From Moraxella sp. (lineage in GTDB: Bacteria; Pseudomonadota; Gammaproteobacteria; Pseudomonadales; Moraxellaceae): 38,548 nt of DNA. The stretch's first letter is position 1. Every line of letters starts with the position of its first letter. Location: contig NZ_JAUNDY010000016.1 in NCBI RefSeq assembly GCF_030525845.1, forward strand, positions 1 to 38,548, read 5' to 3'. The notes under the pieces were generated by a model. The model was not told the origin of the DNA and searched no databases. It saw only the letters and a list, made by a program, of their open reading frames with translations. This document shows, piece by piece, positions 1 through 38,548 of the stretch. Both the position numbers and the translations under genes were made by a program.

Positions 1-152
1 ACTTCGCCACGAGTTTTTTGGGCACGAGTACCTTGACGAGCACCAGCCAAATAGGCAGTTACGACTTGGTGTACCAAAGCTTCGTTGAACGCACGACCAA
101 AAGTAGTCTCTGATAGTTCAACCGCCGCACCTGTAACAGTTTTTAAATTCAC
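1..152 (-). CDS. rplD: 50S ribosomal protein L4, N-terminal part (window edge)
   Basis: The first 50 codons of ribosomal protein L4, a 23S rRNA-binding protein of the large subunit; the rest lies beyond base 1. The translation begins [20 protein letters not shown] after the start codon and includes the conserved segment [19 protein letters not shown]. No ATG fits; the start is GTG at 152-150, with an AGGGG ribosome-binding site that overlaps the rplC stop codon, so L4 is translationally coupled to L3. It is the third gene of the S10 operon here (rpsJ-rplC-rplD). In E. coli L4 also represses its own operon through the leader; whether that holds here is unknown. Confidence 0.93.
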
Positions 153-163
153 GTTAAATCCCC

Positions 164-802
164 TTAGGCTTTGACTGACGGACGGACGATAACATCGCCA
201 CCATTAGCACCAGGCAATGCACCTTTGATAACAAGCAAGCCTTTGTCCGCATCGATAGATACGATTTCTAGACCTTGTACAGTAACACGCTTATTACCCA
301 TTTGACCAGGCATTTTTTTGCCTTTGAAGACTTTACCTGGAGTCTGGTTTTGACCAGTAGAACCAAGTACACGGTGAGACACAGAGTTACCGTGAGATGC
401 GTCTTGGGTGCGGAAATTGTGGCGTTTTACACCACCTTGAAAGCCTTTACCTTTGGATTGACCAGTTACGTCAACAATTTGACCAACTTCAAAAGTCTCA
501 ACGCCAAAGCTACCGCCAACTTCACGACCTTCTAGCTCGCTTGCGTCAGCACGAAACTCCCAAACGCCACGACCAGCTTGTACGCCAGCCTTAGCGAAGT
601 GTCCTTTTTGAGCAGCAGTTACACGACTTTCACGACGCACACCAGTGGTAACTTGGATTGCGTTGTAGCCATCAGTATCTACTGTCTTGATTTGCGAAAT
701 GCGGTTCGCGTCAACCTCAACCACTGTTACAGGGATAGATGCACCTGCTTCAGTGAAGATTCGGGTCATACCACGCTTAATACCGACTAAACCAATCGCC
801 AT
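164..802 (-). CDS. rplC: 50S ribosomal protein L3
   Basis: Ribosomal protein L3 (212 aa, normal length for the family), an early-assembly 23S rRNA protein near the peptidyl-transferase centre. The sequence opens [20 protein letters not shown] and carries the signature [13 protein letters not shown] and the glutamine-methylation region [23 protein letters not shown] at 802 is preceded by an AGAGG ribosome-binding site. It lies 48 bases downstream of rpsJ and 11 bases upstream of rplD in the S10 operon order. Nothing unusual is seen. Confidence 0.97.
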
Positions 803-850
803 TTTAGACCTCTTACTTCTTTAATCGTTAATATTCAACCAGTGATTCAA

Positions 851-1162
851 TTAGCCTAAGGCGATTTGAACATCAACACCAGCAGCCAAATCCAATTTCA
901 TTAGTGCATCGACAGTTTTGTCAGTAGGTTGCACAATGTCAATCATGCGTTTGTGGGTGCGAATTTCATACTGGTCACGAGCGTCTTTATTGACGTGTGG
1001 TGATGTCAATACGTTGAACCGCTCAATACGAGTCGGCAAGGGAACAGGTCCACAAACTTGGGCTCCTGTACGCTTTGCGGTATCGACAATCTCTTGTGCC
1101 GACTGGTCAATCAAACGATGGTCAAATGACTTGAGTCGGATACGGATTCTCTGGTTAGCCAT
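851..1162 (-). CDS. rpsJ: 30S ribosomal protein S10 (NusE)
   Basis: Ribosomal protein S10 (103 aa), part of the 30S head and, as NusE, of transcription antitermination complexes. It begins [19 protein letters not shown] and contains the family signature [20 protein letters not shown]. The start ATG at 1162 has a clear AGGAG site. It is the first gene of the S10 operon and is preceded by a leader of roughly 290 nt from a strong promoter near 1458-1485. Confidence 0.97.
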
Positions 1163-1492
1163 GCCAACAAGCTCCTAATTTAAGTGCTTTTTGAAACTTC
1201 CATCTAATGATGTCAGTCTGTGTTCAATAATTTACCGTCATCTTTAAAACAAAACGAAACAAAACCCTGTCTGCATACCATGAACAGGCAGCAACAGGAA
1301 ACTGAATCATAGTGCCAAAAACGATGCTTCGGCTGTGGCGTTGTAAATGTTATGAAAAACTAAAAAGTTTTTGTGATTTAAAACTTTTGCTTGGGAAATT
1401 TTAAAAAAATTACAAACAAGAAGTACAACGCATTAAAATGTCTGCCTATTATACACAAAAATCATTAAAATGCAAGGGGATTTTGGGGAATT
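1163..1492 (-). promoter_or_regulatory. S10 operon leader and promoter
   Basis: A 330-base stretch without a gene between rng and rpsJ. On the minus strand TTGCAT (1485-1480) and TATAAT (1463-1458) are separated by 16 bases, a good sigma-70 promoter ending only about 10 bases beyond the rng stop. Transcription from about 1451 gives a leader of about 290 nt before rpsJ. The leader contains short inverted repeats, for example CCTGT/ACAGG around 1264-1287 and an A/T-only hairpin around 1355-1373. By analogy with E. coli the leader could be an autoregulatory target of L4, but no homologous L4-binding structure could be recognised by eye. Confidence 0.7.
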
Positions 1493-2902
1493 TTAGACTT
1501 TTAGGGCGTATTTACCCCAGTCATACTGATTGTTTGGAGTAATCGTCAATGCGATATCCAAAAGTTTGGATAGGTCAAAAATAGCCTGATGGTCGGTCAA
1601 AAACTCTGCTAAAGACGGCTCCGCCATGACCGTAAGTGTGGACGATGGGTGTTTTTTATGATGAGACAAAATATCCGCCAAAAGTTCAAATGCCGCCGCT
1701 TCATGAGTGGGCATTTTGCCCGTACCACCACAAACATGGCAAGTTTGGCTCAATGCGTCTGATAAAGCCCCATGCACTCGCTCACGAGTAAGTGTCAAAA
1801 GTCCAAACGCTCCGATGGGAGAGATGGTAATTTTGGCAATGTCTTGGGAGGTTGCTTGGGAAAGCTCGGCAAAAATGGCTTTTTGGTGGCTTGTATGCAC
1901 ATCGATGAAATCCACCACCACAATGCCTGAAATATTACGCAAACGAAGCTGATGAGCGATGGCGTGAACTGCTTCTAAGTTGGTATGATAGGAAAGCTCG
2001 GTTGGCGTGCGAGCGGTCGCCGAACCTGTATTGACATCAATCACCGTCAAGGCTTCTGTTTCATCAAACAACAAATAGCCCCCTGATGGCAAATCCACAC
2101 GCCTACTCATGGCTGTTTTGCGACCCAACCGCCAAACATCATCAATGGCAAGCGTTGGCTCATAAACAATACGAGTAAGAAAATCAGGCATGGTCAATTC
2201 ACAAAACACACGAATCTGCCGATAAGTCGCTTCGTCATCAACCTTGACCACCGCCACATCGTCCGCCATTTCACGCACACCATCAATCACAGAAGGCAAC
2301 TTGGACAGCATTAAGCTGGGTTTGTTTGTGTTTGCTTTTGTCTGCAAAATCATTTGCCAATGCTCATGCAAATGACGGATATTGTTTGACAAGATTTTTT
2401 CAGCAACACCCTCACTTGCGGTACGAGCTGTCCAAGCTCCTTGCAGGTTTTGAGTAAATGCGGTCAATGCCGTGCGTAATCTTTGGCGGGCTGATTTGTC
2501 CATGCGATGAGAAACGCTAACGGACGTTTTGGAAAATGGGCGATACACCACATACCGACTTGCCAAACTAATATCGGTAGTTAGTCTTGCTCCTTTGGTG
2601 GCAATCTCGTCTTTGATGACTTGCACCAAAAGACGCTCGCCTTGATGCACAAGACGATGAATGGGAGTGGCTTTATCTGAACACACCATGTCGTTTTTGT
2701 GCAACAATGCCGTTCGCTCACGTCCAATATCCACAAAGCATGCGTCCATGCCCGCCACCACTCGCACCACCACACCAAGATAAATGTCGCCTACATTGGC
2801 ATTTTTTTGGTCAAAAACACGCCACTGACAAAGTCTGCCATCATCTATCAAGGCAACTTGGGGTGTGGCAATGGTGGAAATCAGCAAGGTTTTCACGGAC
2901 AA
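1493..2902 (-). CDS. rng: Ribonuclease G/E family endoribonuclease
   Basis: RNase G type single-strand endoribonuclease (469 aa, close to the usual ~490), which cuts AU-rich RNA and trims the 16S rRNA 5' end in E. coli. An S1-type domain spans about residues 37-110. The two catalytic magnesium-binding aspartates are visible as D289 in VIDVNTG and D331 in VVVDFIDVH, and the zinc-link cysteines as CHVCGGTGKM (C388, C391). There is no long RNase E-like scaffold tail, so RNase G is preferred over RNase E. The start overlaps the end of maf by 10 bases. mreBCD-maf-rng is a conserved gammaproteobacterial gene order. Confidence 0.93.
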   Translation of the reverse strand: MSVKTLLISTIATPQVALIDDGRLCQWRVFDQKNANVGDIYLGVVVRVVAGMDACFVDIGRERTALLHKNDMVCSDKATPIHRLVHQGERLLVQVIKDEIATKGARLTTDISLASRYVVYRPFSKTSVSVSHRMDKSARQRLRTALTAFTQNLQGAWTARTASEGVAEKILSNNIRHLHEHWQMILQTKANTNKPSLMLSKLPSVIDGVREMADDVAVVKVDDEATYRQIRVFCELTMPDFLTRIVYEPTLAIDDVWRLGRKTAMSRRVDLPSGGYLLFDETEALTVIDVNTGSATARTPTELSYHTNLEAVHAIAHQLRLRNISGIVVVDFIDVHTSHQKAIFAELSQATSQDIAKITISPIGAFGLLTLTRERVHGALSDALSQTCHVCGGTGKMPTHEAAAFELLADILSHHKKHPSSTLTVMAEPSLAEFLTDHQAIFDLSKLLDIALTITPNNQYDWGKYALKV

Positions 2903-3483
2903 ATCTCGTCCGTCATTTGTGTCAAAAGCTCATGCGTCTGTGCAAGCGGTAAGCCTACCACGCTCGTATAACTGCCATTGATGGCACGCACCCATGACAT
3001 TGCCCCACCTTGAATGGCGTATGCACCCGCCTTATCAAGTGGCTCGCCTGTTGCCCAATAACGCTCTTTTTGGCATTCGGTCAAGCGAGCAAACTGCACA
3101 TCGGTAGCAACTGTGATGGTTTTTTGGCGAAGAATTTGCCGACCTTTGGCGACACAAATACAAACAGCAGTCAAAATCTGATGGGTGTTGTCAGATAATT
3201 TATCCCACATCGCCCATGCGTGAGCTTTGTCGGTGGGTTTGGTCAAAATCTCGCCATCAACCACACCGATGGTATCTGTACCCATGACAAAAGTCAACTC
3301 ATCGATGTCGTGTGCAACAGCGAGTGCTTTGGTATTTGCCATACGCACAACATAATCCCAAGCTGACTCGCTGGGTAAAATCGTCTCATCAATGTCAGCA
3401 GGCCTAATATCAAAATCGTCCACAATCTCTGACAATAGCTCTTTTCGGCGTGGCGATGACGATGCCAATATAACCCTAACCAT
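2893..3483 (-). CDS. maf: Maf-family nucleotide pyrophosphatase (YhdE type)
   Basis: Maf nucleoside triphosphate pyrophosphatase (196 aa); the YhdE branch hydrolyses dTTP/UTP and modified pyrimidine triphosphates to limit misincorporation. The N-terminal loop ILASSSPRRKELL (5-17), the catalytic Asp in MGTDTIGVVDG (D70) followed by KP, and the C-terminal GSYTSVVGLPL are all present. A longer in-frame reading is possible, but the start at 3483 is chosen because VRVILASSSPRR aligns with the family N-terminus and its ATG overlaps the mreD stop codon (TGATG). Coupled to mreD upstream and rng downstream. Confidence 0.94.
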   Translation of the reverse strand: MVRVILASSSPRRKELLSEIVDDFDIRPADIDETILPSESAWDYVVRMANTKALAVAHDIDELTFVMGTDTIGVVDGEILTKPTDKAHAWAMWDKLSDNTHQILTAVCICVAKGRQILRQKTITVATDVQFARLTECQKERYWATGEPLDKAGAYAIQGGAMSWVRAINGSYTSVVGLPLAQTHELLTQMTDEICP

Positions 3484-3971
3484 CAAAACGCCCGCTCTTT
3501 TAATTGAGCATTTACCCAATACAACGGATACCAAAGTAGCGGAAAAAGCATGATGCTGGTCGCCAAAGAGCCAAAACCAAGCCAAATAAACTCATTATAA
3601 GAAAATGCCTGCAATACCCACAAAGACAGCTGATACACCACAAGCCCTATCGTCCCCAAAAGCCACGCTTGCGACAACGCCAACTCTTTGGCATATAATA
3701 GCAAAATACGCACCACAAACGCCATCAATACCGCACTAAATGCTTGATGTCCCAAATGCGTCCCCAAGAGCAAATCTGACACCATGCCCACCAAAAATAC
3801 CGACCACACCCCAAGCATGGTTGAGCGGTACATGACCCAAAAAACAAGCGTCATCGCCAAAAACATGGGGCGTAATTTTGCCAAATCATAGCCTAACGGA
3901 TAGACATTTAACATAGATGCTATCACAAAACTGACAATCATACCGATAATGAGAAATGGCTTTGAGTTCAT
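3483..3971 (-). CDS. mreD: Rod shape-determining protein MreD
   Basis: MreD (162 aa) is an inner-membrane component of the elongasome that links MreB/MreC to lateral-wall peptidoglycan synthesis. The protein is almost wholly hydrophobic, with five or six predicted membrane segments and a typical short basic C-terminus. It sits between mreC and maf, the standard order. Sequence conservation in MreD is low, so the call rests mainly on topology, length and position. A near-copy of the 24 bases in front of its start occurs upstream of mreB (6007-6030). Confidence 0.92.
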   Translation of the reverse strand: MNSKPFLIIGMIVSFVIASMLNVYPLGYDLAKLRPMFLAMTLVFWVMYRSTMLGVWSVFLVGMVSDLLLGTHLGHQAFSAVLMAFVVRILLLYAKELALSQAWLLGTIGLVVYQLSLWVLQAFSYNEFIWLGFGSLATSIMLFPLLWYPLYWVNAQLKERAF

Positions 3972-3992
3972 GAAAATAACAAAAGATGGTAA

Positions 3993-4841
3993 CTAGCCCT
4001 TATTGGGGTTTGAGGTGTTTTTAGGTTGCAATATCAACACATAGCGACTGTCCAAAAAATCGGCGGCAGGCGTTACGCTGATGTCAGCAAAATTATCCGT
4101 GCGAGTGGTATCAATATCCAATACTTCTCCCACTTTATACCCAGCAGGGAAACGCTCGCCCAGCCCCGATGAAATCAGCTCATCGCCTACTTTTACGTCT
4201 GCCGTCTTAAAAATATAATCCAAGCTAAGACCATTGGGCTTGCCGTTGCCTGACACCATCGCACGCTGTCCTGTGCGAGCCACCACCACCGCCACCGACT
4301 GCTGTTCATCAGTAATCAAAAGCAAGCGAGAGGTGTTGGCGTAGACGTTGAGGACTTGCCCCAAAATACCATTTTCGTCAATCACAGTCTGACCGATTTT
4401 TACGCCGTCATTTGCACCCTTATTTAACACCACCACTTGACGCAAAGGATTGGAATCAGTACCAATCACACGAGCCAGCAACAAATGATGTTCGGTAGAT
4501 TGGGCGGTACTTAGCACCCCATTTAGGCGAGCATTTTGGGCGATGAGATAATCTTGGGTTTGAAGTCTGGCTCGTGCTTGAAGCAATTCAGCCTGCAAAC
4601 GAATATTTTCACGGCGTAGCGATTCTTTGGTATGGGAAGCACTTTGCAGATACTCCATAGCATAAGATGGACCGACAGAGGCTTGGTAGATGGGTTGCAT
4701 AGAGGCATGGCTTAAATTTCTAACACCCTCAAACCACTTGGGGTTTTTACTATCTAGCAACATAAAAATTAAAGCAAGCACCAAAAAGGCGGTCGTCATG
4801 CGTGCAAAAATGGGCTTTTGAGAAAAAATACTAGGAAGCAT
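3993..4841 (-). CDS. mreC: Rod shape-determining protein MreC
   Basis: MreC (282 aa) is a bitopic periplasmic scaffold of the cell-elongation complex. A single membrane segment lies at about residues 14-32, followed by a coiled coil (about 68-105, LRRENIRLQAELLQARARL) and a beta-rich periplasmic domain containing the signature VVLNKGANDGVKIGQTVID. It follows mreB after an 86-base gap holding a terminator-like hairpin (4879-4913), so MreC is probably made at lower level than MreB. Confidence 0.96.
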   Translation of the reverse strand: MLPSIFSQKPIFARMTTAFLVLALIFMLLDSKNPKWFEGVRNLSHASMQPIYQASVGPSYAMEYLQSASHTKESLRRENIRLQAELLQARARLQTQDYLIAQNARLNGVLSTAQSTEHHLLLARVIGTDSNPLRQVVVLNKGANDGVKIGQTVIDENGILGQVLNVYANTSRLLLITDEQQSVAVVVARTGQRAMVSGNGKPNGLSLDYIFKTADVKVGDELISSGLGERFPAGYKVGEVLDIDTTRTDNFADISVTPAADFLDSRYVLILQPKNTSNPNKG

Positions 4842-4878
4842 TATCAGGCCTGTGCTTATCTTATGCTGATGAAGCCAT

Positions 4879-4913
4879 TAAAAAACAAACAAAGCGGTGC
4901 ATGGACACCGCTT
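4879..4913 (-). terminator. Intrinsic terminator/attenuator between mreB and mreC
   Basis: On the minus strand AAGCGGTG and CACCGCTT form a perfect 8-bp stem with a 6-base loop (plus-strand arms 4892-4899 and 4906-4913), followed by TTTGTTTGTTTTTT. It lies after the mreB stop and before mreC. mreC has no obvious separate promoter in the short gap, so partial read-through is likely. Confidence 0.8.
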
Positions 4914-4927
4914 CATCAAAATACGGA

Positions 4928-6326
<1,399 letters not shown>

Positions 6327-6623
6327 ATGAGCCTATCCTCCCAAGACATCAGCAAAGTTGCCAATCTCTCTCGCCTTGCCATTGACGACAATTTGGCAAA
6401 TGACTACGCCAAAGACATTGGCAAAATCCTCTCCATGATGGACATTTTGGCACAAGTGGACACCACCGATGTCAAGCCCCTAACCAATGTCCACGATGGC
6501 GTGCAAGTGCTTCGCCCTGATGTGGTGGATTTAAATGGCTTGGCGGTCAATCGTGAATTAAATCAAGCGATTGCCCCTGCCGTGCAGGACGGATTATACC
6601 TTGTGCCACAAGTAATTGAATAA
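6327..6623 (+). CDS. gatC: Asp/Glu-tRNA(Asn/Gln) amidotransferase subunit C
   Basis: GatC (98 aa) is the small belt-like subunit that stabilises GatA-GatB, which converts Glu-tRNA(Gln) to Gln-tRNA(Gln) (and Asp-tRNA(Asn) to Asn-tRNA(Asn) where needed). Signature regions are VANLSRLAIDD, MDILAQVDTTDVKPLTNV and LRPDVV. ATG at 6327 is preceded by AAGGA. It heads the gat group, but unlike the usual contiguous gatCAB order it is separated from gatA by a small unrelated gene. Confidence 0.95.
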   Translation: MSLSSQDISKVANLSRLAIDDNLANDYAKDIGKILSMMDILAQVDTTDVKPLTNVHDGVQVLRPDVVDLNGLAVNRELNQAIAPAVQDGLYLVPQVIE

Positions 6624-6651
6624 TCGTCATTTTCTAATTTTGGAGTAATAA

Positions 6652-6954
6652 ATGCGATACATCAAAACCCAATGGCTACACGATGATGACGATGAGTTTC
6701 CAAGCCTTTACTATTCATCTTTTGATGACAAGGGCGATGAAGTGCAACGCATTGAAGTGTTTAAATCGGACAAAATCTTATACGCCGACCACACCAACCA
6801 AGAAGGAATTGATGAAACTTGGCTTTATAACACCACGATTGATGATGTGTTGGGCTGTGATGAAGATAATGATGAATTTATTAACACCGAAATTAGCCAA
6901 AGTGAATTTGACAAGTTGTGGCAAAATCCCAACAACCCAAAATTTAAACCGTAA
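6652..6954 (+). CDS. Small acidic protein resembling DUF6881
   Basis: A 100-aa acidic protein with a GGAG site six bases before its ATG. The pattern [21 protein letters not shown], then [17 protein letters not shown] and a C-terminal [11 protein letters not shown], resembles the DUF6881 family as I know it (K-Y-I-K-x-x-W start, yEvRkvEif middle, I-S-x-x-E-F-e-x-x-W end). Function is unknown. Similar small acidic proteins are often found beside polymorphic-toxin loci, which suggests but does not show an immunity-like role. It sits between gatC and gatA, reads in the same direction, and is probably co-transcribed. Confidence 0.7.
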
Positions 6955-6977
6955 ATTTTAAAATCAGAGAAAACAAA

Positions 6978-8456
6978 ATGACCCAACTCCACACCCTATC
7001 CGTCCACCAAATCGCTGACGGCCTACAAAACAAACAATTTAGCTCGGTTGAATTAACCCAGCATTTTTTAGACCGTATCGCCACGCACGACAAGGCGGTA
7101 AATAGCTTTGTAACGGTAACGGCTGACCTAGCCTTAGAACAAGCTCGCCTTGCCGATGACCTGCGTAGCAAAGGCGACACTCGCCCCCTTTTGGGCGTGC
7201 CAATGGCTCATAAAGACAACCTGTGTACACAAGGCGTTTTGACCACTTGTGGCTCAAAAATGCTTGCCAATTTCAAAGCTCCTTATAATGCAACCCTAGT
7301 GGAAAACATTGCCAATCAAGGCTTTATCAGTCTTGGCAAGCTTAATATGGACGAATTTGCGATGGGTTCGGACAATGAAAAATCCTACTTCGGAGCGGTA
7401 CACAACCCCTATGACCTAGACCGAGTGCCCGGTGGTTCGTCTGGCGGTAGTGCGTCTGCGGTGGCAAGTGGCTTTATCCCTGTTGCGACAGGCTCGGACA
7501 CGGGTGGTTCTATTCGTCAGCCAGCCAGCTTCTGCGGGGTTACGGGCATTAAGCCAACCTACGGGCGAGTGTCTCGCTTTGGTATGGTGGCGTATGCGTC
7601 CAGCTTTGACCAAGCAGGGGCGTTTGGACGGACAGCACAAGACTGTGCCTATCTTTTGCAGGCGATGAGTGGCTATGACCCCAAAGACAGTACAAGCGTA
7701 AACAAAGATGTACCAAACTGGCTTGACGAACTTGACAAAGTAAGTGGCGACAAACCGCTTGCAGGACTGAAAGTGGGCGTACCACAAGCCTATTTTGGCA
7801 CTGGATTAAACGCCGAAGTCAAAGCCAAAATTGAAGACGCTCTAAAAGTCTATCAAGACTTAGGGGCGACTTTGGTAGATGTGCATTTGACCGACCCACA
7901 AATCACCCTTGCCACTTATTATTTGCTTGCCCCTGCCGAAGCCAGCTCCAATTTGTCAAGATTTGACGGCGTGCGTTATGGCTATCGCTGTGAAAATCCT
8001 GCCGATTTGCACGATTTGTACACACGCAGTCGCTCGGAAGGCTTTGGGGTGGAAGTGCAACGCCGCATCATTATGGGGACTTATGCCCTAAGTGCAGGCT
8101 ATTTTGATGCCTATTATGTCAAGGCTCAAAAGGTACGCCGTTTGATTTTAAACGACTTTTTAAAAGCCTTTGAAACCTGCGACATCATCGCCACGCCAAC
8201 CGCCCCAACGGTTGCCTATAAATTGGGCGAAAACCTGTCCCCTGCCGAAATCTATATGGGTGATGTCTATACCATTGGCGTGAATTTAGCAGGCTTACCA
8301 AGTTTGTCGCACCCTGTGGGCTTTGTTGGCGGTTTGCCTGTGGGCTTACAACTCATTGGCAAACATTGGGCGGAAAATACCCTATTAAACACCACGCACG
8401 CTTATCAGGGGGCGACAGCGTTTCATAAAGAATTGTCGCCGATTGCCAAGGGCTAA
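6978..8456 (+). CDS. gatA: Asp/Glu-tRNA amidotransferase subunit A
   Basis: GatA (492 aa) is the amidase subunit that releases ammonia from glutamine for tRNA-dependent amidation. The Ser-cisSer-Lys triad is complete: K79 in [10 protein letters not shown]154 in [10 protein letters not shown] and S178 in [13 protein letters not shown], within an intact amidase-signature domain. The start ATG at 6978 has a purine-rich site (CAGAGAAAA). It lies 23 bases after the DUF6881-like gene and is followed after 3 bases by an unknown 147-aa gene. Confidence 0.97.
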
Positions 8457-8459
8457 AAA

Positions 8460-8903
8460 ATGGGTGGATTAAATCATTATTTTGCTGTAATGCCAAAAGA
8501 TAGCAATTATGTGATTGACAATAACAATCCCAATAAAATCATCATTGATGACGGTATTATTTTGTATACTGCCGACACAATGGACTGGATAACAGGGTTT
8601 AATCCAAGCGACCAAACTTTTGTGAATGGTTTATGTTATTATGGCATTACTTGTTTTGATAATGACTTAATTCACCCATTTCAAAACTTAATGGTAAATT
8701 GGCGAAATATTTTTAGTAATGCTCCTGACGATTTTATTTTAACAGGAAATTGGCAAACTTTTGTGGATAATCCTGATAAAGGTCATTATGAAAAAATATT
8801 GGTAAATCGTGATATGTTATTAGGGCAACTTGACATATTGATTGGCTATTGTAAGCAAGTGAGCCATAATGAAAATTTGGTGCTTGTTCATAATGGCATT
8901 TAA
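8460..8903 (+). CDS. Unknown 147-aa protein between gatA and a toxin-antitoxin remnant
   Basis: I do not recognise this protein. It is a soluble, acidic and aromatic-rich 147-aa chain beginning MGGLNHYFAVMPKDSNYVID, with no signal peptide or membrane segment. The ATG follows the gatA stop by only three bases, implying translational coupling. Base composition is more AT-rich than gatA, suggesting later acquisition. Small size, acidity and the neighbouring accessory genes make an immunity-type protein possible, but no motif supports this. Confidence 0.6.
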   Translation: MGGLNHYFAVMPKDSNYVIDNNNPNKIIIDDGIILYTADTMDWITGFNPSDQTFVNGLCYYGITCFDNDLIHPFQNLMVNWRNIFSNAPDDFILTGNWQTFVDNPDKGHYEKILVNRDMLLGQLDILIGYCKQVSHNENLVLVHNGI

Positions 8904-8913
8904 GGAAAATATG

Positions 8914-9131
8914 ATGTTAATAGAATTACCACCCCACATTGAACAACTGGTGATTGCTCAGGCTCAAAGTGAGCAATTAAGCGTTGTAGAGTTGATTGAA
9001 AAATGGGCAAGTGAAAATCAAAAAACACCCAAACCCAATTGGGCGACCGTTTACATCAAATCTTTGCCCAAGCTGATTTTCCAAGTTTAGACATACAAAG
9101 AGATGATATGCCAAGAGAAATGATATTATGA
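8914..9131 (+). pseudogene. FitA/VapB-like antitoxin, frameshifted
   Basis: Ribbon-helix-helix style antitoxin for the adjacent PIN toxin. The N-terminus (MLIELPPHIEQLVIAQA) is related to the orphan protein at 23454-23705 (MLVLDLPPSVEQAIIAKA). After ...PKPNWA (about 9040-9048) the original frame runs into an unrelated tail ending at 9090, while the neighbouring frame continues as RLHQIFAQADFPSLDIQ and ends in a TGA at 9129-9131 overlapping the toxin ATG (ATGA). That overlap is typical of intact TA pairs, so a loss of one base (or gain of two) near 9040-9048 is inferred. The start at 8914 is chosen by homology; ATG at 8911 is also possible. Confidence 0.7.
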
Positions 9132-9544
9132 GTTATTTGCTGGATACCAATATCATTTCAGAAATGAATAAGCCAACGCCTAATGCCAATGTATTGGCTT
9201 GGCTTAATCAAAATCCATTGGCATTTATTAGCTCTGTTACCAAAGCGGAAATGTTATTTGGGCTTGAAAAATTGGACAATAGCAAAAGAAAAAACGATTT
9301 AACAGCCCTTATCAATGAAGTATTAGCGGTATTTGATAATCGTATTTTGCCATTTTGTGAAAAAAGTGCCAATCATTATGGCAAAATCGTTGTGTAACGA
9401 CAAAAACAAGGCAAACCAATTTTAATGGCTGATGCCTTAATTGCCAGCATTGCCCTTGCTAATGGTTTAACGGTGGTTACACGAAATACAAAGGATTTTG
9501 CAAATATTGATGGACTGATTGTTTTAAATCCGTTTAATCCATAA
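9128..9544 (+). pseudogene. PIN-domain toxin (FitB/VapC type) with internal stop
   Basis: A 138-codon PIN-domain ribonuclease toxin interrupted by TAA at 9395-9397. Upstream are SYLLDTNIISE (first acidic residue) and SSVTKAEMLFGLEKL (conserved Glu); downstream in the same frame the protein continues RQKQGKPILMADALIAS and TRNTKDF with the remaining acidic residues, ending at 9544. All four metal-binding positions survive, so this is one nonsense mutation in an otherwise intact gene. With the frameshifted antitoxin beside it the module is probably inactive; two errors in one read-through region could also be sequencing faults. Confidence 0.8.
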
Positions 9545-9586
9545 AGTGTTTATTTTAAAACAACCCCAATTTATTAAGGATAAACA

Positions 9587-9619
9587 ATGAGCGTTTTAAT
9601 TGTCCGTACCGAACAATAA
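9587..9619 (+). other. Possible 10-codon leader or remnant ORF before gatB
   Basis: ATG at 9587 is preceded by AAGGA at good spacing and encodes MSVLIVRTEQ before TAA at 9617-9619, 34 bases upstream of gatB. It may be a leader peptide, a remnant of a deleted gene, or chance. Nothing else supports it. Confidence 0.25.
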
Positions 9620-9653
9620 ACCCATTCTAATTTAAATTAAAAGAGACCCTACT

Positions 9654-11120
9654 ATGACCCAATCCCTACTTATTGACGGCTATGAAGTTGTCATCGGCAT
9701 TGAAATCCATTGCCAATTAAACACCGCCACCAAAATTTTCTCGCCCGCCTCGACCTGCTTTGGGCAAGAACCCAACACACAAGCCAACATCATTGATTTG
9801 GCAATGCCGGGGGTTTTGCCCGTCCTAAATGCCGAAGTGGTTGAAAAAGCGGTCAAATTTGGCTTGGGTGTCAACGCCCAAATCGGACAAATGAACGCCT
9901 TTGACCGCAAAAACTACTTCTACCCAGACTTACCCAAAGGCTACCAAACTTCTCAGATGGCACACCCAATCGTGGGGCAAGGCTATATTGACATTTTGGT
10001 GAACGCAGGGCAAAAAAACGAGTACACCAAACGCATTGGCATTACCCGTGCCCACCTTGAAGAAGACGCAGGCAAGTCCGTCCACGATGCCGTGCCACAG
10101 ATGACAGGCGTGGACTTAAACCGTGCTGGCACGCCACTCATTGAAATCGTCTCCGAGCCTGACATTCGCTCGGCGGACGAGGCGGTCGCCTATGTCAAGA
10201 CCATTCACGAGCTGGTTACTTGGCTTGGCATTAGCGATGCGATTATGGCGGAAGGCTCTTTTCGTGCCGATATCAATGTCTCGGTACACAAGCCAAACAC
10301 ACCCTTTGGCACTCGCTGTGAACTCAAAAACCTAAACTCGTTTCGCTTTATTGAGCGGGCGATTAAATCAGAAATTGAACGCCAAATTGACCTAATTGAA
10401 GACGGCGGAAAAGTGGTGCAAGCCACTCGCCTATACGACCCAGAAAAAGACGAAACTCGGGCAATGCGAACCAAAGAAGAAGCCAACGATTATCGCTATT
10501 TCCCTTGCCCTGATTTATTGCCTGTGATGATTTCTGATGAAACCTTGCAAGCCATTAAAGATAAAATGCCAGAATTGCCAAGCGTACGAAAAGAACGCTT
10601 TGTGAATGAACTTGGCTTATCGGCTTATGATGCCAATGTATTAAATGGTAGTCGTGAGTTGTCGGATTATTTCTTGGAAGTGGTAGAAAAAGTGGGTAAA
10701 AATAATGCCAAAATTGGGGCTAACTGGATTATGGGCGATTTATTGGGTTCACTCAATAAAAATGAGCTGACCATCAGTCAATCACCCATCAATGCCGAAC
10801 GCCTAGCAGGGTTAATTGCTCGTATTTTGGATAATACCATTAGCGGTAAAATTGCCAAAGAAGTGTTTAATTATCTTTGGGAAAGCGACAAATCGGCTGA
10901 TGAAATTATTAGCGAAAAAGGCTTAAAACAAGAAACCGACACAGGGGCGATTGAGGCGATTATTAAAGAAGTCTTAGCCAATAACCAAACAATGGTTGAT
11001 GAATATAAAGGCGGAAAAGAAAAAGCCTTTAATGGACTGGTCGGACAAGTCATGAAAGCAAGTCGTGGTAAAGCCAATCCAGCACAGGTAAATGAGTTAT
11101 TGAAGAAGTTGATTGGGTGA
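9654..11120 (+). CDS. gatB: Asp/Glu-tRNA amidotransferase subunit B
   Basis: GatB (488 aa) binds the mischarged Glu/Asp-tRNA and activates the acyl carboxylate with ATP, receiving ammonia from GatA. The GatB/GatE catalytic domain contains ARTK-like family segments such as [44 protein letters not shown] and [15 protein letters not shown] YqeY-like C-terminal tRNA-binding domain covers about residues 340-488. ATG at 9654 has an AGAGA site. The gap from gatA to gatB (about 1.2 kb) holds the 147-aa gene and the TA remnant. Its last 16 coding bases before the final Gly codon are copied at 11621-11636. Confidence 0.96.
11100..11115 (+). repeat. 16-bp direct repeat: gatB 3' end copied at 11621-11636
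   Basis: TTGAAGAAGTTGATTG occurs within the last codons of gatB (11100-11115) and again perfectly at 11621-11636. The second copy continues in the same frame to a stop (LLKKLIV then TAA, versus LLKKLIG then TGA in gatB). The repeat brackets the RraB-like gene and its terminator, as if that segment had been inserted at, or duplicated with, the gatB 3' end. Confidence 0.7.
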
Positions 11121-11123
11121 GAT

Positions 11124-11480
11124 ATGGAGCGAAATTATCAAAAATTTCCTGAAACTGAAAACGGCAATGTTTTATGGCAACTCACCCAAAAACTAGGGGT
11201 ATTGCCTGATGAAATCTTGGTGGATTTTGCCATTATTTTTCCAACCTATGAAAATGCTCTCAAATTCGGTATGTTTCTCCTAAAATTTGGTTATCGAGTT
11301 CAAGTCAATAATTTAGAAGACTTTCCTGATGTTGACAAGAATGGATATATGGGTGAAGTCATTGTGGGCATTTTTATGGAAATCAATGAGCCAAGTTTAA
11401 CACAAGCGGAAAATTGGCTGGCAGAGAACTCTAAAAGCCTAAATGGTAAAAACGATGGTTGGGGATTTCTTGGTGATTAG
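11124..11480 (+). CDS. RraB-family (RNase E inhibitor-like) protein
   Basis: A 118-aa protein with the RraB layout: N-terminal NGNVLWQLTQKLG, a VDFAIIFPTYENALKFGMFLLKFGY core strand-helix, and a C-terminal NDGWGFLGD signature matching the family's NDGWGcf ending. RraB of E. coli binds RNase E and inhibits RNA decay; RNase E itself is not in this window, although rng is. The ATG lies three bases after the gatB stop, so it would be co-translated with gatB. Function is inferred from family only. Confidence 0.75.
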   Translation: MERNYQKFPETENGNVLWQLTQKLGVLPDEILVDFAIIFPTYENALKFGMFLLKFGYRVQVNNLEDFPDVDKNGYMGEVIVGIFMEINEPSLTQAENWLAENSKSLNGKNDGWGFLGD

Positions 11481-11551
11481 CTTTGAGAGCAATCGGTAAA
11501 ATGTTAATTTATCACGATTTAACTTTCATAACAAAGCAAAAACCACCCAGC

Positions 11552-11586
11552 AAAAAAAGGTATCGCCAAATCGTAATACCTTTTTT
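11552..11586. terminator. Bidirectional-type intrinsic terminator after the RraB-like gene
   Basis: AAAAAAGGTAT (11552-11562) and ATACCTTTTTT (from 11575) form an 11-bp stem with a 12-base loop; the A- and T-rich arms allow termination on either strand. It closes the gatB-rraB-like transcript. Confidence 0.8.
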
Positions 11587-11650
11587 GAATAACTAACTTT
11601 TAAACCATTAAAAAAATCTGTTGAAGAAGTTGATTGTTTAATAAAATAAG

Positions 11651-11684
11651 CCCCAAATATCGGTTGGTGTTTGGGGTTTTATTT
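11651..11684 (+). terminator. Second terminator-like hairpin ahead of the unknown 237-aa gene
   Basis: CCCCAAA (11651-11657) pairs with TTTGGGG (11670-11676), followed by TTTTATTT. It stands about 10 bases before the ribosome-binding site of the next gene, so it may act as an attenuator in that gene's leader as well as a backup terminator. Confidence 0.6.
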
Positions 11685-11694
11685 AAGGGCAAAT

Positions 11695-12408
11695 ATGTCA
11701 AACAAAAAATTTTTCCAATCCAATGATAAATTACCACAATTTTTATCATTTGATTTTTCCGAGTATCAAATTGACCCAAAATTTCAAAATAAAAATTTAT
11801 CATTTTATGATTATTATTTAGCACTTGCCAATATTGTTCCACATAATTTTGAAAGTTATGCAATTTGTTTACAGCCGATTGGTTATCATCAAAATGGGCA
11901 ATATATAGAACCAAAAACCAGAAAATCACTATTTGAAGCATTTGAAATTTTGTTAAATGATGATATAGATTTAGATGATTTATGTCATTTGGAAAGTGAG
12001 TTATTCCAAAAATGTGGCTTATTACTTTGCACTTCAAACGGCGATTGTTCTGATTTGCAATTTAATTTTATGATAGACACCCTAAAAAATTTGGTTGATA
12101 ATGACATTTACTATTATTATGAACTTTTAAAAATTATTGGTTATTCAGAATATGATTACAACACAATATCCGAGCTGTTATTTAAAGGAGAGATATTAAC
12201 TCATCAAGAATTACAACATTATTCAAAAATACATACACAACCAACTTTATTATTTGATGATAGTGAAAAATGGGTAATTGCAACCGAATATGATGTTCCT
12301 TATACATTTATTGGTGGAGAAAAATATTTTGTAGAGAGATTTTTAAATAGTGAATATGAAATTTATCCAATCACACCAAAATACCAATGGATTAAGAAAT
12401 ATGATTAA
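11695..12408 (+). CDS. Unknown AT-rich 237-aa protein
   Basis: I do not recognise the family. The protein is acidic, rich in Tyr/Phe/Asn/Ile and without signal peptide or membrane segment; notable stretches are NLSFYDYYLALANIVPHN and DDIDLDDLCHLESE. The ATG at 11695 (SNKKFFQSNDKLP) with AAGGGC upstream is preferred to a TTG inside the terminator hairpin at 11671. The gene is clearly more AT-rich than the gat genes and is followed by an overlapping small gene. This looks like accessory, horizontally acquired DNA. Confidence 0.65.
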   Translation: MSNKKFFQSNDKLPQFLSFDFSEYQIDPKFQNKNLSFYDYYLALANIVPHNFESYAICLQPIGYHQNGQYIEPKTRKSLFEAFEILLNDDIDLDDLCHLESELFQKCGLLLCTSNGDCSDLQFNFMIDTLKNLVDNDIYYYYELLKIIGYSEYDYNTISELLFKGEILTHQELQHYSKIHTQPTLLFDDSEKWVIATEYDVPYTFIGGEKYFVERFLNSEYEIYPITPKYQWIKKYD

Positions 12409-12601
12409 ATTAGTTTGTAATACACACCTTAGCACCAACCATTTTTCTTTAAAAATAAATGTAAACCACACCCAATTATTAACCCTTGCCAACACCCATT
12501 TAACCCATTTCTTTAAACAAAATGGTAATGATGAATGGTTTATGGCGGAATTTCCTTATGAAAATTTTAGTTGTGGCGGATTATCGCTTGTGTTTAGATA
12601 A
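12401..12601 (+). CDS. Unknown 66-aa protein overlapping the preceding gene
   Basis: A short frame starting at ATG 12401, inside the last codons of the 237-aa gene (8-base overlap), encoding IKLVCNTHLSTNHFSLKI after Met and ending GGLSLVFR. The overlap suggests translational coupling. No family is recognised; it could be a real small partner protein or the residue of a longer gene. Its base composition matches the upstream AT-rich gene. Confidence 0.45.
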   Translation: MIKLVCNTHLSTNHFSLKINVNHTQLLTLANTHLTHFFKQNGNDEWFMAEFPYENFSCGGLSLVFR

Positions 12602-12652
12602 AAACAGAGTGCCGATTAATGAGTTTTTTGATATAAAGAAAGCTAAAAATAC

Positions 12653-12680
12653 TTGCAAAATCTCAAAACCATGATATAAT
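12653..12680 (+). promoter_or_regulatory. Promoter of tRNA-Pro
   Basis: TTGCAA (12653-12658) and TATAAT (12675-12680) with a 16-base spacer lie just upstream of the tRNA; the predicted start, about 12687, gives a five-base leader to the mature 5' end. Confidence 0.85.
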
Positions 12681-12691
12681 ACACGTCTATT

Positions 12692-12768
12692 CGGGGTGTA
12701 GCGCAGCTTGGTAGCGCACTTGCATGGGGTGCAAGGGGTCGCGAGTTCGAATCCCGCCACTCCGACCA
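12692..12768 (+). tRNA. tRNA-Pro (anticodon GGG)
   Basis: A 77-base cloverleaf: acceptor arms CGGGGTG and CACTCCG with one G-T pair, D arm AGCGCAGCTTGGTAGCGC, anticodon stem CTTGC/GCAAG with loop ATGGGGT, giving anticodon GGG at 12726-12728, T-arm GGTTCGAATC-like (GAGTTCGAATC), discriminator A and encoded CCA. It reads CCC/CCU proline codons. It stands alone with its own promoter and terminator, convergent with mraY. Confidence 0.96.
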
Positions 12769-12774
12769 AACTAA

Positions 12775-12817
12775 AATCTAGGGCTGTCCACAATCGTGCG
12801 ACAGCCTTAGATTTTTT
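12775..12817 (+). terminator. Terminator of tRNA-Pro
   Basis: AATCTAGGGCTGTC and GACAGCCTTAGATT form a 14-bp stem (one G-T pair) followed by a run of T at 12812-12817. Confidence 0.85.
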
Positions 12818-12818
12818 A

Positions 12819-12850
12819 ATAAAAAACCACCCTGTCAAGAGTGGCTTTTT
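12819..12850 (-). terminator. Terminator of the dcw operon after mraY
   Basis: On the minus strand AAGCCAC and GTGGTTT form a 7-bp stem (one G-T pair) with a 10-base loop, followed by a T run. It lies about 12 bases beyond the mraY stop and back to back with the tRNA terminator. Confidence 0.75.
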
Positions 12851-12862
12851 TTTATTTAACAA

Positions 12863-13972
12863 TTACCGCAATTTTAGCGTCATCAGTGCCAGCACCACAA
12901 GAATGATACAGACAATCCAAAAACGAATGACGACTTTGGTTTCTTTTAGTCCCAATTCTTCAAAATGGTGGTGCAAAGGTGCCATGCGAAAGACCCGTTT
13001 TTTACGCAGTTTATAACTGCCCACTTGGATAATCACCGACACCGCTTCCGCCACAAAAATCCCGCCCATCAGGATAAACGCAATCTCTTGGCGAGTCATC
13101 ACCGCAATCGTGCCAAGCATACCGCCAAGCGATAACGCCCCGACATCACCCATAAAGACTTCGGCAGGGGCGGCGTTGTACCACAAAAAGCCCAAACACG
13201 CCCCAATCATGGACGCACAGACCACGACCACCTCGCTATTATAAGCGATGAATGGCACGTTGAGATAATTCGCCCACTCTGCATGACCCGACACATAGGC
13301 AAAGACCCCAAGCCCTGCCGACACCAGCACCACAGGCAACGCCACCAAGCCATCAAGTCCATCGGTGAGATTGACCGCATTGGACGTGCCATTAATGGCA
13401 AAATAAGTCAACGTGATAAAGCCAAGCCCAAAAGGAATGGCGGACAAAGGAATGACCCAGTTTTTAAAGACAGGCAACAGCACGTCCTGCATCGCTCGCA
13501 TGGTGGTAGGTTCTTGTTGTAAAGCGATGTAATAGAGCGACCCGCCTGCAATCAACGCCCCGACCGACAGCCAAAAATATTTTTTACGAGCAATCAGACC
13601 TTGTGGGTTTTTGTGTTTGATTTTTAGCCAGTCATCACGCCAACCGACCGCCCCAAAAATCACCATCACCGCCATCAAAATCCACACATAAGGATTGGCA
13701 AGGTTCGCCCAAAGCAGGGTAGAAACACCAATCGCCACCAAAATCAGCACCCCACCCATCGTGGGCGTGCCTTGCTTGACAAGGTGTGTTTTTGGGCCAT
13801 CGGTACGCACCGCTTGACCGTATTTTAGGTTACGCAGATAGGCGATGACAGGCTTGCCCGCCATCAGCACAATCGCCATGCTCGTCATTACCGCAAGCAA
13901 GCTACGAAGTGCCAAAGACGCAATCGTTTGACTTCGCAAAATGTCCAAATAATCAATCAGCCAATATAACAT
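12863..13972 (-). CDS. mraY: Phospho-MurNAc-pentapeptide transferase MraY
   Basis: MraY (369 aa, family usual ~360) is the integral-membrane enzyme that transfers phospho-MurNAc-pentapeptide to undecaprenyl phosphate, giving lipid I. About ten hydrophobic segments are present; signatures include [25 protein letters not shown], the catalytic aspartate region [13 protein letters not shown], and [12 protein letters not shown]. It is the last gene of the local dcw cluster, three bases after murF. ftsW/murG and later dcw genes do not follow. Confidence 0.97.
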
Positions 13973-13975
13973 CGT

Positions 13976-15487
13976 TTACTCGCCTATCGTTTTTGTTAAA
14001 TCGTGAATTAGGGTCTCCATCGCCATAAATCTTGACCCCTTAAACAGCATTGCCCAGTTTTCGCCATTGTTAATCGTGGACAAAATGGCTTGGGCGACTT
14101 GGGTCTTGTCATCAAAATGCACACTGTCAATGTCTGCCTTTTGGGCAAATTCGTGCGTATTTTTCATTAGACTGCCCACACAAATCAGTTTATCCACGCC
14201 AATTTGTCCAATCTGCTCGCCAAGCGATTGATGTTCAGTAACTGCGTCATCGCCCAGCTCGCCAATGTCGCCAATGACCATTAGGGTTTTGTCAAATGGC
14301 TTTTCATCAAGGAATTTTTGGGCGTTTAGCACCTTTAAGCCTGCAATCATTGCAGGGACATTGGCGTTATAAGTGTCGTCAATAATCAGATGATTGTTAA
14401 ACGGTTTGAAGTTTAACCGCCCTTTGGCGGGTTTGGCATTGTTTAAACCATTGATAATTAACGATAAATCAAGACCCAACGCCAACGCACACGCCACCGC
14501 CGACAAAGCATTGTCGACATTATGCTTACCTGCAAAGGGCAGTAGCACCGCTCCTTCATCAAACTCATCCACCGCCAAATTGACATAGACATCAAAGCTG
14601 ACCTTGTCCGCCAAAACTTCCACATCATCGGCAAAGACATCGCCCATCACTTGCACAAAGTCTAATTTGTCAAGCTCGGCTTGTTCGACTTCGGAGAGTT
14701 TAGAAAAATCCATCGCTTCTCTTGGTGGAACGGCTTGCTCGCCTGTGGTCAGAATTTGATTGGTAAAGCGACTGGCAATGTCCAACAACTGTTCAAAAAA
14801 ATCATCGCCATAGGGCAATACCGCCACACCATTTTCATTTAAACCTTCAAAAATTTCGGCTTTGGTTTTGGCAATGTTTTCCCGACCGCCAAACTCACCC
14901 AAATGAGCCGTGCCAATATTAAGCACGCACGCAACATCAGGCGACACAAGGCGTGTGGTGTAGGCAATCTCACCAATGTGGTTCGCCCCAAGTTCTAGCA
15001 CGGCAAATTGATGCTCATCACACAATTCTAATAACATCATCGGCACGCCCAAATCGTTGTTCAAATTACCCCGAGTGATGAGTGTGGGGGCGACTTGGGA
15101 TAAAATTGAACCTAGCATTTCTTTGGTAGTAGTCTTACCTGCTGAACCTGTCAAGGCGATGACTTGTAGGTCAGGGAGTGCGTCTCTGCGGTATTTGCCA
15201 AGCAGTCCTAGGGCTTTTTTGCTGTCGCCCACGATAAGCTGGGGCAAGTCGCTTTCTACTTTTTCATTGACAATCGCCAGTACCGCCCCTTTTTCAAGGG
15301 CTTGGTTCACAAATTCGTGTCCGTCAAAATTATCGCCTTTAATTGCCAAAAAAATATCGCCTGCGTTAATCGTGCGAGTGTCGGTGGTAATTTTGGTGCT
15401 TTGGGCGGTAAATTCGCCGTGCCAAATGGGGTTAAGCTCACTTAAAGCGGTATTTAAATTGTCAAATTGCCAAATATAGGGGGTCAT
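13976..15487 (-). CDS. murF: UDP-MurNAc-tripeptide-D-Ala-D-Ala ligase MurF
   Basis: MurF (503 aa) adds D-Ala-D-Ala to UDP-MurNAc-tripeptide with ATP. The Mur-ligase P-loop GSAGKTTTKEML, the LELGANHIGEIAYTTRLV segment and IIDDTYNANVPAM are intact. The ATG at 15487 is preferred over an in-frame TTG four codons upstream. It is longer than many MurF proteins (~450 aa), with an acidic insertion between the P-loop and C-terminal domains (around VPPREAMDFSKLSE). It is separated from murE by an unrelated 222-codon gene. Confidence 0.95.
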   Translation of the reverse strand: MTPYIWQFDNLNTALSELNPIWHGEFTAQSTKITTDTRTINAGDIFLAIKGDNFDGHEFVNQALEKGAVLAIVNEKVESDLPQLIVGDSKKALGLLGKYRRDALPDLQVIALTGSAGKTTTKEMLGSILSQVAPTLITRGNLNNDLGVPMMLLELCDEHQFAVLELGANHIGEIAYTTRLVSPDVACVLNIGTAHLGEFGGRENIAKTKAEIFEGLNENGVAVLPYGDDFFEQLLDIASRFTNQILTTGEQAVPPREAMDFSKLSEVEQAELDKLDFVQVMGDVFADDVEVLADKVSFDVYVNLAVDEFDEGAVLLPFAGKHNVDNALSAVACALALGLDLSLIINGLNNAKPAKGRLNFKPFNNHLIIDDTYNANVPAMIAGLKVLNAQKFLDEKPFDKTLMVIGDIGELGDDAVTEHQSLGEQIGQIGVDKLICVGSLMKNTHEFAQKADIDSVHFDDKTQVAQAILSTINNGENWAMLFKGSRFMAMETLIHDLTKTIGE

Positions 15488-15609
15488 TTTTATACTCAAA
15501 TTTAGTAAAACTAAGAATTAAAACATCGGGGGTTTAAATACCAAAATACCAATCAAGGTTATTTTGCTTTTTCACGATTGATTGAAAATTATCATCTCAA
15601 TACCTACTA

Positions 15610-16278
15610 TTATTCGTGATTGGACATTTCATTGGCTAATACTTTAAAGTCCAATCTCCCAAACTTGGTTAATTGGGTTTTTATACTTTTAAGAGCTTGC
15701 TCTAAAACTGCCAATCCGTTTGTATCATACACGGTCTGATAAATACTTTGAAAGTCTGGCACATTCGCCCCAATATGATAGTCACACTGCCAAATACCGC
15801 CAAAATTCTGCGGTTGATAAATAATGACTTCTAAGGCATAGCGTTCTTTGTTCTTTTTTAATACATAATGCTCATTGATGGCGATATTAGTCGGCATTGG
15901 CTCATAAGGTTCAAAATCCATTAACTGATTTTTAATAGCACAAGCTTCATCAAAATTCTTTGCCAAAAATACCAACAAAACCGTCTCGCCACTCGGAATG
16001 GGCTTACCAAATCGTTGTAAAGTCGTTTCTGTACCGTCTGCATTTTGGCTTACCACATACAAATCGCCCATTACCGTTTGGTGGGAATTATTCATTTCAT
16101 CAAGCACGCCTTTTAAAATGGGAATGTCGTTGCCATAATCAATTTCTGCCAAAATTTCATCAGGCGTGTTATCGTCATTTCTTAGGGCAGTGTGGCGTGC
16201 TATTTCATTTTTAATGGCACTTTTGGCGATATTGATAAATTTGGGTGGTAGGGCATTTAATAAATATTTTTTGCTCAT
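15610..16278 (-). CDS. Unknown 222-aa protein embedded in the dcw cluster
   Basis: A soluble 222-aa protein starting MSKKYLLNALPPKF. Its ATG overlaps the murE stop (ATGA), so it is translationally coupled to murE. I do not recognise it with confidence. The C-terminal half, with YQPQNFGGIWQCDYHIGA and LAVLEQALKSIKTQL, faintly recalls small DUF6968-like proteins (W-x-C followed by a helix listing 'ALKxI'), but this is weak. It is more AT-rich than murE/murF and is followed by a 122-base gap before murF. It is most easily read as an insertion into the division/wall gene cluster. Confidence 0.65.
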   Translation of the reverse strand: MSKKYLLNALPPKFINIAKSAIKNEIARHTALRNDDNTPDEILAEIDYGNDIPILKGVLDEMNNSHQTVMGDLYVVSQNADGTETTLQRFGKPIPSGETVLLVFLAKNFDEACAIKNQLMDFEPYEPMPTNIAINEHYVLKKNKERYALEVIIYQPQNFGGIWQCDYHIGANVPDFQSIYQTVYDTNGLAVLEQALKSIKTQLTKFGRLDFKVLANEMSNHE

Positions 16279-17828
16279 TTGCCAAATTTCCCAACCATCT
16301 CCCCCACCACCACTCTATCATCAAAGTCATAGCGTACGCCCTGAATCTCTTGATAAGTTTCATGTCCCTTACCAAGAATCGCCACAATGTCATTCTCGCC
16401 TGCTAATTTTACCGCAAGCTCAATCGCCAATTTGCGGTCAGGCTCAATTTCAATTTTATAATGACTTTCGCAATCCAAGCCTTCTTGCATATCCTTTAAA
16501 ATCGCCAAAGGCTCTTCGCTTCTAGGATTGTCGGCAGTCAAAATCACTTTATCGGCAAATTTTAGGGCGGATTTGGTCATCAATGGGCGTTTGCCCTTGT
16601 CCCTGTCGCCCCCACAGCCCAAGACCGCAAACAGCGTCCCTGTGCAATGCGTGCGTAGGCTTGACAGCACCTGCTCGGTCGCGTCAGGCGTGTGGGCATA
16701 GTCCACAATAAACGCCCCAAATTTGGACGGCACTCGCTCCATTCGTCCACTTGCCCCTTTTAAGTGGCTGATAGCACTTGCAATTTTATCAAGGTCAATG
16801 CCCGTCGCAAGGCTTGCCCCCACCCCTGCAAGTAGGTTTGCGACATTAAACCGCCCAAGTAGCGGACTCGTTGCCGTCATCTCGCCCATTGGCGTGGCGA
16901 TGGTTAAGCCCACCCCGTCAAGGCTTGGGGCAATGTTTGTGGCGACAATGTCCGCCCCATTATCATTTAGGCTATAAGTCCACACCGTCAAATTGGACGC
17001 TTTTGCTTTATCAATAAAAATCTGACTGTATTCATCATCAAGGTTGATAATGGCGTGGGTCAAATAGGGGAATAGATTTTTGTCAAACAAACGAGACTTA
17101 GCACAGGCGTACTCGTCCATATCGTGATGATAGTCCAAGTGGTCTCTTGTTAAATTGGTAAAAATCGCAACCGATACAGGCACGCCCTGCAAGCGGTTTT
17201 GGTGTAAGCCGTGCGAGCTTGCTTCAATGGATAGGGTCTCTACGCCTTGTTTGGCATAATCATATAGGGCATTTTGCAGGGCAAAAACTTCTAGCGTGGT
17301 GTGGGTGCTGGGGGTTAAATCGCTTAGTCCATTCTCGCCCAAAACACCATTCCCCGCCGTACCCATTACCGCCGTTTTTTGTCCTGCCAAGTGAGCGAAT
17401 TGGGCGACAAGCTGGCTAATGGTGGTTTTGCCATTCGTGCCCGTTACGGCAATGACGGTCGGTAAAGTGCTAGGCGATTGATTTTGCAGGGAAAATTTAA
17501 TCAAATCGCCCAAATAGGTGCGAATGTCTGGCGTGATAAATATGGGCGTTTCATAGCCAATCACAAAGTCAGAAATCACCGACAAATCAAGCTCGGATAG
17601 TACAAATACCGCCTTGTCCGCCACTTGATTGAGATACGATTTGATCTTCTCAAAATCAGGCTCGCTTCCTTGCGGTTTTAATAAAATAAACACATCGCCA
17701 TCCGCCACCTTTCGGCTGTCCACTTGTAGGGCATTAAAAGGCAAATTGGCTAGGGTTAAGTCTTGTAGGTTGGCAAGTTCCTCTGGCAATACGTCAAACT
17801 TAGTAAATAAATCAGTCAACATCATCAT
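16275..17828 (-). CDS. murE: UDP-MurNAc-tripeptide ligase MurE (meso-diaminopimelate type)
   Basis: MurE (517 aa) adds the third stem-peptide residue. The P-loop VTGTNGKTTISQLVAQ, SSHGLHQNRLQG and the substrate-selecting DNPRSEEP motif are visible; the DNPR motif is the meso-diaminopimelate form, as expected for a Gram-negative. The start at the first of three consecutive ATGs (17828) has AAGGA upstream. It follows ftsI by 12 bases and overlaps the next gene (ATGA). Confidence 0.97.
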   Translation of the reverse strand: MMMLTDLFTKFDVLPEELANLQDLTLANLPFNALQVDSRKVADGDVFILLKPQGSEPDFEKIKSYLNQVADKAVFVLSELDLSVISDFVIGYETPIFITPDIRTYLGDLIKFSLQNQSPSTLPTVIAVTGTNGKTTISQLVAQFAHLAGQKTAVMGTAGNGVLGENGLSDLTPSTHTTLEVFALQNALYDYAKQGVETLSIEASSHGLHQNRLQGVPVSVAIFTNLTRDHLDYHHDMDEYACAKSRLFDKNLFPYLTHAIINLDDEYSQIFIDKAKASNLTVWTYSLNDNGADIVATNIAPSLDGVGLTIATPMGEMTATSPLLGRFNVANLLAGVGASLATGIDLDKIASAISHLKGASGRMERVPSKFGAFIVDYAHTPDATEQVLSSLRTHCTGTLFAVLGCGGDRDKGKRPLMTKSALKFADKVILTADNPRSEEPLAILKDMQEGLDCESHYKIEIEPDRKLAIELAVKLAGENDIVAILGKGHETYQEIQGVRYDFDDRVVVGEMVGKFGK

Positions 17829-17840
17829 GGCATTTCCTTT

Positions 17841-19835
17841 TTACTCTTTTAAATCAAGTGGCTTATCGTAGGGGACGTTATATAGACGCAGACTCTCTTT
17901 CATCACTTTGGCAAAAACAGGAGCGACTGTCTGCCCTGCGTACTTACCCTTTCTAGGGTCTTCCACCAAAATTACCGCCACAAAACGAGGATTGGTCGCA
18001 GGCACAAACCCTGCAAAAACATTGCGATACTGGTCGCTATAATAGCCTCCTGTTGGCTTAGCACGCCGTGAAGTTCCTGTCTTGCCTGCCACATGGTAGC
18101 CATTAATGGCAGCCTCCATGCCAGTACCCCCTTTTTCAGTAACGCTAATCATCATATTGGTGATGTCTTTGGCGTACTTGGGCTGAATGATTTGTTTGGC
18201 TGGCAATACCGACTCGTTTTTTACCAGTCTTAATTGATTCATCATGCCGTCATTGGCAAGGGCGGCATAAGCCTGAGAAATCTGTGCCAACGTTACCGAT
18301 TGTCCGTAGCCATATGACAATGTCGCTCGGCGAGTAACGTCTTTTTCGGTAGGGATATCCACCCTACCCGATGCTTCTGAGGGGAAATTTAAAGCGGTTT
18401 TTTGACCAAAACCAAACTCTCGTTGCATGTTTGCAATGGCATCATATGGTAAACTAAGAGCAATCTTGGCGGAGGCAACGTTGGAGGATTTTTGAATGAG
18501 TTTTCCCATCGTCATGCGTCCATAATTACCGCCATCTCTGATATTATAGCCCCCAATCCTCATTGAGCCGCCACTGGCATCAATTAATGTACGAGTAGAG
18601 TATTTGCCAGATTCTAGGGCGGCCGCCACCGTAAAGGGTTTCATGACCGAGCCAGGCTCAAAAGTATCTAGCACAGGACGGTTACGCTCACTTGCCCCTT
18701 GTCGCTTGGATAAATCATTGGAATTAAAGGAGGGCCATGATGCCATCGCCAGTACATCGCCTGTTTTTGCATCCACAATCATGCCTGAACTAGACCGTGC
18801 AGACTGTACTCGCCCCAATTCTTCTAGACCTTTATATAAAATATATTGCAATCGTGAATCAATGGTCAGATGAATGTCTTTACCCTCTACTTTTGGGGAT
18901 AATTCCTTGATTTCGCCAATTGCACCTTTGACGGCACGCAAGGTTAGTACTTGACCATTTTGCCCTGCCAACACCGAATTGTATTTTAATTCAATACCAG
19001 CACGCCCGCCATATGTCGAAGCCTCATCTTGTGAGTAACCCATATACCCCAAAATCTGTGCCATAGACTCTGGTTGTAGATAATAACGCTTATCGACGCT
19101 TTCCTTGAATACACCTTTAAAATTCAACGCAGTAACGGCATGAGTCGCCTCAGGAGCTACTTTATTTAAAAGCACCAATCGCTTTGAACCTGCCCCATGC
19201 GGCAGAGCATTTTGGACACTCTCTGGGTCATCCAAGTCCACATCAAGTTTAATATTTACTGCTCGCTCTAAGGTTTCACGTGAAACACCGCTGGCATCTG
19301 CCAACTTTGCCAAATCAAGCTCATTTAATTCACGTTCATAAGCCTCACGGCTTGCCTCACTCTTGGCGTTTTTGGCTTTCTTTTTTAGATCATAATATAC
19401 TTGTGCATAGTCATAAGGACTAAAAATCACAGTGGTTAGAGGAGCGTTAGCTGCCAATGGAATGCCATTTGTGTCATAGATGATGCCGCGATGAGCCACG
19501 AGGGGTTTTTTGGCGGTAATGAGCTTATTGCCTTGTGCGATATAATAATCCGATTTGATGACTTGCAACCAATAAGCTCTGGCAAATAACACCACCGCAA
19601 AAAACGCCATAATCGCCCAAATCGCACGATAGCGGTTGATGTCTTGAAGCCCACCCAACAAAGACACGCCAGAGCCTTTTTTGGGTTTGCCTGTATTGGT
19701 CTGGGTAGATTGGCGTTTTACCGCCCCTTCTTTGCTTGTTTTTTTACCCAAACTGCCAATTTTATTGAGTTTTTCTGCAATGTCTTTATTTGAGGCTTTG
19801 TCATTTGGGACTTGGTTTTTGGTTTTGTTATTCAT
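17841..19835 (-). CDS. ftsI: Septal peptidoglycan transpeptidase FtsI (PBP3)
   Basis: FtsI/PBP3 (664 aa) cross-links septal peptidoglycan. Order: a long, basic cytoplasmic N-terminus (about 1-68), one membrane segment (about 70-88), a non-catalytic pedestal domain, and the transpeptidase domain with S396-V-M-K, S450-S-N and K585-T-G. The cytoplasmic tail is longer than the ~20-40 residues common in enterics. The ATG at 19835 has GGGGGG five bases upstream and overlaps the ftsL end by 8 bases; an in-frame GTG four codons earlier is possible. Confidence 0.96.
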   Translation of the reverse strand: MNNKTKNQVPNDKASNKDIAEKLNKIGSLGKKTSKEGAVKRQSTQTNTGKPKKGSGVSLLGGLQDINRYRAIWAIMAFFAVVLFARAYWLQVIKSDYYIAQGNKLITAKKPLVAHRGIIYDTNGIPLAANAPLTTVIFSPYDYAQVYYDLKKKAKNAKSEASREAYERELNELDLAKLADASGVSRETLERAVNIKLDVDLDDPESVQNALPHGAGSKRLVLLNKVAPEATHAVTALNFKGVFKESVDKRYYLQPESMAQILGYMGYSQDEASTYGGRAGIELKYNSVLAGQNGQVLTLRAVKGAIGEIKELSPKVEGKDIHLTIDSRLQYILYKGLEELGRVQSARSSSGMIVDAKTGDVLAMASWPSFNSNDLSKRQGASERNRPVLDTFEPGSVMKPFTVAAALESGKYSTRTLIDASGGSMRIGGYNIRDGGNYGRMTMGKLIQKSSNVASAKIALSLPYDAIANMQREFGFGQKTALNFPSEASGRVDIPTEKDVTRRATLSYGYGQSVTLAQISQAYAALANDGMMNQLRLVKNESVLPAKQIIQPKYAKDITNMMISVTEKGGTGMEAAINGYHVAGKTGTSRRAKPTGGYYSDQYRNVFAGFVPATNPRFVAVILVEDPRKGKYAGQTVAPVFAKVMKESLRLYNVPYDKPLDLKE

Positions 19836-20208
19836 GTAGCCCCCCACTTAATTGCTTGATGCTGGTGTCATTATCCATGCTAACAGGCTCGCCCATAATC
19901 TGCTCCTTGACACTCGGGTAATACATGGCAAGCTCCCCAACAGCACGCTGTGCCACCTGCGGTGTTGCACTAAATGTCTGCTGTTCGATAAGCAGACGAC
20001 TCTCCTCAATTTGTAGCTCCGTCATTGCTTGTTTTAGACGAACCAACTCTTGATAGGTTTGGTGGCGTTTTTGAGTTTGAATGACAATCATGACACCCGT
20101 CATTAGGATGGCAAGTAACAACGCACCGACAATCAGCCGATACAGACCCAATAAACCAACCTGCTCTGTGGTGTATTCTTGTAACTGCGTGTCGGTGCGA
20201 TGATTCAT
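19828..20208 (-). CDS. ftsL: Cell division protein FtsL
   Basis: A 126-aa bitopic protein: short cytoplasmic tail, membrane segment (about 22-44, LYRLIVGALLLAILMTGVMIV), then a periplasmic coiled coil (TYQELVRLKQAMTELQIEESRLL) and the RVAQRAV-like AQRAVGELAMYYPS segment. This matches FtsL, partner of FtsB/FtsQ in divisome activation. ATG at 20208 is chosen though it lacks a clear ribosome-binding site; an in-frame TTG at 20241 with GGCGGA upstream is an alternative. Position between rsmH and ftsI is standard. Confidence 0.88.
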   Translation of the reverse strand: MNHRTDTQLQEYTTEQVGLLGLYRLIVGALLLAILMTGVMIVIQTQKRHQTYQELVRLKQAMTELQIEESRLLIEQQTFSATPQVAQRAVGELAMYYPSVKEQIMGEPVSMDNDTSIKQLSGGLHE

Positions 20209-20282
20209 GATATTATTATAAGTAATGATTAAATGGTGCAAAATCCGCCAAGTACCTCAAATGCCTCAACAAGTCCACATGC

Positions 20283-21245
20283 TTAGACTGGCGTAGCATT
20301 TCGCCTTGCCCCACGCAAATAAGCACTTCTGGCTCGTGGATTGGTGCGTACTTCCTCATCGCTGGGTGCAATGCGATAAGGCTTTTCAAAATATTTTTCT
20401 CGCTTGGGAGGCATGAGTAAAGTTTCATCGCCCTCCCATCTGCCTTTGCTGTGATTATTTAAAAATTGCTTAATGATACGATCTTCTAATGAATGAAAGC
20501 TAATCAGAGCAAGCTGTCCGTCCGCTTTTAATGCAGTCAATGTCTGATGTAAAAAATCTTTAACATCGCCCAATTCATTATTAATAAAAATCCGCATCGC
20601 CTGAAAACTCTGTGTGGCGGGGTGTTTACCCTTTTGCCAAGCGGGGTGAGCCTCTTTGATGATTTTGGCAAGCTCTAAGGTGGAATTGTAACTTTCCATC
20701 GCCTTAATCGCTTTGGCAATTCTACGGCTATGACGCTCTTCACCATATTCATACAAGACATTGGCGAGCGTCTCCTCGTCTACCTCTGCCAACCATTGCC
20801 CCACGCTTTGCCCACGACTGGTATCCATACGCATGTCCACTACCCCATCTCGCATGAAACTAAACCCACGAGAACCATCATCGAGCTGAGGACTGGACAC
20901 CCCTAAATCCGCCATGATACCGTCCACATGAGGAATGCTTAGTTTTTCTAAATGATAATTGAGCTTGGCAAAACTGTCATGCACCACCATCACACGCTTG
21001 TCATTTTTGGCTAAATCTTTGGCAACTGCTATCGCCTCTGGGTCTTTGTCAAAAACGATGAGCATGCTGTTCTCGCTCAAATGTTCAAGCAGTAGGCGGC
21101 TATGACCCCCTCGCCCAAATGTCGCATCAACGTACACGCCTGTTTTGGGCGAAATGTCAGACAAATCACGCTCACCCAACAACTGTGCTACGGTTTGGGT
21201 TAAAAGTACTGTCTGATGCTGAAATTGAGCTTTGGTGTCAGTCAT
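20283..21245 (-). CDS. rsmH: 16S rRNA m4C1402 methyltransferase RsmH (MraW)
   Basis: RsmH (320 aa) N4-methylates C1402 of 16S rRNA with S-adenosylmethionine. Signatures are HQTVLLTQTVAQLL at the N-terminus, the SAM loop YVDATFGRGGHSRLLLE, ADLGVSSPQLDDGSRGFSF and the C-terminal FHSLEDRIIKQFL. It is the first gene of the local dcw cluster; no mraZ lies upstream. The FKBP gene's terminator (21266-21300) stands directly before it, so a dcw promoter must lie within or near that terminator, or transcription reads through. Confidence 0.96.
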   Translation of the reverse strand: MTDTKAQFQHQTVLLTQTVAQLLGERDLSDISPKTGVYVDATFGRGGHSRLLLEHLSENSMLIVFDKDPEAIAVAKDLAKNDKRVMVVHDSFAKLNYHLEKLSIPHVDGIMADLGVSSPQLDDGSRGFSFMRDGVVDMRMDTSRGQSVGQWLAEVDEETLANVLYEYGEERHSRRIAKAIKAMESYNSTLELAKIIKEAHPAWQKGKHPATQSFQAMRIFINNELGDVKDFLHQTLTALKADGQLALISFHSLEDRIIKQFLNNHSKGRWEGDETLLMPPKREKYFEKPYRIAPSDEEVRTNPRARSAYLRGARRNATPV

Positions 21246-21265
21246 GTTTCTTTATCAATTAATAA

Positions 21266-21300
21266 GCAACAAAAACCAAGAGCGACACGCACTTGGTTTT
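21266..21300 (-). terminator. Terminator between the FKBP lipoprotein gene and rsmH
   Basis: AAAACCAAG and CTTGGTTTT (plus-strand arms 21272-21280 and 21292-21300) form a 9-bp stem with an 11-base loop; on the minus strand it is followed by TTGTT. A further inverted repeat, CGATGAG/CTCATCG, lies between it and the end of the FKBP gene. Confidence 0.7.
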
Positions 21301-21338
21301 GACGGGCGATGAGTGCCAATGACGCTCATCGGCGTGTG

Positions 21339-22169
21339 TTATTTTTTATCTTCTTTGGCTTGGGCTTCTTCCATTTGCTTCATCAGCTCTGCCATCTGAG
21401 CTTCTGCTTTGGCTTGGGCTTCTGCCATGGACTTTTTGGCGGTTTCTTCGTCAAGTAACTCAACCGTAAAAATCAGCACACTATTTGGTCCAATCTCAGG
21501 AATGTCTGCCTCGCCATAACCCAATTCTGCTGGCATATACAGCTCGTACTTACTGCCTGCTGGCATAAGCTGAATGCCCTCAGTAAAACCTGGAATCATC
21601 TGAGATAAATCAAACTGGGCTGGCTCGCCACGCTCATAAGAGCTGTCGAACACTTTACCGTCGATGGTTTTACCCTCATAATTTACCACCACCACATCAG
21701 TTGCTTTTGGCTTGGCACCAGTACCCTCTGTGATGACTTTATATTGTAGTCCTGATGGTGTACTCTTGACACCCTCTTTGGCGGCATTTTCGGCTAAAAA
21801 TTTTGCACCTGCTTCTTTATTAGATTGGGCTTTGGCTTCTGCTTCTTTGGTGGCTTCTTCATCTTTGCGTTTTTGGTATTCTTCAAAAATGGCACGAGCC
21901 TGCTCATCGGTAAATTTACTGTCTTTACCCTCAAAACCCTCAGCCAACGCAGCGGCGATGATTTTTGGATTAATGTCAGCATCCATAGATTTTAGGTTTC
22001 TGCCTGCATCATGACCCAAAATATAGCTGATTTTGTCCATTTCGGAGCTTTTATCGCTGATGCTTGACGTGCTGGCATTGCTTGTTTTTTCGCCACCGTT
22101 ACAACCAGTCAAAGCAAGAATTGATGCCATCAAGGCAGTCATTAAAAAGGCGGTGCGTGAATGTTTCAT
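21339..22169 (-). CDS. FKBP-type peptidyl-prolyl isomerase lipoprotein
   Basis: A 276-aa FKBP-type isomerase of the Mip/FkpA kind that assists folding in the envelope. The signal peptide ends in a lipobox LTGC (lipidated Cys about residue 23). An FKBP_N dimerisation helix region (MDKISYILGHDAGRNLKS) and long charged helix precede the FKBP domain (VVVVNYEGKTIDGKVFDSSY, IPGFTEGIQLMPAGSKYELYMP, LGYGEADIP). After the domain comes an unusual Ala/Glu/Lys-rich helical tail of about 35 residues ending KEDKK. ATG at 22169 has AGAGA upstream; a longer in-frame reading lacks a proper signal peptide start. Confidence 0.93.
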   Translation of the reverse strand: MKHSRTAFLMTALMASILALTGCNGGEKTSNASTSSISDKSSEMDKISYILGHDAGRNLKSMDADINPKIIAAALAEGFEGKDSKFTDEQARAIFEEYQKRKDEEATKEAEAKAQSNKEAGAKFLAENAAKEGVKSTPSGLQYKVITEGTGAKPKATDVVVVNYEGKTIDGKVFDSSYERGEPAQFDLSQMIPGFTEGIQLMPAGSKYELYMPAELGYGEADIPEIGPNSVLIFTVELLDEETAKKSMAEAQAKAEAQMAELMKQMEEAQAKEDKK

Positions 22170-22384
22170 TAAGATATCTCTTTTAATAAGTGTGAAAACC
22201 ATGCTAATTTTGATAATTTAACTAAATCCAAAATCACATGGCGAAAATACGCCATATCATACCAAAAAATCACAAAAATCGCCATTGCCATTTTTCAAAA
22301 CTTTAACGATTCGGCATATTTTAAGTATGATTATTGTTAATTTATCTGTCTGTTGGTATTTTATGGAGCATTTGTCAGGCAAAT

Positions 22385-23221
22385 TCATCGTGATAACTTT
22401 TGGCGAAACACTTCCCATAGCACCATGCCTGTCGCTACCGAGACATTTAGGCTCTGGGGACGGTCAGGATTATCTATCATCGGGATATAAACGAGCGTAT
22501 CACACAGCTCGGCGGTCAGCCGTCTCATGCCGTCCCCCTCTGAGCCCATCACAATCGCCACTTTGCCGCCAAAATCACACGCCTGCAAGGGCTTGGCGGT
22601 TTCATCAAGGGCTGTACCAAAGACAAACACGCCTGCTGTTTTTAGCTTTTCAAGCGTTCTGGCTAAGTTGGTTACCGCCACCACAGGCACACTTTCCGCC
22701 CCACCTACCGAGACTTTGGCAACGGTGGGGGTCAGCCCCACGCTTTGATGGCGTGGCACGATGACGGCTGTTACACCCATTGCACTTGCTGTACGCAAAC
22801 ACGCCCCGAAGTTGTGCGGGTCAGTGATTTGGTCAAGGATTAAAAACACCGCACCCGCCTGCCCTGCCAAGTCATCAAGCACGCCCTCATCACTCATCGC
22901 ACGCAGGCGGGCGGATAGAACCACGCCTTGATGTTGGGTGCTACCACAAAGCTCGGTTAGGCTGTCTTTTTGGGCGGTTTGTACCGACACGCCAAGACTT
23001 TGGGCAAGGGCGATGATGTCAGCGTGGTCTTGGTTTTGGTGGTTGTCATAGCTTTGGACAAATAGGGCTTTGGCGTCCATTGGGCGGGTGTTTAAAATCG
23101 CCTTGATGGCGTGAATGCCATAAAAATGGGGCGTGGCGGGTTTTTTCTTATCGGCTTTGTCAAATTTTTTATCAAATTTATCAAAGGATTTTTTGTCTTT
23201 TTTAATGGGTTTTTGGGTCAT
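22385..23221 (-). CDS. rlmB: 23S rRNA 2'-O-ribose methyltransferase RlmB (Gm2251)
   Basis: RlmB/TrmH-family SPOUT methyltransferase (278 aa) that methylates G2251 of 23S rRNA. After a lysine-rich N-terminal extension (about 1-28) come the substrate-binding domain (HFYGIHAIKAIL) and the three SPOUT motifs: LDQITDPHNFGACLRTA, VAIVMGSEGDGMRRL and IPMIDNPDRPQSLNVSVA. The lysine-rich leader is not typical of the enteric protein (~243 aa). Upstream is the palindromic repeat region 23261-23458. Confidence 0.94.
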   Translation of the reverse strand: MTQKPIKKDKKSFDKFDKKFDKADKKKPATPHFYGIHAIKAILNTRPMDAKALFVQSYDNHQNQDHADIIALAQSLGVSVQTAQKDSLTELCGSTQHQGVVLSARLRAMSDEGVLDDLAGQAGAVFLILDQITDPHNFGACLRTASAMGVTAVIVPRHQSVGLTPTVAKVSVGGAESVPVVAVTNLARTLEKLKTAGVFVFGTALDETAKPLQACDFGGKVAIVMGSEGDGMRRLTAELCDTLVYIPMIDNPDRPQSLNVSVATGMVLWEVFRQKLSR

Positions 23222-23260
23222 TGTTTTTTTCCAAAAGAGATAAATAGTATTATGGGGACT

Positions 23261-23458
23261 TGTAGGGGCAAATCATATTTGCCCTATTAGGCTTCCTGAA
23301 AAACCCAAAAACAAGGAAAACCGCTCAAAGTGAGCTTGGGAAACCTAACGGTTTTCCGCCACCCGCAGACATGGCTCAGGGCGAACGGAAAACCTAGTTT
23401 TACAGGAAGTCTATTGTTAAAATAATAGATTTTTGGACGAATGTCATTCGCCCCTACA
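23261..23458. repeat. Nested palindromic repeat element
   Basis: About 198 bases of nested inverted repeats. Outer arms: TGTAGGGGCAAAT (23261-23273) versus ATTCGCCCCTACA (23446-23458), 12 of 13 paired. Each outer arm is itself a small hairpin (GGGCAAAT-CAT-ATTTGCCC on the left, GGACGAAT-GTC-ATTCGCC on the right). Inside is a second inverted pair of 16 bases (23290-23305 and 23396-23411, 14 of 16 paired, core CTTCCTG/CAGGAAG), and inside that GGAAAACCG/CGGTTTTCC. CTATT flanks the inner element on both sides, a possible short target duplication. It looks like a small non-autonomous or extragenic palindromic element. Confidence 0.75.
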
Positions 23459-23705
23459 CTTCGCTATTTTTGCCATATTTTTCACGCACCTTTTGAGCGA
23501 CCAAAGTTTTGATATTTTGGCTTAATGTGCCATCTTCGCTTTCGGCGTAGCGACCAAATAAATCCTTGCCATATTCCCACGCCAAATTTTCATCAGGCTC
23601 ATTAGGAATTAGGCTTTGGACATATTGGCTCACGCTTAAATCTTGGGCGTGGGCTTTGGCGATGATGGCTTGTTCAACGCTGGGCGGTAGGTCTAAAACG
23701 AGCAT
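23454..23705 (-). CDS. Orphan FitA/StbC-like antitoxin-type protein
   Basis: An 83-aa protein beginning MLVLDLPPSVEQAIIAKA with LSVSQYVQSLI, a ribbon-helix-helix-like N-terminus similar to the decayed antitoxin at 8914. The C-terminal part (KDLFGRYAESEDGTLSQNIK, then VREKYGKN) matches small antitoxin-like proteins of plasmid-stability type. No toxin gene lies beside it, so it is an orphan, perhaps acting as a repressor or anti-addiction relic. Its TAG stop (23454-23456) lies within the right arm of the palindromic repeat, so the element may have replaced the original 3' end. Start at 23705 is set by homology. Confidence 0.65.
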   Translation of the reverse strand: MLVLDLPPSVEQAIIAKAHAQDLSVSQYVQSLIPNEPDENLAWEYGKDLFGRYAESEDGTLSQNIKTLVAQKVREKYGKNSEV

Positions 23706-23766
23706 AATTTTTTCCAAAAAGATTTGTTTCATTATAACAAAATTTTTACCAAAGCGTTCATTATCC

Positions 23767-23793
23767 CTTGAAATTTCCCCCAAGCCCCCTTAT
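23767..23793 (+). promoter_or_regulatory. Sigma-32-like heat-shock promoter of grpE
   Basis: CTTGAAA (23767-23773) and CCCCTTAT (23786-23793) with a 12-base spacer closely match the heat-shock consensus CTTGAAA-N11-16-CCCCATNT (one mismatch in the defined bases). Predicted start about 23800, just upstream of grpE's TTGGAG site. Confidence 0.75.
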
Positions 23794-23826
23794 CAATAGG
23801 GAAATTAAACATCTTTGGAGAATCCT

Positions 23827-24351
23827 ATGAGCGAGCAAGAAACCCCCCAAACCAACACCACCTCAGAGCAAGAAGTAAACCAAGAGGTCAGCGAGCTACA
23901 AGTCCTCATCGCCCAAATTGAAGCCCTACAAGCCGAAGTCAAGGAGGCAAAAGAGGCTGCCGCTCGTGCCAATGCCGAAAGCTACAACGCACAGCGTAGA
24001 ATGGAGCAAGAAACTGATAAGGCGAAAAAATTCGCCCTACAAAAGTTTGCCAAAGAACTTCTTGATGTGGTGGACAACTTAGAGCGAGGCTTGGAGGCAA
24101 GCGAGAAAGCAGGGGCGGACGAGAGTGTACTTGAAGGACTTCGCCTAACGCACAAATCCTTGCTTGGCACGCTTGAAAAAAATGGCGTGGTTGCCGTGGG
24201 CGAGGTAGGCGAGGCATTCAACCCTGAGCTACACGAGGCGGTGGGCGTTTTCCCTGATGCCGATAAAGATGTTATCGGTCAAGTCCTACAAAAAGGCTAT
24301 ACCCTAAATGAACGCTCTATCCGCCCTGCGATGGTGCTGGTGGGGGCGTGA
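23827..24351 (+). CDS. grpE: Nucleotide exchange factor GrpE
   Basis: GrpE (174 aa) releases ADP from DnaK. Layout: acidic, Gln/Glu-rich disordered N-terminus, a long dimeric coiled coil (about 25-85, EVKEAKEAAARANAESYNAQ) and the beta-wing domain with GVVAVGEVGEAFNPELHEAV and GYTLNERSIRPAMV. ATG at 23827 follows TTGGAG; an upstream in-frame TTG overlaps that site and is rejected. A heat-shock promoter precedes it, and a palindromic repeat/terminator separates it from dnaK. Confidence 0.96.
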   Translation: MSEQETPQTNTTSEQEVNQEVSELQVLIAQIEALQAEVKEAKEAAARANAESYNAQRRMEQETDKAKKFALQKFAKELLDVVDNLERGLEASEKAGADESVLEGLRLTHKSLLGTLEKNGVVAVGEVGEAFNPELHEAVGVFPDADKDVIGQVLQKGYTLNERSIRPAMVLVGA

Positions 24352-24355
24352 TTTT

Positions 24356-24438
24356 TGGTTTTCCGTTCACCCTAAGCCAAGTCGAAGGGTGAAAGAAAAC
24401 CGTTCAATGGCTTGACAAGCTCACCACGAACGGTTTTT
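24356..24438 (+). repeat. Palindromic repeat that doubles as grpE terminator
   Basis: Two adjoining hairpins directly after grpE. The first pairs TTCACCCT with AGGGTGAA around AAGCCAAGTCGA (24366-24393). The second pairs AAAACCGTTC (24396-24405) with GAACGGTTTT (24428-24437) and runs into a T tract, so it can terminate transcription. The bases GGTTTTCCGTTC and CTCACC...GAACGG are related to the GCTCAGGGCGAACGGAAAACC segment of the 23261-23458 element, so both belong to one dispersed repeat family. Confidence 0.75.
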
Positions 24439-24524
24439 TAAAAAACTGTGGATTTATCCAATATTTTCAAGGCATTAACACAAAATTTTAACAAAATAAA
24501 TTTTAAAATTTTTAAAAAATTTCC

Positions 24525-24531
24525 CTTGAAA
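24525..24531 (+). promoter_or_regulatory. Heat-shock type -35 element upstream of dnaK
   Basis: CTTGAAA, in the context CCCTTGAAA identical to the grpE promoter, lies about 95 bases before dnaK. A matching CCCCATNT -10 box is not evident; TTGAAA-N17-ATTATA is only a poor sigma-70 fit. dnaK is probably heat-inducible from here. Confidence 0.5.
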
Positions 24532-24623
24532 ATCCAAATTTGACACAAATTATACCAGACAAGTTTGGCAAAGATGTTTTGTATCTTGCCAAAAACATCA
24601 ACTTAAATAATCGGAGAAAAACT

Positions 24624-26534
24624 ATGGGTAAAGTCATTGGTATTGACTTAGGTACAACCAACTCTTGTGTGGCAGTACTTGAAAATGGCAACGTCAAAGT
24701 CATTGAAAACGCAGAAGGTGCTAGAACCACGCCGTCTATCGTGGCATTCAAAGATGGCGAGACTTTGGTTGGTCAAGCCGCCAAACGCCAAGCGGTAACT
24801 AACCCTCAAAACACCTTATTTGCCGTAAAACGCCTTATCGGTCGCCGTTATGATGAACAAGCAGTACAAAAAGACATCGGTCTTGTGCCTTACAAAATCG
24901 TCAAAGCCGACAATGGCGATGCGTGGGTAGAAGTGAACGGCAAAAAACAAGCCCCACCACAAATCTCAGCCGAAGTTTTGAAAAAAATGAAAAAGACTGC
25001 TGAGGACTACTTGGGCGAGCCTGTTACTGAAGCGGTAGTAACCGTTCCTGCTTACTTTAACGACAGCCAACGCCAAGCCACCAAAGATGCAGGTCGTATT
25101 GCAGGGCTTGATGTCAAGCGTATCATCAACGAGCCTACCGCTGCCGCCCTTGCCTTTGGTATGGACAAAAAAGAAGGCGACCGCACGATTGCGGTGTATG
25201 ACTTGGGTGGTGGTACTTTTGACGTGTCCATCATTGAGATTGCGGACGTAGATGGTGAACAGCAATTTGAAGTATTATCCACCAACGGTGATACTTTCTT
25301 GGGCGGTGAGGACTTTGACATTGCACTCATTGACTACTTGGTGGACGAGTTCAAAAAAGAACAAAACGTCAATCTTAAAGGCGACCCACTTGCCATGCAA
25401 CGCCTAAAAGAAGCAGGCGAGAAAGCCAAGATTGAGCTGTCATCTGCTACCAGCACCGAAGTGAACTTGCCTTATATCACGGCAGATGCCACAGGTCCTA
25501 AGCACCTTGTGATTACCATTACTCGTGCCAAACTAGAAAGCCTAACCGAAGAGCTGGTGGCTCGTACCATTGCTCCTTGTAAGATTGCGTTGGAGGATGC
25601 TGGTTTATCAGCAAGCGACATTGATGATGTTATTCTAGTCGGTGGTCAAAGCCGTATGCCTCTTGTCCAACAAAAGGTACAAGAATTCTTTGGCAAAGAG
25701 CCTCGTAAAGATGTAAACCCTGATGAAGCAGTAGCCATCGGTGCAGCGATTCAAGGTGCGGTATTGGCAGGTGACAAAAAAGACGTGCTACTACTTGATG
25801 TAACGCCTTTAACTTTGGGTATTGAGACGATGGGTGGTGTGATGACCCCAATCATCGAAAAGAACACCATGATTCCTACCAAAAAATCACAAGTGTTCTC
25901 AACCGCTGCCGACAACCAACCTGCGGTATCTATCCAAGTGTATCAAGGCGAGCGTAAGATTGCCAACCAAAACAAACTTTTGGGCAACTTTGACCTAACC
26001 GACATTCCACCAGCACCACGTGGCGTGCCACAGATTGAAGTGACCTTTGACATCAACGCAGATGGTATCATGAATATCTCCGCCAAAGACAAAGGCACAG
26101 GCAAATCACAATCTATCCAAATCAAAGCGGATAGCGGTCTGTCTGACGAAGAAATCGAGCAAATGGTGCGTGATGCGGAGGCAAATGCCGAAGCGGATAA
26201 GAAGTTTGCTGAACTTGCCAATGCTCGTAACGAGGCAGACGGTCGTATCAGTGCGGTGCAAAAAGCCCTAAAAGAAAATGGCGATAAAGCTACTGATGAT
26301 GAGAAAAAAGCGGTTGAGACTGCGATTAGTGAGCTAGAACTTGCGACCAAAGAAGATGACGTGGACGCAATCAAAGCCAAGCTAGAAGCGCTTGATAATG
26401 CTTTCTTGCCAATCGGTGCGAAGATTTATAGCCAAGAGCAAGGCGGTGCAGGTGCTGAGCAAGCCCAGCCACAAAGCCAACCCAAAGATGATGGCGTGGT
26501 AGATGCTGAGTTTACCGAGGTTAAGGATAAATAA
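24624..26534 (+). CDS. dnaK: Chaperone protein DnaK (Hsp70)
   Basis: DnaK (636 aa) is the ATP-dependent Hsp70 chaperone working with GrpE and DnaJ. The ATPase domain (about 1-385) shows [34 protein letters not shown] and [13 protein letters not shown]; the interdomain linker [13 protein letters not shown] and substrate domain follow; the C-terminus ends in the conserved [12 protein letters not shown] at 24624 with GGAG upstream is chosen over a longer in-frame reading because [13 protein letters not shown] matches DnaK N-termini. dnaJ does not follow; the next genes are a convergent R-M cassette. Confidence 0.98.
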
Positions 26535-26559
26535 TCTTTGTCTTTAAGGTAAAGAAAAT

Positions 26560-26594
26560 AAGCTCTCAATGAAAATTGGGGGCTTGTTTTTATA
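26560..26594 (+). terminator. Terminator of dnaK
   Basis: AAGCTCTCAAT (26560-26570) pairs with ATTGGGGGCTT (26575-26585), with two G-T pairs and a GAAA tetraloop, followed by TGTTTTTAT. The stop codon of the convergent endonuclease gene lies within this T tract. Confidence 0.8.
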
Positions 26595-27699
26595 TTACAC
26601 CATCATCTTTTTGTGCTAATAGATTTCTATGCTCCGCCAAATAACGTTTACGTTCATCATTCAGCAAAACAGCGTCCAATTTAATGTGTTTCCAATATTG
26701 CCAAACATCATCGGATAATCTTTTTGATTTCAACATATTGCCATTATCATCAAAGGAAATATATTTTAAATCAAATAAGCTATCCAAAGTCCGACTTAAT
26801 AACAAGCCATTATTCGGGTCATAGGCTTCATTATCGTTGGACTGAATAAATGGCTTAATATGACTGGCAATCAAAACAGGATAAGATAATTTTTCCAGCA
26901 TACATTTTCTGCCACCATAGTAAAATTCACTTTCTTCAAAAAGTTGATTTTTATATAGACGATGTAAATAAGGATCTCTTTTTTTAGCAAGATAATCATC
27001 TAAATTGCCAAAAATACGCTCGGCATCTTCGGCAAAATACAAATCGTCATTTACTCGTTTCAAGTTGTCTAATTTTGCCAATAAATTCCACAAATAACTA
27101 ATTTGATTGTATTTTCTTTCAATAAAGCCTGATTGAATGCCTTGCTGTAAATAAGTATCCAATTCTGTTTTGCTTAAATGGTCATTGGGATAATTTTCCA
27201 AATCCACTAACATTAAGGCTGCAATTTCGGATTTATTTAATTTACCTTCTGGGTGTTCCACCAAGGTTTTAATCAAAAAGTTCATTTGGCGAATATCAGA
27301 ATGTTCCGTTACCGAACGCCCAAAAGCTGAATGTGTATAAACAATTTTGGATAATAAAGTTTGGCGTTTTTTATTGGTACGAGCATTCACATAATCACGA
27401 GATAAAGGCGTGTAGCCCTCTAAAAATGGCTCAATAAAACCCATTTTTACCAACTGGTTAATGGATTTTCTAACTGATGCCAAATTTTTAGGTTCGCCTG
27501 TTTTTGTGGAAACCATTTCGGGGTGCTGACTTATTAACTCCTGCAAAGTCTTGTACAATTCTGCACTATACTGCAAAGTTGGTTGTTTTTTACATTCATC
27601 AATAAAATTTATGCACAATGTCAAAACAGTAAGAAATTTTGAGCCATTATAATCAGTAAATTCATTGGTTAATTCCCAATAATCTTCATAAATCTGCAT
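26590..27699 (-). CDS. HNH-family restriction endonuclease of the R-M cassette
   Basis: A 369-aa protein whose C-terminal part carries an HNH_2-type nuclease fold: [20 protein letters not shown] (His280), [15 protein letters not shown] (Asn296/297, Asp310) and [10 protein letters not shown]. The N-terminal ~230 residues would hold DNA-recognition elements. It begins directly after the adenine-methylase stop (TAAATG), and being third in an operon with two DNA methylases it is inferred to be the cognate endonuclease. Type IIS enzymes such as HphI also pair a C5- and an N6A-methylase with an HNH nuclease. Specificity cannot be read from sequence alone. Confidence 0.8.
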
Positions 27700-28710
27700 T
27701 TAAACATTCTCCACCAAAAACAAAATTTCCTTGTGATTTTGCTTGTTTTCTTTACCTGTTACCTTATAAATATGGGGTGTTTCTAAAATTTTCACTTTTC
27801 GCCCATTTTCAGAGAGCATTTGTGCCAATTCTTCACGATTAGGGGAAGAAACATTATTGTAGCTCAATAGCCAATATTTAAATGGCTTTAATTTTTCAAT
27901 CAGTGATTGAAATAATGAATTGGCTTGCTTTTTATCCATAAAATGATTAGCAAAGGGTTTGGCAATAGATGATGAAATATAACTGTCTAATAAACCATAA
28001 AAGCCAAAATAATTGTTCATTGTCCCTGTGTAAGGTGGGTCAAGATAAACAGCATCCGCTTTAATTTTTTCCAATAAATCAAATACATCTTCATTATAAG
28101 AAAAATGCGTTTTACCATTATCAAAAACGGCATTATTGTAATCAATCAAATTTTCACGAAAATGAAATTCAAATGATTGATTGTGGTAAGCACGCCTGCG
28201 ACCATATTTGGCATAGCTGTATTCTTCATCACGGAGTTGCTTTACTTTTTCCCAAGGAATAGTAAAACGAGAATAAGGCATTTTTCTAATCATTGCTCGG
28301 CGAATTAGGGCAAAAGCCAGAGCTTTTTTATACGGATTGTCTAATTTTTCAATATTTTGACGATACAAATCCAGTTCCTGACATTCTTGTTCAAAGAAAA
28401 AAACATCAGAATAATGCTCGGTCATAAACCCATTTTTCAGGCTGCCTGAAAAAATCAAATCCACATCGTCATCATTTAAAATTACATCATTGTTTTCAAT
28501 TAAAGCAAGGGCAAGCTGATGATTGATTTGTAAAATGTCATTAGCAATGACAGATAAGCCACGCTTTTTGGCTTCGTATGAAAACGAACAGCCACCACTA
28601 AACACATCAGCAACGGTTTGAACATCGGCAGGTAATTGGTCGCAAATCCAGCCAGCAATTTTTTCTTTATTGCCGATATAATTGATTTTTGGGTATTTTG
28701 GTTTATTCAT
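27700..28710 (-). CDS. D12-class adenine-N6 DNA methyltransferase
   Basis: A 336-aa D12-class (alpha) N6-adenine DNA methyltransferase. Motif order X-I-IV is visible: NYIGNKEKIAGWI at 10-22, the SAM-binding DVFSGGCSF at 35-43 (the family usually has DxFxGGGS; here one Gly is replaced by Cys), and the catalytic DPPYTGTMNNYFG at 224-236. The region between I and IV serves as target recognition. Its ATG overlaps the C5-methylase end by 8 bases. The coding sequence contains a Neisseriaceae-type uptake 12-mer at 28439-28450. Confidence 0.9.
   Translation of the reverse strand: MNKPKYPKINYIGNKEKIAGWICDQLPADVQTVADVFSGGCSFSYEAKKRGLSVIANDILQINHQLALALIENNDVILNDDDVDLIFSGSLKNGFMTEHYSDVFFFEQECQELDLYRQNIEKLDNPYKKALAFALIRRAMIRKMPYSRFTIPWEKVKQLRDEEYSYAKYGRRRAYHNQSFEFHFRENLIDYNNAVFDNGKTHFSYNEDVFDLLEKIKADAVYLDPPYTGTMNNYFGFYGLLDSYISSSIAKPFANHFMDKKQANSLFQSLIEKLKPFKYWLLSYNNVSSPNREELAQMLSENGRKVKILETPHIYKVTGKENKQNHKEILFLVENV
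28439..28450 (+). other. Neisseriaceae-type DNA uptake 12-mer inside the adenine-methylase gene
   Basis: AGGCTGCCTGAA, which I recall as the AG-simDUS dialect of the Neisseriaceae DNA uptake sequence (Simonsiella type), flanked by TTTTTC and AAAAA to form a short palindrome. It lies within codons for SGSLK of the adenine methylase. I found no other exact copy in the window. Confidence 0.6.
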
Positions 28711-29698
28711 TTTCGTTCATTTTTAAAATACATTCGGCAATCGCTTTTGCCAATAACGGGGGGACGGCATTGCCAACTTGTTGTTGCTGGGCGATTTTTT
28801 GCCCACAAAACACAAAATCATCGGGAAAAGATTGTAAACTTGCCAACTCTCGCACAGTCAAAGCACGATTTTGTTCATAATGAAAGACTTTTCGCATATC
28901 ACCTGTAACACACACCGCAGGTTTATCACTATGATAGCGAATGTATTTTCGCACATCACCCGAAGTGGGTCGCAAATTTTCAGGAATGTCACCCCTGTCG
29001 CCACCATTTTTGATAAATGCCATTTTTTCAAGCATTTGTGGTGTATGGTTCATCGCTTCGTGATTGGGAATATTGGGATAATTTTCGCCAGCCAACAATT
29101 TTGGGAAATGCCCAATCGCTTCAAAAACGGTTTTTTGTGGCGTTAGCAATGGTTTTGGAAAAACAATCTTGCCTTGATTTTTTCGTCCAATAAACACCAC
29201 ACGACTGCGATTTTGTGGCACACCAAAATCCACCGCATTCAAAACTTTACATTCCACTTGATAACCAAGATTTTGAAAATGCACCATAATTTCTTGGCGT
29301 GTTTTGCCTGATTGGTGGGTATAAAGTCGTGCCACATTTTCCATTACAAAAAATTTGGGGGCAGTCAATTTAACCACTCGCACAAACTCTTTAAACAAGT
29401 GATTGCGTGGGTCATCAGCAAAAGTTCGCCCAATTTTACCCGCCATAGAAAAGCCCTGACATGGTGGACCACCAATCACAATATCTGCTTTTTGCCCTTT
29501 AAGTTCGGCAAGTAAATCATCATCACTTAACTGGATTAAATCTTTTTGTAAAACAGCATGATGTGGAAAATTATGGCGATAAGTTTCACAGTAGCTAGGC
29601 TCAATCTCCACCGAAAGAATTTGCTTCAAGCCAGCTTGCTCAAAGCCTAAAGATAGTCCGCCCGCTCCTGAAAATAAGTCTATGTAAGTTAGTGGCAT
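28703..29698 (-). CDS. DNA (cytosine-5) methyltransferase
   Basis: A 331-aa C5-cytosine DNA methyltransferase with motifs in order: I YIDLFSGAGGLSLGFEQAG (5-23), IV GGPPCQGFSMAG with catalytic Cys80, VI MENV, VIII PQNRSRVVFIG, a target-recognition region of about 90 residues, IX (ALTVRELASLQSFPDDF) and X QQQVGNAVPPLLAKAIAE. It is the first gene of the cassette; a TATAAT lies about 40 bases upstream without a clear -35. Having methylases of both kinds implies an asymmetric (type IIS-like) target, one enzyme per strand. Confidence 0.94.
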   Translation of the reverse strand: MPLTYIDLFSGAGGLSLGFEQAGLKQILSVEIEPSYCETYRHNFPHHAVLQKDLIQLSDDDLLAELKGQKADIVIGGPPCQGFSMAGKIGRTFADDPRNHLFKEFVRVVKLTAPKFFVMENVARLYTHQSGKTRQEIMVHFQNLGYQVECKVLNAVDFGVPQNRSRVVFIGRKNQGKIVFPKPLLTPQKTVFEAIGHFPKLLAGENYPNIPNHEAMNHTPQMLEKMAFIKNGGDRGDIPENLRPTSGDVRKYIRYHSDKPAVCVTGDMRKVFHYEQNRALTVRELASLQSFPDDFVFCGQKIAQQQQVGNAVPPLLAKAIAECILKMNENE

Positions 29699-29900
29699 TA
29701 TGATTATTTTAATCCAAAAACTGTTAATTATAATATAAAATTGGTGGTTTTTATATTCTTTTACCTAAAAATATCATTGTATTCCGCATGGTCGTATGCA
29801 AGCAACCCTAACAGAGTGTCCCTCGCCACACCCCAAGCCCACTATTTACCCCAAAAAAGTGGTGGCGGAACAGCCACTCAAAAAATACCTCTGCTACCCC

Positions 29901-29928
29901 TTGTATCTTGGCGATTATCATTTATAAT
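29901..29928 (+). promoter_or_regulatory. Promoter of the LysR-type regulator gene
   Basis: TTGTAT (29901-29906) and TATAAT (29923-29928) with a 16-base spacer, about 30 bases before the LysR start. Confidence 0.6.
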
Positions 29929-29960
29929 ATCATCTTATATATTTATCAAGGTAGATGATG

Positions 29961-30878
29961 ATGAGTACCACCCTACGCCAACTCAAAGCCTTTGTACTGG
30001 TCGCCGAACAAAACAGCTTTACCAAAGCCGCTGAGACACTCTGCCTGACGCAGTCTGCTCTATCAGGGCTGATTAAGGAGCTTGAACAAAACCTAGACAT
30101 CAAGCTCTTTGACCGCACCACCAGAAAGCTCCACCTCTCCGACGCAGGACAACGCCTACTACCGCAAGCAAAGCGAGTCCTAAACGAAATGGCAGTATTA
30201 GGCGAAAATGTCAACAACCTAAAATCCCTACATCAAGGACATATCCGCCTTGCTGTATCCCAGCAACTATCCGCTTCCATCATGCCAAAATTTATCGCCA
30301 AATTCTGCGAGCAACACCCCAACATTCAGGTAACGCTCACAGATTGCTCAATCAATGAAGTGGTGGAACACATCGAAAACTTGGAGGCGGATTTGGGAGT
30401 CGCTCCTGAGCGTAGCCACTCCAACGACTTGCGTGTAGACGTGCTGTTTAGCTCCACCTTTTATTTGGTACTACCACCTAGCCACCCCTTTACCCAAAAA
30501 GACAAGGTGCTATGGACGGATTTATTAAACGAAAAACTTATCACACTCAACGGTCCATTCATTAAAGGACTACAAAACGAGCTCCCCAACCACATTTCAA
30601 GTCGCATCTTTAACCCTGAATTTAAGATTAACTTCTTATCCACCGCACTTGGCATGACCAGAATGGGGCTAGGCGTTACCCTGTGCCTGCTTTACGCTGC
30701 TGACTGGGTGAAGCTGTATGGACTTGCCATGAGACCCATTCATGAACCTGTGGTGGAGCGTAAATTTTTACTCTATACCCACAAAAACCGCTCACTCTCG
30801 CCTGCTGCCCTCGCTTTTAAGGAATTTTTAATTAACAACGCAGGGGATTTTTTGGCGAGCAACCAAGACATCATGTAA
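29961..30878 (+). CDS. LysR-family transcriptional regulator
   Basis: A 305-aa LysR-type regulator: winged helix-turn-helix at about 1-60 (LRQLKAFVLVAEQNSFTKAA, TLCLTQSALSGLIKELEQNL, FDRTTRKLHLSDAGQRLL), linker helix, then a periplasmic-binding-like effector domain (about 90-300). Three ATGs stand in a row; the third (29961) is best spaced from AAGGT. Its ligand is unknown. It reads towards the aminotransferase gene 114 bases downstream, which is a plausible target but is not shown. Confidence 0.9.
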   Translation: MSTTLRQLKAFVLVAEQNSFTKAAETLCLTQSALSGLIKELEQNLDIKLFDRTTRKLHLSDAGQRLLPQAKRVLNEMAVLGENVNNLKSLHQGHIRLAVSQQLSASIMPKFIAKFCEQHPNIQVTLTDCSINEVVEHIENLEADLGVAPERSHSNDLRVDVLFSSTFYLVLPPSHPFTQKDKVLWTDLLNEKLITLNGPFIKGLQNELPNHISSRIFNPEFKINFLSTALGMTRMGLGVTLCLLYAADWVKLYGLAMRPIHEPVVERKFLLYTHKNRSLSPAALAFKEFLINNAGDFLASNQDIM

Positions 30879-30992
30879 TGTCATACCATGCGTGATTTTT
30901 ATCAAAAAATCCGATAAAATTTTTCCACACAACCGCCTTATTTTGCGTTATACTGAAACGATTACAATTTTACAACAACCAAAGGTGATTTT

Positions 30993-32174
30993 ATGTTTAA
31001 CCACGTTACCCCCTATGCTGGCGACCCGATTTTGGGTTTGATGGATAAATTTGCTCAGGATACTCGCACCGACATCAAGGTAAACTTGGGCGTGGGCGTT
31101 TATTATACCGAAGATGGCAAATTGCCCGTGCTTGAATGCGTCAAAAAAGCCGAATCCACCATCGCAAACCCCCCAAAACCCCGTGGCTACCTACCGATGG
31201 ACGGCCTAAAAGGCTACCGTGATGCTTGCCAACGCTTGCTATTTGGCGAAACCAAAGCCAATGTCGCCACCATCGCCTCTTTGGGTGGAAGTGGTGCTTT
31301 AAAGGTGGGAGCGGAATTTATCCACGAATGGTTCCCAAATTCGGTGTGCTATGTCTCCGACCCAACTTGGGGTAACCACATCAGTATTTTTGAAGGGGCG
31401 GGAATGAAAGTCGCCAAATACCCCTACTACAACCCTGAAACCATTGGGGTGAAATTTGACGAAATGCTCGCTTTCTTTAACACCCTAAACGAAAACGACA
31501 CCGTACTTTTGCACCCTTGTTGCCACAACCCCACAGGCGTGGATTTGAGCGAAAGTGAGTGGGATAAAGTACTAGAAGTCGTTAAAGAGCGAAAACTTAT
31601 CGCCTTTATGGACATTGCCTATCAAGGCTTTGGCGTGGATATGGACAAGGACGCTTATGCTATTCGCAAGGCTTATGATATGGGCTTGTCGTTCTTTGTG
31701 TCCAATTCATTTTCTAAGAATTTATCGCTTTATGGCGAGCGTGTTGGCGGATTGTCAGTTGTTTGCCCAAGCGAAGCCGAAGCCGATGTGGTGCAAGGTC
31801 AGCTAAAATTCACCGTTCGCCGCATCTATTCAAGCCCACCAGCACACGGCAACAGCGTGGTGGACATCGTAATGAACAGCGATGACCTGTACAATCAATG
31901 GGTGGGCGAAGTGTACGAGATGCGAGACCGCATTGCCGATATGCGTGAAAAGCTCCAAAAAGCCCTTGAAGAGCGATTGCCAAGCCGTGATTTTAGCTAC
32001 TTTACCAAACAAAAAGGAATGTTTAGCTTTACAGGCTTGACCGCCCCACAAGTCGTGCGTTTGCGTGATGAATTTGCCGTGTATATGGTGGAAAATGGGC
32101 GTATGTGTGTCGCTGGTCTAAATAACAAAAATGTGGACTATGTGGCAAATGCGATTGCCGAAGTGTTGAAATAA
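30993..32174 (+). CDS. tyrB: Aromatic/aspartate aminotransferase (class I, PLP)
   Basis: A 393-aa class I aminotransferase of the AspC/TyrB group, which transfers amino groups between aspartate or aromatic amino acids and 2-oxoglutarate. It begins MFNHVTPYAGDPILGLMDKF; the PLP-binding lysine is K242 in SNSFSKNLSLYGERVG, with HPCCHNPTGVDL and the C-terminal Arg region ENGRMCVAGLN also present. Sequence alone does not separate AspC from TyrB; the symbol is provisional. ATG at 30993 has AAAGGTG upstream; a strong terminator follows. Confidence 0.9.
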   Translation: MFNHVTPYAGDPILGLMDKFAQDTRTDIKVNLGVGVYYTEDGKLPVLECVKKAESTIANPPKPRGYLPMDGLKGYRDACQRLLFGETKANVATIASLGGSGALKVGAEFIHEWFPNSVCYVSDPTWGNHISIFEGAGMKVAKYPYYNPETIGVKFDEMLAFFNTLNENDTVLLHPCCHNPTGVDLSESEWDKVLEVVKERKLIAFMDIAYQGFGVDMDKDAYAIRKAYDMGLSFFVSNSFSKNLSLYGERVGGLSVVCPSEAEADVVQGQLKFTVRRIYSSPPAHGNSVVDIVMNSDDLYNQWVGEVYEMRDRIADMREKLQKALEERLPSRDFSYFTKQKGMFSFTGLTAPQVVRLRDEFAVYMVENGRMCVAGLNNKNVDYVANAIAEVLK

Positions 32175-32193
32175 CCCTGTCTTTATCCATACG

Positions 32194-32222
32194 ATATGGC
32201 TCATTTTTGAGCCATATTTTTT
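32194..32222 (+). terminator. Terminator of the aminotransferase gene
   Basis: ATATGGCTCA (32194-32203) and TGAGCCATAT (32208-32217) form a perfect 10-bp stem with a TTTT loop, followed by a T run. Confidence 0.9.
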
Positions 32223-32566
32223 CAGTACGCAATTAAAAAACCGCGAGTGAGACACATCATCAAGTTTACAACCATATAGATTAAAATTTGGCAGGCCTCA
32301 CAACAACCCAAATGACAGCATAGAACAAACCAAAGACTATTTTGAAAGACGCTTGTCTACCCAAAAATGAGGTGTATTATTTGATTGCCAAAAGAGTGAA
32401 CAAACTTATGTGATGAATAGCAATTTGACAAGACTTAATTGGCAAAAATTGGATTATACCAATCAAGCCTTAACTCTAATTTGCCAAAATCACAACCAAA
32501 AAACACGCCCAACTGAGCGTGTTTTAAAGATGAATAACAAGATGAATTTTACCAAAACAGCCAACC
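32223..32566. other. Gene-poor stretch between the aminotransferase and a small gene
   Basis: About 340 bases with no recognisable gene. Short open frames on the plus strand lack ribosome-binding sites and familiar content. The only clear element is the minus-strand terminator at 32496-32525. The region may be a decayed remnant, but no similarity could be recognised. Confidence 0.5.
32496..32525 (-). terminator. Terminator of the small 70-aa gene
   Basis: AAAACACGC (32500-32508) and GCGTGTTTT (32517-32525) form a perfect 9-bp stem with an 8-base loop; on the minus strand it is followed by a run of six T. It implies that the small gene at 32567 is really transcribed. Confidence 0.85.
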
Positions 32567-32779
32567 CTACTTTAAATCATCAAGCTCTGGGAACGCTGAA
32601 TTTATCTCCTCTAAGATCTCCATCTGAATTTTACCAATCAAGACACCGACACCACGCTTAAATTTCTCTTGTATTTCTGGCGAACAGTCGCCAAACTCTG
32701 ACAGATACAAAACAGAGGTTAAATGCTCCACCGCTTGCAGAGCATGTTGCTTGGTGTGTATCGCAAATTCTTTATTCAT
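32567..32779 (-). CDS. Unknown 70-aa helical protein
   Basis: A small acidic, mostly helical cytosolic protein (MNKEFAIHTKQHALQAVEHL, then a central cysteine in FGDCSPEIQEKFKRG, ending AFPELDDLK). I do not recognise the family. Support for a real gene: AGGGG seven bases before the ATG and a strong intrinsic terminator 40 bases past the stop. It lies 59 bases downstream of the frameshifted secreted-peptide gene in the same direction, with no promoter recognised between, so it probably shares the iron-responsive promoter at 33113-33141. Confidence 0.65.
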   Translation of the reverse strand: MNKEFAIHTKQHALQAVEHLTSVLYLSEFGDCSPEIQEKFKRGVGVLIGKIQMEILEEINSAFPELDDLK

Positions 32780-32838
32780 AATGTACCCCTACATTCACGA
32801 AAACATCTTCTAAAATCACTAGACTGCAAATCCTGAGG

Positions 32839-33053
32839 TCAAGTCCATAAAAAATGTGAACACATGATATAACACTCCTCATCGCTTGAAATATTCGTTC
32901 TAAGTGATTTTTTTAGCAAACTAGGCTTACCACTCACAGCTTGGTTGGCAACATCTACTTTTATTTGATGATTTGACGCATTATTTGCAAAAGCACTACT
33001 TGTCATCATCACAAATACCACAGCCAAAATGGATGCTTTTATGTTTTTTTCAT
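32839..33053 (-). pseudogene. Small secreted-peptide gene frameshifted at a run of seven A
   Basis: ATG at 33053 has an excellent AGGAG site, but the frame ATG-AAA-AAA-ACA-TAA stops after four codons. With one more A in the seven-A run (plus-strand T at 33044-33050) the frame would give a 71-aa preprotein with a textbook signal peptide (MKKNIKASILAVVFVMMTSS then AFA, cleavage before NNAS) and a mature peptide of about 48 residues rich in Ser/Asn/Lys with two cysteines near the end (EECYIMCSHFLWT). It is either broken, slippage-controlled (phase variation or transcriptional slippage) or a sequencing error. No family was recognised. Confidence 0.7.
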
Positions 33054-33099
33054 AGATAACTCCTAGATTACGGATTTAAATAAAATTGATATTAAAAAC

Positions 33100-33141
33100 A
33101 ATATCGATAATCATTATATTTTATAAAATTTTGACTGTCAA
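33100..33141 (-). promoter_or_regulatory. Perfect sigma-70 promoter with overlapping Fur-box-like site
   Basis: On the minus strand TTGACA (33141-33136) and TATAAT (33118-33113) are both exact consensus with a 17-base spacer. AATATCGATAATCATTATA at 33100-33118 (plus strand) matches 15 of 19 positions of the Fur consensus GATAATGATAATCATTATC and covers the -10 box and start site, the classic geometry for iron-dependent repression. It drives the secreted-peptide gene and probably the 70-aa gene. Confidence 0.75.
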
Positions 33142-33142
33142 T

Positions 33143-33172
33143 AAAAAACCTGATCTTTTCATCAGGTTTTTA
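33143..33172 (-). terminator. Terminator of proA, abutting the Fur-type promoter
   Basis: AAAAACCTGAT and ATCAGGTTTTT form an 11-bp stem with a 6-base loop (33144-33171). Its minus-strand T run leads directly into the TTGACA box, so the peptide promoter is insulated from proA read-through. Confidence 0.88.
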
Positions 33173-33181
33173 CGTTTAAGC

Positions 33182-34459
33182 TCAACTTCGCACTTCCCCA
33201 TGCCCAAACACCACCCATTTTTGGGAAGTCAAGCCATGCAAGCCCACAGGTCCCCGAGCGTGGATTTTGTCGGTAGAAATGCCAATCTCCGCTCCCAGCC
33301 CATATTCAAAGCCATCAGCAAAACGACTAGACGCATTAACCATCACCGAGCTAGAATCCACTTCACGGATAAATCGCTGACTGTGTTCATAACTATTTGT
33401 GATAATCACATCGGTATGGTGCGAGCCATAGTGATTGATGTGGCTAATGGCATGGTCAAGGTCGTCAACCACTTTGACCGCCAGCATGGGAGCAAGATAT
33501 TCGGTGTACCAGTCGTCCTCTGTTGCCGTTTCTAGGTTTAGCCCATGACCGTCTAGAAGCTTGTGGGAAATTTCACACACCCTAAATATCATGGTATTGT
33601 CCACATCATGCATGGCTTTGGCGATTTGTGGTAAGGCAACTTTGGCAATATCAGCATGAACCAGCAAGGTTTCCATGACATTGCAAGGCGAGTAGCGAGA
33701 AGTCTTGGCATTGACGCACACTTTTACCGCCATTTCTACATCAGCAAAACTGTCCACAAAGGTATGACAATTACCGTCCAAATGCTTAATCACAGGCACA
33801 CGAGCATTACTCGCAATCCGTTCAATCAGCCCACGCCCCCCACGAGGAATGATCACATCGACCACGCCCACCATCGTGATGAGCTTATCCACCGCATTAC
33901 GGTCGGTGGTGGCAAGCACTTGCACGCCATCGGTAGGTAAACCCGCCTGCTCCAAGCCCAAATGCACGCACTTGGCAAGGGCTTGGTTAGAATAAAACGC
34001 CTCCGACCCCCCACGCAAAATAATGGCATTGCCCGACTTAATCGCAAGACTCCCCGCCTCTATCGTAACATTGGGACGACTTTCATAAATCATGCCAACC
34101 ACCCCAAGTGGCACTCGCATTTTACCAAGCTGGATACCGCTTGGGCGATAAGTCAGCTCGCTTACCTCGCCAATGGGGTCGGGCAGACCAATCACATCAT
34201 CAAGCGAGCTTAAAATGCCATTAAACACTTTTTCGCTAATCACAAGGCGGTCAAGCAAAGCAGGCTCTAAGCCTTTATCCTTGCCGTTTTGGACATCTTG
34301 GGCATTGGCGGATAAAATCTCATCTTTGTGGGCGATGATTTGGTTTTTGATACAAGTTAGGGCGTGATTTTTGGTTTTGGTGTCGGCACGAGCAAGTAAG
34401 GCGGCGGCGGTTTTGGCTTTTTGCCCCACTTCACTCATGTAGGTGGCTAAATCAGTCAT
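33182..34459 (-). CDS. proA: Gamma-glutamyl phosphate reductase ProA
   Basis: ProA (425 aa) reduces gamma-glutamyl phosphate to glutamate semialdehyde with NADPH, the second step of proline synthesis. Signatures: [48 protein letters not shown] and the catalytic cysteine C259 in [12 protein letters not shown]. Around the cysteine this protein has SRYSPCN rather than the more common QRxGVCN. proB is not adjacent. It follows the response-regulator gene by 92 bases. Confidence 0.95.
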
Positions 34460-34551
34460 AACATTCTCTTGGTTTTGATTATCTGTTTTACCTTATAGAG
34501 GTTGGCTTAAAATTACAAGAGTAAATACAAAAGGGTGTGTATCGCCTTTTA

Positions 34552-35268
34552 TTATTCATGTGGCGATGTTGCCATACCATAGCCCAACCCTCGATGAGTA
34601 ATAATCAGTTCATGATGGCAGGCAGAGGAGAGCTTTTGACGCAAACTCTTAATATGAGCATCAACCGTACGCAACAGGCGATGTTCTGGGTGGTCAGATA
34701 CCTTCGCCAAAATCTGCTCTCTGGTCAATACATGCACAGGATTGGCAAGCAATGTCAGCATGATGGCAAGTTCCATCTTGGATAAAAGCAAAGCGTGGTT
34801 ATTAAGATAAAGCGTATAATCACAGGTTTGATACCGCCATGTTTGTCCAGCAATACTCTTTTCAAAGTCCACCACCGCACTCTCTTTGGCTGTCGCAAAA
34901 ACGCTCTGTCTACGCCAAATGGCTTTAAGTCGTGCAATCAATTCTCTGGGGCTAAATGGCTTGGCAATATAATCATCTGCCCCCATTTCAAGCCCCAAGA
35001 TACGGTCCACCTCATCTGAACGTGCTGTCAAAAACACAATCGGCACATGAGCATGGCGACCACCTTGACGCACGCTTTGACACACAGCAAAACCATCGCC
35101 ATCAGGCAAGCCCACGTCCAATACAATGGCATCTAGCTGTGGTACGTCAAGACAAGGTGGCACTTTTGTTGCCATGTCCACCCATGCCACCGAATAGCCC
35201 TCACGTTCTAGGGCAAAACGCAACGTGGTAGCAATCGCTGGGTCGTCTTCAACAATAAGTACATGCAT
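34552..35268 (-). CDS. OmpR-family response regulator, CreB-like
   Basis: A 238-aa two-component regulator: receiver domain (VLIVEDDPAI, phospho-acceptor D51 in VLDVGLPDGDGFAVC, VFLTARSDEVDRILGLEMGA, IAKPFSPREL) and a C-terminal winged helix (LTREQILAK, RTVDAHIKSLRQKL, ITHRGLGYGM). LDVGLPDGDGF, ARSDEVDRxLGLExGADDY and HRGxGY closely follow CreB. No sensor kinase gene is adjacent, so it is an orphan locally. It begins 48 bases after haem oxygenase, probably in the same transcript. ATG at 35268 is preferred over a TTG at 35289. Confidence 0.88.
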   Translation of the reverse strand: MHVLIVEDDPAIATTLRFALEREGYSVAWVDMATKVPPCLDVPQLDAIVLDVGLPDGDGFAVCQSVRQGGRHAHVPIVFLTARSDEVDRILGLEMGADDYIAKPFSPRELIARLKAIWRRQSVFATAKESAVVDFEKSIAGQTWRYQTCDYTLYLNNHALLLSKMELAIMLTLLANPVHVLTREQILAKVSDHPEHRLLRTVDAHIKSLRQKLSSACHHELIITHRGLGYGMATSPHE

Positions 35269-35316
35269 GGATTGTAATGAATTTTTCAATGGTTTTCGCC
35301 ACTTGACTGGACAAAA

Positions 35317-35895
35317 TCACGCTGTTACACCATATACCTGACGAATGACACGTTTAAAATAAGCAAACGCATCATCTGCCCCTTTCATAGCAGCCACCCT
35401 ACCCTCATCAGAAATGGGTAAGGCATCAATCTTGGCCTTCACAGCACGCCAATGAGGCATGCGACCGTCTGGGTGTGCCGCCAAATGAGAGGCACCAAAA
35501 TCATCTTTTAAATCAATTTTACCTGCTTCTTGATACAAAATCGCCGCACCGACATTCGACCCTTCGACACAGTACAGCCAACCGATCGCCTCATCATCTG
35601 TAAACACTGGTCGCTCCATATCGCCCTCGTAGGGTGCTACCTGCAAATCCTGCATGTCAGATTTGACACGTTCGAAGCGAGACAGCTGTGTCAACCCCTC
35701 AATACCACCAGCGATTTTTTCATTAGAATAAATCGGCTGAACCGTACGATGAAATTCATACTGTGCCTGCAAGAATTTACGATAATTATCATGACTGGCA
35801 AATGGCTGCATGCTCATGACCAGCTTATCCACCGCATCATGTGTGGTACGTGAATGAGCTTTTAGAGCTTCTGTCAAGGTTGGTTGCTGTGTCAT
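35317..35895 (-). CDS. hemO: Haem oxygenase (biliverdin-producing, HemO/PigA-like)
   Basis: A 192-aa haem oxygenase that opens haem to biliverdin, CO and iron, releasing iron from host haem. The proximal histidine is in SRTTHDAVDKL; the distal helix region shows LYCVEGSNVGAAILYQEAGK, matching the bacterial HemO pattern yVxEGSxLGaa. ATG at 35895 has TAGGAG upstream; a longer in-frame reading is rejected. The CTAGGAGTT context resembles that of the secreted-peptide gene (33053). The AT-rich upstream region contains AATCATTAT, a partial Fur-like half site. Confidence 0.9.
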   Translation of the reverse strand: MTQQPTLTEALKAHSRTTHDAVDKLVMSMQPFASHDNYRKFLQAQYEFHRTVQPIYSNEKIAGGIEGLTQLSRFERVKSDMQDLQVAPYEGDMERPVFTDDEAIGWLYCVEGSNVGAAILYQEAGKIDLKDDFGASHLAAHPDGRMPHWRAVKAKIDALPISDEGRVAAMKGADDAFAYFKRVIRQVYGVTA

Positions 35896-36018
35896 ATAAA
35901 CTCCTAGTATCCAAATAGTGATAAGATAACTCAACTTTTATCTTTTGTAAATAATAAATAATGATTTTTATTTATAAAATAATTTCTTTTTTATTAACTT
36001 TATGATATTCTTATCATC

Positions 36019-36477
36019 ATGCTAGTCCAAAACCATTTCGTCGCCATTGATGTCATGACCCATTTAGACCCATCAAAGCCCACACCGCCCACCCATCAAT
36101 TACACAATAATACCATCATGCGTTGGGTGTTTTTTGTGATGGGATTTGTGTTTGTGGGACTTGGTATCTTGGGTATAATCTTACCAGGCGTACCAACGAC
36201 GGTGTTTATTTTATTGGCAGGTTATTGCTGGGCAAAAAGCTCGAAGCGTTTTCATGAATGGTTACTTAGACATAAGCTGTTTGGCAAAATACTCAAAGAC
36301 TGGGAAGAAAAACGTGCCATTCCACGTTTTGCCAAATATCTGGCATGGAGTATGATGACACTCTCGTCCGCCCTGCTATACTACACGCTACCTAGCGACA
36401 AATTATGGATAGCTGTGGTGGTAACGTGTGTTTGCCTCATTAGTGCAATTTGGATGGCAAAATTTCCCGATGCCTAG
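36019..36477 (+). CDS. DUF454 (YbaN-like) inner-membrane protein
   Basis: A DUF454/YbaN-type membrane protein (up to 152 aa). The family core is clear: VFVGLGILGIILPGVPTTVF, LLAGYCWAKSSKRFHEWLL, HKLFGKILKDWEEKRAIPR, followed by two more hydrophobic segments. Three starts are possible (36019, 36055, 36118) and none has a good ribosome-binding site; 36118 (RWVFFVMGF after Met) leaves the standard family domain only. It diverges from haem oxygenase. DUF454 proteins are of unknown function and are found near haem-oxygenase genes in other bacteria as I recall. Confidence 0.85.
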   Translation: MLVQNHFVAIDVMTHLDPSKPTPPTHQLHNNTIMRWVFFVMGFVFVGLGILGIILPGVPTTVFILLAGYCWAKSSKRFHEWLLRHKLFGKILKDWEEKRAIPRFAKYLAWSMMTLSSALLYYTLPSDKLWIAVVVTCVCLISAIWMAKFPDA

Positions 36478-36485
36478 CCGCCAAA

Positions 36486-37961
36486 TTAGCCATACACCAA
36501 CTTTTTAGCACCCGCAAGTCCCGATAACAACCCCTTGATATTATTCACGTCTAACACCTCTTTTGCCCGAGTGCAAGCCACATAAAGCAAGCGAAGTTCC
36601 TCAGGTGTGATTTTTACCACTTGGCGATTAACATCATACAAAAAATCATCGCCAATTTGCACTCTTGCCCACTCCAACCCCTTTGATTTGTGGGCGGTAG
36701 AGACAACATAGTCTGCATGACTGTATGTGGTCAAATTATTGATGGCTGAGGTAATGGTTTTTGTGCCATACTCTTCGATGAGCTTTACCCATGTTTTTAG
36801 GTCGCTACCCTCACCTGTTTCGCTAAACTCTCTAACTTCGTCCCAACGACCAAAATAAGCAAGCTCTGGCACGCCATACACCATCTTACCGTTTTTTAGA
36901 TTATCCGCTCCTTGACAAAATCTCAAAATCCTCGCACCATCAGCCTGCAAAGCAACTTTATGACCTAGTTTTTGCCCCAAAAGAAGCTGTGCCATAGCAT
37001 TGGCATTTGTACGACACAAAACCGCATCTTTTTTGCCATGGGTCAATAATTGAGCGGTTGCCGAGTGCTTTTGTGGATTGCCTCTTAGTGGAATGGTTTC
37101 TTGGAGGGCTTTTAAGAAGAGATTGGCAACCTTAGCAATCTCCTCGCCAAAACGAAATGATTGAGTCAATAAGGTGGCAGGATAAGGCAAACGCTTCATG
37201 GCATTGACCGCTCCTCGCCATTCATAAATCTGCTGATGAGCATCGCCCACATAGATGGTTTGTTTATCCTGCTTCAACAACGCTCCCATCATGAGCGGGT
37301 CAGCATCTTGGGCTTCATCAAATAAAATAAAATCAGCAGGGATAACAGGATTTGACAGCGTCCAAAGTTTAAGATAAACGTCATGCCCAATCCCTGCTTG
37401 ATGTCGTGGGTCAATCGATGACAGCCAGCGGTACTCAAAGGCAGGATAGAGTAGCTCTTGCAGACGAGCTTTATCAGCATCGCTTAACCAAGTTGGTGGC
37501 GTAATATGGCGTGGTGCAGGATAGCCACTTGATGTCTTACAAAATGTACTGACCGCCTCACTAACCATATTGGCAAGCTTTTCGGGGGTTAATACGACGG
37601 GCTTATTAATACCATCAACACTTCTTTGCACCTCAATAGAAGAGAGGTTTAGCTCCTTTGCCAGTCGTGCAGGGGTAAGCCTTGGCAAACTTACCTTGGC
37701 GGTAATATCCCTTGAAACATGGCGAAAAGCAAGTGAGTGAAAAGTTTGACAGCGTACATTGGAAGGGAATTTTCCTTGTGCTTCATTCGCAATGGATTTA
37801 TTAAATGCCAAATACAACCCACACCCACGCAGGTTTTCACTAATCAGCTTTAAAGTAGTGGTTTTTCCAGCCCCTGCATACGCCACAATCTTAAAAGAAT
37901 CCCCCAACATCGCCATGTCTAGGGCGGATTGTTGTTCATCAGTGGGCGTATAACAAATCAT
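36486..37961 (-). CDS. UvrD/FBH1-like superfamily 1 helicase
   Basis: A 491-aa SF1A DNA helicase, shorter than UvrD or Rep (~670-720) and closest in style to bacterial FBH1-like helicases. Motifs in order: Q-motif TDEQQSALD, I AYAGAGKTTTL (28-37), Ia (CQTFHSLAFRHV), II ILFDEAQDADPL (around 215), III YVGDAHQQIYEWRGA, IV LLTQSFRFGEEIA, V STAHKSKGLEWARV, VI LRLLYVACTRAKEVL. A role in recombination control or DNA repair is inferred. It ends convergent with the DUF454 gene and starts just beside the IS remnant. Confidence 0.88.
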   Translation of the reverse strand: MICYTPTDEQQSALDMAMLGDSFKIVAYAGAGKTTTLKLISENLRGCGLYLAFNKSIANEAQGKFPSNVRCQTFHSLAFRHVSRDITAKVSLPRLTPARLAKELNLSSIEVQRSVDGINKPVVLTPEKLANMVSEAVSTFCKTSSGYPAPRHITPPTWLSDADKARLQELLYPAFEYRWLSSIDPRHQAGIGHDVYLKLWTLSNPVIPADFILFDEAQDADPLMMGALLKQDKQTIYVGDAHQQIYEWRGAVNAMKRLPYPATLLTQSFRFGEEIAKVANLFLKALQETIPLRGNPQKHSATAQLLTHGKKDAVLCRTNANAMAQLLLGQKLGHKVALQADGARILRFCQGADNLKNGKMVYGVPELAYFGRWDEVREFSETGEGSDLKTWVKLIEEYGTKTITSAINNLTTYSHADYVVSTAHKSKGLEWARVQIGDDFLYDVNRQVVKITPEELRLLYVACTRAKEVLDVNNIKGLLSGLAGAKKLVYG

Positions 37962-38106
37962 GAGAATAACAATACATCAAAAACAATAAAAATAAAGAAC
38001 TGGACTAGTATAACACTTATAAGACACTAGTTTTATAAATATAATCCATTGTAAATCAAGTAAAACACAACTTGAACCGCCTGAATTTTTGTGCTGTAAA
38101 TAACTA

Positions 38107-38376
38107 CTTGTTCATCAGCTTAATTTACTCGGCATTCACTCTAATACAACCATATTATTCTACCACAAAATCAGCCTTGTGATAGAATACAATCTCAATC
38201 TTGAAGCTTACACTGTGTTTGATGGTAAAATCAAACTTAATGAAAGCTACTTTGGTGGTATTCGTAAAGGCAAACGAGTACTTAGAAAGCGTAATGACAC
38301 TGACAAGAAAAACTTTCATCTTTTATTAAAGAATGTGGGTTTGGGTTTAATTATGGTACACCCTCTCAAAAGCTGA
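38107..38376 (+). pseudogene. IS1595/IS1016-type transposase fragment
   Basis: In one frame the sequence reads LLVHQLNLLGIHSNTTILFY, HKISLVIEYNLNLEAYTVFD and GKIKLNESYFGGIRKGKR, matching the N-terminal half of IS1016-like transposases (NKxTAxYYFHKLR ... FDGEIExDESYFGGxRKGKRG). The key Asp of the DDE motif appears as Asn (LNESYFGG), there is no start codon, and beyond KGKR the frame is degraded and ends at 38376. This is a truncated, inactive copy. Confidence 0.75.
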
Positions 38377-38400
38377 AAATTTGGAGAAAATGGTGTGAAG

Positions 38401-38425
38401 CTTAGGCTTGTCTAGTACAGCCCCA
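38401..38425. mobile_element. Possible right end of the decayed IS
   Basis: Reading inward on the minus strand, GGGGCTGTACTAGACAAGCC has the look of an IS terminal repeat. CTGGACTAGT near 38001 matches 8 of 10 bases of CTGTACTAGA but not convincingly in inverted orientation. If these are the ends, the remnant covers about 38000-38425 and has lost internal DNA. Confidence 0.35.
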
Positions 38426-38548
38426 AAAACGGAATACGCCAATCCCAAAAGTGCAGACACCAGACAAAACAAAAGTAGCGAAGTATTCTCTGCCCCCCCC
38501 TAACAACCCCCTCCCTCCGATACACCCTCCCCTGATGTGTCAACACCA
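38426..38548. other. Terminal non-coding stretch with a run of eight C
   Basis: After the IS remnant no gene is recognised. The stretch is C-rich with a run of eight C at 38493-38500. An open minus-strand frame crosses it but lacks a start codon and familiar content. Confidence 0.4.

What the first reader, a model, noticed from the sequence alone, without database searches (positions are those of the whole stretch)
32839..33053. Small secreted-peptide gene whose frame depends on a seven-A run
The start codon with a strong AGGAG site is directly followed by seven A and stops after four codons; adding one A restores a 71-aa preprotein with an ideal signal peptide and a ~48-residue Cys-containing mature peptide. 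The gene has a perfect promoter and iron-type operator, so it does not look like long-dead DNA. It may be an on/off (phase-variable or slippage-expressed) exported peptide of unknown function, conceivably a bacteriocin-like or iron-scavenging factor.
Basis: partly seen in the sequence, partly recalled or inferred. Interest (0 to 1): 0.72.

Follow-up and report, generated by a model that had tools for sequence, protein, structure and literature searches.

The report
Exported-peptide gene broken at A-tract
A small, apparently iron-regulated gene for an exported peptide found in no other genome searched is cut off after four codons at a run of A's; most likely it is switched off or decaying, which is a known kind of event.

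Summary
On the minus strand AGGAG and ATG (33053) are followed by seven A and a stop after four codons; a signal-peptide frame (62 codons, 33027-32839) lies one frame away. The promoter is a perfect TTGACA-17-TATAAT with a Fur-like site (15/19) on its -10 box. The peptide is an orphan: 1 of 348 family genomes has it, our own. The 70-aa protein gene downstream is real: one relative (G005) has it at the same place behind proA, dN/dS about 0.14, but without the peptide. A second exported-protein gene of this genome (L136) is broken in the same way while its G008 orthologue is in frame, so such breaks do occur in this assembly (2 of 25 starts of this type, 0 of 73 in three relatives; p 0.06). Best reading: a genuine, lineage-restricted exported-peptide gene that is off here. 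Reversible switching is possible but unshown: no same-species strain or reads could be examined. An in-frame stretch with a second CxxxC behind the peptide's stop hints at a second lesion, i.e. decay. Programmed slippage and a bacteriocin function have no support beyond layout.

The parts
33113..33141 (-). Perfect sigma-70-type promoter TTGACA-17-TATAAT
   Evidence: 12 of 12 matches
33100..33118 (.). Fur-like operator overlapping the -10 box
   Evidence: 15 of 19 to the recalled 19-base consensus, best on the plus strand of the window; only tied with four other sites under the 7-1-7 form
33060..33064 (-). Shine-Dalgarno AGGAG, 6 bases before ATG
33039..33053 (-). Start codon and four-codon ORF ending in TAA
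33044..33050 (-). Run of seven A directly behind ATG
32839..33027 (-). Out-of-frame peptide stretch: rest of signal peptide and 48-residue mature part with CxxxC, ends in TGA
32779..32838 (-). Twenty more open codons in the same frame behind that TGA, with a second CxxxC; its next stop overlaps the ATG of the 70-aa gene. Possible lost C-terminus
   Evidence: a 57-base tail is open with CxxxC in 25 of 5000 shuffles
32567..32779 (-). 70-aa cytosolic protein, predicted two-helix hairpin, conserved in G005 at the same locus; own ribosome site inferred by eye
32500..32525 (-). Terminator-like hairpin closing the two-gene unit
33144..33171 (-). Inverted repeat (11-bp arms) behind proA, likely its terminator (not called by the terminator scan), just upstream of the promoter
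33182..34459 (-). proA-like gene (glutamate-5-semialdehyde dehydrogenase; name recalled), syntenic anchor

Best explanation
This is a genuine but lineage-restricted gene for a small exported peptide, the first gene of a compact two-gene unit with an iron-type promoter (33141 to about 32500, minus strand). In this genome its reading frame is broken at the run of A directly behind the start codon, so ribosomes stop after four codons and no exported peptide is made; the 70-aa protein behind it seems to have its own ribosome site and is probably still made. The break most likely arose by ordinary length mutation of the A-tract, the same event that hit a second exported-protein gene here (L136). 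Whether it is reversible is open. I lean to plain inactivation or decay, because the tract is short and the frame may carry a second lesion (the in-frame TGA before a second CxxxC). Shown: the DNA anatomy, the second case, conservation of the 70-aa gene. Inferred: transcription, Fur control, the mutational origin, loss of the peptide.
For: Start, tract and stop; promoter, Fur-like site; signal-peptide pattern in 2 of 5000 shuffles. Second gene broken at its ATG-A tract, orthologue in G008 (60% identity) in frame from the same start site. 28 of 30 window ORFs scanned match a Pfam model at E 0.001 (one of these, 15610-16278, below the curated cut-off) and none looks split; 10 of 17 A/T runs of seven lie inside genes taken as intact, so base-calling at such runs is good here. 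Extra open stretch with CxxxC ending on the next start codon. Passages of PMC2831843 argue that A/T tracts near gene starts serve reversible inactivation.
Against: No intact relative of the peptide was found to prove the frame: 0 of 347 other family genomes. Codon bias is weak, and negative in the 20-codon tail. The Fur-like site is not unique under a second consensus form. Raw reads were not available, so an assembly error is not excluded. The excess of broken starts over relatives is not significant: 2 of 25 against 0 of 73, p 0.063.
Confidence: 0.55

Rival explanations
1. Phase variation: the A-tract gains and loses bases at high frequency, the isolate sequenced is an OFF cell, and switching is selected for an iron-regulated exported peptide.
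For: Tract exactly at the start, exported product, intact promoter; second exported gene in the same state (78, 81, 83-85); A/T tracts near gene starts proposed as a general switch (PMC2831843, passages).
Against: Only seven A; the second gene has six. Seventeen A/T runs of exactly seven in this window alone, this one included. No strain or read comparison. Of the census starts with A7 or more, all 9 in three relatives and the other 3 here have ORFs of 56 codons or more.
Confidence: 0.2
2. Sequencing or assembly error in a homopolymer; the gene is intact in the organism.
For: Draft assembly of 44 contigs, 93.65% complete; both broken starts sit at A-runs (78).
Against: No split gene seen among 28 Pfam-matched ORFs of the window; 10 A/T runs of seven inside genes taken as intact; 3 other A7 starts of this genome in frame.
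Confidence: 0.15
3. Expression by slippage: RNA polymerase or ribosome slips on the A-run, so a fraction of product is made.
For: A-runs are slippery; passages of PMC3711429 list A-heptamers for ribosomal frameshifting and one dnaX type with runs of 7 to 10 A.
Against: The same paper gives n above 7 for polymerase slippage; the site is at codons 2-4; no significant structure (z -1.17); no homologue to test conservation.
Confidence: 0.05
4. Not a gene: a chance signal-peptide-like frame behind the leader of the 70-aa gene, whose four-codon ORF is part of a leader.
For: Orphan, weak codon bias; open frame length alone common in shuffles; G005 has the 70-aa gene without the peptide.
Against: Signal-peptide pattern 2 of 5000 shuffles and its exact placement behind ideal start signals; of 27 such starts in this genome, 23 carry ORFs of 30 or more codons, 21 of these with a hydrophobic N-terminus.
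Confidence: 0.05

Closest known systems
Poly(A)/poly(T) tracts near the 5' end of coding genes (reversible inactivation; PMC2831843, passages seen)
   Same: A-run at the very start of an exported-protein gene, frame broken there
   Different: Tract of only seven; no population data
Poly-A phase variation of p78 in Mycoplasma fermentans (named in a passage of PMC3711429)
   Same: Homopolymer A in a gene said to switch by replication slippage
   Different: Switching reported there, not shown here; tract length there not checked by me
Two-gene bacteriocin and immunity units (recalled)
   Same: Small exported peptide followed by a small cytosolic helical protein in a likely operon
   Different: No family hit, no dedicated exporter or processing gene in the unit; the 70-aa gene occurs without the peptide in G005

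Membership tests
Phase-variable contingency gene | Repeat tract at the point where the frame is broken | tested here: met
Phase-variable contingency gene | Tract length varies between cells or strains | not testable with these tools
   one genome per species, no reads
Phase-variable contingency gene | Tract longer than background | tested here: not met
   17 A/T runs of exactly seven in the window including this one, 10 inside genes taken as intact; 2 runs of eight
Programmed frameshift gene | Conserved slippery site with stimulator | tested here: not met
   no homologue; no significant structure
Bacteriocin with immunity gene | Similarity to known precursors or immunity proteins | tested here: not met
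   no Pfam, NCBIfam or PHROGs match; no PDB sequence match to the peptide (37), and only a coiled coil at E 0.65 for the 70-aa protein (38)
Bacteriocin with immunity gene | Killing activity | not testable with these tools
   needs bench work
Fur-regulated gene | Fur-like site on the promoter | tested here: met
   15 of 19, best on the plus strand of the window; none at 16 of 19; tied with four other sites under the 7-1-7 form
Fur-regulated gene | Iron-dependent expression | not testable with these tools
   no expression data
Pseudogene | Disrupted frame with an intact relative | tested here: inconclusive
   disrupted; no intact relative of this gene found, though the second broken gene has one

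The most novel reading that the evidence does not exclude
An iron-starvation two-gene unit makes a new type of small disulfide-hairpin (CxxxC-18-CxxxC) exported peptide and a cytosolic two-helix partner, possibly an antagonist and its immunity protein, with output gated by the A-tract at the start and by the in-frame TGA.
Probability: 0.07. Interest if true: 0.65.

Novelty: new member of a known kind. Interest (0 to 1): 0.3.

Why it matters
If the tract switches, it adds an iron-regulated orphan exported peptide to the contingency genes of a Moraxella-like genus, and with the second gene (L136) it suggests that signal-peptide starts with A-runs are a class worth surveying in strains. If not, it is a clean case of a lineage-specific small gene caught during inactivation while its partner gene remains.

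Tried and rejected
Homology searches of the 62-residue stretch: Pfam, NCBIfam, PHROGs, PADLOC, plasmids, phages, viral contigs, genome contigs, 348 family genomes: nothing but self and chance-level matches. The contig and plasmid/phage collections may leave out records close to this genome, as their answers say. With the 20-residue tail (TGA read as X): PDB none; in 348 family genomes 74 have a match at E up to 1, all but self at most 19.2 bits. I opened six of these or the places: L121, the top one and repeated in several genomes of one genus, lies out of frame inside a 493-codon gene; L013 and L127, L014, L131 and L132 (45, 46) I judged chance; the rest were not opened. L003 and L004 are 37- and 71-base promoter-region matches, not homologues. 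The downstream 70-aa protein: no family match, no plasmid, phage or viral relative, a single-sequence model of pLDDT 87.8, best PDB fold match E 1.3. A fold of the 62-residue stretch was useless (pLDDT 51.9). Rfam: five hits, all below gathering score. A possible remnant of the peptide upstream of the G005 70-aa gene (a CYCIM stretch) could not be told from chance. UGA as selenocysteine was considered; tRNA-Sec was not searched for. Organism name: the 80 genome-contig loci kept held no record titled Moraxella; the genus is inferred from Psychrobacter and Acinetobacter as nearest named hits and from recall.

Full report
What is there. The window is contig 20 of a 1.89-Mb draft genome of 44 contigs. 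On the minus strand, between a proA-like gene (34459-33182) and an aminotransferase-like gene on the plus strand (30993-32174; name recalled), lies a compact unit. It has an inverted repeat behind proA (the terminator scan did not call it), a perfect promoter at 33141-33113, a Fur-like site on its -10 box (15 of 19, best on the plus strand of the window; tied with four others under the 7-1-7 form), AGGAG and ATG at 33053, seven A and TAA after four codons. Behind that come a signal-peptide frame open from 33027 to the TGA at 32839, the 70-aa gene 32779-32567, and a terminator-like hairpin 32525-32500.

Is it more than chance. Openness alone is weak evidence (200 of 2000 shuffles) and codon bias is weak (the control genes were also in the training set). 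The signal-peptide pattern with an open rest is strong (2 of 5000 shuffles), and it sits exactly behind ideal start signals. Starts of the form AGGA-N5..9-ATG-A6 are mostly genuine in this genome: 27 sites against 1 for the reversed control pattern, 23 of them with ORFs of 30 or more codons, 21 of these with a hydrophobic N-terminus.

Conservation. The peptide is found in 1 of 348 family genomes, our own; the only other matches at E 0.05 are three of 16 to 18.4 bits that contain stops. The 70-aa protein has one strong relative, G005 (66% identity over 70 residues); the other 5 of 7 matching genomes out of 348 score 16.3 to 18.4 bits. In G005 it also lies directly behind proA. Between the two, dS is 1.72 and dN 0.24, so it is a selected gene. 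G005 lacks the peptide: none of its three frames over the gap between proA and the 70-aa gene holds a signal-peptide frame. Conservation with the window starts only about 27 bases before the 70-aa start. G012 and G011 have a lipoprotein-like gene directly behind proA, and G005 has it behind the 70-aa gene.

A second case. A census of the same start pattern was read in this genome (27 of 27 sites) and in three relatives (80 sites; 78 distinct start contexts, the others repeats). Besides our locus, one gene of this genome (L136, behind a hemB-like gene; name recalled) has ATG, six A and a stop after three codons, with a signal peptide and 160 open codons one frame away; two further short sites (L137, L143) look like chance. 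An upstream ATG in that frame also exists (168 codons), but it lies inside the last codons of the hemB-like gene. Its G008 orthologue (60% identity) is in frame from the same start site. In the relatives none of the 78 is broken at the tract with a signal peptide beginning there in another frame. Five are short: three look like chance or misplaced starts (L169, L176, L218), one is broken further on with an intact orthologue in G005 (L171 and L184), one is truncated (L212). Counting starts that are broken at the tract or carry 30 or more codons, 2 of 25 here stand against 0 of 73, p 0.063 (one search printed 0.057 with totals of 24 and 75 that I had estimated). This supports the frame reading and shows that breaks at such tracts occur in this assembly; it does not separate mutation from error, nor switching from decay.

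Error or real. Of 30 window ORFs scanned, 28 match a Pfam model at E 0.001 (one below its curated cut-off) and none looks split. Ten of 17 A/T runs of seven lie inside 31 genes I took as intact, 3 of which were not in the Pfam scan. Pervasive homopolymer error is therefore unlikely; a single error remains possible.

A possible second lesion. Reading on past the TGA, the same frame stays open for 20 codons, contains a second CxxxC, and ends in a stop that overlaps the start of the 70-aa gene. A 57-base tail that is open and holds CxxxC occurs in 25 of 5000 shuffles; the motif was chosen after seeing it, and codon bias in this tail is negative. If the gene once ran that far, it carries two lesions and is decaying rather than switching.

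Mechanism and verdict. Best reading, 0.55: a real lineage-restricted exported-peptide gene that is off in this genome through a break at its A-tract, while its partner gene persists. Phase variation 0.2, assembly error 0.15, slippage 0.05, no gene 0.05. The function of the peptide is unknown; the layout recalls a secreted peptide with a cytosolic partner, but no library or fold search supports a bacteriocin.

Literature. I saw search listings and passages of PMC2831843 and PMC3711429, nothing more. The searches listed no paper that I recognised as describing this locus; no claim is made beyond them.

Noticed in passing
L136 1025-1531 (G000 contig 35, about 18150-18660): Second exported-protein gene whose start (ATG, six A) stops after three codons; orthologue in G008 (L241) is in frame from the same start site. 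An upstream ATG in the same frame lies inside the end of the preceding gene.
   Followed up: partly
window 32779-32838: Open continuation of the peptide frame past its TGA with a second CxxxC, ending on the start codon of the 70-aa gene.
   Followed up: partly
window 26590-29698: Type II restriction-modification cluster: HNH nuclease, D12 adenine and C5 cytosine methyltransferases.
   Followed up: no
G008 contig 15, 19449-29917; G005 contig 6, 693476-703670: Arrays of many short exported-protein genes with very similar start regions (AGGA..ATGAAAAAA), several looking like paralogues.
   Followed up: no
L171 (G012) and L184 (G005): An exported-protein gene broken inside the signal peptide in G012 but intact in G005.
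   Followed up: no
L002 1877-2584 (G005), also behind proA in G012 and G011: Lipoprotein-like gene with repeated GATAAT-type sequence in front (possible Fur sites), at the place where the window has the peptide unit.
   Followed up: no
window 35317-35934: Heme oxygenase family gene close to the iron-type promoter.
   Followed up: no
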